Assembly (NCBI RefSeq): GCF_002943565.1 | Contig: NZ_PJCH01000005.1 | Span: 186,001 to 250,000 of the forward strand | Reading direction: 5' to 3' | DNA: 64,000 nt | Source: Hyphococcus luteus | GTDB taxonomy: Bacteria; Pseudomonadota; Alphaproteobacteria; Caulobacterales; Parvularculaceae | Shown: positions 1 to 64,000 of the stretch, in pieces | How the letters are laid out: every line of letters starts with the position of its first letter | How positions within the stretch are numbered: the first letter of the stretch is position 1 | The notes under the pieces: model-generated | The model's database searches: none | What the model saw: only the letters and a program-made list of their open reading frames with translations | What the model was told of the DNA's origin: nothing | Position numbers and translations under genes: made by a program

Positions 1-463
1 CGGCGAGGCTCCCGAGCTGCGGCGGCAGCAGCGCCTCGATATCGGCGCGCAGTTTTTTGCCCAACACCGGCGCGGCGCCGCCGGTGGAGATCGAGACCGT
101 CACCCGGCCCCGGTCGATGATCGACGGGGTGGTGAAGTCGCAAAGCGCAGGCTGGTCGACCACATTGAGAAGGACGCCCGCCATGCGCGCGACCTCGGCC
201 CAGCGGCGCGCCTCCGCCTCTTGCGTGTCAGCAATGAAGAGCAGCGCCGCGGCCTCCACGTCGGCCACCACGGGGTCGCGCTCGATAAGCCGCACCTTGC
301 CCTTCAGCTCGGCTAACAGGTCTGCGGAGAATTTCGGTGCGACCAGGCTCAGCGCGGCGTCCGCCGCAAGCATCAGCCGCGCCTTGGCGAGCGCCTCGGC
401 GCCGCCGCCGATAATCAGCACGGAACGGCCTTTTAGGTCGATATGAGCGGGAAAGGCTTTCAT
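1..463 (-). CDS. cysG: Siroheme synthase N-terminal module (precorrin-2 dehydrogenase / sirohydrochlorin ferrochelatase), partial
   Basis: The reverse strand from the ATG at 463 reads MKAFPAHIDLKGRSVLIIGGG, a Rossmann nucleotide-binding start (GGG near residue 20), and continues with the DQPALCDFTTPSIIDRG and VTVSISTGGAAPVLGKKLR segments typical of the CysG/Met8 N-terminal domain. The family oxidises precorrin-2 with NAD and inserts Fe2+ to make siroheme for sulfite and nitrite reductases. About 154 residues are visible; the reading frame is open at the left edge, so I cannot tell whether a uroporphyrinogen methyltransferase domain follows. It diverges from the LysR gene across about 260 bp. 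Confidence 0.85.
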   Translation of the reverse strand, partial: MKAFPAHIDLKGRSVLIIGGGAEALAKARLMLAADAALSLVAPKFSADLLAELKGKVRLIERDPVVADVEAAALLFIADTQEAEARRWAEVARMAGVLLNVVDQPALCDFTTPSIIDRGRVTVSISTGGAAPVLGKKLRADIEALLPPQLGSLA

Positions 464-725
464 ATAGATAATCTAATCGACACCTCAGATAGCCGCCCTC
501 TTCCGGCGGCGTCAGCGCGAACCTAGGCCCGCGAATTTCGGCTCTCAATCGATTAATTCTGCCAAAGCTGATAGGTTTTCTGAGAAAATCGCTTATTTTC
601 TGGGCTAATTGTAAATTAGCTGGGCTTATCCAGGCTTCACAAAAGGGTGACGGCCGGAATAGCCCTTGCTTTATTAGCAATGCTATAGGAAGAATACCCT
701 ATCTTTCCGAGGGAGGGTCCCTGAA

Positions 726-1661
726 ATGAAGCAATTGCCGCCGCTGAACGCCCTGAGGGTCTTTGAAGCCGCCGCCCGCCACTTAAGTTTCACTAAAGCG
801 GCGGAAGAGCTGCATGTCACCCCGGGCGCCGTAAGCCAGCAGATCAAGGCGCTGGAGGACTTTCTCCAGACCCCGGTCTTCCGCCGCCACAAGCGGGCCC
901 TGCTCCTCACCGACGAGGCCCAGGCGAGCCTGCCGATCCTCAGAGAGGGCTTCGACAAGCTGGTGGAAGCGGGGGAGATCCTCGCCAAAAAGGCCGATGC
1001 GGGCCGCCTGACGGTCTCGGTCGCGCCCTCCTTCGCCTCGAAATGGCTGGTGCCGCGCCTCGACCGGTTTCAGGAGGCCCATCCCGATATCGACGTCTGG
1101 GTCTCGGCCGACATGAATGTGGTGGATTTCGCCGTGGACGACGTGGATATCGCCATCCGCTACGGGCCCGGCCAATATCCCGGCCTCGTCATGGAGCATC
1201 TGATGGCGGAAAAGATCGTCCCGGTCTGCAGCCCGCAGCTTCTCACCGGCGAGAACCCGATCAAGACGCCGGCGGATCTCATCCACCACACGCTCCTGCA
1301 CGATTCCGGCAATGACAAGGATCCCAGTTGCCCGACCTGGCCCATGTGGCTGAAAGCCGCCGGGGTCGATCACAAGGCGGGCGACCGCGGCCTTAAATTC
1401 AACCAGTCCTCGCTTGTCATCGAAGCCGCCGTCGCGGGCAAGGGCGTGGCCCTCGCCAAATCGGCGCTGGCGCTGGCGGATCTCGAAGCCGCGCGGCTGG
1501 TGATCCCCTTCGACCTGACGACGCCGACGGAGTTTTCCTATTACATCGTCCATCCGCCGTCAAAATCGTCCTCGCCGGCGGTGAAGGCGTTCAAGGCCTG
1601 GGTCGCGAAGGAGGCCGCAGAAAGCGTCGACGCGGCGGACGCTCAGGAAGCGGCGGCTTAA
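726..1661 (+). CDS. LysR-family transcriptional regulator, GcvA-like
   Basis: A 311-residue protein with an N-terminal winged HTH (residues 1-60, PPLNALRVFEAAARHLSFT, then AAEELHVTPGAVSQQIKALE) and a LysR substrate-binding domain from about residue 95. The opening MKQLPPLNALRVFEAAARH is characteristic of the GcvA group, which regulates amino-acid or efflux genes; the target here is unknown. A purine-rich ribosome site (gagggaggg) lies just before the ATG. LysR regulators often control the divergent neighbour, here the siroheme synthase gene, but that is inference. The C-terminus ends in an Ala-rich tail. Confidence 0.9.
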   Translation: MKQLPPLNALRVFEAAARHLSFTKAAEELHVTPGAVSQQIKALEDFLQTPVFRRHKRALLLTDEAQASLPILREGFDKLVEAGEILAKKADAGRLTVSVAPSFASKWLVPRLDRFQEAHPDIDVWVSADMNVVDFAVDDVDIAIRYGPGQYPGLVMEHLMAEKIVPVCSPQLLTGENPIKTPADLIHHTLLHDSGNDKDPSCPTWPMWLKAAGVDHKAGDRGLKFNQSSLVIEAAVAGKGVALAKSALALADLEAARLVIPFDLTTPTEFSYYIVHPPSKSSSPAVKAFKAWVAKEAAESVDAADAQEAAA

Positions 1662-1675
1662 GCGGCGTTTAGCGC

Positions 1676-1790
1676 ATCGGACGGTAAATCTGCATCATCC
1701 CTTCATCCTGAGGGCGCGCCTTTCAAGCGCCCCCTCAGGATGAAGGATTTTTGCGTCTCGAAGGACGATGATGCAGATTTACCGTCCGAT
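1676..1790. repeat. Long nested inverted repeat (cruciform or MITE-like)
   Basis: Outer arms 1676-1699 and 1767-1790 are perfect 24-bp reverse complements. Inner arms 1700-1714 and 1732-1746 are perfect 15-bp reverse complements (ccttcatcctgaggg / ccctcaggatgaagg). The centre adds gggcgc/gcgccc. The right side carries about 20 unpaired bases (1747-1766) between inner and outer arms. It sits 15 bp after the LysR stop and has no U-tract, so it is not a plain terminator. It resembles intergenic palindromic repeats of alphaproteobacteria, but I see no second copy here. Confidence 0.85.
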
Positions 1791-1811
1791 GTGTCGTTCC
1801 CGGAAAAAATA

Positions 1812-1885
1812 ACGCCTGCGTCGCGGGGGAACGACGCAGGCGTCCGATAAGCGGCCCCAGGTTGGGGGAGAGAAAGCAGGGCCGC
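1812..1885. terminator. Pair of GC-rich stem-loops, possible transcription end
   Basis: Two further hairpins follow the long repeat: acgcctgcgtcg (1812-1823) with cgacgcaggcgt (1832-1843), a perfect 12-bp stem, and gcggccc (1851-1857) with gggccgc (1879-1885). Neither has a run of T on either strand. With the upstream repeat they fill most of the 324-bp gap between the LysR and Fe-S scaffold genes; I see no gene in that gap. Confidence 0.45.
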
Positions 1886-1985
1886 TCTGTCGACTTGAAA
1901 AGTGGCCCTTAACCAAGCGCGTTCAAGGCGTCCGGCATGACAAAAACGTTAGACGCCGGTTCACACGCGCGCGATCACCCTGTTT

Positions 1986-2420
1986 TTAAGAACCGAAACC
2001 GAGTTGATCGAGACAGGCGCAGACCGCCTCGAAGACGAGCAGGGTCGAGGCGTGACGCTGCGGGTAGTCGCGGATGGGCTCGAGCATGGCGAGATCGGCC
2101 CAGCGCTCGCCTTCCGGCGGCGCGCCTTCTTCCTTCAGCATGGCGCGCATCTGATTGCGCAGAACATATAATTCCTTTGCGCTGGCGCCGATGATGTTGC
2201 GCGCGAGAATGGAGGCCGAGGCCTGGCCCAAAGCGCAGGCCTTCGCCTCCATGCCGAAATCGGAAACGTGATCGCCATCCATCGCCAGATCGACCGTTAC
2301 TTCCGAACCGCAGACGCGGCTCGATTTGGTCGCGCTGGCGTCCGGCGATGGGAGGCGATGCGCCGGCGGGATCGCCGCCGCCGCATCGAGAACGCCGCCT
2401 GTATAAAGCTCGCTTAGCAT
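1986..2420 (-). CDS. Iron-sulfur cluster assembly scaffold protein, NifU/IscU-like
   Basis: A 144-residue protein with the three spaced cysteines of the IscU/NifU N-terminal fold: one in RVCGSEV near residue 37, one in AKACALGQASASI near 61, and AVCACL near 133. These normally hold a nascent [2Fe-2S] cluster. The family takes sulfur from a cysteine desulfurase and passes clusters to apoproteins; neither an Isc nor a Suf operon is next to it, so this is a stand-alone copy of the type common in alphaproteobacteria. It lies 21 bp downstream of the pirin gene on the same strand and may be cotranscribed. Confidence 0.85.
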   Translation of the reverse strand: MLSELYTGGVLDAAAAIPPAHRLPSPDASATKSSRVCGSEVTVDLAMDGDHVSDFGMEAKACALGQASASILARNIIGASAKELYVLRNQMRAMLKEEGAPPEGERWADLAMLEPIRDYPQRHASTLLVFEAVCACLDQLGFGS

Positions 2421-2441
2421 CAGGCCCTATGTGGCGGTTTT

Positions 2442-3137
2442 TTACGGCAAGTCAAACAGCAGGACTTCACTGTCCGCGAGCGCAGTGAAGGAAATCTCTT
2501 CCTCCTCCGCGATCTTCGCGCCGTCGCCGGGCTGCATGGCGAGCCCGCCGATTTCGACGCCGCCTTTGGCGACCTGCAGCCAGCCGTAACGGCCCGGCCC
2601 AAAATCATGGGTCAGGGTTTCGCCCTCCTTGACGATGGAGGCGTAAAGCGACGCATCCTGACGAATGGCGAAGGAGCCGTCGCGCCCGTCGGGCGAGGCG
2701 ATGAGCTTCAGGCCGCCATTGCGCGCATCGCCGACTTCGCGTTCTTCGTAACGCGGGGCCGCGCCTTTCTCGTTCGGCAGGAGCCAGATCTGGTAAAGAT
2801 GCAGGGGCTCGGTATCGGAAGCGTTGAACTCGCTATGGGTCACGCCCGACCCGGCGGACATATATTGCACCATGCCCGGCGTGATGACGCCGCCGCCGCC
2901 AGTCGAATCCTTATGGGCGAGCGCGCCTTCCAGGACATAGGTGATGATTTCCATGTTCTCATGAGGGTGCGTCGGGAACCCGGCGCCGGGATTGATCCGG
3001 TCCTCATTGATCACCCGGAGCGCCCGATAACCCATATGGTCCGGGTGATAATAATTGGCGAAAGAAAAAGTGTGGTGCGTGTCGAGCCAGCCATGATTGG
3101 CGTGGCCCCGGTCGACGGCTCTGCGGATACTGATCAT
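2442..3137 (-). CDS. Pirin family protein (YhhW-like bicupin)
   Basis: A 231-residue bicupin. The N-terminal cupin has the metal-binding set PTHPHENMEIITYVLEG near residue 57 and GSGVTHSEFN near residue 100 (three His and one Glu). Pirins of the YhhW type bind Fe or Cu and some show quercetin 2,3-dioxygenase activity; the physiological substrate is unknown. The start at 3137 is chosen because a strong aggagg ribosome site precedes it with good spacing; a longer open frame upstream to 3299 lacks this and is not conserved-looking. DTHHTFSFANYYHPDHMG is a signature of the family. Confidence 0.9.
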   Translation of the reverse strand: MISIRRAVDRGHANHGWLDTHHTFSFANYYHPDHMGYRALRVINEDRINPGAGFPTHPHENMEIITYVLEGALAHKDSTGGGGVITPGMVQYMSAGSGVTHSEFNASDTEPLHLYQIWLLPNEKGAAPRYEEREVGDARNGGLKLIASPDGRDGSFAIRQDASLYASIVKEGETLTHDFGPGRYGWLQVAKGGVEIGGLAMQPGDGAKIAEEEEISFTALADSEVLLFDLP

Positions 3138-3435
3138 AAGACCTCCTCGCCGGCCCTTTAATAGCCTCTGGCGATTCTCGTTGTGCGGATAATTCCTGAA
3201 CCATCTGGGAGCCCGGCGCGCCTTTAAAAAGAGGGCGCACGAAGCCGTGAACAGGCCGTCCCCTCGCTTTCGCCCCGCCCGGCGAACGCTTCGCCGCAAA
3301 GGCGATTGCCCTTCGCCCGGCGCGCCCTCACTCTCCCGCCCATAAAGCGCCGGGCGGTCGCGTCGCCCCGAGGTCCGGGCGCATGAAATTAAGAGGGACT
3401 TTCAAGCGAAGATGAGACAAAAAAAGGAAAAGGAC

Positions 3436-3981
3436 ATGACCGAACGCTTCACGCTCAAAAACACGAAAATCTGGCTCGCCGCCGGCGCCGCCGCACTCGG
3501 GCTCGCCGTTGCGGCGCCCGCCGCCCTTGCCGGGAATTTCACAGACAAAGCCGTCAGTTTTGACGGCGTCAATCTCAACATCAATGACGACGAAGACCTC
3601 CTGCAAACGCTGATCGACATGGATGCGGAAGACATCGCCGATCTGCGCGAGGAAATGGCCGATGCGCGCGCCGACATCAAGGACGCGATCGGCGATGTCG
3701 AAGAGGCGCGCCGGGAAGCCAAGGAAGACCCCAAGACCGCCGGGTTTGTGGACATCGCCTTCGCCGCAGCGAGCGCCAGCGTCGAATCCAGCACAAGAGG
3801 CGTTTTCGACAACGTCTACGCCGCCCTCGACCGCGCCGAAAGCAATCTCGACGCCGGCAAGGTCGAGGTGAGCGATGCGGAATTTGAGGAAACCAGCGAG
3901 GCGATCGCCGTCATCCGCGAGGAGCTCGCCGGCGTCGAAGCCGCGCTCGATGAGCTTCTGGCGGCGATGAAAAGCTCTTAA
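3436..3981 (+). CDS. Hypothetical secreted acidic coiled-coil protein
   Basis: I do not recognise a family. The 181-residue product starts with a signal peptide (LAAGAAALGLAVAAPAALA, cleavage likely before GNFTDKA). The mature part is acidic and helical: a run rich in Asp/Glu/Ala around mature residues 25-70 (DMDAEDIADLREEMADAR) and a C-terminal helix (EELAGVEAALDELLAA) look like coiled coil. The ATG at 3436 follows aaaaaggaaaaggac; an in-frame ATG at 3412 is possible but gives a longer charged lead. The stretch 3138-3435 upstream is a divergent promoter region with no gene. Confidence 0.6.
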   Translation: MTERFTLKNTKIWLAAGAAALGLAVAAPAALAGNFTDKAVSFDGVNLNINDDEDLLQTLIDMDAEDIADLREEMADARADIKDAIGDVEEARREAKEDPKTAGFVDIAFAAASASVESSTRGVFDNVYAALDRAESNLDAGKVEVSDAEFEETSEAIAVIREELAGVEAALDELLAAMKSS

Positions 3982-4006
3982 GCCGTTTTTCTAAAAAGTC
4001 GGGCGG

Positions 4007-5029
4007 CTAATCCGCAAGGACCGGCACGCCCGGCACGGATCCCGATGGCGCGAAGAGAACGACCGCCACCAAAACCGCCAAAAGAGCCAGAAGCGAAATC
4101 ATGTTGATTTTCGACGCGCGGGCCGCCGCCTGTTTTTCAAACCAGGTGCGCGGCCGCACGCCCTTGAAAATGTAGATCGCCTGCGCGGCGAGCATGATGC
4201 AGGTCACATTGATCATCAGCAAAAGCAGAGAGTGGCCGAAATCCCCGAAATCGCCGGCGCCGAAAAAAAGCCCGGCGGCCGCGGCCGGCGGCAACAGCGC
4301 GACGGCGACCATAACGCCGACCAGCGCCGCAGAAATCCCGGCGACAATGGAAAGCGCGGCGGCGACGCCGGCCGCGAGCGCCAACACGACGGAATCGAGG
4401 CCCGCCACGGTGCGGCTCATCAATTCCCCGCTTTCCATATTGGCGCCCACCAGCAAGCCGATCAGCGCCGCCGTCGTAAAACCGACCGCCAGCCCAGCGG
4501 TGGCGTTGCGGCCCGCGCGCATCAAAAGCTTCATGTCGCCAAGCGCGGCGCCCAAAGAAATCGCGAGAATGGGGCCGAGCAAGGGCGCGATCACCATGGC
4601 GCCAATCACCGCGGCGATGTTGTCAGCGTTCAAGCCCAGCGCGGCGACGATGGAGGACGCGAATGTCAAAAGGAAGAAGTCGATGCTGAGTTCGGCGCCG
4701 TCCGCCACGTCCTCATAGATTTCCTCGCGCAGGGCGACGTTTTTCCTGGCGCCGTTTTTCTCGCGGTCCGTCTCTTCTTTGTCCTCCGGCTTCGGCGCCG
4801 TCGCCTCCACCGGCAGGACGATGATGCGCCAGTTCTTTTCATGGCCGCAGATGCTCTGCAGCGCGTCGACGAGCCCTTGCGCGCCCTCCTCAACGAAAAG
4901 CGCGCGCAGGACCGAGCTGTCGTCTTCTTCCGTTGTGGAGAACCGCGCATGGGTGGGCTTGTGGTCTTCGACGGCTTTCTCGACCTGATCGCGCTTTGAG
5001 TTCGGAAAGACGGCTTCGATCAGGCGCAT
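4007..5029 (-). CDS. DUF389 / TIGR00341 family membrane protein
   Basis: A 340-residue protein with a soluble N-terminal domain (about 1-135) and a membrane domain of several helices with the family signature DNIAAVIGAMVIAPLLGPILAI near residue 160. DUF389 proteins occur in bacteria and archaea; their function is not settled. The ATG at 5029 is five bases past the cysS stop codon, with ggag inside the end of cysS serving as ribosome site, so the two genes form an operon. The 3' end converges with the secreted coiled-coil gene over 25 bp. Confidence 0.85.
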   Translation of the reverse strand: MRLIEAVFPNSKRDQVEKAVEDHKPTHARFSTTEEDDSSVLRALFVEEGAQGLVDALQSICGHEKNWRIIVLPVEATAPKPEDKEETDREKNGARKNVALREEIYEDVADGAELSIDFFLLTFASSIVAALGLNADNIAAVIGAMVIAPLLGPILAISLGAALGDMKLLMRAGRNATAGLAVGFTTAALIGLLVGANMESGELMSRTVAGLDSVVLALAAGVAAALSIVAGISAALVGVMVAVALLPPAAAAGLFFGAGDFGDFGHSLLLLMINVTCIMLAAQAIYIFKGVRPRTWFEKQAAARASKINMISLLALLAVLVAVVLFAPSGSVPGVPVLAD

Positions 5030-5033
5030 GAAA

Positions 5034-6407
5034 TCAGCTCCGCCGCCAGGTCGCGCCCTGGGGCCCGTCTTCGAGAATAACGCCTTTCGCGGCGAGGTCA
5101 TCGCGAATTTGGTCGGCGCGGGCGAAGTCTTTCACCTTGCGGGCCTCGGCGCGCTCGGCGATCAGGGCTTCGATCTCCTCCGCCGTGGGGCCCCCGCCGG
5201 CGCCGCCTTGAAACCAGGCCGCCGGGTCTTCATTGAAAAAGCCCATGAGCCGGCCGGCGTCGCGCAGGCGGCGGATCGCCTTCGTCTTCGCTTCGCCGTC
5301 CATCTGCCCCGCAATGTCGCGCAGCTCGTGCAGCCCCGCATAGGCTTCCGGCGTGTTGAGATCGTCTTCGAGCGCCAGCATGACGCTTTCCGGCGCATCG
5401 CCGGTTTCTTCCGTAAACGGAATTTCTTCAAGCAGGCGATAAAACCGGTCGAGTTGTTTCTTCGACTGCTTCAACAGCTCTTCGGTCCATTCGAGCGGCT
5501 GGCGATAATGCGCCGACAAGAGCGCCCAGCGCACGACCTCGCCATGCCAGCCTTTCAAGAGGTCATGGGCCAGGACGATATTGCCGAGCGATTTCGACAT
5601 CTTGTCCTCGCCCATGCGCAAAAAGCCGTTATGCATCCAGTAGCGGGCGAGCGGCGCGCCATGATGGGCGCAGGCCGATTGCGCGATTTCGTTTTCATGA
5701 TGGGGAAATCTGAGATCCTGCCCGCCGCCATGAATGTCGATGGTCTCGCCCAGTTCGCTTTCGATCATCACCGAGCATTCCAGATGCCAGCCCGGACGGC
5801 CGCGGCCCCAAGGGCTGTCCCACCCCGGTTCGTCGTCCTTCGAAGGTTTCCACAAAACGAAATCCGCCGGGCTTTTCTTGTAAGGCGCGACCTCGACCCG
5901 CGCGCCGGCGATCATCTCGTCGCGGTCGGCACCGGAAAGCTTGCCGTAATCGGGATAGGCGTCGACGGAAAAAAGGACATGGCCTTCCGCCGCATAGGCC
6001 GCGCCCTCCTCGATCAGATGCTCCATCATGGCGATCATCGGCCCCACATGGCCCGTCGCTGTCGGTTCGAGATCGGGGCGCAACACGCCGAGCGCGCCCA
6101 TATCGGCGCGATAGATGTCGGCGAATTTTTCGGTGATGGCGCCGATCGGTTCGCCGGTCTCGCGCGCCGCCTTGATGATCTTGTCGTCAATGTCGGTGAT
6201 GTTGCGCGCATAGACGACGTGGGACTCGCCGTAACGCGCGCGCAGCACCCGGTAGAGAAGATCGAAGGCCACCGCCGAGCGGGCGTTGCCGATATGGGCG
6301 TAGCTGTAGACCGTGGGCCCGCAGACATAGAGCGTCACCCGCTCCGGATCGGCGGGCTGGAATTCGCGCTTTTCGCGCGCCATCGAGTCATAGATCGTCA
6401 GGGGCAT
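5034..6407 (-). CDS. cysS: Cysteinyl-tRNA synthetase
   Basis: A 457-residue class I synthetase that charges tRNA-Cys. Visible marks are the zinc ligands (VCGPTVY, Cys29; LECSVM; HHENEIAQS), the HIGH variant AHIGNARS near residue 37, and KMSKSLGN near residue 270. The C-terminal part has the anticodon-binding helices (EARKVKDFARADQIRDDL). Length is normal. It diverges from hisI across about 116 bp and leads the operon with the DUF389 gene. Confidence 0.97.
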   Translation of the reverse strand: MPLTIYDSMAREKREFQPADPERVTLYVCGPTVYSYAHIGNARSAVAFDLLYRVLRARYGESHVVYARNITDIDDKIIKAARETGEPIGAITEKFADIYRADMGALGVLRPDLEPTATGHVGPMIAMMEHLIEEGAAYAAEGHVLFSVDAYPDYGKLSGADRDEMIAGARVEVAPYKKSPADFVLWKPSKDDEPGWDSPWGRGRPGWHLECSVMIESELGETIDIHGGGQDLRFPHHENEIAQSACAHHGAPLARYWMHNGFLRMGEDKMSKSLGNIVLAHDLLKGWHGEVVRWALLSAHYRQPLEWTEELLKQSKKQLDRFYRLLEEIPFTEETGDAPESVMLALEDDLNTPEAYAGLHELRDIAGQMDGEAKTKAIRRLRDAGRLMGFFNEDPAAWFQGGAGGGPTAEEIEALIAERAEARKVKDFARADQIRDDLAAKGVILEDGPQGATWRRS

Positions 6408-6523
6408 AAGTCACCGACAAGGGGATTGCGTCTTCCTCTTGGCCCCGTTGCTAGCCGCGCCGCTCGGCGCTGGCAACAAGCAGGCGCTCGAAGAACCCGC
6501 TTCCCTGCCCCGGGAAGGCTGCT

Positions 6524-6937
6524 ATGGTCCGGCCCATGACAGACGCATCGCCCTTCGCCGATCCGAAAAATCTCGATGACAAGATCGAGGAAACCGCCCG
6601 TTTCGCCCCGAAATTCGGGGCCGACGGCCTTCTCCCCGTGGTCGCCACCGAGGCCGGAACCGGGCGCCTTTTGATGCTCGCCTATATGAACGAAGCGGCG
6701 CTGGCGAAAACCATCGAGACCGGCGAGGCCTGGTACTGGTCGCGCTCGCGGGGCGAACTCTGGCGCAAGGGCGCGACGTCGGGCCATGTCCAGAAGATCG
6801 CCGAGATCCGCACCGACTGCGATCAGGACGCAATCGAACTCGTGGTCGAGCAGACCGGCCCCGCCTGTCACACGAACCGCAAGTCCTGTTTTTACCGGAT
6901 TGTCGTTTCGGCGGACAAGTTGAAGATGAAAGACTAG
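6524..6937 (+). CDS. hisI: Phosphoribosyl-AMP cyclohydrolase
   Basis: A 137-residue stand-alone HisI, which opens the adenine ring of PR-AMP in histidine synthesis. The Zn/Mg site is visible: RTDCDQDA, then [14 protein letters not shown], giving three conserved cysteines. [19 protein letters not shown] is the family core. Two starts are possible: ATG 6524, preceded by gggaagg at good spacing, and ATG 6536 four codons later; I prefer 6524. The stop codon overlaps the stop of the convergent TetR gene. Confidence 0.95.
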
Positions 6938-7497
6938 ACGCCGGCCGCCGCCAGCAGGTCTTCCGCAGCGGCGCGCGCATCGGCGACGATGGTTTTTGGA
7001 TCGTGCAGATGCGCCAGAACAATGGCGCCTTCCTTCAGCAACAGGATCTGCCGGGCCAGCCGTTCAGGCGCTTCGGCGCCGGCCTCGCGCGCAAGTTTTT
7101 CGAAATAGGCGAACAGCAGTCTTTTATGCTCCGCCGCGGCGCCATGGATCGGATGCGTGCGGTCCTGATATTCCGACGACGCCTTGATGAACATGCAGGA
7201 GCGGTAGTCCGGCTCCGCGAACCATTCCCCCAGGACGTCGAACACCGCCAGGAGCCGCCCGCGGGGATCATCGGCCAGCGCCTCCACGCGCCGGATGAGC
7301 CAGTTGCGGAACTGCTCGTCGCGCAGGCGCAAGGTCGCCAGGATCAGCTCTTCCTTGGTGCGGAAGTGCTTGTACATGGCGGTCTTGGAAACGCCGGTTT
7401 CTCTCGCCAGCGCGTCCATGCCGAGGGCGTGAAAGCCATCGCGATAGAACGCTTTCAGCGCCTTTTGAACCAGCTCATCTCTTTTTGAAGCGCTCAA
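6934..7497 (-). CDS. TetR/AcrR family repressor
   Basis: A 187-residue TetR regulator with the N-terminal HTH ([21 protein letters not shown], then [19 protein letters not shown], residues 12-52) and an alpha-helical ligand domain containing a single Cys in YRSCMFIKA. It diverges from a small operon (7689-9003). Palindromes of the type TAACYGATCRGTTA lie directly before its own start and across the promoter of the divergent operon, so it very likely represses both. The inducer is unknown. Confidence 0.9.
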
Positions 7498-7513
7498 AAC
7501 TCAAAACCTCCGA

Positions 7514-7525
7514 TACTGATCGGTA
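7514..7525. promoter_or_regulatory. Putative TetR operator A
   Basis: The sequence tactgatcggta is a near-palindrome around gatc and lies 17 bp upstream of the TetR start codon, where binding would block its own transcription. It matches sites B (7595-7606) and C (7625-7638). Confidence 0.6.
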
Positions 7526-7591
7526 AATGTATATTGCGTCGCCTCAGATGCAAGGCCCCGCATATATTTCCGGAAATTCCACGACAGAAGG

Positions 7592-7620
7592 TTGACAGAT
7601 CGGTTACCTCCATCTATGTG
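7592..7620 (+). promoter_or_regulatory. Sigma-70-type promoter with embedded TetR half site (operator B)
   Basis: TTGACA (7592-7597), a 17-bp spacer and TATGTG (7615-7620) make a good housekeeping promoter for the downstream operon. The spacer contains cagatcggtta (operator B, 7596-7606), which shares gatcggtta with operators A and C. Repressor binding here would block RNA polymerase. Confidence 0.6.
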
Positions 7621-7624
7621 ACAT

Positions 7625-7638
7625 TAACCGATCAGTTA
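7625..7638. promoter_or_regulatory. Putative TetR operator C
   Basis: The 14-mer taaccgatcagtta is the best palindrome of the three (12 of 14 positions symmetric). It lies just downstream of the -10 element, near the expected transcription start of the operon. Confidence 0.65.
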
Positions 7639-7688
7639 CCCTTTGCCTTCCGCATATCCCGCAGGCCCCATAAACGGAGAGAGACCCC

Positions 7689-7901
7689 ATGACCCACATG
7701 ACTAAGCCAGCCACTTTCTACCTGCGCCAGATCAACCAGATCGCGCTCGGCTTCAGCGTCGCCACAGGGCTCATCATGACCGCCGGCATTCTCGCCATGC
7801 TGGTGCTGTTCCCGCCCTCGGCCCATCAGACGCGCAGCGCAGACAGCGACGCCGTCATCATGCAGGCGGCCCATTCGGGCCCTGCCGCGCCGGCGGACTG
7901 A
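7689..7901 (+). CDS. Small single-pass membrane protein, unknown
   Basis: A 70-residue protein with one hydrophobic segment ([24 protein letters not shown], about residues 18-41) and a polar C-terminus that probably lies outside the membrane. I know no family for it. ggagag precedes the ATG at suitable distance. It is first in the TetR-controlled operon, 44 bp before the DUF1348 gene, so it is expected to be induced with it. Confidence 0.6.
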
Positions 7902-7945
7902 GCCCCCCTAGCAACCGTCATAAAGAAAAAAGAAAAGGAACCCTC

Positions 7946-8350
7946 ATGACCAAACTTGTCCCGCCCTTCACCGCCGAGACCGCCCGCGCCAAGGTGCAGG
8001 CCGCCGAAGACGCCTGGAACAGCCGCGATCCCGGCCGCGTCTCCCTCGCTTATTCGGAAAATTCCGAATGGCGCAATCGCGATACATTTTTAAACGGCCG
8101 GGAAGAAATCAGGGCGTTTCTCACCGAGAAATGGGCGCGCGAAATCGACTACAAGCTGAAGAAGGAATATTGGGCGCATACGGACAACCGCATCGCCGTG
8201 CGCTTTGAATATGAATCGCGCGACGAAAACGGCCAGTGGCGGCGCAGCTACGGCAACGAAATGTGGGAGTTCGACGAAGACGGCCTGATGCGCCGGCGTT
8301 ACGCCAGCATCAACGACCTCCCTATCGAAGAAAAAGACCGGCGCTTATAG
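7946..8350 (+). CDS. DUF1348 / NTF2-like family protein
   Basis: A 134-residue protein of the DUF1348 family, a SnoaL/NTF2-like cone fold: [20 protein letters not shown] at the start, [18 protein letters not shown], then the terminal YASINDLPI. The role is not established; such proteins often accompany small-molecule oxidoreductases under TetR control, as here. aaaaggaaccctc precedes the ATG. Confidence 0.88.
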
Positions 8351-8370
8351 CGCCGCACAGGGAGAACTTC

Positions 8371-9003
8371 ATGGCCCGCGCTTTTTCAAAAATCGCCTTT
8401 ACCGACACGGTTCGCGCCCTGCAGGCAAAGCACGGCTCCGCCGGCGCCTATGCGAAATTCCTCGCCCCCGAAGCCCCGCCGAACGATTCCCTCGGCGAGG
8501 CGGAGGCGGCGTTTATCCGCGCGCGCGACGGATTTTATCAGGCGACGGTGTCGGAAACCGGCTGGCCCTATGTGCAGTTCCGCGGCGGGCCGCCCGGCTT
8601 CATGCATGTTCTTGATGAAAAAACACTCGCCTATGCGGATTTTCGCGGCAACCGCCAATATCTTTCCGTGGGCAATCTCTTGGGGAACGGCCGCATCGCG
8701 CTCTTCTTCATGGATTATCCGAACAAGCGGCGATTAAAGCTGTTGGGACAGGCGAGCATTGTCGAAATGGAAGACCATGCAGACTTGGTGAACAGCCTTC
8801 ACACGCCCGGCTATGAGGCGAAACCGGAACGCGCTATGATCATTTCGGTCGCCGGGTATGACTGGAACTGTCCGCAACATATTCCGCAGCGCTACACGCT
8901 CGAAGAGATGGCCTCGACGCTGTCGCCTATCCGCGAAGAACTGGCGGCGCTGCGCAGGGAAAACGCCGACTTGAAAGAAAAACTCGAGGCGAAAGGCGGC
9001 TAG
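8371..9003 (+). CDS. Pyridoxamine 5'-phosphate oxidase-related FMN-binding protein
   Basis: A 210-residue flavin-binding split-barrel protein of the PNPOx-like group: FIRARDGFYQATVSETGWPYVQFRGG, then DFRGNRQYLSVGN, and RLKLLGQASI. Family members bind FMN or F420 and reduce small molecules; the substrate is unknown. The last 30 residues form a likely coiled coil (EELAALRRENADLKEKLEA), an extension that may aid dimerisation. The ATG at 8371 has ggagaa before it. It is the last gene of the TetR-controlled operon, 20 bp after the DUF1348 gene. Confidence 0.88.
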   Translation: MARAFSKIAFTDTVRALQAKHGSAGAYAKFLAPEAPPNDSLGEAEAAFIRARDGFYQATVSETGWPYVQFRGGPPGFMHVLDEKTLAYADFRGNRQYLSVGNLLGNGRIALFFMDYPNKRRLKLLGQASIVEMEDHADLVNSLHTPGYEAKPERAMIISVAGYDWNCPQHIPQRYTLEEMASTLSPIREELAALRRENADLKEKLEAKGG

Positions 9004-9017
9004 CGCCCAAACCCAAC

Positions 9018-9716
9018 CTAGCCCATGCCGCCAACGCCCTCGCGGCGGCTGTGGACAAGCTTGTCGAGATGATAGGTGCGGAGCGCTAGGACAATCCAAG
9101 CGGCGTGAAAGACGATCCCCAGCGCGAGGATGAACGAGCCGTGAAACGGTCCCACCGCCATGCGCGTGAAAAGCTCGTCTACGGATGAAATCGGCGTCGG
9201 ATGAATGATGATCTTGCCGGCGTATGCGATCGCCTGAAAAGCGAATATCCACATATAGTTGCGGCGCAAGCGCCGGCCCATGGCCCGCCAGAAGCCGATA
9301 TGATATTGCGGCGTCAGATAATCCTTCGCCAGAACGTCCTGCCACTGGCCCGGATCGGGACGCGCCGAGCGAAGCAGCAAAGGCGCGTAGAAATTCGTTT
9401 CAATCCAGCGGCAGCGCGCGCGCCAGACATTGAAATAGCGGTAGCGCCGCGATTCCAAAATGAGAAACATGCAGATTAAAATGCCGACCAAGAGGAGCGG
9501 CAGCGGCGAGGCCTGCGGCGTCGCATAAGTGATCGACAGCGCGATGCCGAGCGTCACCACCGACCAGTTGGTGGTGTTGTCGAGCCGCGTGCGCCAGATG
9601 GTCGAGCGATAGACCTCGCCCCGGTAAAGATGGGCGAGCGCGCCGATTTCCGATGAGTCGAGCTTGTTGCCCGTGCCCCCCGGCGGCGACTCCCATTGCT
9701 CCCATTGTTCTCTCAT
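9018..9716 (-). CDS. DUF2270 family membrane protein
   Basis: A 232-residue protein matching DUF2270: LAHLYRGEVYRSTIWRTRLD followed by paired helices (WSVVTLGIALSITYA, LLVGILICMFLILESRRYRY) and a C-terminal pair (YMWIFAFQAIAYAGKIII, SFILALGIVFHAAWIVLAL). Four transmembrane segments are visible. The function is unknown. The ATG at 9716 is the first that begins the conserved part; a longer frame to 9803 would run toward the divergent MATE gene and is unlikely. Confidence 0.8.
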   Translation of the reverse strand: MREQWEQWESPPGGTGNKLDSSEIGALAHLYRGEVYRSTIWRTRLDNTTNWSVVTLGIALSITYATPQASPLPLLLVGILICMFLILESRRYRYFNVWRARCRWIETNFYAPLLLRSARPDPGQWQDVLAKDYLTPQYHIGFWRAMGRRLRRNYMWIFAFQAIAYAGKIIIHPTPISSVDELFTRMAVGPFHGSFILALGIVFHAAWIVLALRTYHLDKLVHSRREGVGGMG

Positions 9717-9781
9717 TGCCCGCCATTGTCCGCCGTTCGCCCCGAGGTGACAAGCCGCGCGAGAGCGATTAGGCGGAAGAG

Positions 9782-11152
9782 ATGACCGCAAGCGCCGACA
9801 CAATTTCCTATCGCGCCATCCTGCGCCTCGCCTGGCCGGCCTCGGTCGCCGCGTCGGTGACGCCGCTTCTGGGCGCGGTCGACGTCTGGGCGCTGGCCCA
9901 GTCGGCGCGCCCGCTCGACATCGCCGCCGTGGGGCTCGGCTCGGTGATCTTCTCGCTCGCCTACTGGACTTTCGGCTTCATCCGCATGAGCGTTGCGGGG
10001 CTCACCGCGCAAGCCGCGGGCGGCGAAGACGAGGCGGAAGCGCGCGCCTCCCTCATTCGCGGGGCCATGATCGGCGGCGCGGTCGGGCTCGCGCTTGTCG
10101 CCCTGCAACTCCCCATCGGCTATTTCGCTTTCGAGCTCCTTTCCACCGGATCGGAGGCGAGCGCGGAAACCCTTTCCAATGGTCGGACCTATTTCGACAT
10201 CCGCATCTGGGGCGCGCCTTTCGCCCTCGCCTCCTACGCCGCCTTCGGCTGGCTGACTGCGCGTGGGCGCACGGATTACCTGATGGCCGTCAGCGTGTTC
10301 ATGACGGCGCTCAATATCGCGCTCGATTACTGGTTCGTGGTGGGGCTCGGCTGGGGCGCGGCCGGCGTCGCCGCGGGCACGCTGATCGCGGAAATCACCG
10401 GCTTTCTTGTCGCCGTCCTTTTCGTTCTTTCCGTGATGAAAAGCCATGGCGGGATCGCCGCGCACTGGCGCCCGGATAATTTTTGGCATCCCGCGCGCGT
10501 CAAACGCACCCTGTCGATCAATTTCGACATCTTTATCCGCACGCTCCTTCTCGCCTTCTGCTTCGCTTGGTTCGTGCAGCGCTCGGGCGCCTTCGGGGAC
10601 GCGACGCTGGCCGCCAACCAGGCGCTGTTGCAGCTCTTTCTGTTTACGGGGCTGGCCCTCGACGGCACGGCGATCGCTGCGGAGACGCTCGTCGGCCAAG
10701 CCCTAGGACGAAAGAAGGGGGGGGCGCGCGACCGCGTTGCGGCGAAGGCGCGCTACGTCATGGCCGTGCGCAAGACTTTCATCCTCGCCGGCGCGGCGGC
10801 GGTCGCCTTCGTTCTTTTCTACTGGCTCGCGGGCGATCCGCTGATCGCGCTGTTAACGCCGGAAGGACCGATCCGCGCGGCCATGAAAACCTACATGCCA
10901 TGGGTGATCGTCAGCCCCCTGATGGTGGTCATTGGTTTTCAACTCGACGGAATTTTCATCGGCGCGACGCGAGCGACGGAAATGCGCGATTCGATGATCG
11001 TGTCCGCTTTCATCTTTATCCCGGCCTCGCTCTGGTTCGCCGGGCAGTGGGGCAATCATGGGCTTTGGGCGGCGTTCTCAATCTATTTCCTGTTGCGCGC
11101 GGCGACCCTCATGGTCTGGCTGCCGCGCATCGAAAAATCTTTCGCGAATTAA
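9782..11152 (+). CDS. MATE family efflux transporter (DinF-like)
   Basis: A 456-residue protein with 12 hydrophobic segments and the DinF-subgroup pattern: ILRLAWPASVAASVTPLLGAVDVWAL at the start, FGFIRMSVAGLTAQAAG near residue 62, and FTGLALDGTAIAAETLVGQALG near residue 290. The family exports drugs, metabolites or toxins in exchange for H+ or Na+. The ribosome site aggcgga precedes the ATG. The stop codon overlaps that of pyrD on the other strand. Confidence 0.93.
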   Translation: MTASADTISYRAILRLAWPASVAASVTPLLGAVDVWALAQSARPLDIAAVGLGSVIFSLAYWTFGFIRMSVAGLTAQAAGGEDEAEARASLIRGAMIGGAVGLALVALQLPIGYFAFELLSTGSEASAETLSNGRTYFDIRIWGAPFALASYAAFGWLTARGRTDYLMAVSVFMTALNIALDYWFVVGLGWGAAGVAAGTLIAEITGFLVAVLFVLSVMKSHGGIAAHWRPDNFWHPARVKRTLSINFDIFIRTLLLAFCFAWFVQRSGAFGDATLAANQALLQLFLFTGLALDGTAIAAETLVGQALGRKKGGARDRVAAKARYVMAVRKTFILAGAAAVAFVLFYWLAGDPLIALLTPEGPIRAAMKTYMPWVIVSPLMVVIGFQLDGIFIGATRATEMRDSMIVSAFIFIPASLWFAGQWGNHGLWAAFSIYFLLRAATLMVWLPRIEKSFAN

Positions 11153-12207
11153 CGCGCGGCGGCGCCCACCGCCTCGGCGATGGTCTGAAACCCATCCGCA
11201 TCGAGATATGAGGGCAACTCATTGAGAATGCGCAAAAGCAGGCCCGGCCCTTCATAGACGAGCGCCGTATAAAGCTGCACGAGAGACGCACCGGCGAGGA
11301 TTTTTTCATAAGCGTCCCGCGCCGAAGAAACGCCGCCGACGCCGATGAGCGGAACCTCCGCGCCGACAGTCCCGTAGAACTCTTTCAACAGCGCTGTCGA
11401 CATGGCGAAAAGCGGCTTGCCGGAGAGGCCGCCTTTCTCTTCCGCCTTCGCGCTGCGCAAATTCGGGGCGCGGGTGATGGTCGTATTGGAGATGATCAGC
11501 CCGTCGAGCGCCGTGGCGCGCGCGATATCGGCGATGTCCGCCTTGTCTTCGTCGGCGAGATCCGGCGCGATTTTCAAAAACACCGGCGTTCCGGGCGCCG
11601 CGTCGTCCCGCGCCGTCAGAACGCGGCGCATCAGTTCTTCGAGCGTCGACTTGCCCTGCAGCGCGCGCAAGCCCGGCGTGTTGGGCGAGGAGATGTTCAC
11701 CGTGAAAAAATCGACGAGCCCGGCCAGCCCCCTGACGCCCGTGACGTAATCTTCCGCACGGTCTTCTGAATCCTTATTGGCGCCGAGATTGACGCCGACA
11801 ATGCCTTTGCGCTCGCGCGCTTTCAATCGCGCCGCGACCACCTCGAGCCCGTCATTATTGAAGCCATAGCGGTTGATAACGCCCGCATCGGCGCGCAGGC
11901 GAAAAACGCGCGGGCGCGGATTGCCCTCTTGCGGACGCGGCGTCACGGCGCCGACTTCCACAAAACCGAAACCGAGATCGAGCGCCGCGTCGGCGGCCTC
12001 CGCATTCTTATCGAATCCGGCGGCGAGGCCCAGAATATTCGGAAAGGAAAGCCCGGCCACCTCCATGGCGAGGTGCGGCGTCTCAAGCGAGACTTTCGGT
12101 CCCCAGCCGTCTTTCAGCATGCGGATGGTGAGGTAATGGGCGGTTTCCGCATCCACTGCGCCCAGGACCTTCGCCCCCAGCTCGGCCAGCCAGACCGGCG
12201 TCCTCAC
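11149..12207 (-). CDS. pyrD: Dihydroorotate dehydrogenase (quinone), class 2
   Basis: A 352-residue membrane-associated flavoenzyme of pyrimidine synthesis. The N-terminal helix (VWLAELGAKVLGAVDAETAHYL) is the class 2 extension that docks to the membrane quinone pool. The FMN barrel shows LAAGFDKNAEAADAALDLGFGFVEVG, FNNDGLEVVAARL, NISSPNTPGLR and LIGVGGVSSARDAYEKI. The start codon is GTG at 12207, overlapping the TGA of the upstream DUF952 gene (GTGA), so the two are translationally coupled. Confidence 0.96.
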   Translation of the reverse strand: MRTPVWLAELGAKVLGAVDAETAHYLTIRMLKDGWGPKVSLETPHLAMEVAGLSFPNILGLAAGFDKNAEAADAALDLGFGFVEVGAVTPRPQEGNPRPRVFRLRADAGVINRYGFNNDGLEVVAARLKARERKGIVGVNLGANKDSEDRAEDYVTGVRGLAGLVDFFTVNISSPNTPGLRALQGKSTLEELMRRVLTARDDAAPGTPVFLKIAPDLADEDKADIADIARATALDGLIISNTTITRAPNLRSAKAEEKGGLSGKPLFAMSTALLKEFYGTVGAEVPLIGVGGVSSARDAYEKILAGASLVQLYTALVYEGPGLLLRILNELPSYLDADGFQTIAEAVGAAAR

Positions 12208-12560
12208 TGCGGCTCTCCGAAAGAAAAGCCCTCGCCGTCGCGCCGGAGCGGGATGACGGCCGCCACGTCTTCCCGGCGCAGATCGCGATATAGGTGCGGG
12301 AAGGCCTCGCCCCGCTTCGGCGCAAGCTCGAATTTCACATCGTCCGCGATCGGCGCCAGCGGGATTTCCAGCGCCAGAAGATCGTCGACGCCAGCGAAAT
12401 GCAGCCGCGCGGTTTCAAGCGCCTGCTCCTTCGTCGACAGATGCATATAGCCGTCTTTGAGGTCGATATCGCGCTTGGGCGCGACGCCGCTCGCTTGCGC
12501 TTCGCGCCATTCGGCGGCGCTCGCCAGCCTGTAGACGAATTCCGGTCGGGGTTTTGACAT
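12204..12560 (-). CDS. DUF952 family protein
   Basis: A 118-residue protein of the DUF952 family: FVYRLASAAEWREAQASG, then KDGYMHLSTKEQALETARLHF and FPHLYRDLRREDV. The fold is small alpha/beta; the function is not known. The ATG at 12560 is preceded by ggggaag; an upstream in-frame start (12587) lacks support. It overlaps pyrD by 4 bp, a pairing often seen in alphaproteobacteria. Confidence 0.85.
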   Translation of the reverse strand: MSKPRPEFVYRLASAAEWREAQASGVAPKRDIDLKDGYMHLSTKEQALETARLHFAGVDDLLALEIPLAPIADDVKFELAPKRGEAFPHLYRDLRREDVAAVIPLRRDGEGFSFGEPQ

Positions 12561-12657
12561 GGGGCTTCCCCTAGCGCGCTGCGCCAAAAGGGTCCAGCGC
12601 CAGTCTTCATGGCGTCAAGCTGGACGCGGGCGGCGAGCAAGGACAAAGTGCGCGCCC

Positions 12658-14022
12658 ATGAAACCCATGCGCCTTCTTGGCGGCGCCCTCTTCGCCGCCC
12701 TCGCCGCTCTCTTGTCCTACGCCGCCGGCCTCGATCAGCCGGTCACGGCCACCATCGCGATCACGGCGCTCACCGCCTTCTGGTGGGTGAGCGAGGCCCT
12801 GCCGATCCCGGCGACGTCGCTGGTTCCTTTCGCGCTCTTCCCTCTCGCCGGGGTCCTCGACCAGCGTGAGGCGGCCGCCGCGCTCGGCTCTTACGTCATC
12901 GTCCTCCTGATGGCGTCCTTCATGCTGTCGAAGGCGCTGGAGCGCTCGGGAGCCCATGAACGCCTTGCGCTTTACATGATCAAGCTGGTGGGCGGCACGG
13001 GCCGCCGCCTCGTCATCGGCTTCATGGTCGCGGCGGCGGTGTTATCCATGTGGATATCCAACACCGCGACGACGCTGATGCTCGCCACCATGGCGTTTGC
13101 GATCCTGGCGCGCACGAACGATCCGAAGCTCGGCCCGGCGCTGCTGCTCGGCATCGCCTATGCGGCGTCCTTCGGCGGCACAGCGAGCCTCATCGGCACG
13201 CCGCCCAATCTCATTTTCGCGGAAAATTTCCTGCTCTCCACCGGCGAGGAATATTCCTTCCTGCAATGGATGAGCATCGGCCTGCCGGTCGTCATCGTCG
13301 GCCTGCCGCTGATGGCGCTTTACCTGACGCGCTCGCTTGCCGGCGTCAAAACCCCGGCGCTCCCCGATCCCGGCCCGTGGCGCACGGACGAAAAACGCAC
13401 GCTGATCGTCTTCGCAATCGCCATCGCCCTGTGGATCACGCGCATCGAACCCTTCGGCGGCTGGTCGGGCCTCCTCGGCATGGAGGACGCCGGGGATTCC
13501 ACCGTCGCGATCTTCGCCGTCGTCCTCATGTTCCTCGTCCCGAACGGCAAGGGCAGCGCGCTCCTCGACTGGAAGACGGCGGGCGACATTCCCTGGGGCA
13601 TGCTGCTCCTCTTTGCAGGGGGCATCTGCATCGCCAGCGCCTTTCGCGCGAGCGGCCTCGACGTCCTGATCGGCGATCAATTGTCAGGGCTCGCCAATGC
13701 GCCGGTGTTTTTGATGATGCTCGGCCTTTGCCTTTCGGTGACATTCCTCACCGAAGTCACATCGAACACGGCGACGGCCAACCTCCTCATGCCGCTCCTC
13801 GCCGCGGTCGCGACGGGCGCGGGCATGAAACCGGAACTCCTGATGATCCCGGCCGTGTTCTCCTGCTCCTGCGCCTTCATGCTGCCCGTGGCGACGGCCC
13901 CGAACGCCATCATTTACGGCACGGGCCGCGTCTCCATAGGGCGCATGGCGCGCGAAGGCGCCGGGCTCAATATCATTGTCGCCTTTGTCGTCGCCAGCGT
14001 CTGTTGGGCGCTGCTCAGATGA
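12658..14022 (+). CDS. DASS (SLC13) family sodium:anion symporter
   Basis: A 454-residue transporter of the divalent anion:Na+ symporter family (CitT/SdcS/VcINDY group). Both SNT motifs that build the substrate and Na+ sites are present: SMWISNTATTLMLATM near residue 130 and EVTSNTATANLLMP near residue 370, plus ATAPNAIIYGTG near the end. Expected substrates are C4-dicarboxylates, citrate or sulfate; the sequence does not decide. The ATG at 12658 starts MKPMRLLGG with the first membrane helix directly after. It is coupled to the next gene by ATGA. Confidence 0.9.
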   Translation: MKPMRLLGGALFAALAALLSYAAGLDQPVTATIAITALTAFWWVSEALPIPATSLVPFALFPLAGVLDQREAAAALGSYVIVLLMASFMLSKALERSGAHERLALYMIKLVGGTGRRLVIGFMVAAAVLSMWISNTATTLMLATMAFAILARTNDPKLGPALLLGIAYAASFGGTASLIGTPPNLIFAENFLLSTGEEYSFLQWMSIGLPVVIVGLPLMALYLTRSLAGVKTPALPDPGPWRTDEKRTLIVFAIAIALWITRIEPFGGWSGLLGMEDAGDSTVAIFAVVLMFLVPNGKGSALLDWKTAGDIPWGMLLLFAGGICIASAFRASGLDVLIGDQLSGLANAPVFLMMLGLCLSVTFLTEVTSNTATANLLMPLLAAVATGAGMKPELLMIPAVFSCSCAFMLPVATAPNAIIYGTGRVSIGRMAREGAGLNIIVAFVVASVCWALLR

Positions 14023-14420
14023 GCGCGCTGAAAGCCGGCCTTGTCTATTTTCTGTCGGTTTTCGCCGTCGGCTTCATGCTCGGGACGATCCGGGTCCTCC
14101 TAATCGAACCGCATCTCGGCGCGCTCGGCGCCGTTCTTCTCGAAACGCCTTTCATCCTCGCCGCGAGCTGGCTTTTCTGCCGCTGTTGGATCGGGCGTTT
14201 CAATGTCCCCTCGGCGCTTGTCTCGCGGCTTGGGATGGGCGCTATTGCGTTCGCTTTGTTGATCGCTGCGGAAATTCTGCTTGGGCTTTACGGTTTCGGG
14301 CGCTCCCTCGCCGACCAGATCGCTGCTTGGAGGTCGCCGCCCGGCGCCCTCGGCCTTGCAGGGCAAATCCTGTTTGGCCTCTTTCCGCTCGTGCAAGGGC
14401 TGACAGAAAAGATCCGCTAG
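14019..14420 (+). CDS. Small four-helix membrane protein, unknown
   Basis: A 133-residue protein with four predicted membrane helices (GLVYFLSVFAVGFMLGTIRVLL, LGAVLLETPFILAASWLF, MGAIAFALLIAAEILLGLYGF, LAGQILFGLFPLVQGL). The ATG overlaps the TGA of the DASS transporter (ATGA), which indicates coupled translation and perhaps a joint role. I do not recognise a characterised family. Its stop overlaps the stop of the opposing permease gene. Confidence 0.75.
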   Translation: MSALKAGLVYFLSVFAVGFMLGTIRVLLIEPHLGALGAVLLETPFILAASWLFCRCWIGRFNVPSALVSRLGMGAIAFALLIAAEILLGLYGFGRSLADQIAAWRSPPGALGLAGQILFGLFPLVQGLTEKIR

Positions 14421-15652
14421 ACATCCGCCGGGGCGGCGAAGATGACGATCGCGGCCGCCAAAACCACGCAGAAAGCAAACAGCGCCATCAGACCATAATT
14501 TTTGTTGCGCCGCGCGGCGAGCGCCGCCTGCAGCGATTGCAGGGCGTAATAGAGGACAAACGCTTTCGAGGCGTAGGCGATGATCTCATAGATGTTCGCG
14601 GCCCAGATGATCGCGATCGCCACGACCGCCGTCGTGACATCGCCCGCTTTCACCGAAACCTTGCCTTTCGCCGTTTCCGACAACAGCCCGCCAGCGCCAT
14701 TCATGTCCGCGACCGCCGCGGAAAACTGCGAAGCGAGCGCGGCGAGTATGATCATCGGCGCCGCCGCCGCGCCGATGGGCGCCAGCATGTCGATGATCGC
14801 CGTCTCCCCGCCCTCTTCCGGCAAGCCGTTTTTGAAATAGCCGGTGATCAAGAGGACGAAAGAAATGTAGATCGCCGTCGACAGCCATTGGGCGCGGCGC
14901 ATGGTTTTAACACGCATTTCGCCGTCATATTCGTCGCCGAGATAGCGCGAGGTCTCGAAGCCCTGCACCAGGATGACAAGCCCTAAGAGGATCTTGAACT
15001 CCGCCCAGCCATGAGGATGCGCCGGCGCCGTCCAGGCGAAATCGCCGCCCGCAAGCATCAGCCCCGTCGCAAGGCCAAGCGCCGCGAGAAGCCCCGCAAT
15101 GACGCAAAGCTTGAGGCCCACGGCGGCGACCTCGAGCCGTTCGAGGGCGCGCAGGCCCCCGACGCCGCCCATGGCGCCGAGAAACGCGATCACCACGGTC
15201 GCGATGATCCGGATCCAGAAAGGATCGGTGATGTCCCCGAAACGAAGACCGAAAGCGGCGAAGAGATTGATATAATAGGCGACGGAAATGAAATAGGCGA
15301 GCGACAGGGTGCCTTGCGAGGCGCGCTCCAAGATGGAGACGGTTTTCGTATGGCCCTTCGCCAGCGCCGGCTCCACATGAGCGATGTTGTAACGGATCGC
15401 CGATCCGAAGAGATAGGCGATGAGGCACAGCCCGCTCATCGCGATCCAGGCTTTCGTCCCGGCCGCATGGGCGAGGATCGGCCCCGCCACCAGGAAGCCA
15501 GAGCCGATGATCGAGGCGAGCGGCGTCACCGTCGCCCGCCAGGACGGCGACGTCCTCAGCTTGGGATGAAAGAAGACGCCCAGACAAAGAAGGGCGACAA
15601 TCATCAAAACGAGGTTTGAGGCCGAAAGAAAAGACGCGCTCGCCGCTTCCAC
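14417..15652 (-). CDS. APC/LeuT-fold-like permease, substrate unknown
   Basis: A 411-residue integral membrane protein with about 11-12 hydrophobic helices. An unwound Gly-rich first core segment (TPLASIIGSGFLVAGPILAHAAG, residues 43-65) and FISVAYYINLFAAFG resemble amino acid-polyamine-organocation or LeuT-fold transporters, but I do not recognise a named subfamily. It reads toward the DASS pair and away from the TerB gene. Confidence 0.65.
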   Translation of the reverse strand: MEAASASFLSASNLVLMIVALLCLGVFFHPKLRTSPSWRATVTPLASIIGSGFLVAGPILAHAAGTKAWIAMSGLCLIAYLFGSAIRYNIAHVEPALAKGHTKTVSILERASQGTLSLAYFISVAYYINLFAAFGLRFGDITDPFWIRIIATVVIAFLGAMGGVGGLRALERLEVAAVGLKLCVIAGLLAALGLATGLMLAGGDFAWTAPAHPHGWAEFKILLGLVILVQGFETSRYLGDEYDGEMRVKTMRRAQWLSTAIYISFVLLITGYFKNGLPEEGGETAIIDMLAPIGAAAAPMIILAALASQFSAAVADMNGAGGLLSETAKGKVSVKAGDVTTAVVAIAIIWAANIYEIIAYASKAFVLYYALQSLQAALAARRNKNYGLMALFAFCVVLAAAIVIFAAPADV

Positions 15653-15672
15653 CGGTTATGATCCTTTTCGGA

Positions 15673-16107
15673 TCAGGACGCCCCTTCGAGCGTCATGTGC
15701 CGCGCCCGGGCCGAATGTTCGATCGCGGCGGCGCCGTCGTCACTAATGCGCAGCGCATCGCGAATAAGCTCAAGAATGCGGATTTCGGTAACGTCGAGCT
15801 TCTCGTCCGCGGTCACCACGTCGACAACGGCGGCGTAAGCCGTCTCGCTGAGAAAATCCGGCAGCGCCGCGGCCGCGGATTCAAGCACCTTGTGAAGCCC
15901 GCCCTCCGACGACATCAACTCGCCGCAGGCTTCAGCCATCGCCACCAGCCCGTTTTCGTCGGACTCGGAGAACATGGGAAAAGACCGCACCACCCGGCCA
16001 ATGGTTCTGAGCTCATCATCCGTGATGGAGCCGTCGGAAGCCGACGTCATGACCATCAGATAGATGACCGCTTCCTGAGGGGTGAGATTGGCGAGGCTGC
16101 CGGCCAT
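15673..16107 (-). CDS. TerB-like (tellurite resistance family) protein
   Basis: A 144-residue acidic helical protein with the TerB pattern: LTPQEAVIYLMVMTSASDGSITDDEL near the start, a repeat-like VVDVVTADEKLDVTEIRILELIRDAL later, each with acidic residues that could bind metal. TerB domains are linked to tellurite resistance and membrane stress, but no other ter gene is near, so this is a stand-alone copy. aggag lies seven bases before the ATG at 16107. It sits just upstream of the permease gene on the same strand (20-bp gap). Confidence 0.8.
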   Translation of the reverse strand: MAGSLANLTPQEAVIYLMVMTSASDGSITDDELRTIGRVVRSFPMFSESDENGLVAMAEACGELMSSEGGLHKVLESAAAALPDFLSETAYAAVVDVVTADEKLDVTEIRILELIRDALRISDDGAAAIEHSARARHMTLEGAS

Positions 16108-16288
16108 GGAAAGGCTCCTGTCTGAACGGGCGGGATCGGTTCGCCCGGAACCTAGCGGCGGGGCGGGGAAACGGCAACCGCGGCGAAGCGGCGAGCGAAA
16201 GCCGGCCAAAACCTGTTCGGGGCGGTCATTGACCTTGGCGCCTGCGGCGTTAAACCTCCCTTCTCTTTTGTTCCCGAAAGCACCCCCG

Positions 16289-17872
16289 ATGACCGCCCTG
16301 CAGATCAAAGATTTCACCGCCGAAGACGCCGCCCAGGCCAAAAGCTGGCCGTTTCAGGAAGCCCGCTCCCTGATCAAGCGCATGGAGAAGGTGAAAAAGG
16401 ACGGGCCGGTGGTGTTCGAGACCGGCTACGGCCCGTCGGGCCCGCCCCATATCGGGACGTTCGGCGAGGTGGCGCGCACCACCATGGTGCGCCGAGCCTT
16501 CGAGTTGCTCACGGGCCGCGAAACGCGCCTCATCGCCTTTTCCGACGACATGGACGGCATGCGCAAAGTCCCGCCCCATGTGCCGAACCAGGAACTGCTC
16601 AGCGACTATCTGCAAAAGCCGCTTACCGTCGTCCCGGACCCGTGGGACGAGCATGAAAGCTTCGCCCACCACAACAACGCCAAACTGCGCGCCTTCCTCG
16701 ACCAGTTCGGGTTCCAATACGAGTTCATGTCGTCCACCGACTGCTATCGCGAGGGCGCGTTCGACGACACGCTGATCCGCGTTCTGGAGCGTTACGATCA
16801 GGTGATGGAGATCATCCTGCCGACGCTCGGCGAAGAACGGCGCGCCAGCTATTCGCCGATCCTGCCGATCTCGCCGAAGACGGGCCGTGTTCTTTACGTC
16901 CCGATGCTCGAGATCGACGCAAAAAAAGGCGAAGTCGTTTTCGAGGACGAAGACGGCGAGAAAACCCGCATGAGCGTCGCGGGCGGCGCGGCGAAGCTGC
17001 AATGGAAAGTCGACTGGGCCGGGCGCTGGCACGCGCTCGGCGTCGATTATGAAATGTCGGGCGAAGACCTCACGGAATCCGTGCGCCTATCGAACCGCAT
17101 CGTCAAAACGCTCGGCGCCGAACCGCCGGCGGGCTTCAACTATCAGCTCTTTGTCGACGAAGAAGGCAAGAAAATTTCCAAGACCAAGGGCAACGGCATC
17201 ACCATCGAGGAGTGGCTCACCTACGCCTCGCCGGAAAGCCTGTCGCTTTACATGTTCCAGAATCCGAAATCGGCGAAGAAGCTCTATTTCGACATCATTC
17301 CGAAAACGGCGGACGAATACTGGACGCATCTTGAAAAATATGCGGGCCAGGAAGGCGGCAAGGCGCTCGACAATCCGGTCTGGCATATTCACGAAGGCAA
17401 ACCGCCGGCGGTCCTGCCGCCGGTGAATTTCGCCATGCTGCTCAATCTCGTCAGCGCCTGCGGATCCGCCGAGGCCGAGACGATCCGCGGGTTCATCCGC
17501 AAATATCGCCCCGATGCGAGCGACGCGGAATTCGCCGCAGCCGACGCCATGATCGGCTATGCGGAGCGCTATTTCGAACGCTTCATCAAGCCGACCAAAA
17601 AATTCCGCTCACCGACGGACAAAGAGCGCGCGGCGCTTGAAATGCTCTCGGCGCGACTGAAGGAAATCGGCGAAGACGGATCCGAAGACGACTACCAGAC
17701 TGCGGTTTTCGATGCGGGCAAAGCGCAAGGCTTCGAAAACATCCGCGACTGGTTCAAAGGGCTTTACGAAGTGGTCTTCGGCCAGGAAGCGGGCCCGCGC
17801 ATGGGCCCCTTCACCAAGATCTACGGCGCCGGCGCGACGGCGAAACTGATCGACGAGGCGCTGGCGCGCTGA
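16289..17872 (+). CDS. lysS: Lysyl-tRNA synthetase, class I
   Basis: A 527-residue class I LysRS, the archaeal/alphaproteobacterial type unrelated to the common class II enzyme. HIGH-type motif GPPHIGTFGE at residues 51-60, KMSKS variant GKKISKTKGNGITIEEWL near 290, and an alpha-helical C-terminal anticodon domain. The start at 16289 (MTALQIKDF) gives the usual family length; an upstream open frame to 16082 runs antisense over the TerB start and is not used. Confidence 0.95.
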   Translation: MTALQIKDFTAEDAAQAKSWPFQEARSLIKRMEKVKKDGPVVFETGYGPSGPPHIGTFGEVARTTMVRRAFELLTGRETRLIAFSDDMDGMRKVPPHVPNQELLSDYLQKPLTVVPDPWDEHESFAHHNNAKLRAFLDQFGFQYEFMSSTDCYREGAFDDTLIRVLERYDQVMEIILPTLGEERRASYSPILPISPKTGRVLYVPMLEIDAKKGEVVFEDEDGEKTRMSVAGGAAKLQWKVDWAGRWHALGVDYEMSGEDLTESVRLSNRIVKTLGAEPPAGFNYQLFVDEEGKKISKTKGNGITIEEWLTYASPESLSLYMFQNPKSAKKLYFDIIPKTADEYWTHLEKYAGQEGGKALDNPVWHIHEGKPPAVLPPVNFAMLLNLVSACGSAEAETIRGFIRKYRPDASDAEFAAADAMIGYAERYFERFIKPTKKFRSPTDKERAALEMLSARLKEIGEDGSEDDYQTAVFDAGKAQGFENIRDWFKGLYEVVFGQEAGPRMGPFTKIYGAGATAKLIDEALAR

Positions 17873-17914
17873 GCCCGCATCGTCCGGCGGCGTACAATTC
17901 GGACAAAATCCTGG

Positions 17915-17944
17915 TTAACCGGCGTTATGTCTATTTTATACAAT
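17915..17944 (+). promoter_or_regulatory. Possible sigma-70 promoter for the VPLPA-CTERM gene
   Basis: TTAACC (17915-17920), an 18-bp spacer and TACAAT (17939-17944) in an AT-rich patch, 71 bp before the start codon. It is the only promoter-like pair between lysS and the next gene. Confidence 0.35.
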
Positions 17945-18014
17945 CACGCGCCGCCCGCCCGGTATATCTCCTTGCGCATGATCACTGTTGAGTAATGCGT
18001 GGGGAGTATTCCGC

Positions 18015-18695
18015 ATGAAGATGAAATCCAAAGTCGCCGCCCTGGCGGCATCCTTAGTCATGGCCGGCGGCGCGCAGGCGGCGGTCCTGACTTACGAGAT
18101 CTCTCATAATTTCTCGTCCTATCAGAACAATCTTGACGGCACCCCCGCGGCGCTGCCCGGCGGCGGCCTGTTGTCCGGCACGATCAGCTTCGACAGCGAC
18201 ACAAACGCTGTCCTTGACGCGACCCTGACCAGTTACTTGCCCGGACCGGGCGGCCGCACGTCGATCTATGATCTGGACGGCACGGAGCCGGACGACGACG
18301 TCACGACGACAGCAAGCCTCACCGCTAATGTGCTGACGCTGAACTCGCAGTATGATTACTTCAATGTCGCAGGCTCAGCCGCCAGACGGCCGGCGCACGG
18401 GGCGAAATTGACGCTCGATTTCGGAACCGGCAGCCTTGGCGATGCGACCCTTGTGGCCGCCGCTTCTGAGGCATTCTACAATTACGGTTGGCGTTTCACT
18501 GTTTACGGGCTGGCGAGGACCACCGGTTACCATGGCGGCCAGAACGGCGAGTTGACCTTCTCTCTCGCGGACGCCGACGGCGGCCCGGGCGATCCGGTTC
18601 TCGAAACGCCCCTGCCGGCGGCCTTCCCGCTGATGTTCGCAGGCGTCGCCGCGTTTGGCGCCGTCAGCCGGCGCCGGCGGGCGGATAACGCCTGA
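18015..18695 (+). CDS. VPLPA-CTERM sorting domain protein, exported
   Basis: A 226-residue protein with a signal peptide (AALAASLVMAGGAQA) and a C-terminal sorting tail: ETPLPAAFPLMFAGVAAFG then an Arg cluster (SRRRRA), i.e. a PxPxA motif, a hydrophobic helix and a basic end. Such tails direct proteins to an exosortase-type processing system that attaches extracellular or exopolysaccharide-linked proteins. The middle is a beta-rich domain (YEISHNFSSYQNN, LSGTISFDSDTNAV) of the kind common among PEP-CTERM proteins. ggggag precedes the ATG. No exosortase gene is in this window. A second such protein is at 63520-64000. Confidence 0.82.
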   Translation: MKMKSKVAALAASLVMAGGAQAAVLTYEISHNFSSYQNNLDGTPAALPGGGLLSGTISFDSDTNAVLDATLTSYLPGPGGRTSIYDLDGTEPDDDVTTTASLTANVLTLNSQYDYFNVAGSAARRPAHGAKLTLDFGTGSLGDATLVAAASEAFYNYGWRFTVYGLARTTGYHGGQNGELTFSLADADGGPGDPVLETPLPAAFPLMFAGVAAFGAVSRRRRADNA

Positions 18696-18741
18696 GCCGC
18701 CTTAACAGTCTCGCGCGAAAAGTCCCCCTCGCGCATCAAGC

Positions 18742-18779
18742 AAAAGACGAAGCCTCCCGCACGGGGCTTCGTCTTTTTT
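18742..18779 (+). terminator. Rho-independent terminator
   Basis: aaaagacgaagcc (18742-18754) pairs with ggcttcgtctttt (18764-18776), 13 bp, followed by a T run. It ends the VPLPA-CTERM transcript 47 bp after the stop. Confidence 0.9.
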
Positions 18780-18863
18780 GTTTTTAAGGCTCCGTCCTCT
18801 CTTAACGGCCGCGCTTGGCCCCCGCGGCAACCATCCCCCGCAAGCATGTGTTATGCTGCGGGC

Positions 18864-20225
18864 ATGGCGAGATTATTGAGAATTATTGCGGCCGGACTGG
18901 CGGGCTTCATGGCCGCGGGCGCCCTTGCGCTTGCACAGGACGCGCCGGCGGAAGATCCCGACCCCGTCATTGAAGCGGCGCCGCCGGGCGCCGGCGACGC
19001 GGACATCGCCGCGCGCATCGAGGGCATTTTCGCCGAGATCGATTCCCTGAAGGACGTTGACGCGTCGGTCTCCGCCGGGGTGGTGACGCTGTCGGGCGAG
19101 ACCGCCACGGCCGACGCCGCAACGCGGGCGGAATCCATCGCGGCGCGGATCAACGGCGTCGTCACCGTCGAAAATGAAATCGAACGGGACGTTTCCGTTT
19201 CCACCCGCGTCACGCCGGCGCTCGGACAAGTGGAAAACGTCCTGCGCGAAGGCGCGCGCTCGCTGCCGCTTTTTCTGATGGCGCTGATCGTTTTTCTCGC
19301 CATTGCGGCCTTCGGCTTGCTTGTCTCCGGCTGGGGCGCGTTATGGCGGCGCATCACGCCGAACGCCTTCATCGCCGAAATCGCAGGCTCCACCGCGCGG
19401 GGGCTTTTCATCGTGCTCGGCGCAATCGCCATGCTCAGCCTTCTCGACGCGACGGCGTTTCTCGGCGCCTTTCTCGGCGCTGCGGGCGTGATCGGCCTCG
19501 CCGTCGGCTTCGCCGTGCGCGACACGATCGAAAATTACATCGCTTCGATCATGCTGTCCCTGCGCCAGCCCTTTCGTCCCAACGATCATGTGGTCATTGA
19601 CGACAAGGAAGGCCGCGTCATCCGCCTGACCTCGCGCGCCACAATATTGATGACGTTAGAGGGCAACCATTTGCGCATCCCGAACGCCGCCGTCTTCAAG
19701 GCAGTGATTTTGAACTACACCCGCAATCCCGAACGCCGTTTCGATTTCGAACTTGGGGTCGACGCCGACGACGACCCGATCGCCGCCATCGACACCGGCG
19801 TCGCGGCGATCGCGGCGCTGGACTTCGTCCTGAAGGACCCGCCGCCGCTCGGCTTCATCCGCGCCGTCGGCGATTCCAACATCGTCATCTTTTTCGCCGC
19901 CTGGATCGACCAGCGCGGAGCCGATTTCGCCAAATCCCGCAGCCTCGCCCTCGCCGCCGCCAAGGACGCGCTCGAAGAGGCGGGTTTCGCCCTGCCCGAG
20001 CCGATCTACCGGCTGCGTTTCGACGAGAGCGCTCCGGCGATCCTCAGGGAAACCCGGCCCGACAGGACCGCCCCGACGCCGCCAGAAAAACCGAAACCGC
20101 CGCGCAAGCCCAAAAGTCCGGCGGCGCAGAATATCGCCCCGGACACCCATCTTGAGGAAAAGGTCGCCGAGGAACGCCGCGAACAGGGCGAGGACCTGCT
20201 CTCCAGCGCCGCGCCCGTGGAATAA
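18864..20225 (+). CDS. Mechanosensitive ion channel (MscS family) with BON domain
   Basis: A 453-residue protein: signal peptide (ALALAQ), a periplasmic BON domain at about residues 45-105 (DVDASVSAGVVTLSGETAT, then INGVVTVENEIE), three membrane helices around residues 130-215, and the MscS pore and beta domain (AAGVIGLAVGFAVRDTIENYIASIML, then RPNDHVVIDDKEGRVIRLTSRAT). It should open under membrane tension on hypo-osmotic shock; the BON domain may anchor it to envelope lipids. The C-terminus is a Pro/Lys-rich tail. The ATG at 18864 is preferred over an in-frame ATG at 18846 because it leads directly into the signal sequence. Confidence 0.92.
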   Translation: MARLLRIIAAGLAGFMAAGALALAQDAPAEDPDPVIEAAPPGAGDADIAARIEGIFAEIDSLKDVDASVSAGVVTLSGETATADAATRAESIAARINGVVTVENEIERDVSVSTRVTPALGQVENVLREGARSLPLFLMALIVFLAIAAFGLLVSGWGALWRRITPNAFIAEIAGSTARGLFIVLGAIAMLSLLDATAFLGAFLGAAGVIGLAVGFAVRDTIENYIASIMLSLRQPFRPNDHVVIDDKEGRVIRLTSRATILMTLEGNHLRIPNAAVFKAVILNYTRNPERRFDFELGVDADDDPIAAIDTGVAAIAALDFVLKDPPPLGFIRAVGDSNIVIFFAAWIDQRGADFAKSRSLALAAAKDALEEAGFALPEPIYRLRFDESAPAILRETRPDRTAPTPPEKPKPPRKPKSPAAQNIAPDTHLEEKVAEERREQGEDLLSSAAPVE

Positions 20226-20286
20226 GCCAACCGCGGCCAAGGGAAACCATTCGACGCCGGGAACGGGCGCGGCTAACCTCGCCCTC

Positions 20287-20964
20287 ATGTGCTTTTCGGC
20301 AACCGCCAGCTTCACCGCCGCCGCCGTTCTCGGCGCCGTCGGCGCGGCGACGCTCGCCCAGAAACCGAAACCGCGCGACATGGCGTTCGCCGCCATCCCG
20401 CTTATCTTCGCCGCGCATCAGACGATCGAAGGCGCGATCTGGCTGCACCTCAATCAGGGAGACGCCGTTCCGAACGCGCTTGTCGTCGCCTTCCTGCTGA
20501 TCGCGCAGGTGCTCTGGCCCGTCTATATCCCCGCAAGCGTCATCGCGATGGAGAAGGACAGGAAACGTCCCGGCCTGTGGGTCCTCTTGGCGGCGGGGGT
20601 CCTCGTCTCCGGGACGCTCGCCTATATTCTCATCTTCCATCATTACACCGTGAGCGCAGTTGCGGACGGCCTGCGCTATGCAACCGATCACGAATTCGAA
20701 CGCCGCCTCCTGGCGCTCTATCTCCTTGCGACGGTTGCGCCGCTCTTCTTGTCGCGCCATTTTTATGTGGTGATGTTCGGCGCGGCGACGCTTCTGGGGG
20801 CCGTTGTCACCGTCCTCGCCTATTTTTACGCAGCCGCCTCAGTCTGGTGTTTCTTTTCCGCCGTGGCGAGCGTCATCGTCTTTCTCCATGTCCGGCGGTC
20901 CAATCGCGCCGCGCCTGACGAAAAAAACGTTGGGGAAACGTCAATGAATATTGACGCGGCGTAA
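20287..20964 (+). CDS. Multi-pass membrane protein beginning MCFSATASF (DUF6629-like)
   Basis: A 225-residue protein with about seven hydrophobic helices. The start MCFSATASFTAAAVLGAVG, then HQTIEGAIWLHL, resembles an uncharacterised membrane family (DUF6629-like; recalled, not checked). No catalytic motif is obvious; conserved-looking His/Glu in AAHQTIEGAIW lies within a membrane region. It follows the MscS gene by 61 bp and may share its transcript. Confidence 0.65.
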   Translation: MCFSATASFTAAAVLGAVGAATLAQKPKPRDMAFAAIPLIFAAHQTIEGAIWLHLNQGDAVPNALVVAFLLIAQVLWPVYIPASVIAMEKDRKRPGLWVLLAAGVLVSGTLAYILIFHHYTVSAVADGLRYATDHEFERRLLALYLLATVAPLFLSRHFYVVMFGAATLLGAVVTVLAYFYAAASVWCFFSAVASVIVFLHVRRSNRAAPDEKNVGETSMNIDAA

Positions 20965-21453
20965 ATGAGAGAATTAGCAGTCGGCGCAGCGAAGCGCTAA
21001 TCGCCTGAAAACAATGAGCCGTTCTCCTCCGCCGCCTTGGCGGAAGCCGCTAAAAACAAGCAAGACGATGTCACGCGGCGCAGACCGACGCATGCGCATT
21101 CCGGCGACAATAAAACTGTTCGCAAACGCATTGAAGCGCTATTTAGCTATCGCAACGATTCGCTTTTGATGTTATCTTATCCAATCACGAACAAACAATA
21201 CGAAACGAAATATTAGGGGGCCTTCGGTTAACCTTGTTTCGCGTTTTAGAAAACGCGATGGGGTCAGGGTTTGCTGAGGCGGGCACGGGAACAAGACGGA
21301 GAGCGGTGAAACGAAAACGGCGAAGAGTATCGACTGACAGGGCGGGCGAACGACATGCCTTATTGCAATCACATGAATGCGAATGAAAAGACGGCGCGCC
21401 GTTCTTGCTTTCTGTCGAACGCAAACCATATCGATAAAAAGGGTTTGCCAAAG
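20965..21453. other. Gene-free stretch upstream of the prkA operon
   Basis: No open frame here has a credible ribosome site or family match. It holds small hairpins: ttagc...gctaa around gcgc...gcgc (about 20975-21000), ccgcc-tt-ggcgg (21032-21043), and a 16-bp palindromic element gcgttttagaaaacgc (21241-21256). 21120-21220 is AT-rich and is the likely place for a promoter. Confidence 0.5.
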
Positions 21454-21507
21454 ATGCGAAAGGCGCTTGAGTTTGAGCGCGCCGGTTTTGAAGGCGGAGT
21501 TGCGTAA
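21454..21507 (+). CDS. Possible 17-codon leader peptide before the prkA terminator
   Basis: ATG at 21454 reads MRKALEFERAGFEGGVA then TAA at 21505-21507, 12 bp before an intrinsic terminator. No strong ribosome site is visible (aagggtttgccaaag). It could be a leader ORF of an attenuator or chance. Confidence 0.2.
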   Translation: MRKALEFERAGFEGGVA

Positions 21508-21519
21508 TGGGTGCGGGGG

Positions 21520-21546
21520 GCGCTGGTTTTGGCCAGCGCCTTTTTT
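21520..21546 (+). terminator. Intrinsic terminator 60 bp before prkA
   Basis: ggcgctgg (21520-21527) pairs with ccagcgcc (21533-21540) around a ttttgg-like loop, followed by six T. It ends a transcript directly upstream of prkA, so either a small RNA ends here or the prkA leader is attenuated. Confidence 0.85.
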
Positions 21547-21605
21547 AATTTCAAAAAAGGGCTGCGGGGCCCCGCGAAGAGCGAGTGAGAAGTGAGCGTG
21601 CGATC

Positions 21606-23555
21606 ATGACTGAACAATCTCTCGATGTCTTTGACATTTTTTCCGAGGGCTACACCAAACACAAACAAGAGGCGATGAGCCTCAGGGATTACCTGCTGGC
21701 GGCGCGCGACGATCCGATGCTTTACGCAACGCCCGCCGAACGCATGGTCAAAGCCATCGGCGAACCGACGCTTGTGGACACGTCGAAGGACCCGCGCCTG
21801 GCGCGCATCTTCTCGAACCGAACCATTCGCCATTATGAAGCCTTCGAAGGCTTTTACGGCATGGAGGACACGATCGAACGCATCGTCTCCTTCTTCCGCC
21901 ACGCGGCGCAAGGCCTCGAGGAAAAACGCCAGATCATCTATCTCCTCGGCCCCGTGGGCGGCGGCAAATCTTCGCTCGCCGAGCGCCTGAAAGACCTGAT
22001 GGAGGAATATCCCATCTATGTCCTGAAAGCCGGCAACGAGATTTCGCCGGTCTTCGAAAGCCCGCTCGGCCTCTTCCAGTCGCAAGAGCTGCAGAGCCTG
22101 CTCGAAGAGAAATACGGCATTGAAAAGCGCCGCCTGACGGGCCTGATGAGCCCCTGGGCGGTGAAGCGCCTCGACGAGTTCGGCGGCGACATCTCGAAAT
22201 TCGAGGTGGTGCGCGTCTTCCCGTCGAAACTGCGCCAGCTCGCCATCGCCAAGACTGAGCCGGGCGATGAAAACAACCAGGACATTTCGGCCCTTGTCGG
22301 CAAGGTCGACATCAGGAAGCTCGAACATTTCTCCCAGGACGACACCGACGCCTATTCCTATTCGGGCGGGCTGTGCCGCGCGAACCAAGGCCTTCTGGAA
22401 TTCGTCGAGATGTTCAAGGCGCCGATCAAGGTCCTGCACCCGCTTTTAACGGCGACGCAGGAAGGCAATTATGTCGGCACCGAAGCCTTGGGCCCCATTC
22501 CGTTCAGCGGCATCATTCTCGCCCACTCCAACGAAAGCGAGTGGCAGCAATTCCGCAACAACAAGAACAATGAGGCGTTCCTCGACCGCATCAATGTGAT
22601 CAAGGTGCCGTACTGCCTGCGCGTCACCGAAGAACGCCAGATTTACGAAAAGCTGCTGGCGCATTCCGAACTCGCCAACGCATCCTGCGCGCCGGAAACG
22701 CTCGATCTTCTCGCGCGCTTCTCGGTCCTCACGCGCCTTCGCGAACATGAAAACTCGAATCTCTATTCGAAGCTTCGCGTTTATGACGGCGAAAAGCTGA
22801 AAGACACGGATCCGAAAGCCAAGACCATGCAGGAATATCGCGACGCCGCCGGCGTCGACGAAGGCATGGACGGGATTTCGACCCGCTTCGCCTACAAGGT
22901 GCTGTCGGAAACCTTCAACTTCGACACCGACGAGGTCGCCGCCGATCCGGTGCACCTCATGTATGTGCTCGAGAACTTCATCAAGCGCGAGCAATATCCC
23001 GACGAGACCGAGAAACAATATCTCGATTTCATCAAGTCGGAGCTGTCGGCCCGCTACGCCGAGTTCATCGGCAAGGAGATCCAGAAGGCTTATCTCGAAA
23101 GCTACGCCGAATACGGCCAGAATCTCTTCGACCGCTATATCGCCTATGCGGACGCCTGGATCGAGGATCAGGATTATAAAGACCCCGACACCGGCCAGCT
23201 TCTCGACCGGGCGACGATCGACGCCGAGCTTTCCAAAATCGAAAAGCCGGCGGGCATCGCCAATCCGAAAGACTTCCGCAACGAGGTCGTGAAATTCGCG
23301 CTTCGCGCCCGGGCGAACAATGAGGGCAAGAACCCGAAATGGACGTCCTATGAGAAACTGCGCAATGTCATTGAAAAGCGCATGTTCTCCCAAGTCGAAG
23401 ACCTCCTGCCGGTCATCTCCTTCGACTCCAAGAAGGACACCGAAACCGCACAGAAGCATGAAAGCTTCGTCGAACGCATGACCGAACGCGGCTACACCCC
23501 GCGCCAGGTCCGCCGCCTCGTCGAATGGTATATGCGCGTTAACAAAGCTGGCTGA
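21606..23555 (+). CDS. prkA: PrkA-type AAA+ serine protein kinase / stress ATPase
   Basis: A 649-residue PrkA (YeaG) protein. The N-terminal AAA domain has Walker A GPVGGGKSS at residues 115-123 and DIFSEGYTKHKQEAMSL at the start; the C-terminal domain is the PrkA kinase-like part (RGYTPRQVRRLVEWYMRVN at the end). In enterobacteria YeaG acts with YeaH in nitrogen-starvation and stationary-phase stress; B. subtilis PrkA affects sporulation. Here it heads the conserved set prkA, yeaH (DUF444), spoVR. The ATG is 60 bp after an intrinsic terminator. Confidence 0.96.
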   Translation: MTEQSLDVFDIFSEGYTKHKQEAMSLRDYLLAARDDPMLYATPAERMVKAIGEPTLVDTSKDPRLARIFSNRTIRHYEAFEGFYGMEDTIERIVSFFRHAAQGLEEKRQIIYLLGPVGGGKSSLAERLKDLMEEYPIYVLKAGNEISPVFESPLGLFQSQELQSLLEEKYGIEKRRLTGLMSPWAVKRLDEFGGDISKFEVVRVFPSKLRQLAIAKTEPGDENNQDISALVGKVDIRKLEHFSQDDTDAYSYSGGLCRANQGLLEFVEMFKAPIKVLHPLLTATQEGNYVGTEALGPIPFSGIILAHSNESEWQQFRNNKNNEAFLDRINVIKVPYCLRVTEERQIYEKLLAHSELANASCAPETLDLLARFSVLTRLREHENSNLYSKLRVYDGEKLKDTDPKAKTMQEYRDAAGVDEGMDGISTRFAYKVLSETFNFDTDEVAADPVHLMYVLENFIKREQYPDETEKQYLDFIKSELSARYAEFIGKEIQKAYLESYAEYGQNLFDRYIAYADAWIEDQDYKDPDTGQLLDRATIDAELSKIEKPAGIANPKDFRNEVVKFALRARANNEGKNPKWTSYEKLRNVIEKRMFSQVEDLLPVISFDSKKDTETAQKHESFVERMTERGYTPRQVRRLVEWYMRVNKAG

Positions 23556-23649
23556 TCGGCCGGCCAAATGACGGGATTAGGACAGGGATTTGGGGATTGA
23601 ACATTTGTTGCGTAATCTCATCCCTGAAGCCTGATCCCTGGTTCCTGTT

Positions 23650-24972
23650 ATGAATTCGTTCCACTTCATCGACCGGCGCAAGAACCCCAAGGGCAAGTCC
23701 TTGGGCAACCGTCAGCGTTTCCTGAAACGCGCCAAGGCGCAAATCAAGGACGCGGTGAACAAGTCCCTGCGCGACCGCTCCATGAAGGAGATCGACAAGG
23801 GCGAAAAGATCACCATTCCGTCGAAGTCGACGGCAGAGCCGCGCTTTTCCCATGACCGCGAACAGGGCGAGCGCGAGGCGGTCCATCCCGGCAACAAGGA
23901 ATTCTCCGCCGGCGACAAGATCAAGAAACCGCCGAAAGGCGCCGGGCGCGGCAAGGGCAAGGAAGCGAGCGATTCAGGCGAAGGCGAGGACTCCTTCCAG
24001 TTCACCCTGACCCAGGACGAATTTCTCGACATTTTTTTCGAAGACCTGGAACTCCCGAACCTCGTCAAACGCTCCCTGAAGGAAATCAAGTCCTATGCTT
24101 ACAAGCGTGCGGGGCTTACCGTGGCGGGCTCGCCGACAAATATGAATCTCGTCAGGACCATGAGGAACGCCCATGGCCGCCGGCTGGCGCTGAAGCGCCC
24201 CTCGACGAAAGAGATGAACGAGCTGAAAGAGCGCCTGTTCGAGCTCGAAAAGATCGCCAGCCCCTCCGAAGAGGAAATCGCCGAGAAAAAGGCCGTTCTC
24301 GAAAAGCTCGAAACCATGGAGCAGCGCCGGCGCTTTACGCCGTTCATCGATCCGCTCGATCTGCGCTACAACGCCTATGAGCCGACGCCGGTGGAGACCA
24401 CCGCGGCGGTGATGTTCTGCCTGATGGACGTCTCGGGCTCCATGGGCGAGCGCGAGAAAGACCTCGCCAAGCGGTTTTACATGCTGCTCTATCTGTTCCT
24501 CAAACGCCGCTATGAGCGCGTGGAAGTGGTCTTCATCCGCCACACCCACCATGCCGAAGAAGTCGACGAAGAGACGTTTTTCTATTCGCGCCAGTCGGGC
24601 GGCACGGTGGTCTCGACCGCGCTTGAAAAAATGCTCGAGGTGCAACGCGAGCGCTTCCCCGCCCATGAGTGGAACATCTATGTGGCGCAAGCGTCCGACG
24701 GCTTCACGCAATCGGGCGACGCCAAACGCTGCGTCGAGATGCTCGACGAAGACGTCATGCCGGTCTCGCAATATTACGCCTATATCGAGATCCTCGACGA
24801 GCGCGAGCTTGAGGTGTTTTCCGACGCCGATTCAGGCGCCGAACTCTGGCGCGCCTACCGCACCTTCGCGCCGAAATGGCCGAACTTCGCGCAAACGCGC
24901 ATCGCCCGGCCTCAGGACATCTTCCCAGTCTTCCGCGAACTCTTCGCCCGCGACACGCAGGAGGCGGCGTGA
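23650..24972 (+). CDS. yeaH: YeaH/YhbH family protein (DUF444, VWA-like)
   Basis: A 440-residue DUF444 protein. The N-terminal half is basic and charged; a central segment (LTQDEFLDIFFEDLELPNLVKRSLKEI) precedes a von Willebrand A-like domain with the MIDAS start CLMDVSGSMGEREKDLAKRF near residue 257. It is the usual partner of PrkA. The 94-bp gap after prkA contains imperfectly complementary runs of gggatt/aatctc and cagggat/atccctg that could form a hairpin. The stop overlaps the GTG start of the next gene (GTGA). Confidence 0.93.
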   Translation: MNSFHFIDRRKNPKGKSLGNRQRFLKRAKAQIKDAVNKSLRDRSMKEIDKGEKITIPSKSTAEPRFSHDREQGEREAVHPGNKEFSAGDKIKKPPKGAGRGKGKEASDSGEGEDSFQFTLTQDEFLDIFFEDLELPNLVKRSLKEIKSYAYKRAGLTVAGSPTNMNLVRTMRNAHGRRLALKRPSTKEMNELKERLFELEKIASPSEEEIAEKKAVLEKLETMEQRRRFTPFIDPLDLRYNAYEPTPVETTAAVMFCLMDVSGSMGEREKDLAKRFYMLLYLFLKRRYERVEVVFIRHTHHAEEVDEETFFYSRQSGGTVVSTALEKMLEVQRERFPAHEWNIYVAQASDGFTQSGDAKRCVEMLDEDVMPVSQYYAYIEILDERELEVFSDADSGAELWRAYRTFAPKWPNFAQTRIARPQDIFPVFRELFARDTQEAA

Positions 24973-25271
24973 GCTATATTATTGCGGGCATAATCGGCGT
25001 TGGCTGGGCCATTATTTTACAACGTCCCATCAAAAAACTTACCGCGGCGAACCATCCCAGCGATTTGCGCAACCAGTTGTTTGGAACACTGGCCGTAACT
25101 TTAGCGCTTCTTCCATTTTTGTTCTGGAAAGCATTGCCTGTTGAACTGCCTCTGCAACCATTAGCATGGGGCGCTCTTGAGAAAGAGATTGCCATGTCAT
25201 GGTTGCTGGCGGGACCTGCAAGCCTTCGGGTTTTGTTTCATGTACTATTCGTGAAAAGGGCCTCAAAATGA
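24969..25271 (+). CDS. Small membrane protein wedged between yeaH and spoVR
   Basis: Starting at GTG 24969 the 100-residue product (MSYIIAGIIGVGWAIILQ...) has an N-terminal membrane helix, a second one (LFGTLAVTLALLPFLFWKAL, about residues 42-62), and a hydrophobic C-terminal stretch (WLLAGPASLRVLFHVLFV). It overlaps yeaH by GTGA and spoVR by ATGA, so it is translated in step with both. Its DNA is visibly more AT-rich than its neighbours. I know no family for it. Confidence 0.7.
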   Translation: MSYIIAGIIGVGWAIILQRPIKKLTAANHPSDLRNQLFGTLAVTLALLPFLFWKALPVELPLQPLAWGALEKEIAMSWLLAGPASLRVLFHVLFVKRASK

Positions 25272-26761
25272 GCGCGGTCTCCGAAAAACTCCCCCTCATC
25301 TACAACGAAGCCGACTGGGACTTCGACGCCCTGAAGCGCGCCTATGACGCGATCGAGGACATTGCGCTGAACGATCTCGGGCTCAATGTCTATGCAAACC
25401 AGATCGAGATCATCTCGTCCGAACAGATGCTCGACGCCTATTCCAGCCACGGCATGCCGCTGATGTACAAGCACTGGTCCTTCGGCAAGCATTTCGCCCG
25501 GGACCAGATGAATTACCAGAAGGGCTATTCCGGTCTCGCCTATGAGATTGTAATCAACTCGAACCCTTGCATCGCTTATCTCATGGAAGAGAACACCATG
25601 ACGATGCAGGCGCTCGTCATGGCGCACGCCTCATTCGGCCATAACCACTTTTTCAAGAACAATTATCTCTTCCGGCAATGGACGGACGCCGACGGCATCC
25701 TGCCCTATCTCGACTTCGCCAAGAAATATATTTCGAAATGCGAGGACGAATACGGGCCCGAAGAAGTCGAGGCGGTGCTCGACGCCGCCCATTCCCTGAT
25801 GGATCAGGGCGTCTTCCGCTATAACCGCCCGCCGCGCCTGTCCGACGCCGACCGCCTGGCGCGCATCGCCGCGCGGATCAAGCATGAGGAAACGAGCTTC
25901 AACGACATCTGGCGCACGCTCCCCAATTCCGAAGAGCCGGACGACGAAAAGGAAGTGCGCCAGCAGGAAGTCAAAAACATCCAGCTTCCCGAAGAGAACA
26001 TTCTCTACTTCATCGAGAAAGCCTCGCCGGTGTTGCGTCCCTGGCAGCGCGAGATCGTTCGGATCGTCAGGAATATCGGTCAGTATTTCTATCCGCAGAA
26101 ACAGACGAAAGTGATGAACGAAGGCTGCGCCACCTTCGTCCACCATTACATCATGAACGAGCTTTATAATCGCGGCCAGATTTCAGAAGGCGCGATCATG
26201 GAGTTCCTGCACTCTCACTCCTCGGTCGTCTTCCAGCCGGAATTCGACGATCCGCGCTATTCAGGCATCAATCCTTACGCGCTCGGCTTCGCGATGATGG
26301 AGGACATCAAGCGCATCTGCGAAGACCCGAAAGAGGAAGACCGCGACTGGTTCCCCGACATCGCCGGGTCGGGAGACTGGCGCGGCATTCTGAAAGACGC
26401 CTGGGAGAATTTCCGCGACGAAAGCTTCATCCTGCAATATCTCTCGCCCACGGTGATGCGCCATTTCCGCATGTTCGCCATCGATGACGATTCCGAAGAA
26501 AGCCATATAGAGATCGAGGCGATCCATGACGACCGCGGTTTCCGCAGGGTGCGCCAGATTCTGGCCGGCATGTACGATCTCGGCATGCACGAGCCGAACA
26601 TCCAGGTCGTCGGCGCCGATCTCGAAGGAGACCGCACCCTGCAGCTGCGCCACATGGTGCATAACGGCCGCACGCTGAACGAAAAAACCTCGGCCGCCGT
26701 CCTCACCCATATCGAAACGCTGTGGGGGTATGACGTGACGCTGGACGAAGAAGACGCTTAA
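25268..26761 (+). CDS. spoVR: SpoVR family protein (YcgB-like)
   Basis: A 497-residue SpoVR-like protein: WDFDALKRAYDAIEDIALNDLGL near the start, FGKHFARDQMNYQKGYSGLAYEIVINSNPCIAYLMEENT split over residues 65-105, MNEGCATFVHHYIMNELY and the NPYALGFAMMEDIKRICE block. B. subtilis SpoVR affects spore cortex formation; in non-sporulating proteobacteria it travels with PrkA and YeaH. ATG 25268 overlaps the stop of the small membrane protein gene. Confidence 0.95.
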   Translation: MSAVSEKLPLIYNEADWDFDALKRAYDAIEDIALNDLGLNVYANQIEIISSEQMLDAYSSHGMPLMYKHWSFGKHFARDQMNYQKGYSGLAYEIVINSNPCIAYLMEENTMTMQALVMAHASFGHNHFFKNNYLFRQWTDADGILPYLDFAKKYISKCEDEYGPEEVEAVLDAAHSLMDQGVFRYNRPPRLSDADRLARIAARIKHEETSFNDIWRTLPNSEEPDDEKEVRQQEVKNIQLPEENILYFIEKASPVLRPWQREIVRIVRNIGQYFYPQKQTKVMNEGCATFVHHYIMNELYNRGQISEGAIMEFLHSHSSVVFQPEFDDPRYSGINPYALGFAMMEDIKRICEDPKEEDRDWFPDIAGSGDWRGILKDAWENFRDESFILQYLSPTVMRHFRMFAIDDDSEESHIEIEAIHDDRGFRRVRQILAGMYDLGMHEPNIQVVGADLEGDRTLQLRHMVHNGRTLNEKTSAAVLTHIETLWGYDVTLDEEDA

Positions 26762-26816
26762 GATTTGAAGCTGAGGCCTCAAATCGTCGCAATCATCAAA
26801 AAAGAATCATAGTTAT

Positions 26817-26894
26817 CGACTCGCCACGGCTTGACCGTGGCGTCCATCCTTAGGTGTGAGAAGCTGGACCCCACGCTTTAAGCGTGGGGAGTCG
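26817..26894. repeat. REP/PATE-like element: two inverted 29-bp hairpin units
   Basis: Unit 1 (26817-26845) contains cgccacgg/ccgtggcg; unit 2 (26866-26894) contains ccccacgct/agcgtgggg and is unit 1 reversed. With unit 2 reverse-complemented, 21-22 of 29 bases agree (cgactc...gtcc ends identical), and the stem differences at positions 7/25 and 13/19 are compensatory pair swaps. The hairpin of unit 2 is followed by GGAG. This is the layout of REP doublets (BIMEs) or of non-autonomous IS200/IS605 ends (PATEs). No transposase lies nearby. Confidence 0.7.
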
Positions 26895-26917
26895 GAGCGA
26901 ACGGCTAAACTTCGCGC

Positions 26918-27850
26918 TCACTCGCCTTTCTCATCCCGGCCGAAGTTCGGCGCAGCGCTTTCCTGGCCCGCTTCGACGATGGCGCGGCGCAAGCCTCGCA
27001 CCCGTGAGAAGGCGTCTTCGAGCGTCTTGCCGTCGCCCCAGCGGATCGCGCGCTGCATGACGGCGAGTTCTTCCGAAAAACGCCCGAGCACTTCCAGCAC
27101 CGCTTCCTTGTTCGTCAGGAACACGTCGCGCCACATGATCGGGTCGGAAGCGGCGATGCGCGTGAAATCGCGGAAACCGCCGGCGGAATATTTGACGACT
27201 TCGCCTTGCGCGACGCTTTCGACATCGTCCGCCGCGCCGACCAGCGTAAAGGCGATAAGGTGCGGCAGATGGCTCGTCACCGCGAGCGCCAGGTCGTGAT
27301 GGGCCGCATCCATGATTTCCGCGCGCGCGCCCACCGCCGTCCACAAAGCGGCGGCTTTGTCGACCGCCTGCTTGTAGGCGGCGTCTTCGCGGGGGAGCGG
27401 CGTCAGGATGCACCAGCGGTCCTGGAAGAGCGTCGCGAACCCGGCTTCGGGGCCGGACCGCTCGGTCCCCGCCACCGGGTGGCAGGGGACGAAAAGCACC
27501 CGCTCGGGCAATGTCTTTGCAGCCTCCGCCACGGCGCCTTTCACCGACCCCACATCGATGACGAGGGCGCCGTCGTCGACCGCATCGGCGAGCGCCGCGG
27601 CGACGGACGCGACCGCGCCGACGGGCGTCGATACGACGACGAGGTCGGCGCCTTTCACGCCTTTTTTCAGATCGGTTTCGCCCCCATCGATGATCCCGAG
27701 TTTTTGCGCCCGGGCGATGACGTCCGGGTCGCGGTCGACGCCGACAATCTCGGCGGCGAGACCGCGCTCGCGCATGGCGAGCGCCAGCGAGGCGCCGATG
27801 AGGCCGACGCCGACAATGACGGCGCGGTTGAACTTGATGTCGTCAGTCAC
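26918..27850 (-). CDS. tyrA: Prephenate/arogenate (cyclohexadienyl) dehydrogenase
   Basis: A 310-residue NAD(P)-dependent enzyme of tyrosine synthesis. Rossmann start AVIVGVGLIGASLALAMRERGL (residues 9-30), VVVSTPVGAV, then IDVGSVKGAV and the catalytic His in VPCHPVAGTERSGP, with HHDLALAVTSHLPHLIAFTLVG in the helical domain. The start is GTG 27850, overlapping the end of hisC by eight bases. No chorismate mutase domain is attached. Whether it prefers prephenate or arogenate cannot be read off. Confidence 0.92.
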   Translation of the reverse strand: MTDDIKFNRAVIVGVGLIGASLALAMRERGLAAEIVGVDRDPDVIARAQKLGIIDGGETDLKKGVKGADLVVVSTPVGAVASVAAALADAVDDGALVIDVGSVKGAVAEAAKTLPERVLFVPCHPVAGTERSGPEAGFATLFQDRWCILTPLPREDAAYKQAVDKAAALWTAVGARAEIMDAAHHDLALAVTSHLPHLIAFTLVGAADDVESVAQGEVVKYSAGGFRDFTRIAASDPIMWRDVFLTNKEAVLEVLGRFSEELAVMQRAIRWGDGKTLEDAFSRVRGLRRAIVEAGQESAAPNFGRDEKGE

Positions 27851-28937
27851 GGGAGAATTTCTTTTCCAAAAGCGCGATGAATTTGCGGTTGCCCGCTTTG
27901 GGACCAATGGTGACGCGCAGATATTGCGGCAGGCCGTAGCCGCCCATCTCGCGCACGATGACGCCGTTTTCTTTCAGATAGGCATGAATATCGTCGGCGG
28001 CGAGGCCCGGCTCGTCCGGGAATTTCACCAGAATGAAATTGCCGTAGCTCGGCGCGAATTCGAGGCCGAGCCCGCCAAGCTGCTGCTGCAGATAGTCCCG
28101 CTCCTCGCGATTATGCGCGCGATTGCGCTCGACAAAGTCCTGATCTTCGAGCGCGGCGACGCCGGCGATTTGCGCGCCCGCCGACACGTTGAACGGCCCG
28201 CGAATGCGGTTCAGCACGTCGGCGACCGCCGCCGGGCAATAGGCCCAGCCGAGACGCAGGGCGGCAAGCCCGTAAATCTTCGAGAAGGTGCGCGTCATCA
28301 CCACATTCTCACATTCCTCGACGAGCTTTTCGCCGGCGTTGTAATCCGCCTCGTCCATATATTCCGCATAGGCGGCATCGACGACGAGCAGCACGTCGTC
28401 GCGCAATTCCTCGCGCAGACGGCGAATTTCCGCATCCGGAAGATAGCTCCCTGTCGGGTTGTTCGGGTTGGCGATGAAGACGATGCGCGTGTTCTCATCC
28501 ACCATCTCCAGCATCGCGTCGACATTGGCGGTGAGATTTTTCTCCGGGGCGAAACGCGGCTCGGCGCCGCAGGCCATGGCGGCGATGGCGTAAACCAGGA
28601 AGCCGTGGGCGCTCTGGACGATATTGTCGCCGGGGCCGAGATAGCCGCGGGAGAGGAGCTGCAAGAGCTCGTCCGAGCCCGCCCCGCAGACGATCCGCGC
28701 CGGATCGAGCCCGTAGGTCTCGCCCAGCTTTTCGCGCAAAGCCGCCGCCGAGCCTTCGGGATAAAGGAAAAGCGCTTCCCCGGAGGCCTTATAAGCCGCC
28801 ATGGCGCCTGGGCTCGCGCCAAGGGCGGATTCGTTGGAGGAAAGCTTGTGAATCTCCGCCGCCCCGGGGGCTTCGGACGAGCCGGGCTTGTATGGTTTGA
28901 TGTTCAAAATGCCGGGACGCGGCGACGAGAGAGACAT
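27843..28937 (-). CDS. hisC: Histidinol-phosphate / aromatic aminotransferase
   Basis: A 364-residue PLP-dependent class I/II aminotransferase of HisC type: KLSSNESALGASP, CGAGSDELLQLLSRGYLGPGD, ANPNNPTGSYL, DAAYAEY and the PLP-lysine in TRTFSKIYGLAALRLGW. Its operon with tyrA suggests it also makes tyrosine and phenylalanine from their keto acids, as HisC homologues next to tyrA often do. It is 93 bp downstream of the methyltransferase gene. Confidence 0.93.
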   Translation of the reverse strand: MSLSSPRPGILNIKPYKPGSSEAPGAAEIHKLSSNESALGASPGAMAAYKASGEALFLYPEGSAAALREKLGETYGLDPARIVCGAGSDELLQLLSRGYLGPGDNIVQSAHGFLVYAIAAMACGAEPRFAPEKNLTANVDAMLEMVDENTRIVFIANPNNPTGSYLPDAEIRRLREELRDDVLLVVDAAYAEYMDEADYNAGEKLVEECENVVMTRTFSKIYGLAALRLGWAYCPAAVADVLNRIRGPFNVSAGAQIAGVAALEDQDFVERNRAHNREERDYLQQQLGGLGLEFAPSYGNFILVKFPDEPGLAADDIHAYLKENGVIVREMGGYGLPQYLRVTIGPKAGNRKFIALLEKKFSRD

Positions 28938-29030
28938 CTACGGGTTTCCTTGAACGGTGACGCCCGCGATATAGCGGCCCCGCGCCTTCACTGGCAACCA
29001 AGGGGGCTGGCGAGCAAGGAGGGCTCGGTT

Positions 29031-29765
29031 TCAAGACCGCTGGACAGGCTGGGGCGCGGCGATGGCCGGGCGCCGGACCGCTTTGGCGCCTTCCCGGCGC
29101 ACAAGCCCCACGGGCGCCATCATGTCCTTTTCCGCTTCGAGCATCAGGACGCCCCCGAGGCCCGGCCACAGGCGCGCGCCCGCCCGCTCCCAGGCCCGCG
29201 CCGCACGCAGAAGGAGGCCTGAGCGGAAAGGCGGAAAGAACAGCGCCGAATCCCAGAAGCGCGGCCGGAAGATCGCATCGCGCAACAGCCCTTCGAGCCG
29301 GCGTTTCAGATAAGGCCGCCCCGCCGCGAAGGGCGTCGTGTCGATCATCGACCACAGCCCGCGCCGGTGTGCGGCGACGATGATCACCCGGCCATCGTCT
29401 TTGAGGACCCGCCACACCTCGCGCATCAGCTTTTGCGGCTGCGGCGCCTCTTCGAGCCCATGCACAATGAGGACCCGGTCGAGACTGGCGTCGGGCAAGG
29501 GCCAGTGATGTTCGCTCACAAGGCCCGCCGCATTCGCCGCGCCCTGCGGCCAGCGGATGACGCCTTGCGCCCCCGGGGCGAAGGCGAAGCGCGCGGCCGC
29601 GCCCGTGAAAACCTGAAGATAGGGATTGGCGTAGCCGAAACCGGCGATGGCGAGCCCCTCCCCGTCGCCCCAGATTTCAGAGAGACGCCCGGCGATGATC
29701 TCCCGCGCCGCGCCGCCGAGCGGGGAGCCGTAGAATTCGTGAAAATCGAGAATGTCAGTCCGCAT
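29031..29765 (-). CDS. Class I SAM-dependent methyltransferase, substrate unknown
   Basis: A 244-residue protein with a methyltransferase-11-like core: AIAGFGYANPYLQVF in the SAM site, HWPLPDASLDRVLIVHGLEEAPQPQKLMREVWRVLKDDG split across motifs II-III. The nucleotide-binding glycines are reduced compared with typical GxGxG. It is divergent from gloB over 115 bp, an arrangement familiar from other alphaproteobacteria. The substrate is not known. Confidence 0.8.
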   Translation of the reverse strand: MRTDILDFHEFYGSPLGGAAREIIAGRLSEIWGDGEGLAIAGFGYANPYLQVFTGAAARFAFAPGAQGVIRWPQGAANAAGLVSEHHWPLPDASLDRVLIVHGLEEAPQPQKLMREVWRVLKDDGRVIIVAAHRRGLWSMIDTTPFAAGRPYLKRRLEGLLRDAIFRPRFWDSALFFPPFRSGLLLRAARAWERAGARLWPGLGGVLMLEAEKDMMAPVGLVRREGAKAVRRPAIAAPQPVQRS

Positions 29766-29880
29766 CGAAACTTTCCCGCCGCAACGGTTTTGCGCCGCCG
29801 CTCCGATTGTTATGCTGGCGCCCTTAATCCGGCGTCAATGCGGGGGATTCCTGCCGGTAAGAACCTGGAAAGATTTAGCC

Positions 29881-30648
29881 ATGCCCATCGACATCCGCCA
29901 GTTCGCCTGCCTTTCAGATAATTACGGCTATCTCGTCCATGACCGGGAGACCGGCGAGACGGCTGCCATCGACACGCCGGACGCCGAAGCGATCAACCGC
30001 GAGCTCGAAAAGGCAGGCTGGCGGCTGACCCACATCTTCAACACCCATCACCATTTCGATCACGCCGGCGGCAATCTGGCGCTGAAGGACAAATGGGGCT
30101 GCGAGATCATCGGCCCGAAGGGCGAAGCGGGGCGCATTCCCGGGATCGACCGTCCCGTCGGCGAAGGCGACAGTGTCGAGCTCGGCGCCTCGACAGCGAT
30201 CGTTCACGAAACGCCTGGCCACACGCTCGGCCATATCATCTATTATTTTCCCGAGACGCACGCCGCTTTCGTGGGCGACACGATTTTCGCCATGGGCTGC
30301 GGGCGCCTGTTCGAAGGGACGGCCGACCAGATGTGGAGCTCCCTGTCGAAAATCGCGGCGATGCCCGCCGACACGAAAATCTACTGCGCCCATGAATATA
30401 CGAAAGCCAACGCCGCTTTCGCGCTCTCCGTCGATCCGGACAATGACGATCTGAAAAAGCGCGCCGAGGAAGTCGACGCCCTGCGCGCGAAAGGAACGCC
30501 CACCGTGCCGACCACCGTGGCGCTCGAACTCGCGACCAATCCGTTCCTGCGGGCGAGCGACAAGAACCTCCAGGCCGCGATCGGCATGGAAGGCGCGAAA
30601 GCGGTCGACGCCTTCGCCAAGACCCGGGCGCTGAAGGATTCGTTTTAG
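29881..30648 (+). CDS. gloB: Hydroxyacylglutathione hydrolase (glyoxalase II)
   Basis: A 255-residue metallo-beta-lactamase-fold enzyme that hydrolyses S-lactoylglutathione in methylglyoxal detoxification. The dinuclear metal motif THHHFDH lies at residues 55-61, with further ligands in ETPGHTLGHI, FVGDTIF and YCAHEYTKAN. The C-terminal substrate domain ends in TRALKDSF. Length is standard. The ATG at 29881 begins MPIDIRQFACLSDNYGYLV, the usual start. Confidence 0.96.
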   Translation: MPIDIRQFACLSDNYGYLVHDRETGETAAIDTPDAEAINRELEKAGWRLTHIFNTHHHFDHAGGNLALKDKWGCEIIGPKGEAGRIPGIDRPVGEGDSVELGASTAIVHETPGHTLGHIIYYFPETHAAFVGDTIFAMGCGRLFEGTADQMWSSLSKIAAMPADTKIYCAHEYTKANAAFALSVDPDNDDLKKRAEEVDALRAKGTPTVPTTVALELATNPFLRASDKNLQAAIGMEGAKAVDAFAKTRALKDSF

Positions 30649-30715
30649 CCGTTGAGAACAAAAACTCTCGAAAAAGCGGGACGGGTGGCGCGCCCGCCTG
30701 CAGGCCGCGCGGCGC

Positions 30716-31657
30716 CTACATCAATATGTCGATGATTTTCAAAGCCGCCGGGCCGCCCACGATCAGGAAGATCGTCGGCATGATGAGAATGATCATGGGA
30801 ACGGTCATCAGCGCGGGCAGCTTGTTGGCGCGTTCTTCCAGCTGCAGGAGGGCGTCGTTGCGCATCTGAGCGGCGACGACCCGCATCGCCTGCGCGAGCG
30901 GCGTTCCGTAATGCAGCGTCTGGGACAGGGTCGACGCCAGCGCGCGCACCGCCGGCGCATCGATCCTCTCGGCGAGCCTTGCCAGCGCCTTCTCGCTGCT
31001 GGGCAGGACCTTGAGGTCGGCGGCCGTGCGCGACAGCTCCTCGGCAAGCTCCGGCTGCGACAGCTCCAACTCCTCCGCCACCCGACTAATGCCGCTTTCA
31101 AGCGCGAGCCCCGCTTCGGCGCAGATCACCAGAAGATCCAGCGCATCTGGCAAGCCGGCGACGACCTTGGCCATGCGCTCGCGGACGGCGGCGCGCAAGA
31201 CAAAGCCCGGCCACGTCCAGCCAAAGACCCCGGCGAGAACGACGAAAGCGCCGCTGCGCGCCGGCGACCCGGCCAGCAATCCAAGATGCGGGGCCAGAAA
31301 CACCGCCAGTCCGGCGAGCCCCGCCAGGCCCGCCAATCGTATTCCGAGCAAGACCGCCGGCGCGCGTTCCGGCGCCAAGCCAAGTTTTGCAAGCTGGCGG
31401 GCGGCCTCGCGCTGAACGGAATCCGCCAGCGGCCCTGTGTAATAGGTCCAGGCGGCTTTCGCCTTCGCTGCTCTGCGGGCGGCCGCGCGATCGTCCCAAA
31501 CGCGTCCAATAAGGGAGAACCGCGCGCGCATGACGTCGTCTCCGGCGCGCAGAGAAACCAGGATCAAGAGCGCGCCGCCGATAATCAGCGCATTGGCGCC
31601 GAGGATGAACGCAACGTCCCGGCTGAATATCGCGCTATCTGAAAAAAGCGAATCCAT
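30716..31657 (-). CDS. tadC: Tad/Flp pilus inner-membrane protein TadC (T2SS F family)
   Basis: A 313-residue type II secretion F-domain protein: N-terminal helix, a soluble block, GLPDALDLLVICAEAGLALESGI near residue 165, and a C-terminal hairpin of helices (ALMTVPMIILIMPTIFLIVGGPAAL). With TadB it forms the inner-membrane platform on which the ATPase TadA acts. It is last in the cpaB-tadC operon, 15 bp after tadB. The 67-bp gap to gloB is convergent. Confidence 0.93.
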   Translation of the reverse strand: MDSLFSDSAIFSRDVAFILGANALIIGGALLILVSLRAGDDVMRARFSLIGRVWDDRAAARRAAKAKAAWTYYTGPLADSVQREAARQLAKLGLAPERAPAVLLGIRLAGLAGLAGLAVFLAPHLGLLAGSPARSGAFVVLAGVFGWTWPGFVLRAAVRERMAKVVAGLPDALDLLVICAEAGLALESGISRVAEELELSQPELAEELSRTAADLKVLPSSEKALARLAERIDAPAVRALASTLSQTLHYGTPLAQAMRVVAAQMRNDALLQLEERANKLPALMTVPMIILIMPTIFLIVGGPAALKIIDILM

Positions 31658-31672
31658 CTTCGTCCCTACGCT

Positions 31673-32620
31673 CTAGCTTGGCCGCGTGACGGTGCGCATC
31701 ATCGAGCGGATGATGACGAACGCCAACACGAGCAGGACAAGCGCGGCGGCCGCAATGATGTTGCCGCGGGGGTCCGTCACGAGCGGCGCCAGATAATCAG
31801 GCTGCGTGAGCAAGAGGGCGCCGACAATAAAAAACGGCATCGCGCCGAGGATATAAGCGGTCATGCGGACTTCAGCCGTGACGGCCTTCGCTCTGAGGCG
31901 CATGGCGCGTTTTTTTCGAATCGTCTCGCTCAGCGATTCAAGCGTCGTGGCGAGATTGCCCCCGGTCGTGCGCTGGAGAGAGGCGGCGACCGAAAAATAC
32001 CGGAAATCCCTGAGCCCTATGCTTTCGGCCGTCTTGCGCAGCGCGTCTTCAAAAGCGACGCCGATATCCATCTGATCGGCGAGCCCGGTAAACACTTCGT
32101 CCACCGGATAGGCCGCCTCCCTGGCGACGCTGCGGATCGCCGTCGTGACCGGCAGGCCCGCGCGCAACATGCGCACAATCATTTCGACCGCGTCCGGAAA
32201 AACTTCAATAAATTGCCGCTCGACCTTTTCCTGGACGATGCGCAATTGCTGGCGCGGCGCGATCATGAAAGCCAGAACGCCGAGCGCCGCGCCGAGCCAG
32301 CCGGGAAAACCAAGGATCAAACTTGCGATGGCCCATGTGGCGGCCATGGCGCCGGCGGCCGTCGCCAACAAGACGAGACCGTTTGTCCGCGGTTTCCAGC
32401 CCCGCTTCAGGCCAAAAGAAAAAAGCGCGCACAAAGCGGCGTCCATGCGCCCAAGAAACGCGCCCGCGCCATCCTCGCGGTCCGCCGCAACGGTGAGCGG
32501 GCGGACGAGGTTGATGCGGCGGTCGAGCATCAAGCGCACTGAACGGCCTTCGAGATAGGCGGCGACAAGAGCCGCCGAACCGATCAGAAGAAGCGTCAAT
32601 GCCGCTGAAACGCTGGTCAT
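31673..32620 (-). CDS. tadB: Tad/Flp pilus inner-membrane protein TadB (T2SS F family)
   Basis: A 315-residue F-domain protein: two N-terminal helices (SAALTLLLIGSAALVAAYLEG), FPDAVEMIVRMLRAGLPVTTAI near residue 150, RTTGGNLATTLESLSETIRKKRAMR, then two C-terminal helices. The start at 32620 is one base past the cpaF stop. It pairs with TadC. Confidence 0.93.
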   Translation of the reverse strand: MTSVSAALTLLLIGSAALVAAYLEGRSVRLMLDRRINLVRPLTVAADREDGAGAFLGRMDAALCALFSFGLKRGWKPRTNGLVLLATAAGAMAATWAIASLILGFPGWLGAALGVLAFMIAPRQQLRIVQEKVERQFIEVFPDAVEMIVRMLRAGLPVTTAIRSVAREAAYPVDEVFTGLADQMDIGVAFEDALRKTAESIGLRDFRYFSVAASLQRTTGGNLATTLESLSETIRKKRAMRLRAKAVTAEVRMTAYILGAMPFFIVGALLLTQPDYLAPLVTDPRGNIIAAAALVLLVLAFVIIRSMMRTVTRPS

Positions 32621-32621
32621 C

Positions 32622-34022
32622 TCAATCCTCGATTTCGGCCTTGTTTTTCTCCGAGCCGCCCAAGGCTTCGAGGAACGCCGGGCCCAGCCCGTAATATTCA
32701 AGACGGGGATAGAAATCAGGGCGGCCGCCTAAAGCGTCGAAAGAACCGCGCAACACGCCTTTGTCGTCTTCATCGATAAAACGATAAGAAAACAGCGTTT
32801 TAAGAAGGATCGTATCCTCCTCCATGCCGGTGACCTCCGCGACCTCAGTGACGCGCCGGACGCCGTCGCGCATGCGCTCGGTCTGAATGACGAGATCGAG
32901 CGCGCTGACGATCTGGCCGCGAATGGCCCGCATGGGCAGATTGACATTCGCCATCAGGATCATGTTTTCGACCCGCGCCAGCGCGTCGCGCGCGGAGTTG
33001 GCGTGCACGGTCGACATCGACCCGTTATGGCCGGTGTTCATCGCCTGCATCATGTCGAAGGCTTCGGGGCCGCGCACCTCGCCGACAATGATGCGGTCCG
33101 GGCGCATGCGCAGGGCGTTGCGAACGAGGTCCCGCTGGGCGATCTGTCCCTGGCCTTCGATGTTCGGGGGCCGCGTTTCGAGCTGCAGAACGTGAGGCTG
33201 TTGCAGCTGAAGCTCCGCCGCGTCCTCGACGGTTATGATCCGCTCCTTCTTGTCGATCATGCTCGACAAAGCGTTCAACAAGGTGGTTTTGCCCGAACCG
33301 GTGCCGCCGGAAATCAGGATGTTCAGCCTGCACCGCGCGGCGATCTCAAGCGCGCGCGCCAGATCGCGGCTGAGCGTGCCGAGTTCGACGAATTTTGAAA
33401 AATCCATAACGCTCTTCGAGAATTTCCGGATCGAGATGCACGGCCCCCTGAGGCTGAGCGGCGGAATAATGACGTTGACGCGGCTGCCGTCTTCGAGCCG
33501 GGCGTCCAGCATCGGGCTCGACTCGTCAATCCGCCGGCCGACGGAGGAGGCGATGCGCTGCGCGACATGCAGCACATGCGCGTCATTGCGGAAGCGCAGT
33601 TTCGTCAGTTCGAGCTGTCCATGGCGTTCGACGTAAATCTTGGACGGGCCGTTGACCAGAATGTCGGCGATGGCGTCGTCTTCAAGCAGGGGCTCCAGCG
33701 GGCCGAGCCCGATCATGTCGTCAACAATCTCCGAGGCCAGCGCCTGCTGCTCGTTCTGGTTGAGGAGCTGGCTGTGCTCGTTGGCGACCTCGGTGATCAG
33801 CTCATAAACGCGCCCCGTCAGCGCCTCTTCGTTCATCCTCACCGCCACAGACGGGTCGATCCGGATCAACACCTGATCGCGGATGAAATTCATTTTCTCA
33901 GGCGATTCGTCAGCACGCGGCGGAATTTTCGGCGCCGCCTCGGCGATGACGGCGGTATAATCCTCCGTCGCCGTTTCGTCGCCGTCTTCGTAATTCTTCT
34001 TTCCGAAATTAAACACCGTCAT
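32622..34022 (-). CDS. cpaF: Tad/Flp pilus assembly ATPase TadA/CpaF
   Basis: A 466-residue type II/IV secretion ATPase. Walker [10 protein letters not shown] at residues 239-247, Asp box [20 protein letters not shown], Walker [20 protein letters not shown] and the His box [12 protein letters not shown]. It powers both extension and retraction of Flp pili in Tad systems. Its ATG overlaps the cpaE stop (ATGA). Confidence 0.97.
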
Positions 34023-35245
34023 CCGAACAGCCGCCCGATCAAGGAGCGCTCCACTTCAACGGCTTCGCCGGCAAGCTCTCGAAACACCGGTCCCAGCGCG
34101 CGGGTCATGCCGCCGCATTTCGCGAGACTTTCCGTGCCGAGCATCGCCGCCTCTTCGATATCGCGCCCATAAGGAACCACGACATCGGGCGCGACGCCGG
34201 CGGCCTTGGCGAACTGCTCCTCGCTCAGACCGCCATGCGCTCCGGCTTTGTTGAGAATATGGAGGGTCGCCCGGTCCGGCGTGTTCGGCCCGATCAGCGT
34301 GCTCCAGCGCCCGACATCGCGCGCCGACACCAGCCTTGCATCGCTGACAAGCAGGCAAAGACTCGGCAATTGCATGACCCGCGTCATCTGCGCCGCCGCC
34401 GCGCCGGGAATATCGACAAAAACATACCGGTAATGGCGCAGAAGAACCGCAAGAAGCGAAAGAACGGCGTCTTCCTTGAAAGGCGTGAAACCGCCCAGAT
34501 TCTCCAAAGACGCAAGGAGGTCCAGGCGCGGCGTGGCGTGGATAAGCGCGCGGTCGAGAAAGAGCTCGTCCATCCGGCCGGGGTTTTCCAGGACCTCGCG
34601 CAAGCCTTTGGTCGGAACGGCGCCGAGCTGAAGCGCGGCGTCGCCCATGCAGACGTCAAGATCGGCCAGCAGGACGCGGCGCTCGCGCTCCATGGCGAGA
34701 TGCCAGGCCGAGCGTGTCGCAATTGTCGTCGCGCCGACGCCGCCGCGCACGCCCAATGTCAAAATAAGCCTGCCGGTTCGGGGCGGACTCTTTACGGGAT
34801 CGCCGCTGAGAACCGCGCTGCACGCCTCCCGAAAGAGGTTGCGGACGAGCGGTTTGTAAAAATATTCGACAACGCCCGCTTCTTTGAGTTCACGATAAAG
34901 GCTGATGTCGTTGCTTTCACCGATGACAATGACGCCCGTGCTGGGCTCGCAGACATTCGCCAGTTGCTTGATCTCGACGAGCGGGTCGCTCGTCTTTCCA
35001 ATATCCACGATCAAAAGAGCCGGCGACGGCCTGTTTGCAAGGTCGCTTGTCGCGGCGGAAACGCCGCCGTTGACGAATTGCGCAGCGCCTATATTCAGGT
35101 CCGAAAGGCTTTGCCGGATCACGCCTTCCGAAACGCGGTCCTGGACAAAGATCAGCGCAGTCGGCGCAGCCTCAGGCGCCGCGTCGGAAGCGGACCTTGA
35201 CGAGAGGGAAGACCGCGCAAGCGATTTGTCAGCGGGCGCCGTCAT
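34019..35245 (-). CDS. cpaE: Tad/Flp pilus localisation protein CpaE/TadZ
   Basis: A 408-residue protein with an N-terminal degenerate receiver-like domain (ALIFVQDRVSEGVIRQSLSDL to about residue 150) and a ParA/MinD-type ATPase domain with the deviant Walker A VRGGVGATTIATRSAWHLA near residue 170. CpaE places the pilus machine at a cell pole. The canonical signature lysine position reads Arg. It overlaps both neighbours by ATGA. Confidence 0.93.
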   Translation of the reverse strand: MTAPADKSLARSSLSSRSASDAAPEAAPTALIFVQDRVSEGVIRQSLSDLNIGAAQFVNGGVSAATSDLANRPSPALLIVDIGKTSDPLVEIKQLANVCEPSTGVIVIGESNDISLYRELKEAGVVEYFYKPLVRNLFREACSAVLSGDPVKSPPRTGRLILTLGVRGGVGATTIATRSAWHLAMERERRVLLADLDVCMGDAALQLGAVPTKGLREVLENPGRMDELFLDRALIHATPRLDLLASLENLGGFTPFKEDAVLSLLAVLLRHYRYVFVDIPGAAAAQMTRVMQLPSLCLLVSDARLVSARDVGRWSTLIGPNTPDRATLHILNKAGAHGGLSEEQFAKAAGVAPDVVVPYGRDIEEAAMLGTESLAKCGGMTRALGPVFRELAGEAVEVERSLIGRLFG

Positions 35246-35580
35246 TTCTCACCTCCCAGATTGATGGAAGCCGACGTCGTCGACTCGCTCTTCTCCAGTC
35301 CCTTGTTTTTGCCTTCCTTATAGGCCTCCACGGTCATCGCCGCCCTGGCGCCGTCGCCAGGACCGAGATCGCCGCCTTCTTTCAAGTCGCCGGGATCGGC
35401 CGCCATAACCGCGAGATTGGCTTTGTTCACGCATCCGAATTCGGCGCGCGCGCCGGCGTCCGCTGCAGACGGGCAGGCGAGCGGCAAAGCCGCGCGTTCC
35501 GAATCCGGCGTCGCGCAGCCCCCAAACAGGGCGGAAAGCGCCGCGCATAAAATGATTTCACAGCCTTTTTTCATTGTCAT
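35242..35580 (-). CDS. cpaD: Short CpaD-like pilus lipoprotein
   Basis: A 112-residue protein: lipoprotein signal with lipobox LFGGC (Cys about residue 22), then FGCVNKANLAVMAADPGDL and ARAAMTVEAYKEGK, the C-terminal CpaD pattern. CpaD proteins are usually about 200 residues or more; here the N-terminal half of the domain is missing and only the conserved end remains. It probably assists the outer-membrane secretin CpaC. Its ATG overlaps the cpaC stop and its stop overlaps the cpaE start. Confidence 0.78.
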   Translation of the reverse strand: MTMKKGCEIILCAALSALFGGCATPDSERAALPLACPSAADAGARAEFGCVNKANLAVMAADPGDLKEGGDLGPGDGARAAMTVEAYKEGKNKGLEKSESTTSASINLGGEK

Positions 35581-36971
35581 TGCTCCAGGATGAAGCCGGC
35601 CGGACCGGTCAAATGCGGCTCATCGTTTGTTTCATCGCGAAGACCGCCGCCGCCTTTTTTCAGCCTGCCGAGCAAAATCTGTTCAAGATCGTTTGCAAAA
35701 ACCAGATCCTCATTGGGCAGGCGAATATCGCTCGTCCGGCGCGCCGGCTGAACGATATAAGGCGTGACGACAATCACGAGCTCGCTCTCATTGCGCTGAA
35801 AGCGCGTCGACCGGAACAGGGCGCCCAACACCGGCAGGTTTCCGAGGCCCGGGAGATTGCTCACTTCATTCATCGTGTTGTTGAGAAACATGCCTGCGAT
35901 GGCGAAACTCTGGCCGCTGGCGAGCTCCACGGTCGTTTCGGCCCGGCGCACCGTAATCGCCGGGATCTGAATATCGCCGATCGTCACGGCGCCCTGATTG
36001 GACAGCTCGCTGACTTCGGGGCGCACTTTGATGCTGATGTGATCGCGGTCGAGCACCACAGGCGAAAAGGCGACGCTGACGCCGAAACTTTTCCACTCGA
36101 TCGTGACCTGGTCGAACCCTTGCGAAATCGGCACCGGAAACTCGCCGCCGGACAGGAATGTCGCCGTTTCTCCGGAAACCGCCGTCAGGTTCGGTTCGGC
36201 GAGAATGGAAACCAGCCCCTCCGCCTGAAGCGCGTCCAGAAGGCCGGAGACATCGACATTGCCGCTGTCGCTTCTGTATCCGAATCCGAGCGAATTCACC
36301 CCGGTTGAGCTGCGTGAAAAATCCCCGATGGTTTCCGCCGCGCTCGCCAGCGGTTCGCGCCCGGTCAACAACCCGACGGCGAATTTTCCGTCGTTAAAGA
36401 CCGCGTTCCAATTGAGCCCGAAGCTTTTGTCGACCTGTTTTGACACTTCAGCGACGCGAATTTGCAGATTGACCTGCGTCGGCTCGCGCACGCCGACATT
36501 GAAGGCCATGTCTTCATCTTCGCCGATATGCTGTTGCACCGCGCCCTTGACGATTTGCGCCTCAACCGGCGACCCAACGGTCCCCGATACGGAGACGCCG
36601 CGCGGCGCGCTTGTGACTTTGACGTCCGCCCCGGGAGCCTGTTCGCGGACAGCCGCCCCAATCGCCTGTTTGGAATGCTGCACCGTCAGCGCATAGGATT
36701 CGGCCGCGCCGTTTTTCAGCAATGTGTAAATCGTCGTTTTGCCGGGTTTTTTCGCATAGACGAGCACGCGCGCCGGCGTCGGAACCTGAACGTCTGCAAT
36801 CTCCGGATTGGCGATGAACACGGTTTCAGCCGCCCGCGGCAATTCGATCAGCGTCGCCGCATCGACGTCCAGCGTGATGGCCTTTTGCGACGCCGCCGGT
36901 TCGGCCATTGACGGCTGAACGATCAACAGCATCGCCGCGAGCGTCGGCGCGCCCTTCGAAAAAATACGCAT
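35577..36971 (-). CDS. cpaC: Tad/Flp pilus secretin CpaC/RcpA
   Basis: A 464-residue outer-membrane secretin: signal peptide (GAPTLAAMLLIVQPSMA), an N-terminal pilus-assembly domain (VDAATLIELPRAAETVFIANPEIADVQV), a BON-like block (VSVSGTVGSPVEAQIVKGAV), and the secretin domain (ILAEPNLTAVSGETATFLSGGEFPVP, then SFGVSVAFSPVVL, and LPGLGNLPVLGALFRS). A second ATG at 37004 would add 11 residues and overlap cpaB by 26 bp; aggtg precedes it, so it is a real alternative. Confidence 0.95.
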   Translation of the reverse strand: MRIFSKGAPTLAAMLLIVQPSMAEPAASQKAITLDVDAATLIELPRAAETVFIANPEIADVQVPTPARVLVYAKKPGKTTIYTLLKNGAAESYALTVQHSKQAIGAAVREQAPGADVKVTSAPRGVSVSGTVGSPVEAQIVKGAVQQHIGEDEDMAFNVGVREPTQVNLQIRVAEVSKQVDKSFGLNWNAVFNDGKFAVGLLTGREPLASAAETIGDFSRSSTGVNSLGFGYRSDSGNVDVSGLLDALQAEGLVSILAEPNLTAVSGETATFLSGGEFPVPISQGFDQVTIEWKSFGVSVAFSPVVLDRDHISIKVRPEVSELSNQGAVTIGDIQIPAITVRRAETTVELASGQSFAIAGMFLNNTMNEVSNLPGLGNLPVLGALFRSTRFQRNESELVIVVTPYIVQPARRTSDIRLPNEDLVFANDLEQILLGRLKKGGGGLRDETNDEPHLTGPAGFILEQ

Positions 36972-36978
36972 AATCGCC

Positions 36979-37848
36979 TTATTGGTTTTCTGTCGTTCCG
37001 CCATGCATCACCTGAACCCGGGCCGGGCCTTGTTGATTTGATCCGGCTGCCCCGCCTTTAGAGCCCTCGAGCGTGGAAAGCGCAGGCGAAACGTCGGCCG
37101 CCCAAACGGTCTCCCGCGCTTGCGCTGAAGCGGCGTCCGCGCTGACAAACGGCCTCAACGCAAGCCCCAGATTGCCCAGCTCCGTCGCGACGAGCAGCTT
37201 TTCAGCATCCTGTTGGGAGACTTCCACCGTGATCGTGTTCGGCAGCTTTTCCCGCCCGGCCGATTGCCGGGAAGAAGAAGACTCTTCCTCCATATTCAAT
37301 CTCTGATCGACCGCAATCACGCGGACATTATGCAAAATGGTTTCGCCGGAAACCTTGCGCGCAAGACCGGCTCCGGACTCGCCGAAGCGCTGCGTCAGGA
37401 TCACGTCCACCCGATCGCCAGGCAACAACATGCCGGCGGCGCTTTGCAGCGCATTGACGGTGACGGTGACGGCGCGCATGCCCGGCGTGAGCACCGCAGC
37501 CAGAAAATCGCGCTCTTTCGGCCTTATCAGGCCGGAGGCCAGCAACGGCTCGCCTTCGCTGAACCGGCGCGTCGTCACTGCGCCGATATAATTCAGCTCA
37601 GCGGCTTCGCCGCCCTCGATGTACTCTTTTTCAAAACCGCTCGGCGGAACCTCCGCCCAGCCGATATCGTCCGCGCGCAACAAAACACCGGCCTCTACCG
37701 GATGAGCCGCAACCAGAACGGCTCTCGGCCTGTCCGCAGCCGGATCAGACGACGGCGCAGCGGGGCGCATGACGGCGATCCCGGACAACAACAGGCCTGA
37801 GATCAGCGCCACAACGCCGACCGCCATCAAAATATTGCGAAAACTCAT
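36979..37848 (-). CDS. cpaB: Tad/Flp pilus assembly protein CpaB/RcpC
   Basis: A 289-residue protein with an N-terminal membrane anchor (ILMAVGVVALISGLLLSGIAVM), a SAF domain (VLVAAHPVEAGVLLRADDIGW, residues 43-63) and a later RcpC-like part (LLPGDRVDVILTQRF, TITVEVSQQDAEKLLVATELG). It heads the operon cpaB-C-D-E-F-tadB-tadC, all with overlaps or tiny gaps. No cpaA prepilin peptidase or flp pilin precedes it. Confidence 0.92.
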   Translation of the reverse strand: MSFRNILMAVGVVALISGLLLSGIAVMRPAAPSSDPAADRPRAVLVAAHPVEAGVLLRADDIGWAEVPPSGFEKEYIEGGEAAELNYIGAVTTRRFSEGEPLLASGLIRPKERDFLAAVLTPGMRAVTVTVNALQSAAGMLLPGDRVDVILTQRFGESGAGLARKVSGETILHNVRVIAVDQRLNMEEESSSSRQSAGREKLPNTITVEVSQQDAEKLLVATELGNLGLALRPFVSADAASAQARETVWAADVSPALSTLEGSKGGAAGSNQQGPARVQVMHGGTTENQ

Positions 37849-38268
37849 TGCACGCCCCCTACGCTGTTACAGGTCATGCGAACGCGCAAACGCCCCGCAT
37901 CGCGCGCCGACACGCCGTATTTTCGAATTTTTTCCGAGGCCGAAGCCCGTTCAAGATTATAGTGCGTGTACGCAATATATTGTTCTTGTCCAAACCGAAG
38001 CCGTTTTCCGTCTTTTGCAAAATTCTCTTCGGGTCGCGCTACGCTTGGTTTTATAGCGCAGATCTTCTGGGTGCGCATTGTTTTTCCTTGACCACAAAAA
38101 TTACAGCTCGCACTGTAACTCAACACCCCCAAGTTTCGTTGATTTGCATCAAGTTTTATTTTACTCATTATTTAAATATCTTTATACGGAATTAATTCTT
38201 TAGAAACTATATTGCCCTTCATATGGTCTGAAACCGCCCGACTGCGGGACAGCGTCTCGGACTGGGAC
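37849..38268. promoter_or_regulatory. Divergent intergenic region between the cpa operon and the tadD-like gene
   Basis: No gene is seen. The part 38090-38230 is AT-rich. A palindrome ttacag-ctcgca-ctgtaa lies at 38101-38118 and caatatattg at 37973-37982; either could bind a regulator of the two pilus transcripts. I could not pick clear -35/-10 boxes. Confidence 0.4.
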
Positions 38269-39057
38269 ATGCCATATCGCTCTAATCATATTGACGTCTT
38301 GAAAATCTTGTCCGCCTTGCTGATGGCCGCCGGCGCGTCAGCATGCGCAAGCGGCGCCGGCGTGAAAGACGCGCAGCCCGTTTCCGTCGCGGAGCCGAGC
38401 ACAGCCTCCATGCTTCGCCTGGCGCACGCCGCACGATCGGCGGGCGATCTCGCCTCCGCCATCAATCTTTATCGCAACGCCCTTTTGCAGGATCCGGGCA
38501 ATGGCGATTTGCAAGTCAAGCTCGGCGAGGTTCTCGCCGAAGCCGGATCCTTCGACGACGCAATCGGCGTTTTCCAAGACGTGGACGACGCATCGCCGGA
38601 CAAGGCCAGGGCCCTTGTCGGCCTTTCCCGCATCTATCTGCAGCTCAATCAGCCGGAACAGGCCCTCGCCTATGCGGACCAGGCGCAACAGATCGCCCCC
38701 GCCGACGCTCAGGCGCTGAACCAGCGCGGCGTTACGCTCGACTCCCTCGGCCGGCACGACGAAGCCCAGGCCAGTTATAGATCGATACTTGAGACAGCGC
38801 CGCGCAACGTCCCTGCGCGCAATAACCTGGCGTTGTCGCTCGCCTTCAGCGGACATTTCGATGAAGCCGTCGCCATTCTGACGCCCATGGCCCGCTCGTC
38901 GGACGCCTCCCCGCAAATCCGTCAAAATCTGGCGCTGGTCTATGGGCTGAAAGGCGACGCGCAACGCGCGGCGGCGTTGAGTAAGATGGATCTCGATGAG
39001 GAAAAGGTGCAGGTGAATTTGCGGTTCTTCGACTACGCCCGCAGCCGCCAGCGCTGA
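38269..39057 (+). CDS. TPR lipoprotein of the Tad locus (TadD-like)
   Basis: A 262-residue protein with a lipoprotein-like lead (LLMAAGASACASG; Cys about residue 25) and about five TPR units from residue 50 (ASAINLYRNALLQDPGNGDLQVKLGEVL, in pieces; then ALVGLSRIYLQLNQPEQALAYADQAQQIAP). TadD proteins of this type are needed for secretin assembly or stability. Its place between the two pilus operons supports the call. The start is uncertain: ATG 38269 or 38320; no strong ribosome site marks either. Confidence 0.82.
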   Translation: MPYRSNHIDVLKILSALLMAAGASACASGAGVKDAQPVSVAEPSTASMLRLAHAARSAGDLASAINLYRNALLQDPGNGDLQVKLGEVLAEAGSFDDAIGVFQDVDDASPDKARALVGLSRIYLQLNQPEQALAYADQAQQIAPADAQALNQRGVTLDSLGRHDEAQASYRSILETAPRNVPARNNLALSLAFSGHFDEAVAILTPMARSSDASPQIRQNLALVYGLKGDAQRAAALSKMDLDEEKVQVNLRFFDYARSRQR

Positions 39058-39105
39058 GCGCGCCCTGCCGCCGTTTTTACCGCCGGCGCTCGCGCATTGC
39101 CTGGG

Positions 39106-39513
39106 TCAGAGCGGATAACACGCTTCCGCTTTCAGCATGACCGTCCCCTTTCCCGTCCAGGGCAGGATCAGGCGAACCGGATGGCTGACGGCGACCTTTT
39201 CTCCGCATTCCACGACTTCGACGTCGATCAGCTCCGCATCGAGCGCGACGCCCGCCGCGCGGGCGACGACATAGTCTTTGACGGCGTCGTCTTCGCCGCA
39301 TTTAACCGCGTCGACAGCGCCGCACCGCGCGGCGACGTCAACGGCGTGGCTGAGCGTCGCCTGCGTCCAGACCACGCGGCCTGCATCGATCAGCCCCAGC
39401 ACGAAGGCCAGCAACACCGGAAACAAAAGGGCGTATTCAATCGCAACCACGCCTTTTGCGTCAGCATGCGAACTTTTCCCGCGCAGATGTCGACGGCCAG
39501 CCGCTGGGGTCAT
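39106..39513 (-). CDS. TadE/TadF-like minor pseudopilin
   Basis: A 135-residue protein with the TadE pattern: short basic lead, GVVAIEYALLFPVLLAFVLGLIDAGRVVWTQ (in two halves, residues 21-50), where the small-residue/Glu start of the hydrophobic helix is the prepilin-peptidase-type site. It has three Cys in the pilin head (AARCGAVDAVKCG, VVECGE). It overlaps the preceding tadE by ATGA. Confidence 0.85.
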   Translation of the reverse strand: MTPAAGRRHLRGKSSHADAKGVVAIEYALLFPVLLAFVLGLIDAGRVVWTQATLSHAVDVAARCGAVDAVKCGEDDAVKDYVVARAAGVALDAELIDVEVVECGEKVAVSHPVRLILPWTGKGTVMLKAEACYPL

Positions 39514-39977
39514 TTCAACCTCACCGTCGATTCCCCCGTCAGGACAACCGGCGAAGACACCCAGGGATAAGGCAAAATCGTGTGATGCTCGAATGACGCC
39601 TCGACCTTGACATAGTCGCCGGGGGCGTCGCCGCCGGGGCAGGTGAAATCGCAACTGATGACGGTGACGCCGTCCAGCCCCGGACAGCCGCAAAAACTGA
39701 GCGGCGCCGCGCCCGCCGTCACGCCGGACAGGCCGGTGGCGTTCTCCATCGCCGTCTCAATGCCGTCCGGATCGAACCCGTTCCGCACGGCGTAAAGCGC
39801 GCCTGCTTCAGCCGCGTTCTGCACTTCCATATCCTGATAAGCGGCCAGCCCGATCTCGACGACTCCAATGAGTAGCACGACGAGCAAAGGCGCAAGCAAG
39901 GCGAACTCAATAGCCGCAACGCCGGCTGTCGTTTCCGGTCCGGGCTTACGCCGTGATGTTGATTTCATCATGCTCAT
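39510..39977 (-). CDS. TadE-like minor pseudopilin
   Basis: A 155-residue protein: basic lead, then GVAAIEFALLAPLLVVLLIGVVEIG, the TadE-type helix with conserved Glu, followed by MEVQNAAEAGALYA and a Cys-rich loop (SFCGCPGLDG, CDFTCPGGD). An alternative ATG at 39971 is possible. It is 9 bp downstream of tadG. Confidence 0.88.
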   Translation of the reverse strand: MSMMKSTSRRKPGPETTAGVAAIEFALLAPLLVVLLIGVVEIGLAAYQDMEVQNAAEAGALYAVRNGFDPDGIETAMENATGLSGVTAGAAPLSFCGCPGLDGVTVISCDFTCPGGDAPGDYVKVEASFEHHTILPYPWVSSPVVLTGESTVRLK

Positions 39978-39986
39978 GCCGGCGCC

Positions 39987-41246
39987 TCACTCCACAAGTT
40001 CGCTGCTGTTGTCGCCGCCGATCGGCGTGATTCCGACGCCGTCGCAATCGGTGTCGAGGTCGAGATTGTTGTAGAGCTTTATCGTGCGGACGATGATTTG
40101 CGTGCAGTCCGTGTCGCCGATAACCGTATTGTTTCTGATGTAGACGCCCTGATTGGGAAAATAGAGAGCGCCTTCCACTTTCACGATCGAATTGCTGTCA
40201 AACCTGTGCTCCCTTGACGGCGAGGCGGTTCTCGGGCTCATCATGGCGATGCCGGCGTAAGGTCCCGTGGAAGGCGCCGTGATTTCCAGGACGGAATTAT
40301 TCCTGATGCGAAAATCGTAATCGCCGTTTATGACCAGCGTCGTTCCTGACGTCGCATAAACGCGCGAATTGCTGTCTATCTGGAACCTGTCATCGATATA
40401 ATAGACGCCCGCGCCAAGGTGAGCGGTCGCCCCGTTGCGGAAATAGAGCCCATTGCAGAAATGCCCGGCCGTGAGGTGAACTGTCTTATTGTTCTGCGCA
40501 AATCCGCTTTGCGACGTGCAAGGCGGAATCGGCTGCAGGGATAAATCCGCATAAGGATCGTCAATCGGCGGCGCATTGCTGAGCAGCGGCGAGCCGTTCA
40601 GCTTCGCATTATTGCTCAGCCGCCAGCCGCCGACTACGGACACCGGGCCGTTGATTTCCGCATTGTTGCGGACGGTCAGCCCGGCGCTGGAGCTCGAATT
40701 GACGCCGACGCCGCATTCCGGATTGGCCACCTTCGCATTATTGGTGACGGTGGCGGCGCTGTAAGCGGTCGGATCGAGCACCAGAAGGCAGTAAACGCCG
40801 CCCGGCGAGCCCACGACAGCGACCGCGCGCGCGCTGACATCGACGCTCGCCACATTATAGAGCCGCATAAAGCCCACTTTTTGCGGCTGCGTGATGATGA
40901 CCTCTATGGCGTTTACGTCTCCCGCATGGGATCCGGACAAGGGCGGGCGATTGACGACGACTTCCGCGCCGTCGACGGTGTTGGCGAAGCCGGCCTCGCT
41001 TGCAGCGGCCTGGGCTTCGAGCGTGAAATCCGACGGATAGCCGGCGCCCATGGCGACCGCGCCGCCATACGCCGCAGAGTCGGCGGCGGTCTGCATCTGG
41101 CGGTGCTTGGCGAAAAGAAACGCCGCTTCCGTTCCAAGCGCGACAAAGCCGATGACCACAACGAAAAGGATCGCGAAAAGAACGGCGACGCTGCCCTTCT
41201 GACGCCGCAGGAGCTCCGCGGAAACAACAGAAGAATGATCATGCAT
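39987..41246 (-). CDS. tadG: TadG-like pilus protein with beta-solenoid-like passenger
   Basis: A 419-residue protein: N-terminal TadE/TadG helix (GSVAVLFAILFVVVIGFVALGTEAA, residues 18-42), then KHRQMQTAADSAAYGGAVAM, typical for TadG. From about residue 150 the chain shows about ten spaced turns of the type NN/NS/NG followed by a hydrophobic strand (VTNNAKV, VRNNAEI, LSNNAKL, FRNGATAHL, DSNSRVYA, IRNNSVLEI, DSNSIVKV, IRNNTVI, LYNNLDL). That pattern suggests a right-handed beta-helix rather than the VWA domain of classical TadG. The ATG at 41246 is preferred over an upstream TTG. Confidence 0.8.
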   Translation of the reverse strand: MHDHSSVVSAELLRRQKGSVAVLFAILFVVVIGFVALGTEAAFLFAKHRQMQTAADSAAYGGAVAMGAGYPSDFTLEAQAAASEAGFANTVDGAEVVVNRPPLSGSHAGDVNAIEVIITQPQKVGFMRLYNVASVDVSARAVAVVGSPGGVYCLLVLDPTAYSAATVTNNAKVANPECGVGVNSSSSAGLTVRNNAEINGPVSVVGGWRLSNNAKLNGSPLLSNAPPIDDPYADLSLQPIPPCTSQSGFAQNNKTVHLTAGHFCNGLYFRNGATAHLGAGVYYIDDRFQIDSNSRVYATSGTTLVINGDYDFRIRNNSVLEITAPSTGPYAGIAMMSPRTASPSREHRFDSNSIVKVEGALYFPNQGVYIRNNTVIGDTDCTQIIVRTIKLYNNLDLDTDCDGVGITPIGGDNSSELVE

Positions 41247-41627
41247 CGGCTTCACCAGATCCTGAACGGTTTGCAAGAACAACAGCGCGTCGTCCCGCTG
41301 ATCAAAGCTCGCCCCTCACAAGGGCAGGGCCTGATTGTCTGCTATTAGCGTTTCCGAACGGTTGCGCTGACTTGCTTTTTATTGGCGGAGGAAAATTCTT
41401 CACCGCATATTAAGCATGTTTTGCGGCCCGCCCCGCTAACCGTCGCGAAAATTGGAAATTTAAAAACCAATCCTAATAATCATTTAATTTTCAGGAACTT
41501 TGGAGAGAACCGCAGGGCGCAAGCGCCGCCTTTATCTCCTAACGATTGAGTAACCCCCGCCCGATTATTCTTCTACTTTGCAGTCACGACGCTCAATAAC
41601 GGCGTTCGGCGGCGCGGCGCTTAATGT
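41247..41627. other. Divergent intergenic region upstream of tadG and the GGDEF-EAL gene
   Basis: No gene is visible. The part 41380-41500 is AT-rich. A stem-loop lies at 41502-41539: ggaga (41502-41506) pairs with tctcc (41535-41539), enclosing ggcgc-aa-gcgcc (41516-41527). It would fall in the 5' leader of the GGDEF-EAL gene. Confidence 0.45.
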
Positions 41628-43313
41628 ATGAAAATAGCCGATAATATCGCAAGCATTTCCGACCTTCAGGCGATCATCAACGTGATGCCGTTGCCGGTTT
41701 TCATCAAGAATCGCGCGCACCGCATCGTGTTGCTCAATGACGCGGCGTGCGAGTTTTTCGGCCATTCCCGCGAGGTTATGATCGGCTTTTCCGACTACGA
41801 TCTTTTCCCGGACGAAGAGGTCGAGGTGTTTCACGCCGCCGACGATCGCGTATTCGACGACGGCGTCCTTTCGGAGAACGAAGAACAGGTCACCGACGCG
41901 GCCGGCAAAACGCGAACGGTCATCACGCGCAAACGCCGCGTGCGCCTGGAGGACGCCGATTACCTCGTCGCCACCATCACGGATGTGACCGCCTATCGCG
42001 AAGCCGAAGCCCACAACTACCATCTGGCGTTTCACGACACGCTGACCGGCCTGCCGAACCGCGCCTTGCTGAATGAGCGCATCGACCAGGCTTTACTGCG
42101 CCGCCAACGTTCAGGCGAGCGCTGCACATTGCTCTACATCGATCTCGACCGTTTCAAGGAAGTCAATGACGCCTTCGGCCATCAGGCGGGAGACGCGTTG
42201 CTCCAAGCTTTCGCCGAACGCCTGACAATGATCGTGCGCGCATCCGATACTGTTGCAAGGCTCGGCGGCGATGAATTCGCCGTTTTGCTCATCGACCGCG
42301 GCAAACAAGCGGATGTGGAGCTTGTTTGCCGCCGCATTCTCGAGGCCGCGGCCGAACCCTTCTTTGTTGAAAATACGCGCGCCTTTGTCAGCGCCTCGAT
42401 CGGCGTTGCGGACGCAATCAAAGATCTCGACAATGTCGAATTGCAGCGCCAGGCGGATGTGGCGCTCTATCAGGCGAAACGCGAGGGCCGGGCCTGCTTT
42501 CGGCGCTTCACGAGCGAGCTCGACAAACATATTCAACACCTTCGCCGCCTTGAAAGCGATCTGCGGGAGGCGTTGGCGAAGAAGAGCGGTCTCGAAGTCT
42601 ACTACCAGCCGCTCTTTACTACGGCCGACGAAAAGCTTGCGGGAATGGAGGCGCTGATCCGCTGGCGCCATCCCGAACTCGGCCTGCTGCAGCCGGAGGA
42701 ATTCATACCGGTCGCGGAGGAATCGGGTCTGATCGTTCCGCTTGGCGATTGGGTGCTCCAGCAAGCCTGCCTGATGATGGCGCAATGGCCAGACATTACG
42801 CTGGCCGTGAACCTGTCGCCCGTTCAGCTGCGGGAGGAAAACCTGGCGGAAAGGATCGTTGAGATCCTGAACGAGGCGAATCTCGATCCGTCCAGGCTGG
42901 AGCTTGAACTCACGGAAGGCGCTATTCTCAATACAAACGAAAACATCCGCACCTGCCTGAAAAAGCTGCGGGCCGCCGGCGTCAAGATCGTGCTCGACGA
43001 TTTCGGCACCGGGTATTCGAGCCTGACGCATCTTCAAAAGCTCGACGTCGACAAGGTCAAAATCGACAAGTCCTTTGTCAATGACATCGCCGCAAACGAT
43101 CAATCCGAGGCGATCGTGCACGCGGTCACTTATCTTGCGCGGGTGCTCGGCATTCCCGTCACCGCCGAAGGCGTGGAGAACAGCCGCCAGCACGATCTGC
43201 TGCGCATCATCGGCTGCACCGAGATGCAGGGCTTTCTCTACTCGCATCCTCTCAGCGCCGAAGACACCCGGCGCTTCCTGGCCGACAAAAAGAAATGGAC
43301 TCACGTCGCTTAA
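41628..43313 (+). CDS. PAS-GGDEF-EAL cyclic-di-GMP enzyme
   Basis: A 561-residue soluble protein: PAS domain (about residues 10-125, MPLPVFIKNRAHRIVLLNDAAC), GGDEF domain (about 130-295) with intact GGDEF at 213-217 and a product-inhibition site RASD five residues before it, and EAL domain (about 310-555) with GMEALIRWRHPE, NLSPVQLRE, LDDFGTGYSSL and AEGVEN. Both the cyclase and the phosphodiesterase look catalytically complete. Being next to the Tad pilus operons, it may tune surface attachment; that is inference. Confidence 0.95.
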   Translation: MKIADNIASISDLQAIINVMPLPVFIKNRAHRIVLLNDAACEFFGHSREVMIGFSDYDLFPDEEVEVFHAADDRVFDDGVLSENEEQVTDAAGKTRTVITRKRRVRLEDADYLVATITDVTAYREAEAHNYHLAFHDTLTGLPNRALLNERIDQALLRRQRSGERCTLLYIDLDRFKEVNDAFGHQAGDALLQAFAERLTMIVRASDTVARLGGDEFAVLLIDRGKQADVELVCRRILEAAAEPFFVENTRAFVSASIGVADAIKDLDNVELQRQADVALYQAKREGRACFRRFTSELDKHIQHLRRLESDLREALAKKSGLEVYYQPLFTTADEKLAGMEALIRWRHPELGLLQPEEFIPVAEESGLIVPLGDWVLQQACLMMAQWPDITLAVNLSPVQLREENLAERIVEILNEANLDPSRLELELTEGAILNTNENIRTCLKKLRAAGVKIVLDDFGTGYSSLTHLQKLDVDKVKIDKSFVNDIAANDQSEAIVHAVTYLARVLGIPVTAEGVENSRQHDLLRIIGCTEMQGFLYSHPLSAEDTRRFLADKKKWTHVA

Positions 43314-43448
43314 GACGCGGCGGCCGTCCTCATCCGAGCAAAACCGTCAAAACCGAAAAGCGATACGGCGACCGGGAAACGGCGGCATGCGCTGATCCGT
43401 GCGCATATGCGGATTGGCTCCAGCGTAATGTCTTGTTTTTAAAATGGA

Positions 43449-43522
43449 TGGAGCGGGTGAAGGGAATCGAACCCTCGTCGTAAGCTTGGGAAGCTTCTGC
43501 TCTGCCATTGAGCTACACCCGC
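43449..43522 (-). tRNA. tRNA-Gly (anticodon CCC)
   Basis: On the reverse strand gcgggtg (5' end at 43522) pairs with cacccgc (3' end), D-arm gctc/gagc, anticodon loop ttCCCaa, T-arm with ttcgatt loop, discriminator T and encoded CCA (43451-43449). Position 27/43 is a G-A mismatch at the end of the anticodon stem. Confidence 0.96.
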
Positions 43523-43834
43523 TTCAGGCCGCCGGCGGCGCGCGGGGCCGCAGCGGCCCCTCATTTCGCCTTAGCGGAGAAAAAGGTCAAGCGGGGCCTG
43601 TTCTAACGGGGTCTGGCCGGTTCGGCGCCGACCCAGCTACGCCGGAGCGAAGCCCCGGCTTCGCCGAGGCGAGAAAGGCCTCGACGCAAGGCCCAAATCT
43701 CACCAAGAATTCATGTTCCAGGCTGCGGGCCGCCATCTTTCGGCCCCGCCAAACAGGCTTATTTATGGCCCGAACTGGGACGGCCTGAGCGCTGTTCCCT
43801 AGGATTATCGGGGATTTTGAAAGGAGGCCGGCAG
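43523..43834. other. Gene-free stretch between tRNA-Gly and the SYLF gene
   Basis: About 310 bp that hold the tRNA promoter on one strand and the SYLF promoter on the other. I see no gene, long repeat or clear terminator. Confidence 0.4.
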
Positions 43835-44671
43835 ATGAAACGGCTATTTTGCATGCTCGGCGCTTTCGGCGCGGCGATTTCGATGACGATCGCGCCCGCC
43901 AGCGCCAAGCCGAAAGGGGAAAAGGCCGAAGAACTGGTGGTGAAGGCCGCCGACACGGTCAGCTATTTCGCCAATGACAGCGCCTTCGAGCCGCTCTGGG
44001 ATACGGCGGATCAGGCGAAAGCCATGGTGATCATCCCGAAATCGATCCGCGGCGGCTTCATCATCGGCGCGTCCGGCGGCAATGCGGTGATGGTCGCGCG
44101 TAATGAAGACGGCAGCTGGTCGGAGCCGACCTTTTTCACCATCGGGTCTCTTTCCGTCGGCTTCCAGGCCGGCGTCGAAGGCTCCGAGACGATCCTCCTG
44201 ATCATGACCCAGCGCGGCATGGAGCACATGCTGTCGACCAATGTGAAGCTGGGCGCCGACCTGTCGCTCGCCGCCGGGCCCATCGGCGCCGGCGCGAAAG
44301 CGCAGACCGTCGACGTCCTCGCCTTCTCCCGCTCGCGCGGGCTTTACGGCGGCGTCAGCCTTGAAGGCGCGATCCTGAAATCGCGCAACAGCTGGAATGA
44401 GGGCTATTACCAGGCGAATGTCAGCCCGGTGGACATCATCTTCCGCGAAAAGGTCTCGCACCCGCAATCGGCGGTCCTGCAGAACGCGGTCTGGGCGCTC
44501 GCCCATCGCGACGAGCCGGGCGCGCAGCCAGCCGTGATGGCGCCGGTGCAGCCGGCGCGCATCGATCCGGTGACCGGCGAGCCGCTGCCGGACGAGCCCG
44601 AATATGAAGACGACGACGTCTGGGCCGCGCCCATCGGCCCGGTCGAGCCGGCGGAAGAAGACAACAACTAG
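43835..44671 (+). CDS. SYLF/Ysc84 domain lipid-binding protein, exported
   Basis: A 278-residue protein: signal peptide (MLGAFGAAISMTIAPASA), then the SYLF core KAMVIIPKSIRGGFIIGASGGNAVM with GSLSVGFQAGVEGSETILLIMT and AFSRSRGLYGGVSLEGAILK. SYLF domains bind phosphoinositides in eukaryotes; bacterial ones are periplasmic with unknown role. The C-terminus is Pro/Glu-rich and probably disordered (PDEPEYEDDD). A strong aaggagg precedes ATG 43835. Confidence 0.9.
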   Translation: MKRLFCMLGAFGAAISMTIAPASAKPKGEKAEELVVKAADTVSYFANDSAFEPLWDTADQAKAMVIIPKSIRGGFIIGASGGNAVMVARNEDGSWSEPTFFTIGSLSVGFQAGVEGSETILLIMTQRGMEHMLSTNVKLGADLSLAAGPIGAGAKAQTVDVLAFSRSRGLYGGVSLEGAILKSRNSWNEGYYQANVSPVDIIFREKVSHPQSAVLQNAVWALAHRDEPGAQPAVMAPVQPARIDPVTGEPLPDEPEYEDDDVWAAPIGPVEPAEEDNN

Positions 44672-44786
44672 CCTCAAGAGCCCGGGGCGCATCGTTTCCC
44701 GGCCGACAGAAACGTCTGATTATCAACCGCCGCAACAAAGGCGGCATATTTCAGGTCAGGCTCTAACGCTGAATTGATCGCGTTTG

Positions 44787-44817
44787 AAACGCCCGCCGGT
44801 TTCCCCGGCGGGTGTTT
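44787..44817 (+). terminator. Rho-independent terminator
   Basis: aaacgcccgccgg (44787-44799) pairs with ccggcgggtgttt (44805-44817, one G-U pair), followed by tcgtt. It ends the SYLF transcript 115 bp after the stop codon and separates it from the radical SAM gene. Confidence 0.8.
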
Positions 44818-44853
44818 TCGTTATGCTGCAGCGTTTAATCCGGACGAAAAAAA

Positions 44854-45798
44854 ATGGACGGCGAAGCAGGCGTTAAAACCGCCGCAAAATTTCAGCACAA
44901 GGAACGAACGGCGGCGGGCGAGCTCCGCGCCGAAGTGCCTCTCGCCCGGCTCGAGACGCTGTGGATCAACACCGGCACGCTGTGCAATGTCGAATGCGCG
45001 CATTGCTATATCAAATCTTCGCCAACCAATGACCGGCTTGTTTATCTGAGCGCTGAGGAAGCCGCGCCGTTTCTCGACGAAGCCCGCAGAATGGGCGCGC
45101 GGGAAATCGGCTTTACCGGCGGCGAGCCGTTTTTGAACCCGGACATGATCGCGATGACCCAAGGCGCGCTGACGCGCGGCTTCAATGTGCTCATCCTCAC
45201 CAACGCCATGCGCCCGATGATGCGCCCGAAGGTGCAGGAAGGCCTCCTGTCGCTGCGCGCGCGCTTCCCGCATCTGCTGACCTTGCGCGTCAGCCTCGAT
45301 CATTACAGCGCCGAAGGCCATGACGCCGAACGGGGCGAAGGCGCGTTCGAGGCGTCCATGACGGGGCTTGGATGGCTGCAGGACAACGGCTTCTCCTTCA
45401 CCATCGCCGGACGCGGCCTGACCGGCGAACGCGAAGCCGAATTGCGCTCCGGCTTCGCGGCGCTTTTCGAAGCGCGGGGCGTTCCCCTCGATGCGCACGA
45501 TCCGGCGCAGCTTGTAATCTTTCCGGAAATGGATGCGGCCCGCGACGTTCCCGAGATCACTGCGGCCTGCTGGTCGATCCTCGGCAAGGATCAGGCCGAC
45601 ATGATGTGCGCAACCTCGCGCATGCTCGTAAAGCGCAAGGGCGCTGAAAGGCCCGCCGTCCTCTCCTGCACGCTCCTGCCTTATGACGAGCAATTCGAAA
45701 TGGGAAAAAGCCTCGCCGAAGCGGCGAAACCGGTAAAACTCAATCATCCCTTCTGCGCGCAGTTCTGCGTCCTTGGCGGCGCAAGCTGTTCGGGGTAG
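44854..45798 (+). CDS. Radical SAM protein with C-terminal cysteine cluster
   Basis: A 314-residue radical SAM protein. The [4Fe-4S] motif CNVECAHC uses Cys44, Cys48 and Cys51; FTGGEPFLNPDMI is the SAM-binding GGE block. The C-terminal third holds several more Cys (AACWSIL, MMCATS, LSCTLL, FCAQFCVLGGASC), enough for an auxiliary cluster as in SPASM/twitch proteins. The substrate is unknown; no peptide precursor gene is next to it. The DUF938 methyltransferase starts 11 bp after its stop, so the two are an operon. Confidence 0.88.
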   Translation: MDGEAGVKTAAKFQHKERTAAGELRAEVPLARLETLWINTGTLCNVECAHCYIKSSPTNDRLVYLSAEEAAPFLDEARRMGAREIGFTGGEPFLNPDMIAMTQGALTRGFNVLILTNAMRPMMRPKVQEGLLSLRARFPHLLTLRVSLDHYSAEGHDAERGEGAFEASMTGLGWLQDNGFSFTIAGRGLTGEREAELRSGFAALFEARGVPLDAHDPAQLVIFPEMDAARDVPEITAACWSILGKDQADMMCATSRMLVKRKGAERPAVLSCTLLPYDEQFEMGKSLAEAAKPVKLNHPFCAQFCVLGGASCSG

Positions 45799-45809
45799 AA
45801 GCCGCGCTC

Positions 45810-46466
45810 ATGACAAAGACGCCGAAAGAAACCGCCCTCGAAAATCGCGCCCATGACGGCGCCAAGCTGTTTTCGCCCTCGACCGAGCGCAATCGCGACG
45901 CGATCCGCGACGTGTTTTTGAAAACCATGCCGCAGAAGGGGCGCATCCTCGAAATCGGCGGCGGCACGGGCGAGCATGCGGTTCATCTCGCGCGCGCCCT
46001 GCCGGATGCGGAATGGCGGACCGGCGACCCAGACGAAAAAGCGCGAGCCTCCATCGCCGCCTGGATCGCGGACGCCGGTCTTTCGAACCTCTCAGGGCCT
46101 CACGCCATCGACGTCACGCAAGCCGATTGGGGCGTTGAGGACCGCGCGCCCTTCGCCGGAATCGTTTCCATCAACATGATCCACATTGCGCCTTTTGCGG
46201 CTGCGAAGGGATTGTTCGCAGGCGCGGGACGGCTTCTCGCCCCCGGCGGAAAACTGTTTCTTTACGGACCGTTCTCCAGAAAAGGCGCACACACGGCGCC
46301 GTCGAACGAGGCCTTTGACGCCAGCTTGAAGGCGCGCGACCCGCGCTGGGGCGTGCGCGATCTGGAACGGGACATCCTCCCTTTGGCGCAGGAAAACGGG
46401 CTCAGTCTCGACGCGGTTGTGGAAATGCCGGCGAATAATTTCTCCGTCGTCTTCACAAAAGACTGA
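45810..46466 (+). CDS. DUF938 family SAM-dependent methyltransferase-like protein
   Basis: A 218-residue DUF938 protein: SPSTERNRDAIRDVFLKTMP, the SAM loop ILEIGGGTGEHAVHLARALP (residues 45-64), FAGIVSINMIHIAPF and LYGPFSRKGAHTAPSNEAFD. The family is a class I methyltransferase fold of unknown substrate. It follows the radical SAM gene directly. A bulged stem-loop (tcttttccccacaa with ttgtggaaaaga, 46491-46530) lies just after its stop. Confidence 0.9.
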   Translation: MTKTPKETALENRAHDGAKLFSPSTERNRDAIRDVFLKTMPQKGRILEIGGGTGEHAVHLARALPDAEWRTGDPDEKARASIAAWIADAGLSNLSGPHAIDVTQADWGVEDRAPFAGIVSINMIHIAPFAAAKGLFAGAGRLLAPGGKLFLYGPFSRKGAHTAPSNEAFDASLKARDPRWGVRDLERDILPLAQENGLSLDAVVEMPANNFSVVFTKD

Positions 46467-46539
46467 CAAGCATTTGAAAAATCAGCGCTGTCTTTTCCCC
46501 ACAAGTTCAGGAGAAAGTTTGTGGAAAAGAATGAGTCGA

Positions 46540-47088
46540 CCGATGTCAATAAATCGGTATCCTGATCATGTTTCGCGGTTCTACAGACAATTCGCAGTGT
46601 TTGCCTAGCGGCGGGTTGGACGAGCTAACGGAATGATGCGCGAGGCCGGATGCAACGCTCAGATGCAGTCCGGCGAACGAAACAAAGGCGAGTTTCATGC
46701 GCATGGCCGGACCTGAGCGGTCCGCTCCCGCCGGAAAGCCGAAAGGCGGTTCGGGAAACGGGAGATCGGCATCGCCGTGGGCAGCGGGCAAGCTGCTGAT
46801 CGGCGCGCTTCGGTGACGCCCTTGCGGAGGTTAACGCTGACGTATGGGAAAAGCCGGTGCGGATCTGAAGGACGCAGGACGTCGGACATGGCGAAACGCA
46901 AATGCCGGCAGCCACGACCTGAGTTTTGCGCCCGCAAGGTCTAGCGGTTGAGAGCGATACGGCAACGGACCCGCTCAACAGTCGCAAACTGGAGACCATC
47001 TGAATTCTCACTGGATTGGGGTGTGCTCCGGATTTCCGCGAAAGCGGGAAGAAAGGGCGTCGCTTAAGCGACGCCCTTTTTCTTTACT
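46540..47088 (+). ncRNA. Candidate large structured non-coding RNA (possibly HEARO/omega-RNA-like)
   Basis: No credible gene lies in 46467-47165. The + strand folds by eye into a chain of helices: gccggatgca with tgca-g-tccggc (46645-46654/46664-46674) closed by atgcgc/gcgcat (46636-46641/46699-46704); cggacc/ggtccg (46708-46713/46719-46724); ctcccg/cgggag (46725-46730/46759-46764) around gcc-GAAA-ggc; cgccg..gcagc/gctgc..cggcg (46773-46805); gacc..ttgc/gcaa..ggtc (46916-46941); gttgag/ctcaac (46947-46952/46974-46979); ccgc-GAAA-gcgg (47036-47047). It ends in a strong terminator. The 5' end is uncertain. It lacks RNase P and tmRNA signatures; HEARO/omega-RNA is a guess from overall look. Confidence 0.55.
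47052..47084 (+). terminator. Strong rho-independent terminator of the candidate ncRNA
   Basis: aaagggcgtcgctt (47052-47065) and aagcgacgcccttt (47066-47079) are perfect 14-bp reverse complements, followed by ttttctttactcc. No coding gene on the + strand ends within 580 bp upstream, so it terminates a non-coding transcript. Confidence 0.9.
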
Positions 47089-47165
47089 CCCCCTTATGAA
47101 TTTTCAGCGAAATCTTGACTGCGCCCTATCACGGACGCCGGCGAATTTGTGTATGAGGCCGGGCG

Positions 47166-48449
47166 ATGGCCCAGACTATCCGCGTTCTCTCGGCGCTCCT
47201 GATCGCCGCCTTCCTCCTGATCTCCGGCGCCGGCCTGCAGGGGACGCTCCTGTCCGTGCGCGGCAATATCGAGGGCTTTTCCCTCGTCCTTCTCGGCTCC
47301 TTGATGTCGGCCTATTTCACGGGCTTCACCATCGGCTGCCAGTTCGCGCCGCATATGGTGAAGCGGGTGGGCCATATCCGCAGCTTCACCGCCCTCGCCT
47401 CCATCGCCTCGGCGGCGGCCCTCGCCCACGCTTTGGCGGTGAACCCGGTCTTCTGGATCCTGTTGAGGGTCATCGCCGGCTTCTGCCTCGCCGGCCTTTA
47501 TATGATCATCGAAAGCTGGATCAACGAAGGCGCGACCAATGAGCGGCGCGGGCGGGTTCTCGCCGTCTATCGAGTCGTCGACCTCAGCGCCGGCACGGTC
47601 GGCCAGGCGCTCCTGGCCACAGCCGATCCGGCCGACTTTTATCTCTTCGCCCTCGTCTCGATCCTGATTTCCGTCGCCCTGGTGCCCGTGGCGCTGACCA
47701 CGACGACGCAGCCGACGCCGATCACGTCGGCGGATATCGATCTGAAAAAACTATTCCGCATCTCCCCGCTGGCGGCGTTCGGCTGCCTCAGCGTCGGCGC
47801 GGCGAACGGCGCTTACTGGGCCGTCGGCGCCGTCTATGTGCAGAAACTGGGTTATGACATTCAGACCGTTGCGGCCTTCATGACCACAGTGGTTGTTTCC
47901 GGCGCCCTGTCGCAATGGCCGCTCGGTCACATATCCGACCTTTTCGATCGGCGCATCCTGATCGTCGCCATCGCGGCGCTCAGTTCCGCTGCAGGCGTTC
48001 TGCTCGCCCTCACCGGCGGACAGTCCGAGTTCATGCTGCTGGCCGGCGGCGCCGCTTTCGGCTTCACGGCGATGCCGATCTTCGGCCTCGCCGTCGCCCA
48101 CGCCAATGATCGGGCGGACCCCCATGAATATGTCACCCTCGCCGCAGGCCTTTTGCTGCTCTACGGCGCGGGCGCCATTGTCGGCCCCTTCGTCGCGCCG
48201 ATCATCATGCAGAACGCCGGCCCGCAGGCGCTCTTCTTTTATACCTCAAGCGTCTATGCGGCGCTGACGCTTTTCGGTCTCTACCGCATGCGGCGCAGCG
48301 ACGCGACGCCGCCGGAAGAGCGCGAGGCCTATGTCTCAGTACCGCGCACCTCGCCCGCCGTCTTTGAAATCGACCCGCGCGGCGAACACGAAGAAGACGA
48401 GAGCGCGGACGAAGCCGCTGAAGATGACGCGAAGGGCGAAACCGCCTGA
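47166..48449 (+). CDS. MFS transporter (YcaD-like)
   Basis: A 427-residue major facilitator with 12 helices: SLMSAYFTGFTIGCQFAPHMVKRVGHIR near residue 40, then IAGFCLAGLYMIIESWINEGATNERRGRVLAVYR (in two parts), the pattern of the YcaD/YfkF group. The substrate is unknown. The C-terminus is a long acidic tail (EHEEDESADEAAEDDAKGE). It starts 80 bp after the ncRNA terminator and ends flush against the convergent dcd gene. Confidence 0.9.
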   Translation: MAQTIRVLSALLIAAFLLISGAGLQGTLLSVRGNIEGFSLVLLGSLMSAYFTGFTIGCQFAPHMVKRVGHIRSFTALASIASAAALAHALAVNPVFWILLRVIAGFCLAGLYMIIESWINEGATNERRGRVLAVYRVVDLSAGTVGQALLATADPADFYLFALVSILISVALVPVALTTTTQPTPITSADIDLKKLFRISPLAAFGCLSVGAANGAYWAVGAVYVQKLGYDIQTVAAFMTTVVVSGALSQWPLGHISDLFDRRILIVAIAALSSAAGVLLALTGGQSEFMLLAGGAAFGFTAMPIFGLAVAHANDRADPHEYVTLAAGLLLLYGAGAIVGPFVAPIIMQNAGPQALFFYTSSVYAALTLFGLYRMRRSDATPPEEREAYVSVPRTSPAVFEIDPRGEHEEDESADEAAEDDAKGETA

Positions 48450-49547
48450 TCAGCGGAAATGCTTCGACAGTTTCAGGCCCTGGCCCTGGTAATTCGATTT
48501 GATTCCCTCGCCGTAAAGGGCCTCCGGCTGCGCGGCCATGCGCTCATAGACGAGCCGCGCCACAAGCTGGCCGTCTTCGAGGACGAAAGGCGCGTCGTGG
48601 CTCCTCACTTCCAGAACGCCGCGCGAGCCGTTGCGGCCCCCGCCCTCTGAATTTGGCGACCAGCCGAAGCCGGGGTCGAAAAAGCCCGCATAATGGACCC
48701 GGAACTCGCCAAGCCCGGGACTGATCGGCGTCATTTCCGCCGCATAATCGGGCGGCACGGCCAGCGCCTCCTTGGAGGCGAGAATGTAAAACTCATCCGG
48801 ATCGAGAATGACGAAGCCTGATTTTGGCGGCGCAAGGGGCTCGAAATAGTCATGCGGGTCGAGGGCGGCGACCTTGTCCACGTCGATAAGCCCGGAATGA
48901 CGGCGCGCGCGCCAGCCGATGCACTCTTCCTTGCTTGCAAGACAGACGGAAAGACCGAGGCCGCCATTAATATCCGCCGCGCCTTCAACGAGCGGGATCT
49001 CCCCGTTCAGGCGGCGCAGCGCCCCATCGTCGAGGCGGCAGTCCCCGGCTTTCAGGCGCAGCTGATTGAGACTCGACCCCGCCCGCGCTAGGATAGAGAA
49101 TGTCCGTGGACTGATCTCTGCATAAAGGGGCCCTTCATAACCCGCCGGGATCTCGTCGAAGGCCGCGCCGTAATCCGTCACCAGACGGACGAAAACGTCA
49201 ATACGCCCGGTCGAGCTTTTGGGATTGGCGGCGCCTTCAATCTCCTTGGGCAGCGACAGTTTTTCATTGAGCTCCACAAGATAAACGCAGCCCCGCTCGA
49301 AAACCGCGCCGCCGGAAATATCCATCTCCTGCATGGCGAGCCCGCCGGTCAGCCGCGCTTCGACGGTGCGCGAGCGTGAGGGAAGAAACGAGGCGCGCAC
49401 CCGCCATGCGCGAGGCGACAAAGTCAGATCGAGACTGGCCGGCTGCAGCCGGGCGCGGTCCGCGCCGACGATCACCCCGGCGTCAATCAGACCCGCAATA
49501 TCTTGCGACGCCAGAACCCCTTTGTCCGGAAGTCTTGTCTCAGCCAT
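48450..49547 (-). CDS. dcd: 2'-deoxycytidine 5'-triphosphate deaminase, long (double-domain) form
   Basis: A 365-residue protein of the dUTPase superfamily. The N-terminal half has LQPASLDLTLSPRAWRVRASFLP and PKSSTGRIDVFVRLVTDYG; the C-terminal half repeats the barrel (FVILDPDEFYILASKEALAVPPDYAAEM, FHYAGFFDPGFGW-like, GVLEVRSHDAPFVLEDGQ). It converts dCTP to dUTP to feed thymidylate synthesis. The common enzyme is about 190 residues; this duplicated form is known in alphaproteobacteria. The start at 49547 has aaggggc before it. Confidence 0.9.
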   Translation of the reverse strand: MAETRLPDKGVLASQDIAGLIDAGVIVGADRARLQPASLDLTLSPRAWRVRASFLPSRSRTVEARLTGGLAMQEMDISGGAVFERGCVYLVELNEKLSLPKEIEGAANPKSSTGRIDVFVRLVTDYGAAFDEIPAGYEGPLYAEISPRTFSILARAGSSLNQLRLKAGDCRLDDGALRRLNGEIPLVEGAADINGGLGLSVCLASKEECIGWRARRHSGLIDVDKVAALDPHDYFEPLAPPKSGFVILDPDEFYILASKEALAVPPDYAAEMTPISPGLGEFRVHYAGFFDPGFGWSPNSEGGGRNGSRGVLEVRSHDAPFVLEDGQLVARLVYERMAAQPEALYGEGIKSNYQGQGLKLSKHFR

Positions 49548-49687
49548 AAAGCCCCTTTGCCCGCCGCGAAGAGTGAAGGCAAGATTTATTAACGTGCGCC
49601 CCGGCGCTGCTTTTCCCCGCCCCGTTGAATTTCCGGCTATGGCTGGCGCTCGCCTGCGATGCAGCATAGATTACGCGAAAACAGGGG

Positions 49688-50137
49688 ATGAAAGAGATGG
49701 AGTTGCTAGGCGGCGAAATGGCCAGGGGAGAGCGCAACATCGGGACATATGAGCAGGTGACGCGCGGCATTCGCGTCAGCGTCAGCCCGACTTTTCTCGA
49801 AGATCAATCGGATCCGGACGAGCCCCGCTATGTCTGGGCCTATACGGTGCGCATCAACAATGAATCCGACACCCCCGTGCAGCTGCGCACCCGCTATTGG
49901 CGGATCACCGATTCGCGCGGCCAGACCGATGTTGTCGCGGGCGACGGCGTGGTCGGCGAACAGCCGGTGATTCGTCCCGGCGAAGGTTTTGAATACACCT
50001 CCGGCGCGCCCCTGGCGACGCCGTCGGGCCTGATGGTCGGAGCCTATGGAATGGAGACCCATGAAGGCGAAGTCTTCGACGTCGACATTCCGGCCTTCTC
50101 CCTCGACAGCCCGCATGAATTGCGCCAAATCCACTAG
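49688..50137 (+). CDS. apaG: ApaG protein (Co2+/Mg2+ efflux-associated)
   Basis: A 149-residue ApaG-domain protein with a fibronectin-III-like fold: TRGIRVSVSPTFLEDQSDPDEPRYVWAYTVRI (in parts), LRTRYWRITDSRGQTDVVAGDGVVGEQPVIRPGE and YTSGAPLATPSGLMVGAYGM. It is linked to cobalt and magnesium tolerance; the mechanism is open. ATG 49688 is given, but ATG 49697 has better spacing to aggggatg and could be the true start. Confidence 0.93.
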   Translation: MKEMELLGGEMARGERNIGTYEQVTRGIRVSVSPTFLEDQSDPDEPRYVWAYTVRINNESDTPVQLRTRYWRITDSRGQTDVVAGDGVVGEQPVIRPGEGFEYTSGAPLATPSGLMVGAYGMETHEGEVFDVDIPAFSLDSPHELRQIH

Positions 50138-50193
50138 GGATCCCGCCGGGCGCCGGCGGCCGGCTTTATCAAACGCCGCGACCTTGTGAAGCC

Positions 50194-51669
50194 ATGCTGA
50201 ATTTCCGTCCCGTCTTGCTGGTTACGGGCGCGCTTGTGACGGCGCTCGGCGTCACCATGCTGATCCCGATGATCGCCGACCTCCTCTCGCAGGACGAGGT
50301 GCACCGCGCCGACTGGTCGGCCTTTGCGGTGGGCGCGGCGGCGGCGATCCTGATCGGAAGCGGCGCGGCGGCGGCGAGCTGGGGGCGGATCGACGATCTC
50401 GGCATTCGCGAAGGCTTCATGCTGACGGCGGCGAGCTGGCTGGCGCTCACGCTGTTCGCCGCCATTCCGCTGGCGCTCGGAGGCCTGCATCTTTCCTATG
50501 TGGACGCCTTTTTCGAGGCCATGTCGGGGATCACCACCACGGGCTCGACGGTCGTCAGCGGCCTCGACGACGCGCCGCCCGGCGCCTTGTTGTGGCGCTC
50601 CATGCTGCAATGGTTCGGCGGCGTCGGGGTCATCATCATGGCTTTCGCCGTCCTGCCGGCGCTGAAAGTCGGCGGCATGCAGATCTTCAAAAACGAGGCC
50701 TGGGACACGTCGGAAAAATTCATCGCCAATGCGGCGCAATACTCGCTGGGCTTGAGCGGCATCTACGGCTTCTTCACGGTTCTTTGTTTCCTGTGCCTGT
50801 GGGGCTTCGGCATGACGCCCTTCGACGCCGTCAATCATGCGTTGACGGCGGTCTCCACCGGCGGCTTTTCGACCAAGGACTCCTCTATCGGCGCCTTCCT
50901 GACGGTTGGGCGCGGGCCCATCGACCTCGTCGTCACCGTGTTCATGATCATCGGCTCCCTGCCCTTCGGGATTTTTCTCGCGGCGATCACCCGCGGCGCC
51001 TGGAAACGTCTGTTCACGGATAGCCAGATCCGTTTCTTCGCCGGCATCGTCGCCTTCCTCACCATCGTCATCATGATCGAAGTCTATGAGGTGTACGCCC
51101 ATCTCGGGCTTTTCACCGCCTTCCGCATGGCGATCTTCAACGTCGTTTCGATCCTGACCGGCACCGGCTACGCCACGACCGATTACGACGACTGGGGCGC
51201 CTTCGCTATCGCCTTTTTCTTCTGCATCATGTTCATCGGCGGCTGCGCCGGATCGACGTCCTGCGGGATGAAAGTTTTCCGCTTTCAGGTGGCGCTCTCC
51301 GCCATCGTCGTCTACGCCAAGCGCCTGGCGCATCCGAGCGGCGTCTTCGTCGCGCGTTACAATCAACGCCCTCTGACCGACGAAATTTACGTCTCGGTTC
51401 TGAGCTTCTTTTTCGTTTATTTCGCGACCTTCGCGACGCTGGCGGTCATCCTCGCCGGGCTCGGCCTCGACACGCTGACGGCGATTTCCTCAGCCGGCAC
51501 GGCGATCGCCAATGTCGGGCCGGGGCTCGGCGACATTGTCGGGCCGGCGGGGAATTTCGCGCCCCTGCCCGACGCGGCGAAGATCGCCATGTCGATCGGC
51601 ATGATGCTCGGCCGGCTCGAATTCTTCACGGTGCTGGTGCTTTTGTCCCCCGCCTTCTGGCGCGGGTGA
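50194..51669 (+). CDS. trkH: TrkH family potassium uptake protein
   Basis: A 491-residue SKT-family channel subunit. The four selectivity-filter loops are recognisable: AMSGITTTGSTVVSGLD, VNHALTAVSTGGFSTKD, FNVVSILTGTGYATTDY and the last near SSAGTAIANVGPGLGD. It needs a TrkA NAD-binding partner, absent here. The start at 50194 (MLNFRPVLLVTGALV) is the usual TrkH opening. Confidence 0.95.
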   Translation: MLNFRPVLLVTGALVTALGVTMLIPMIADLLSQDEVHRADWSAFAVGAAAAILIGSGAAAASWGRIDDLGIREGFMLTAASWLALTLFAAIPLALGGLHLSYVDAFFEAMSGITTTGSTVVSGLDDAPPGALLWRSMLQWFGGVGVIIMAFAVLPALKVGGMQIFKNEAWDTSEKFIANAAQYSLGLSGIYGFFTVLCFLCLWGFGMTPFDAVNHALTAVSTGGFSTKDSSIGAFLTVGRGPIDLVVTVFMIIGSLPFGIFLAAITRGAWKRLFTDSQIRFFAGIVAFLTIVIMIEVYEVYAHLGLFTAFRMAIFNVVSILTGTGYATTDYDDWGAFAIAFFFCIMFIGGCAGSTSCGMKVFRFQVALSAIVVYAKRLAHPSGVFVARYNQRPLTDEIYVSVLSFFFVYFATFATLAVILAGLGLDTLTAISSAGTAIANVGPGLGDIVGPAGNFAPLPDAAKIAMSIGMMLGRLEFFTVLVLLSPAFWRG

Positions 51670-51673
51670 GCCG

Positions 51674-52558
51674 CTACAAGTTCTGCGCATTGAACGTGTC
51701 GCAGCGGGCGGCGTCGCCCGAGCGATAGCCGGTCGTGAACCAGCGCTGGCGTTGCGCGGACGTCCCATGGGTGAAGCTTTCGGGCGTCACGCGCCGCCCG
51801 GCGTTTCGCTGCAGCGTGTCGTCGCCGATCGCCGCCGCGGCGCGCAGGCCCTCCTCGATATCGCCGTCATCGAGAAAGTCGCCATAGCGGTCCGCATGAT
51901 GGGCCCATACGCCGGCGTAGCAATCGGCCTGCAGCTCCATCATCACCTGATAAGCATTGGCTTCCGCCTCGCCCTTGGCGCGTTGTTGCGCCGCGCGCAC
52001 CTCGTCGGAGACCCCGGTGATCGTCTGGATATGATGGCCAACCTCGTGGGCGATGACATAGGCCGCCGGAAAATCGCCCGGGGCGTTGAAGCGCTGATCC
52101 AACTCCTGGAAAAAGCTCGCATCGAGATAAACTTTCCGGTCCCCCGGACAGTAAAACGGGCCGGCCGCCGCAGAGGCGCGGCCGCAGGCCGAGGTGACGC
52201 CGCCTGAAAACATCACCAGCGTCGGCTCGGGATAGTCGCTTCCCGCAGCCTCGAACTGGCGGGACCAGACATCCTCGGTCTCGGCGAGAATCACGCGCAC
52301 GAATTCGGAGGTTTCGTCGTCGACGGGATCGGCATGCGTCGCTGGGCTTGCGCCCCCGGCGAATTGCAGCGGATCGACCCCGGCCATGTAGAGTCCGAGG
52401 CCGGCGAGCCCCACGACGACAACCCCGCCAAGGCCGAAACGGCTGAAGATAAAACGCAAGAGGAGCAGGATGATCCCGGCGCCGCCGGCCCCGCCGGCGC
52501 TGACGCCCCGGCGATCCTCCACATTCCGGCTCTGGCGCCGGCCCCGCCATTTCACCAT
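51674..52558 (-). CDS. ypfJ: YpfJ family neutral zinc metallopeptidase
   Basis: A 294-residue YpfJ-like protein: basic lead with RRQSRNVEDRRG, a Gly-rich membrane anchor (LGGVVVVGLAGLGLYMAG), then the metallopeptidase with zinc motif IAHEVGHHIQ near residue 168 and the family block MELQADCYAGVWAHHA. CGRASAAAGPFYCPGDRKVYLD is also characteristic. The physiological substrate is unknown. Confidence 0.95.
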   Translation of the reverse strand: MVKWRGRRQSRNVEDRRGVSAGGAGGAGIILLLLRFIFSRFGLGGVVVVGLAGLGLYMAGVDPLQFAGGASPATHADPVDDETSEFVRVILAETEDVWSRQFEAAGSDYPEPTLVMFSGGVTSACGRASAAAGPFYCPGDRKVYLDASFFQELDQRFNAPGDFPAAYVIAHEVGHHIQTITGVSDEVRAAQQRAKGEAEANAYQVMMELQADCYAGVWAHHADRYGDFLDDGDIEEGLRAAAAIGDDTLQRNAGRRVTPESFTHGTSAQRQRWFTTGYRSGDAARCDTFNAQNL

Positions 52559-52742
52559 CCCGAAGGCCCCTTTCGTCTTTCGCGTATTTACCTTTTCGCC
52601 CGGCCACTATGGCGCAAAGCCGCCGCCTGTCGAGACCCGGAAAGCCCCGCAAAACGGGGCTTTCGCAAGCGCGCCTTGACAGGGCCGGGGCCGCATAGGA
52701 CTTTCGGCGCTCGATTGCGCGGGGACAGTTGGGGGTTGTTTC

Positions 52743-54089
52743 ATGTCCGGAACCGGCGACGGCGTTAGACTGGCGGCGACGTTCATCACCGCAGCCCTGT
52801 TCGGCGCGGCCATCGCCTGGCCGCAGAGCGGCGTGAAGCTCGCCGAAAAGGCCGAATCCATCGCCGCGCAAACCATGGCGCGGGCCGACGGCGCGCCCAT
52901 GGCGAGCCGCGTTTGCGCCATCGGCGAGCCGGCGCTCACCGGTCCCTTCGCGCCGCTTGAGGATGTCCTCTCGGTCTCGCCGCTCGGCGGCGTCACCGCG
53001 CCCGGCGAGCCGCTGCCCGCCCCTTATATCCGCATCAACACCCGGTCGGGCGATCAGGCGTTCGAACGCCGGCAAACTGAGGCGCTGGCGCCGGCGAAAG
53101 CGGACGTCACCGCCATCGAACGCCATGTCCTGCGCGACGAATATGGCCGCGCCACGGGCCTTGCATGGACGGTGCATTTTCGCTCCTGCGAAAACATCGC
53201 GTTTTATTACGACCGCATCGACGAGATCGATCCCGGCCTGCTTCAGCGCGCCGGCGGCCTCGTCGCCTTCACCGAATTCGGATCGACCGACAACATGGCC
53301 GTAGAAACCCGCGTGCGCGTCAATGAAGGCGACGTCATCGGCAAGAGCGACGGCTTCGATGTCGGCCTGCACGATCTTTCCGCAAGGCCGGCGGCGCTCG
53401 CCCGCCCGGAACGCTACCGCGTCGACAGTTTCGCCCGCGCGGAAGTCTTCGACGCGCCGCCGAGCCTCGTCGCCGCCATTACGACGGATGTGACCCGCGC
53501 GCGCTGTCCCATCAATTATCTGCCCAAAGACGAGCAGCCCGAATGGGCGGCGAAGCTGGGCGACGCCTGGGGCATCCGCCGGGCGAAGGGCGACAACGCC
53601 TGCCGCACGGCGCTTGTGGACACGCCGGATGCGGCGCAGGGCGCCTGGTTCACCGACGCCGCCCATAATGCGGCGACCACGAAAGTCAGCGCCATCGCCT
53701 TGTCTCCCGACGCCATCGATCCCGAGCGGCTGATCTTCGCCCTGCACGGACGCCTGCCCTCCCTGACGCCGCAGATGATCGGCGGACGCATGAAGCCGGG
53801 GAGCGAGGCCGACGACGGCGCCACGGACGGGTTTCTTTCCTTCACGAAAGGCGAAGGCCGGATCAACACCCCCTTCGCCGACGTGGATGACAGCGCCGTT
53901 CATTGTTATCAGCGGCTCAGAACCAATTTCATCGGCCCACTGATCAACGGCGTCGTTCTTCTGCAGCGTCAGACAAGCGACAACGGACTCTCTCTTTTGA
54001 AAATAGAAGCGCGCGGCGACGTCTCCTCCTGCATCGATCTTGAGGAGCCCTGGAGCTTCACCGGCGACGAAACGATCTTTTACCGGTAG
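52743..54089 (+). CDS. Hypothetical secreted protein with degenerate M23-like segment
   Basis: A 448-residue protein starting with a membrane anchor or signal (LAATFITAALFGAAIAW). I do not recognise a family. Residues 135-220 resemble the peptidase M23/duplicated hybrid motif: HFRSCENIAFYYDRIDEIDPG looks like the strand-His-loop, and VNEGDVIGKSDGFDVGLHDL like the closing Gly-rich hairpin, but the HxH zinc site is missing. Six or more Cys (VCAIG, RSCENI, ARCPINY, NACRTA, VHCYQR, SSCIDL) could form disulfides. It is divergent from ypfJ over 184 bp. Confidence 0.6.
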   Translation: MSGTGDGVRLAATFITAALFGAAIAWPQSGVKLAEKAESIAAQTMARADGAPMASRVCAIGEPALTGPFAPLEDVLSVSPLGGVTAPGEPLPAPYIRINTRSGDQAFERRQTEALAPAKADVTAIERHVLRDEYGRATGLAWTVHFRSCENIAFYYDRIDEIDPGLLQRAGGLVAFTEFGSTDNMAVETRVRVNEGDVIGKSDGFDVGLHDLSARPAALARPERYRVDSFARAEVFDAPPSLVAAITTDVTRARCPINYLPKDEQPEWAAKLGDAWGIRRAKGDNACRTALVDTPDAAQGAWFTDAAHNAATTKVSAIALSPDAIDPERLIFALHGRLPSLTPQMIGGRMKPGSEADDGATDGFLSFTKGEGRINTPFADVDDSAVHCYQRLRTNFIGPLINGVVLLQRQTSDNGLSLLKIEARGDVSSCIDLEEPWSFTGDETIFYR

Positions 54090-54116
54090 TCGCCGCAAAG
54101 AATTTCAACCGCAAAG

Positions 54117-54150
54117 AAAAAGCGGCGGACCCATGGCCCGCCGCTTCTTT
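54117..54150. terminator. Bidirectional terminator
   Basis: aagcggcgg (54120-54128) pairs with ccgccgctt (54138-54146). T runs follow on the + strand (cttttatg) and A runs precede it, so it can end both the + strand secreted-protein gene and the - strand TonB receptor gene. Confidence 0.8.
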
Positions 54151-54211
54151 TATGATGACGCAAGTCTGCCGCTCGCGTTCTTTCGGGCGTTCGCCCCTCC
54201 CTGTCCTTAAA

Positions 54212-56650
54212 TTAAAAGTCCGCTCTCGCCTGCACCCAGAGCGTGCGGCCCTGGCTGAAGAAAGAATAGTTCGATTTGGCGCCGAAAGTCGAGCCGGCGA
54301 GCGGCGTGTCGCCGCCATATTGCAGGAACTGCTCGTCGGTGAGGTTCTTGCCAAGGAACGCGATCTGCCAGCCGCCGTCCTGCGGGCCGAAGGCCAGCCG
54401 CGTATTAATCGTGGCGTAGCCGTCTTGCACCAGCGCCGGGTCGTAGGTCGAGGAGGCGTCATATTTCGAGGTGTAGAAGAGATCGGTGACGCTGGAGATT
54501 TCGTAGTCGTTCATCACCGGGAAATGGATGTCCGCCGTCAGGACGCCCTGGAAGTCGGAAACGAGCTGGTTCGACTTGCCCGTATAATCGCAAAGCCCCG
54601 GCAGAGACGGCGAATCCGGCGTCTGGCCGAAATAGCACTGGCCGTTTTCGAAATCGGTGAATTCGAAATCGGTGAACGCGCCGGAGCCGGAAAGCGTCAG
54701 ATACTCGCTCACCGCCCAGCGGCCGTCGAATTCGATGCCCTTGATTTCGGCGGCGGCGGCGTTGCCCACATTGAAGCCGAGCACGCCGTCGAAGATCGAA
54801 ATCTGCAGATCGTCGAATTTCGTGTAAAACGCCGCAAAGTTGATCTCCGCCGTCGATCCGATGCCGAGCTTGCCGCCGATTTCGTAATTGGTGGCCTGTT
54901 CGTCGCCGAACTTAAAGGAATCGGAGATGGTCGGATAAAAGTTCTTGTTGTTCGCGCGGAAGTCGAAGCCGCCGGTTTTGTAGCCGCGCGCCCAGCTCGC
55001 ATACAGCAGGAGATCGTCCGTGGCGTCGAAAACCAGCTTCACGTCGGGCGAGAAGCGGGTTTCTTTCAATGAATCCGCGACCGGCAGCTCGCCGAGCGCC
55101 GCGAGAAGCCCCGTCGCCGGCACGGAAAGCTGCGGCACGGGCGCCATCGACAGATCCGTCAGATTGGTCGAGGTGATGCCGAACAGGTTGCCGTAAATCA
55201 GCGGCGCGGAAATCTGCGCCATCGACAACGGGTCGAAGTTCAGATCGACGATGGAGAGGGTCCGCGTCCCGTCTTTCTTTTCATAGCTGAGACGCCCGCC
55301 AAGCTGCAGCTCCAGCCGGTCCACGGGGCGGAGATTGACCTGCGCGAAGGCGGAATAAAGATCGCTGTCCGTCGTCGCTTCGCGAGCCGCCTGCGTCGCC
55401 GACACGGCGAGACCGGCGGAGCTCATGGTCAGCGCATTGATCGCCGGCACGAGAATGGAATTGGCCGGCACGGCGATCTGGTCGGCGTAATTATGATCGC
55501 TCGTCTGCCAGTAAAGGCCGGCGACGAAGTCCCAGCGGTCCCAGACCGGCGAGGTCACGCGCAGTTCGGAACTCCACTGCTCGTATTCCTCCTGAAGATA
55601 GGCCTCAAAGACATTGGCGCCGGTGAAATCGCAATCGCAAAGCTCGTCATATTCGAAATTTTCGTAAGCCGTCGTCGACCGGATCTCATAACCGTCGGCG
55701 TCCCATGTGAAATTCGCCACATAGGTCTGGGTTTCGTTGTTGCTGAAATCGCCGTTGGAGCTGCGCACGCCGTCAACCGTCGTATTCAGGACGCTCGGAT
55801 CGGCGCCGAAGCCGCCCGCCAGGATCTGGCCATAGGTGAGGCCGTTGAAAGGACCCGGCGCGACCGAGGGCTGTTCGCCGATCACCTCGATATGGCGGCC
55901 GACAACGTCGAACTGGCCAACTTCGGCTTTCAGGCGCATCTGGAACGTGTCGGTCAAATCGGCTTCGAGCTGGCCGCGGATCATCCAGTCTTCGCGCTGC
56001 GGCTCGGTGCGATCGAGCGTCGCGTTTTGCACATAGCCGTCGGCGTCGCGATAGCGCCCGGCGATACGGCCCCGCACGCGGTCGGTGATCGGACCGGAAA
56101 CCGCGCCCTCAATAATATATTCCTCGTCGACGAATTCATAGGATCCCGAAAGATAGCCCTCGAAGTCTTCCGTCGGTTTCGCGGTCGTGATGTTGAGGGC
56201 GCCGGCGATGGCGTTTTTGCCGAACAGGATCGCCTGCGGCCCGCGCAGGACTTCGACGCGCTCAAGATCGAGGAACGGCGCGCGGGTCTGTTGCGCGCGG
56301 GGATAATGAACGCCGTCGATATAGGTCGCAACCGACTGTTCGAACGCCTGGTTGATGCCCGACCCGATGCCGCGGATGAAAATATTCGTGGCGATGCCGG
56401 TTTCCGTCATGGTGAAGTTCGGCACCAGGAACTGCAGGTCTTCGGATTTCTGGATCGCCGTATCGGCCAGTTTTTCAGCCGGCACCGCGGAGATCGAAAT
56501 CGGCGTGTCCTGAAGCCCTTGCGCGCGCGACTGCGCGGTGACGACGATTTCGTCGAGCTCCTGCGCCGCCGCGCCGGCGCTGATGGCCGCCGCGGCGCCG
56601 ATCAGCGCCGATGTCAAAAACAGCTTGTTTGCGAATGTTCTCTTCGCCAT
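54212..56650 (-). CDS. TonB-dependent outer-membrane receptor
   Basis: An 812-residue receptor: signal peptide (IGAAAAISAGAAAQ), TonB box-like DEIVVTAQSR, plug domain (DTPISISAVPAEKLADTAIQ, FIRGIGSG, VATYIDGVHYPRAQQTR, VEVLRGPQAILFGKNAIAGALNI) and a 22-strand barrel ending in a C-terminal Phe (VQARADF). The Pfam-type plug with the IDGV and GPQ motifs fits the large sphingomonad/caulobacter group that takes up plant or complex organics; the ligand is unknown. A CDCD pair near residue 340 is unusual. It diverges from a Crp/Fnr gene. Confidence 0.94.
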   Translation of the reverse strand: MAKRTFANKLFLTSALIGAAAAISAGAAAQELDEIVVTAQSRAQGLQDTPISISAVPAEKLADTAIQKSEDLQFLVPNFTMTETGIATNIFIRGIGSGINQAFEQSVATYIDGVHYPRAQQTRAPFLDLERVEVLRGPQAILFGKNAIAGALNITTAKPTEDFEGYLSGSYEFVDEEYIIEGAVSGPITDRVRGRIAGRYRDADGYVQNATLDRTEPQREDWMIRGQLEADLTDTFQMRLKAEVGQFDVVGRHIEVIGEQPSVAPGPFNGLTYGQILAGGFGADPSVLNTTVDGVRSSNGDFSNNETQTYVANFTWDADGYEIRSTTAYENFEYDELCDCDFTGANVFEAYLQEEYEQWSSELRVTSPVWDRWDFVAGLYWQTSDHNYADQIAVPANSILVPAINALTMSSAGLAVSATQAAREATTDSDLYSAFAQVNLRPVDRLELQLGGRLSYEKKDGTRTLSIVDLNFDPLSMAQISAPLIYGNLFGITSTNLTDLSMAPVPQLSVPATGLLAALGELPVADSLKETRFSPDVKLVFDATDDLLLYASWARGYKTGGFDFRANNKNFYPTISDSFKFGDEQATNYEIGGKLGIGSTAEINFAAFYTKFDDLQISIFDGVLGFNVGNAAAAEIKGIEFDGRWAVSEYLTLSGSGAFTDFEFTDFENGQCYFGQTPDSPSLPGLCDYTGKSNQLVSDFQGVLTADIHFPVMNDYEISSVTDLFYTSKYDASSTYDPALVQDGYATINTRLAFGPQDGGWQIAFLGKNLTDEQFLQYGGDTPLAGSTFGAKSNYSFFSQGRTLWVQARADF

Positions 56651-56945
56651 AGGACCCTCCCAAGTCGCGCCCCGAAATTTAGGGCGTTGTTGTTGGATTA
56701 TTATTTTCAGGGCTCTGTAAACCGGCCCGTTTCCTCACAATAATTCATATATCATTGCGCTATATTGCGAAAAGTCACTTTCAGCTGAAATCTCTTTTTC
56801 GTCGCCGGTTATCCCGCGACTGGTTCATTTGCGTCACAAAGTCTCGCCGCATGTTGCAACGCAACGTATTCCATCACGCCGGAAAAGGAGTATGAAGCTG
56901 GAGAGAGAGCGTGATGGGAGGGGGAGAGAATGCGGACGGAGAAAC
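56651..56945. promoter_or_regulatory. Divergent control region between the TonB receptor and Crp/Fnr genes
   Basis: About 295 bp without a confirmed gene. Small palindromes tttg-cgtca-caaa (56828-56840) and gttgc-aac-gcaac (56853-56865) and a direct repeat attgcg...attgcg near 56752-56768 could be operators of the Crp/Fnr regulator. None is a classic Fnr or Crp box. Confidence 0.35.
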
Positions 56946-57659
56946 GTGAGCAATGGCGCAGAAGTCTTAAGCTGGATTGACGCGCTCCCGCCGGACGTGC
57001 GGGCGGCTGTTCTGGGGAAAATGCAAGGTCAACGGGTTCCGGCCGGCGCCGTGATTATGGAGCGCTATGCGCCTGTGCGCGGACTATACCGGATCGTCAA
57101 AGGCAAAGTGCGGCTCTTCTCCCTGTCTCCGGACGGGCGGGAGTTTTTATACAAGGTCTACGCGCCGCCGGAAAACCTGGGCGATCTCGCGGCCATCGAC
57201 GGAGAGCCTTATCCCCTTTCCGCCGAGGCGCTGACCGATTGCGAGCTCTTGTTTCTATCGCGCAAAGATCTGACGGAATTGCGCAGGACCTATCCTCAGA
57301 TTGAAACCGCCCTTCTGGAATTCTTCGTGAAAGTGGCGCGCAGCTCGCTCCTGTTTATCGAAGAAGCCTCGATCTTTCCTTTATCGGCGCGGATCGCGTC
57401 GCGGCTTTCCTTTCTGGCTTCCAGCGCCAAGGCCCGCGGCGAGCCCATGACCGAACTCAAAGTGGCGCAAAAGGATATTGGCGTCATGGTCGGCGCGTCG
57501 CGTCAGGCGGTGAACAAGGTCCTGGCGGACTTCCAGTCGCTTGGCCTCATCGAAACGCAGTACGGCGCCGTGCGCATCCTCGACCGCGAGGGGCTGATGC
57601 AGCAATCGCTTCGCTTTTCGTCCTCGCCTGCAGAGAATACCCCTAAACACCACCCATAA
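56946..57659 (+). CDS. Crp/Fnr family transcriptional regulator
   Basis: A 237-residue regulator: cyclic-nucleotide-binding fold (RVPAGAVIMERYAPVRGLYRIVKGKVRLF, ENLGDLAAIDGEPYPLSAEALTDCELLFL in parts), a dimer helix, and a Crp-type HTH (KVAQKDIGVMVGASRQAVNKVLADFQSLGLIE, in parts, residues 175-206). No N-terminal Cys cluster for an Fe-S Fnr sensor is seen in this form. I place the start at GTG 56946, which has ggag at the right distance; ATG 56892 would add a charged Arg-rich lead. Confidence 0.85.
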   Translation: MSNGAEVLSWIDALPPDVRAAVLGKMQGQRVPAGAVIMERYAPVRGLYRIVKGKVRLFSLSPDGREFLYKVYAPPENLGDLAAIDGEPYPLSAEALTDCELLFLSRKDLTELRRTYPQIETALLEFFVKVARSSLLFIEEASIFPLSARIASRLSFLASSAKARGEPMTELKVAQKDIGVMVGASRQAVNKVLADFQSLGLIETQYGAVRILDREGLMQQSLRFSSSPAENTPKHHP

Positions 57660-57671
57660 AAGGCTTTTCTG

Positions 57672-58697
57672 TTACGCTTTCCCGGCGCTGACGACGGAAT
57701 AATAAGGGCTCGTCTGTATCGCCTCGACGCCGGTGAATCCGGCGCCTTCCAAAATAGCCGTCAGCTCGCGAAGCGTATATTGCTTGCCTTGCGTGCCGCG
57801 CAGCATCAGCATCGAGAACGACGCCGTCGTCAAAGGCCCGTCTTCATTGTCGTTCATCAGCATTTCATGCAGGAAGATCCGCCCCCCGGAGGGCAGCGCG
57901 TCATAGGACCGTCTTGCAAGCTCAGCGTTCGTTTTTTCGTTCCAGTCATGGAAGACGTTCGAAAAGAACAACGCGTCATAGCCTTGCGGCCAGTCTTCGC
58001 GGAACATGTCCACCGCAACCGTATCGACGCGGGCCTCGACGCCGGACCCTTTGACGAAAATCTCCTCGGCCGCCGCGCACATCGTATCGAGATCCATGAT
58101 CGTGGCTTGCAGCGCCGGATCGCGCTGGGCGGCGGCGATGGCGAAAACGCCCGACCCGCCGCCGACATCGAGAAATTTTTTCACGCCGCGAAAAGCGCCG
58201 GAGCGCGCGGCGGCCACCGCCGCCGGGAGCGAATGCGCGTGCATGAATTTGGCGATGAACTGCGCGGCTTCGGGCGTGATTTTTCCCGCCGCCCAGCCCT
58301 CGACCGGCCGCCCGCTCATATCCGTTTCGCCTTGCTTTAAAAGCTCGAGAAGCTGCTTATGAACGCGCGATTCATCCTTATAGGAGGAAAAGAGCGGCCC
58401 CCAGAAATAGTCGCTGTCGGATTTCAGATAAGCGCGCGTCACAGGCGCGGGCCGGTAGACGCCCTCGCGCCGCGTCACGAGGTTGAGCCCGCACAACATC
58501 GCCATGAGAGCCGACAAGGCACGGCGATTGAGCGACAGCTTGTCGGCCAGCGCGTCGAAACTCAACGGCGTCTCGCAAAGCGCATCAAAGATCCCGACTT
58601 CTTCGGCGGCGGTCGCCGCCGGCAGATGGTGCATCGAGAGCCACAAATCCCAGATCGCCTTGTCGTTGATGCTCGGCGCTTCGTAATCTCCGCTCAT
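57672..58697 (-). CDS. O-methyltransferase, class I SAM-dependent (AdoMet_MTase with dimerisation domain)
   Basis: A 341-residue protein of the plant/actinomycete-type small-molecule O-methyltransferases: N-terminal winged dimerisation domain (WDLWLSMHHLPAATAAEEVGIFDAL, residues 16-40; LSLNRRALSALMAMLCGLNLV), then the SAM domain with FLDVGGGSGVFAIAAAQRDP near residue 190, VDMFREDWPQGYDALFFSNVFHDW and GGRIFLHEMLMNDNEDGPL. The substrate is unknown. It converges with the Crp/Fnr gene over 12 bp. Confidence 0.88.
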   Translation of the reverse strand: MSGDYEAPSINDKAIWDLWLSMHHLPAATAAEEVGIFDALCETPLSFDALADKLSLNRRALSALMAMLCGLNLVTRREGVYRPAPVTRAYLKSDSDYFWGPLFSSYKDESRVHKQLLELLKQGETDMSGRPVEGWAAGKITPEAAQFIAKFMHAHSLPAAVAAARSGAFRGVKKFLDVGGGSGVFAIAAAQRDPALQATIMDLDTMCAAAEEIFVKGSGVEARVDTVAVDMFREDWPQGYDALFFSNVFHDWNEKTNAELARRSYDALPSGGRIFLHEMLMNDNEDGPLTTASFSMLMLRGTQGKQYTLRELTAILEGAGFTGVEAIQTSPYYSVVSAGKA

Positions 58698-58789
58698 TCG
58701 GGCTTCTCCCTGTCCAGCCGTCTTTATGCAGGAGAGTTTACCGCTCCGGCCTTATCGGGAAACGCCTTTCAAGGAATGGAAAACCGACC

Positions 58790-59227
58790 TCAAGAGCCCG
58801 GGCGGTTCAAGGCGGCGGAAGCGCACCAGTCCTTGCGCCCGCCGCTGACGGCAAGACCCGCCGCCGTCAACGCGCGTGCGAGATCGGCGCCGTTCGCCTC
58901 GATGCGGGCGACGACGCGGCCCGCATATTTGCCCTGTTCGATGTCTTCAAGACGCGCTTCGCCGCCGCTCAGAAACACTTCTACAAAGTTTTTGGCCTTA
59001 AGGGCGCGCGCGCGTTCGGCGTCGCATTTCGGTCGAAACAGCTCCGGCGCGTCGACGCCGGCAAGACGCACCGATACGAGGATTTCCTGATCGAGCCAGA
59101 TGGCGACGCGCATTTTCACCGTGTCGCCGTCGATCACCCGCTCCACGCGGGCTTTTGCGGGCCCGTCAAAACCCGCAGCGGCGGCCGGCGGCGCCAGCAC
59201 CAGGAAAAGCGCAACTATCCATCGCAT
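58790..59227 (-). CDS. SNase-like (thermonuclease family) exported nuclease
   Basis: A 145-residue protein: signal peptide (VALFLVLAPPAAAA) and a staphylococcal nuclease-like domain with VERVIDGDTVKMRVAIWLDQ, VRLAGVDAPEL (acidic metal site and Arg), CDAERARALKAKNFVE and GKYAGRVVARIEANG. It probably cleaves nucleic acid in the periplasm; activity of the family varies. ATG 59227 directly opens the signal peptide; a GTG two codons upstream is an alternative. The 145 bp upstream are AT-rich. Confidence 0.88.
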   Translation of the reverse strand: MRWIVALFLVLAPPAAAAGFDGPAKARVERVIDGDTVKMRVAIWLDQEILVSVRLAGVDAPELFRPKCDAERARALKAKNFVEVFLSGGEARLEDIEQGKYAGRVVARIEANGADLARALTAAGLAVSGGRKDWCASAALNRPGS

Positions 59228-59372
59228 ATACACGCATAAGTAGCATGTTTATTATTTGTTCTCAAAATAAGTGTATTACACTTTTTCAAATCTATACTTA
59301 AATAATACTGTTTATTGCTTATCTGGTTTATAGCGCCAAACCCGCGCCGGGCCTCATGCCGATGGACGCGGC

Positions 59373-60608
59373 TTACTCGACGCCGGTGAAGATGAATTTC
59401 TGCACCCGGCGGCCGGTGCTCACTTCGCTCGTATAGAGATTGCCGTCGCTGTCGACGCCGATGCTGTGGAGCCAGATGAACTCGCCCGGATAACGGCCGT
59501 TGCGGCCGACGGCGCCGAGAAACTCATAAGTCTTTGCATCGAGAATCCAGACCTGGCCGTTCATCATGTCGGAGACATACATGAATTCTTTATCCGGCGA
59601 GAAGGCGACGTCGGATACGGTGCGCGTGCCGCCGGTTTCCGGCGCAAAGACAATGTCCTGAATGAAAACCGTCTCGCCGTCTTCGTTGGTTTCGAAAACC
59701 TGCAAGCGGTTGTTGCGCCGGTCGCAGACATAAAGGCGCTCATCCGGGCCTTTGACAAGACAATGCACGATGTCGCCGAAGGTCTTCGACGCCGGATCGG
59801 CGCCGCCATCGGCGTTGCTCGACGCCTGGCTTTGATCGAAGGCGCCTGCGCGCGTTTCGTCGTCGGGCGACGAAGCATAAGCGCCCCAGAAGCGCGTGAA
59901 GTCGCCTTCCTCGCCGAAACCGATAATGCGCTTGTTGATATAGCCGTCAGCGATGAGGATTTCGCCGTCATCGCTGTCATAGGCGATGTCCGCGGGATTG
60001 CCGAGGGTTGCGCGGTCGTAATTGCCGCGCGTCTCGCCGCGCCTGCCGATGGCGCGAATGAAGTCGCCGTCACCGGTGAAGTTCAAGACCACATGGTCGC
60101 CGTCGCCATTGCCGCCGATCCAGACCGAGCCTTCCTCATCGACAAATAGTCCGTGCACGTTGGACGGCCATTGCGGCTCGCCGTCGATCTCGGGCGCCAG
60201 CGCCGGACCGCCCCAAGCGTCGAGGAGTTCGCCGTCCTGCGCGAATTTCATGACATGGGGCGCCGGCCGGCAGCACACGGCGATGGGCGGGTCCTGCGCC
60301 AGCCCGGTGTCGGAAAAGCCGAGGGAGTTCGGGCGCTGCAGGATCCAGACATTGTCTTCGCCGTCGACGGCGAGCCCTGGGATCTGGCCGAGCATGAGAT
60401 CGTCGGGGAGGTCCGGCCAGCCGGCGTCGACGACAAAGCGCGGGATCGGCCGGTCGGTGAATTGCTGGATATGCGCCTCGACATGGCCGGCTGGCAGGTC
60501 CGGCGCCTCTTCGGCGCGCGCTTCAGACGCCGTCTCTGCGCAGCCGGCAATCGCCCCGTAAGCCGCCAGCAACGCCGTCCTGAAACCGCCTGGACCCTGA
60601 AGCTGCAT
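59373..60608 (-). CDS. NHL-repeat six-bladed beta-propeller lipoprotein
   Basis: A 411-residue protein with a lipobox-like AIAGC near residue 22 and NHL-type blades: IPGLAVDGEDNVWILQRPN, VHGLFVDEEGSVWIGGNGDGDH, NPADIAYDSDDGEILIADGYINKRII, DIVHCLVKGPDERLYVCDRRNNRLQVF and SIGVDSDGNLYTSEVSTGRRVQKF (each a separate blade). Such propellers bind ligands or act like peptidylamidoglycolate lyase; no catalytic claim can be made. ATG 60608 has aaggcggg before it. Confidence 0.88.
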   Translation of the reverse strand: MQLQGPGGFRTALLAAYGAIAGCAETASEARAEEAPDLPAGHVEAHIQQFTDRPIPRFVVDAGWPDLPDDLMLGQIPGLAVDGEDNVWILQRPNSLGFSDTGLAQDPPIAVCCRPAPHVMKFAQDGELLDAWGGPALAPEIDGEPQWPSNVHGLFVDEEGSVWIGGNGDGDHVVLNFTGDGDFIRAIGRRGETRGNYDRATLGNPADIAYDSDDGEILIADGYINKRIIGFGEEGDFTRFWGAYASSPDDETRAGAFDQSQASSNADGGADPASKTFGDIVHCLVKGPDERLYVCDRRNNRLQVFETNEDGETVFIQDIVFAPETGGTRTVSDVAFSPDKEFMYVSDMMNGQVWILDAKTYEFLGAVGRNGRYPGEFIWLHSIGVDSDGNLYTSEVSTGRRVQKFIFTGVE

Positions 60609-60740
60609 AATCCCGCCTTTCGCCTTGTCTCGGACGCACGAAATCTTAACGGCGCTGCATACGCGCAGCCAAGCAGGATCGGACGGCGCCACGGCCTATA
60701 TGGATAACAGTTGCGAGAGGAGGAACCGGACCGGCGCGGC

Positions 60741-60956
60741 CTAAAAATCCACCGCGCGCCCGCCGCGCTCCCAGTCGCCATAGCGGGTCGGCTCTTCGCC
60801 CTTCGGCCCCCCAAGTTCTTTGGCCAGCTCCTTGGGCCGCTTGCCGGTGTTCGCGGCCTCGCTCGCCGCCTGGCGGCGCGCCTCGGCCTCGGCGAGGGCG
60901 CGCTGCGCCGCGGGCGGCAGGTCTTTGCGGGAAGAGGTTTCGGTTTCGTCAGCCAT
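60741..60956 (-). CDS. DUF1674 family protein (SdhAF4-like)
   Basis: A 71-residue protein ending [22 protein letters not shown], the DUF1674 signature. The mitochondrial relative SDHAF4/Sdh8 helps assemble flavinylated succinate dehydrogenase; the bacterial role is inferred. The N-terminal half is charged and helical ([20 protein letters not shown]). It diverges from htpX over 70 bp. Confidence 0.88.
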
Positions 60957-61026
60957 ATTGAAGCCACGCCTTTCAGCTCTACATATAAGCCTTCGAATTC
61001 TTCGTGAAAAGGACGGTATCCGAACC

Positions 61027-61947
61027 ATGAACACGCTTCGCACCGGCATGCTGCTTGCGGCGCTGACCGCGCTTTTCATGGGCGTCGGCTATATGCTCGG
61101 CGGCGGCGCCGGCATGGCGCTCGCCTTCCTGTTCGCGGCGGGAACGAACCTCTTCGCCTACTGGAATTCGGACAAGATGGTCCTCAAAATGTACAAGGCC
61201 CAGGAGGTGGACGGGTCCCACGCCTCCGGCGCGGTGCGACGCTACGCCGAGATCGTGCAAGGCCTCGCCGCGCGCGCGGAGCTGCCCGAGCCCAGAATTT
61301 ACATCATCGACAATCCCCAGCCCAACGCCTTCGCCACGGGCCGCAATCCGCAGAACGCCGCCGTCGCCGCGACCACCGGACTTCTCCAGATGCTCACGGA
61401 CGAAGAAGTCGCGGGCGTCATGGCCCACGAACTCGCGCATGTGAAAAACCGCGACACGCTGACCATGACGGTGACTGCGACCATCGCCGGCGCCATCACC
61501 ATGCTGGCGAATTTCGCGCTCTTTTTCGGCGGCAACCGCAATAATGGCGGCGGGCTGATCGGCGCGCTAGCGATCATGATCCTCGCCCCCATGGCGGCCG
61601 CGCTCGTCCAGATGGCGATCAGCCGCGGCCGCGAATATGAAGCCGACAAGGGCGGCGCGGAAATCTGCGGCCACCCCGAATGGCTCGCCTCGGCGCTGGC
61701 GAAAATCTCGAACGGCGCGGCGCAGATCCCCAACATGACCGCCGAGCGCCACCCCGAAACCGGGCAGCTGATGATCATCAATCCGCTGGCGGGCATGCGC
61801 GCCGACAAGCTGTTTTCCACCCACCCGGCGACGCAGGACCGCATCGACCGGCTGATGGAGATGGCGGGGATGAGCGGGCACGTGCAAGCAGCGCCGGAAG
61901 GCTTTTCGCAACAAGGCGAACCCCGCCGCAAAGGCCCGTGGGGTTAA
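61027..61947 (+). CDS. htpX: HtpX membrane zinc metalloprotease (M48)
   Basis: A 306-residue M48 protease: two N-terminal membrane helices, zinc motif [14 protein letters not shown] near residue 138, a further pair of membrane helices ([41 protein letters not shown]) and the third ligand in [14 protein letters not shown]. It degrades misfolded inner-membrane proteins together with FtsH. The start at 61027 ([13 protein letters not shown]) is typical. Confidence 0.96.
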
Positions 61948-61953
61948 GACAAG

Positions 61954-62748
61954 TCAGGCGCGGCCTTTTTCTACAGGGAAATCTTCCATGCGCGAGGACG
62001 GCAACGCAAACCAGTTTCGCGCCGATCCCGGCGGCGCTTCATGGAATCGCCTTTCGTTTCCGTCCCAAAGGAAAAAGCGGTAGCCAAAATCACTGAGAAA
62101 CGCCTGACAAGCGTCGGCGGTAGGGTTGTTTTCAACCATTAAAACCGGCGCACTCTCGCGAAGGGTTTCCCGCATGCCTTTAAGCACACCGAGTTCGCGC
62201 CCCTCAACGTCGATTTTCACCGCGTCGGGACGCAGGCCCAAAGCGTCGAATACGCCGATCTCCACCGACTGTTCAGCGACGCTCCCTTTTTGACCGGTTT
62301 CGCGCGCGAGCGCCTCAGCCTGTTCAGCCGCGGCGGCGGCGCTGAGACTTGCTCGGGTTGTCACCGGCAACCCGCCGATACAGGGAACGTAAAGCGGCAA
62401 CATTCCTTCCCTGTCAGCGAGCCCAATCTTATGGAAATCGAATCGTGCGCCAAGCATGCCTTTGATAAAATCGAGATCGGGCCAAAGCTGCGGGTTGGGT
62501 TCGAAAGAAAGAATCCGAAATCCTGGGCAGTGAACGGCGAAGGCGACCGCCGATTGCCCGCCATTCGCGCCGATATCAACGACAAGGCCGCCGGCGCTTT
62601 TTTTCAGCCCCTTGAAAGCGCGAAAATCCGGCTCGTCCGGCGAGCGCGCAACGAATTGCGCGGCAAGGAGGGCGCGGCGCAAATATCCGTAAATACGCGG
62701 ATTTTTGATCGTCTTGCGCAGGCAAGTATTGATCGCAGCGCTCTGCAT
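61954..62748 (-). CDS. FkbM family methyltransferase
   Basis: A 264-residue SAM-dependent methyltransferase of FkbM type: GLVVDIGANGGQSAVAFAVHCPGFRILSFEPNPQLW (in parts, residues 54-90), the acceptor part VKIDVEGRELGVLKGMRETL near residue 178 and PVLMVENNP. Family members methylate sugars or polyketides; the substrate is unknown. Its 3' end meets htpX over six bases. Confidence 0.9.
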   Translation of the reverse strand: MQSAAINTCLRKTIKNPRIYGYLRRALLAAQFVARSPDEPDFRAFKGLKKSAGGLVVDIGANGGQSAVAFAVHCPGFRILSFEPNPQLWPDLDFIKGMLGARFDFHKIGLADREGMLPLYVPCIGGLPVTTRASLSAAAAAEQAEALARETGQKGSVAEQSVEIGVFDALGLRPDAVKIDVEGRELGVLKGMRETLRESAPVLMVENNPTADACQAFLSDFGYRFFLWDGNERRFHEAPPGSARNWFALPSSRMEDFPVEKGRA

Positions 62749-62825
62749 GAGCGGACCTCCCGAAAAAAGCTGATTTAAGGTTAAGTATTTTCTTTTCAGT
62801 TAACGCGGAAATCCGGAAAACCAAA

Positions 62826-63365
62826 TCAAAACGCGTCGAATAGATCCGGCGCGAGCGCGCCTTCGATTTTCAACAGCCTGCGTTTCAATTCCGCCCCGCC
62901 CGGCGCGGAAAAGCCGGTCATGGCGCCGGACGCGCCGACAATGCGATGGCACGGCACGACAATCGGAAACGGATTGCGGCCCAGCGCCTGTCCCACGCGC
63001 CTTGACTGCGCCACATCGCCCAGCGCTTTCGCCAGATCGCCATAAGTCTTCGCCTCGCCCGGCCTGATCTCGACCGACAACGCATAAACCCGGCGCTCGA
63101 AATCGCCGACGCCCTCAAGATCGAGTTTGGCGTAAGAAAGATCGCGCTTTTCGCCTTCGAACAGCGCAACGATGTCTTCGATCAACGCGGCGATCTCTCG
63201 CGGCGGCTCGGCCTCGGCGGCGCCGGGCGCGCGCCGCCGCAGACGCCCGCGGGTTTCCTCGTCGCTCGCTTCGGGAAAGCTGACGGCGCGCAGGCCGTCC
63301 GGCCCCCAAGCGATCCCGCAGCGGCCGAGGGCCGTGTCGAAAAGAGCAAGCGAATAGCCCGTCAT
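62826..63365 (-). CDS. ogt: Methylated-DNA--protein-cysteine S-methyltransferase
   Basis: A 179-residue suicide repair protein that takes alkyl groups from O6-methylguanine. The active site is IVVPCHRIVGASGAMTGFSAPGG near residue 140; the helix-turn-helix part reads YALSVEIRPGEAKTYGDLAKALG. ATG 63365 (MTGYSLALFDTALGRCGIAWG) gives the normal size; an upstream open frame to 63488 lacks support. Confidence 0.94.
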   Translation of the reverse strand: MTGYSLALFDTALGRCGIAWGPDGLRAVSFPEASDEETRGRLRRRAPGAAEAEPPREIAALIEDIVALFEGEKRDLSYAKLDLEGVGDFERRVYALSVEIRPGEAKTYGDLAKALGDVAQSRRVGQALGRNPFPIVVPCHRIVGASGAMTGFSAPGGAELKRRLLKIEGALAPDLFDAF

Positions 63366-63519
63366 CTGCTGAAAGTAGCATGGATTCGAGAAACCCGGCG
63401 CCCGGAAGTTGCGGCGAGCATCGCAACGCCTGACCATCCAAGAAAAAGGGTGGCCGGAAACCGGACCGCCCTTGAATTTCTGGGCCAAGCTGAGCTTGCC
63501 CTATGATCTTGCCTTCAAG

Positions 63520-64000
63520 CTAAGCGGCTTTTTTCCTGCCGCGCAAGAAGCCGAGACCGCCAAGTCCCGCCAGGAACAGCGGAAACGCCGCGGGCAGCGG
63601 CACGTCGCTGACATCGCCAACCACAGCCGTGAATGTGATGTCCGTCCCAACGCTTGCAAATTCAAGCACGCCGCCGTCCGTCAATACCGCAGACACAGCC
63701 CATTGGAGGAAGTTGCCGCCTCCCGTTGACGGGCCGATGGACGTCGTCAGGTCATACGCGCCTAAGCCTGCCGGACCGTTCAGAAGATCCGCGCCGTTGA
63801 GACCGCCGTTTGCGCTGCGGCTGAATCCGACAAAACCGTTATTCACGAAGGTGCGCGTCGGCGAAATAAAGTCGAAAACGCCTAAACCATCGATGGCGAT
63901 CGACGCAGCCAGGTGTTCGACAGCATAAGTGCCGCCGCCAACATCAACGATATCATCCGTATCCGCCGCCGCTGTGATGACGATTGCTCCCCCATCGAAA
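63520..64000 (-). CDS. VPLPA-CTERM sorting domain protein, partial
   Basis: The frame is open from the right edge and ends at 63520; 160 residues are visible. The C-terminus is DVPLPAAFPLFLAGLGGLG then RGRKKAA: the VPLPA motif, a hydrophobic helix and a basic tail. Upstream residues are Gly/Asp/Thr-rich beta-type sequence (FVGFSRSANGGLNGAD). The true start lies beyond the window. It shares its sorting tail with the protein at 18015-18695. Confidence 0.85.
   Translation of the reverse strand, partial: FDGGAIVITAAADTDDIVDVGGGTYAVEHLAASIAIDGLGVFDFISPTRTFVNNGFVGFSRSANGGLNGADLLNGPAGLGAYDLTTSIGPSTGGGNFLQWAVSAVLTDGGVLEFASVGTDITFTAVVGDVSDVPLPAAFPLFLAGLGGLGFLRGRKKAA

Follow-up and report, generated by a model that had tools for sequence, protein, structure and literature searches.

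A large structured noncoding RNA of Hyphococcus and one sister genus with an invariant hairpin motif

Introduction

The window analysed here, a stretch of 64,000 nt of the Hyphococcus luteus genome, contains a gap between two + strand genes, a DUF938 methyltransferase gene on the 5′ side (45810-46466) and an MFS gene on the 3′ side (47166-48449; Pfam). An initial annotation, made from the letters of the sequence, had read positions 46540-47088 of this gap as a large noncoding RNA and had guessed that it might be a HEARO/omega-RNA. Is there a gene in this gap and, if so, what kind of molecule does it specify? The universal machines aside, few classes of bacterial noncoding RNA are this large and complex. 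OLE, ROOL, GOLLD and HEARO, once they were studied, proved to be unusual particles or ribonucleoproteins (RNPs).

Results and Discussion

We are highly confident that positions 46568-47083 (+ strand) form a single-copy gene for a structured noncoding RNA of about 515 nt, on the strength of its homologues, a 117-pair consensus structure and its folding energy. The locus is present once in the 4.9-Mb host genome. The initial reading of the gap as free of any credible open reading frame (ORF) held when ORFs were compared across homologues: none is conserved between the DUF938 and MFS genes. The longest ORFs vary in place and strand from one homologue to another, their lengths lie within the range of shuffled sequences for nearly all homologues, and most indels have lengths not divisible by three. 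A hidden ORF was therefore discarded as a candidate. The gene very probably codes for no protein and specifies a large and intricately folded RNA. The strong folding noted at the outset was also reproduced: the fold energy of the locus strand beat that of all 100 shuffles (z = -3.9), and positions 46568-47083 of the + strand folded at -231.6 kcal/mol versus -204.1 kcal/mol for shuffles (z = -4.2; 0 of 100 as good).

A sigma-70-like promoter (46535-46563, + strand), conserved in sequence and spacing in the alignment, precedes the RNA. It consists of a -35 element, GTCGAC, at 46535-46540 (TTCGAC in many relatives), a 17-nt spacer and a -10 element, TATCCT, at 46558-46563, and TTCGAC-like and TATCCT-like hexamers are kept 17-18 nt apart 5′ of the RNA homologues. 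A strict scan for the E. coli consensus made no promoter call at this region. From its position we infer a start site at about 46568-46570. The extent proposed initially was thus right for the RNA itself, at about 46568-47083, and too long at its 5′ end, where 46540-46567 is promoter-like sequence. The 3′ border is a hairpin followed by T5 (47051-47083, hairpin 47051-47080, + strand), 98.3% paired, with compensatory changes across homologues and three pairs changed on both sides. A 14-bp terminator stem with a T-run had been described here; the hairpin and the T5 stand, and the 14 pairs are reached only by counting the TTAA core as paired, the model having 13. This hairpin was absent from the output of a simple terminator scan of the sequence, which the overlap between T-run and stem may explain.

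How widely is this RNA distributed? When 149 related genomes were searched at the nucleotide level, 26 gave matches, and the re-aligned homologues are full-length and 60-92% identical. In all, homologues occur in 25 of the 28 genomes of the genus, our own included (Marinicaulis, which NCBI now places under Hyphococcus, Parvularculaceae), and in a single sister-genus genome (G031). Two covariance models, R1 for the middle part of the RNA and R2 for the 3′ hairpins, each recovered the same 25 genomes and G031. They gave no match in the other 57 genera among 398 relatives, an absence bounded in distant relatives by the strict filters of many-genome searches, which may lose weak matches. The distribution was the same when R1 was rerun on a sample of the order. 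An exact scan of 84,980 species for an invariant 18-mer of the RNA found 21 contigs, assigned to Marinicaulis, Parvularculaceae, Parvularcula or Alphaproteobacteria, and the plasmid and phage collections searched gave no match. All three genomes of the genus without a match are drafts; two are without a clear copy of the methyltransferase gene, and the third has a partial methyltransferase gene with a different sequence behind it. As far as sampled, the RNA is a family of its own, limited to Hyphococcus/Marinicaulis and one sister genus.

The gene order Ysc84 - radical SAM - DUF938 - RNA is constant wherever the contig reaches. In H. luteus the downstream neighbours are the MFS gene and a dCTP deaminase gene. 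Across species the gene 3′ of the RNA varies, being an MFS gene in four examined contigs and others elsewhere. The RNA and its terminator persist whatever gene follows. The RNA is thus no leader of the following gene, and a cis-regulatory role for the MFS gene, from which the terminator separates it, was rejected. A functional tie to the upstream genes is likewise unsupported by co-occurrence: other genera possess the DUF938 gene, usually accompanied by the radical SAM gene, yet lack the RNA, and most relatives lacking the RNA keep the pair. The RNA therefore either was acquired in this stable neighbourhood or disappeared from it, and its presence does not track these genes.

The covariation among homologues that the initial annotation had named as a check of its proposal is present. 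RNAalifold on 23 aligned sequences gave a consensus of 117 pairs, with 95.0% of cells standard and 61 pairs changed on both sides, counts that lean towards the model since the structure comes from the same alignment and the two are not independent. Paired cells reached 86.3% in shuffles (0 of 500 as high as the model) and 37-44% in slid registers, and both-sided changes numbered 264 cells versus 84 in shuffles. Two helices, P3 and P5, were missed by the RNAalifold alignment; both surfaced in single-sequence folds, where they form a three-way junction with P4 that is seen in the unconstrained folds of about half the homologues. A third covariance model, R3, built from five sequences and the three-way-junction structure, matched 25 of the 25 loci searched, G002 weakly. 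The refitted 5′ part (junction and P6) has 28 pairs, 93.4% of cells standard, 25 pairs changed on both sides and 0 of 500 shuffles as high, figures that again favour the structure, the alignment having been fitted to R3. An all-pairs covariation test with a tree-based null returned one pair at E < 0.05, at low power, with 24 sequences and P3 and P5 misplaced in the alignment.

All helices lie on the + strand. The 5′ domain (46569-46635), which shows compensatory changes, has a closing stem P1 (46569-46573 × 46631-46635), P1b (46579-46581 × 46622-46624) and P2 (46588-46598 × 46608-46618), with a conserved CCUAG. In the three-way junction (46635-46704), to which the R3 matches, pair changes and single folds all point, P3 (46635-46641 × 46699-46704) encloses P4 (46645-46654 × 46664-46674) and P5 (46679-46683 × 46692-46696), the latter with the loop AAAGGYRA. 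Five homologues (L021, L022, L023, L025 and L026) carry a lineage-specific expansion of the RNA, an insertion of about 30 nt in P5 that seems to fold into an additional helix. Hairpin P6 (46708-46724) has both-sided changes in six of its six pairs, and its loop, UGAGC, is complementary to GCUCA of the P4 loop (about 46657-46661). This loop-loop pairing is kept in 98.3% of cells versus 1-58% in slid registers; the sole both-sided change, to GUUCA/UGAAC, is found in L013. Judged by this complementarity, the P4 and P6 loops are a probable kissing loop, within or between molecules.

Further 3′, the consensus model places P7 (46725-46763; 46725-46728 × 46760-46763) with a GAAA-capped inner hairpin, P8/P8b (46773-46805) with the conserved AUCGCCG...CGGCGCGC, and the P10 group (46861-46943), made up of P10 (46861-46864 × 46940-46943), P10b (46873-46878 × 46925-46930) and P10c (46903-46906 × 46911-46914). 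A candidate second pseudoknot, between 46766-46767 in the P7-P8 linker and the P8b loop, was picked out by eye from C/U versus G/A changes in three sequences. Covariation marks P9 (46806-46860; 46806-46814 × 46853-46860, with an inner P9c at 46829-46831 × 46836-46838), in which four of seven pairs changed on both sides and 99.4% are paired. The covarying stem-loop P11 (46946-46986) has both-sided changes at 46961-46966 in 14 sequences; it is probably dispensable, since the whole stem-loop is missing from the sister-genus homologue L027. P13 (47035-47048), also from the consensus model, is GAAA-capped in H. luteus. The two GAAA tetraloops of the initial annotation are indeed there, at 46737-46746 (GCC-GAAA-GGC) and 47037-47046 (CGC-GAAA-GCG).

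P12 (46989-47031, + strand) is the last large hairpin. Its outer stem shows compensatory changes, and it carries an invariant motif of 17-19 nt, UUCUCACUGGAUUGGGG(UG), at about 47005-47023, with an apex that is partly unpaired in the model. The motif, UUCUCACUGGAUUGGGGUG, is identical in the 23 aligned sequences bar one inserted A in L027, where a sequencing error is possible, and G002 keeps its first 17 of 19 nt. Mean column identity in the same alignment is 65%, and a motif frozen against that background implies a sequence-specific contact.

That a mobile-element remnant or a chance structure, and no gene, occupies the locus is very improbable. GC-rich sequence generally folds well, and the range of one genus and one sister genome is narrow; the compensatory changes, the frozen motif and the conservation of borders and neighbourhood over many species nevertheless argue for a gene.

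Could the contact made by P12 be with another RNA? The RNA might be a trans-encoded antisense regulator, in which the P12 loop pairs with at least one mRNA and the remainder serves as a stabilising frame. A frozen motif whose apex is partly unpaired would suit base-pairing to an RNA target equally well, and a free-standing gene with a rho-independent-type terminator is what many bacterial small RNAs have. However, the H. luteus genome holds no other site similar or complementary to the 19-mer within three mismatches, and the RNA is far larger than usual antisense RNAs and has far more covarying helices. We regard this explanation as unlikely, though one to be kept in mind. Far less can be said for a CsrA-sequestering RNA of the RsmY/RsmZ/CsrB kind. 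RsmY was the best sub-threshold Rfam match (27.1 bits, with the gathering score at 57, and partly terminator-driven), ACUGGAU in the P12 motif resembles a CsrA site, and GGA motifs and a terminator are shared with RsmY/CsrB. The Hyphococcus RNA is, however, far longer and has a strongly covarying fold, and a CsrA gene is missing from its own genome; of the 26 other genomes of the genus that were searched, 25 likewise lack one. Since CsrA is absent, this reading was rejected as having only a minute chance of being right.

Comparison with known classes gave no match to the locus at Rfam gathering scores, and at E ≤ 10 HEARO, OLE, GOLLD, ROOL and group II introns were unlisted for it. RNase P RNA, alpha tmRNA and 6S RNA are each located elsewhere in the genome, over the cut-off, and a group II intron was set aside, as no Rfam intron model matches at E ≤ 10 and the locus has no intron-encoded ORF. 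The initial exclusion of RNase P RNA, tmRNA and group II introns was therefore sound. The HEARO/omega-RNA guess, on the other hand, did not survive. Such a guide RNA of IscB/IsrB, possibly an orphan, was suggested by the similar size class among large structured bacterial RNAs and by orphan copies said to be known. Apart from the unmatched HEARO covariance model, there is no adjoining nuclease ORF, and the Hyphococcus RNA is a single copy with a conserved terminator in a fixed neighbourhood, in contrast to scattered copies; this identity has next to no chance of being correct.

The closest likeness in kind is to OLE, ROOL and GOLLD, with which the RNA shares a large, multi-helix, covarying fold, conserved loop-loop contacts and a function that is unsettled. 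These RNAs are 577 nt (OLE), 659 nt (ROOL) and often over 800 nt (GOLLD) in size (PMC12286853, PMC9723947), compared to about 515 nt here. The Hyphococcus RNA differs in matching none of their Rfam models and in having its own fold and a fixed chromosomal place in an alphaproteobacterial genus. ROOL and GOLLD reside in phages and prophages, whereas the invariant 18-mer has no exact match in viral contigs. With their models unmatched and the distribution different, we do not file it as a member of any of the three. It could still be an RNA-only structure or a ribozyme, either through self-assembly as in these RNAs, with the P4-P6 contact made between molecules, or through a catalytic centre in P12. 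Its size, its many helices and the conserved loop-loop complementarity would fit, and ornate RNAs form homo-oligomers via kissing loops (PMC12286853). Yet the complementarity is equally possible within one molecule and the match to OLE, ROOL or GOLLD is lacking, so that we hold this to be unlikely. The titles and abstracts retrieved from open-licence papers on Parvularcula noncoding RNA or Marinicaulis RNA contain no description of the RNA. It is an undescribed RNA family, in no Rfam family, within the known broad kind of large structured bacterial noncoding RNAs.

The initial call of a large noncoding RNA is thus supported by conservation and covariation, by a promoter-like region and a terminator that are both conserved, and by the finding that no ORF is. 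Comparison of sequences supports this identity together with an architecture of promoter-like region, multi-helix fold, P12 motif and terminator; from the same sequence evidence we infer a partner and a function. A free-standing noncoding RNA family working in trans as a scaffold, with P12 as the partner contact, is the best overall explanation, and we give it slightly better than even chances. Because it has a promoter-like region and a terminator of its own, and because the downstream gene is not constant, the RNA would act in trans, forming a stable scaffold. Its shape would be set by the covarying helices together with the contact between the P4 and P6 loops, giving a rigid frame on which the P12 motif may serve as a sequence-specific contact or active site for the partner. 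That partner would most likely be a protein, forming an RNP in which the RNA may organise the activity or location of the protein. The specific proposal of a trans-acting scaffold or RNP presenting an invariant hairpin to a partner stands at about even chances.

An additional conserved element lies 5′ of the promoter. It is an inverted pair, TTTTCC(C/A)CA ... TGTGGAAAA (46487-46528, + strand), aligned 5′ of all homologues. The proximal half (46520-46528, TGTGGAAAA) is the reverse complement of the DnaA-box-like 9-mer TTTTCCACA and is intact in 21 of 22 aligned homologues, plus G002 and G031; a second, inverted copy of the 9-mer lies further 5′. TTWTCCACA has a single match in the window, at this element, and the genome as a whole has just one such inverted pair. 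An origin of replication is unlikely here, since 64 kb of sequence contain only a single strict 9-mer and a GC-skew switch is lacking. The inverted pair is conserved across the genus, and in many species the -35 region of the RNA is overlapped by a GANTC site of the CcrM type, which suggests putative cell-cycle control. A lineage-specific RNA-only machine, working by loop-loop assembly or by catalysis centred on P12 and under cell-cycle control via the DnaA-box-like element, seems quite improbable.

The RNA is a single-copy gene in nearly the whole of a genus with named, cultured species, and its frozen motif marks where a partner should be sought. Retention in the genus, cultured species and the motif make its function directly testable. 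Broad comparative screens, the case suggests, can overlook large RNA families whose host range is narrow.

Some minor features of the neighbourhood were noted. The radical SAM and DUF938 methyltransferase genes are closely spaced (44854-46466), and most of the family's genera that were examined retain this pairing. A tRNA-Gly (CCC) gene lies at 43452-43522 (- strand), between a PAS-GGDEF-EAL gene and a Ysc84-domain gene. In one further genome (G035, locus L125), the site behind the DUF938 gene carries two near-identical direct repeats of about 100 bases, whose ends are inverted (GAGCCTAAAG ... CAGGCTC).
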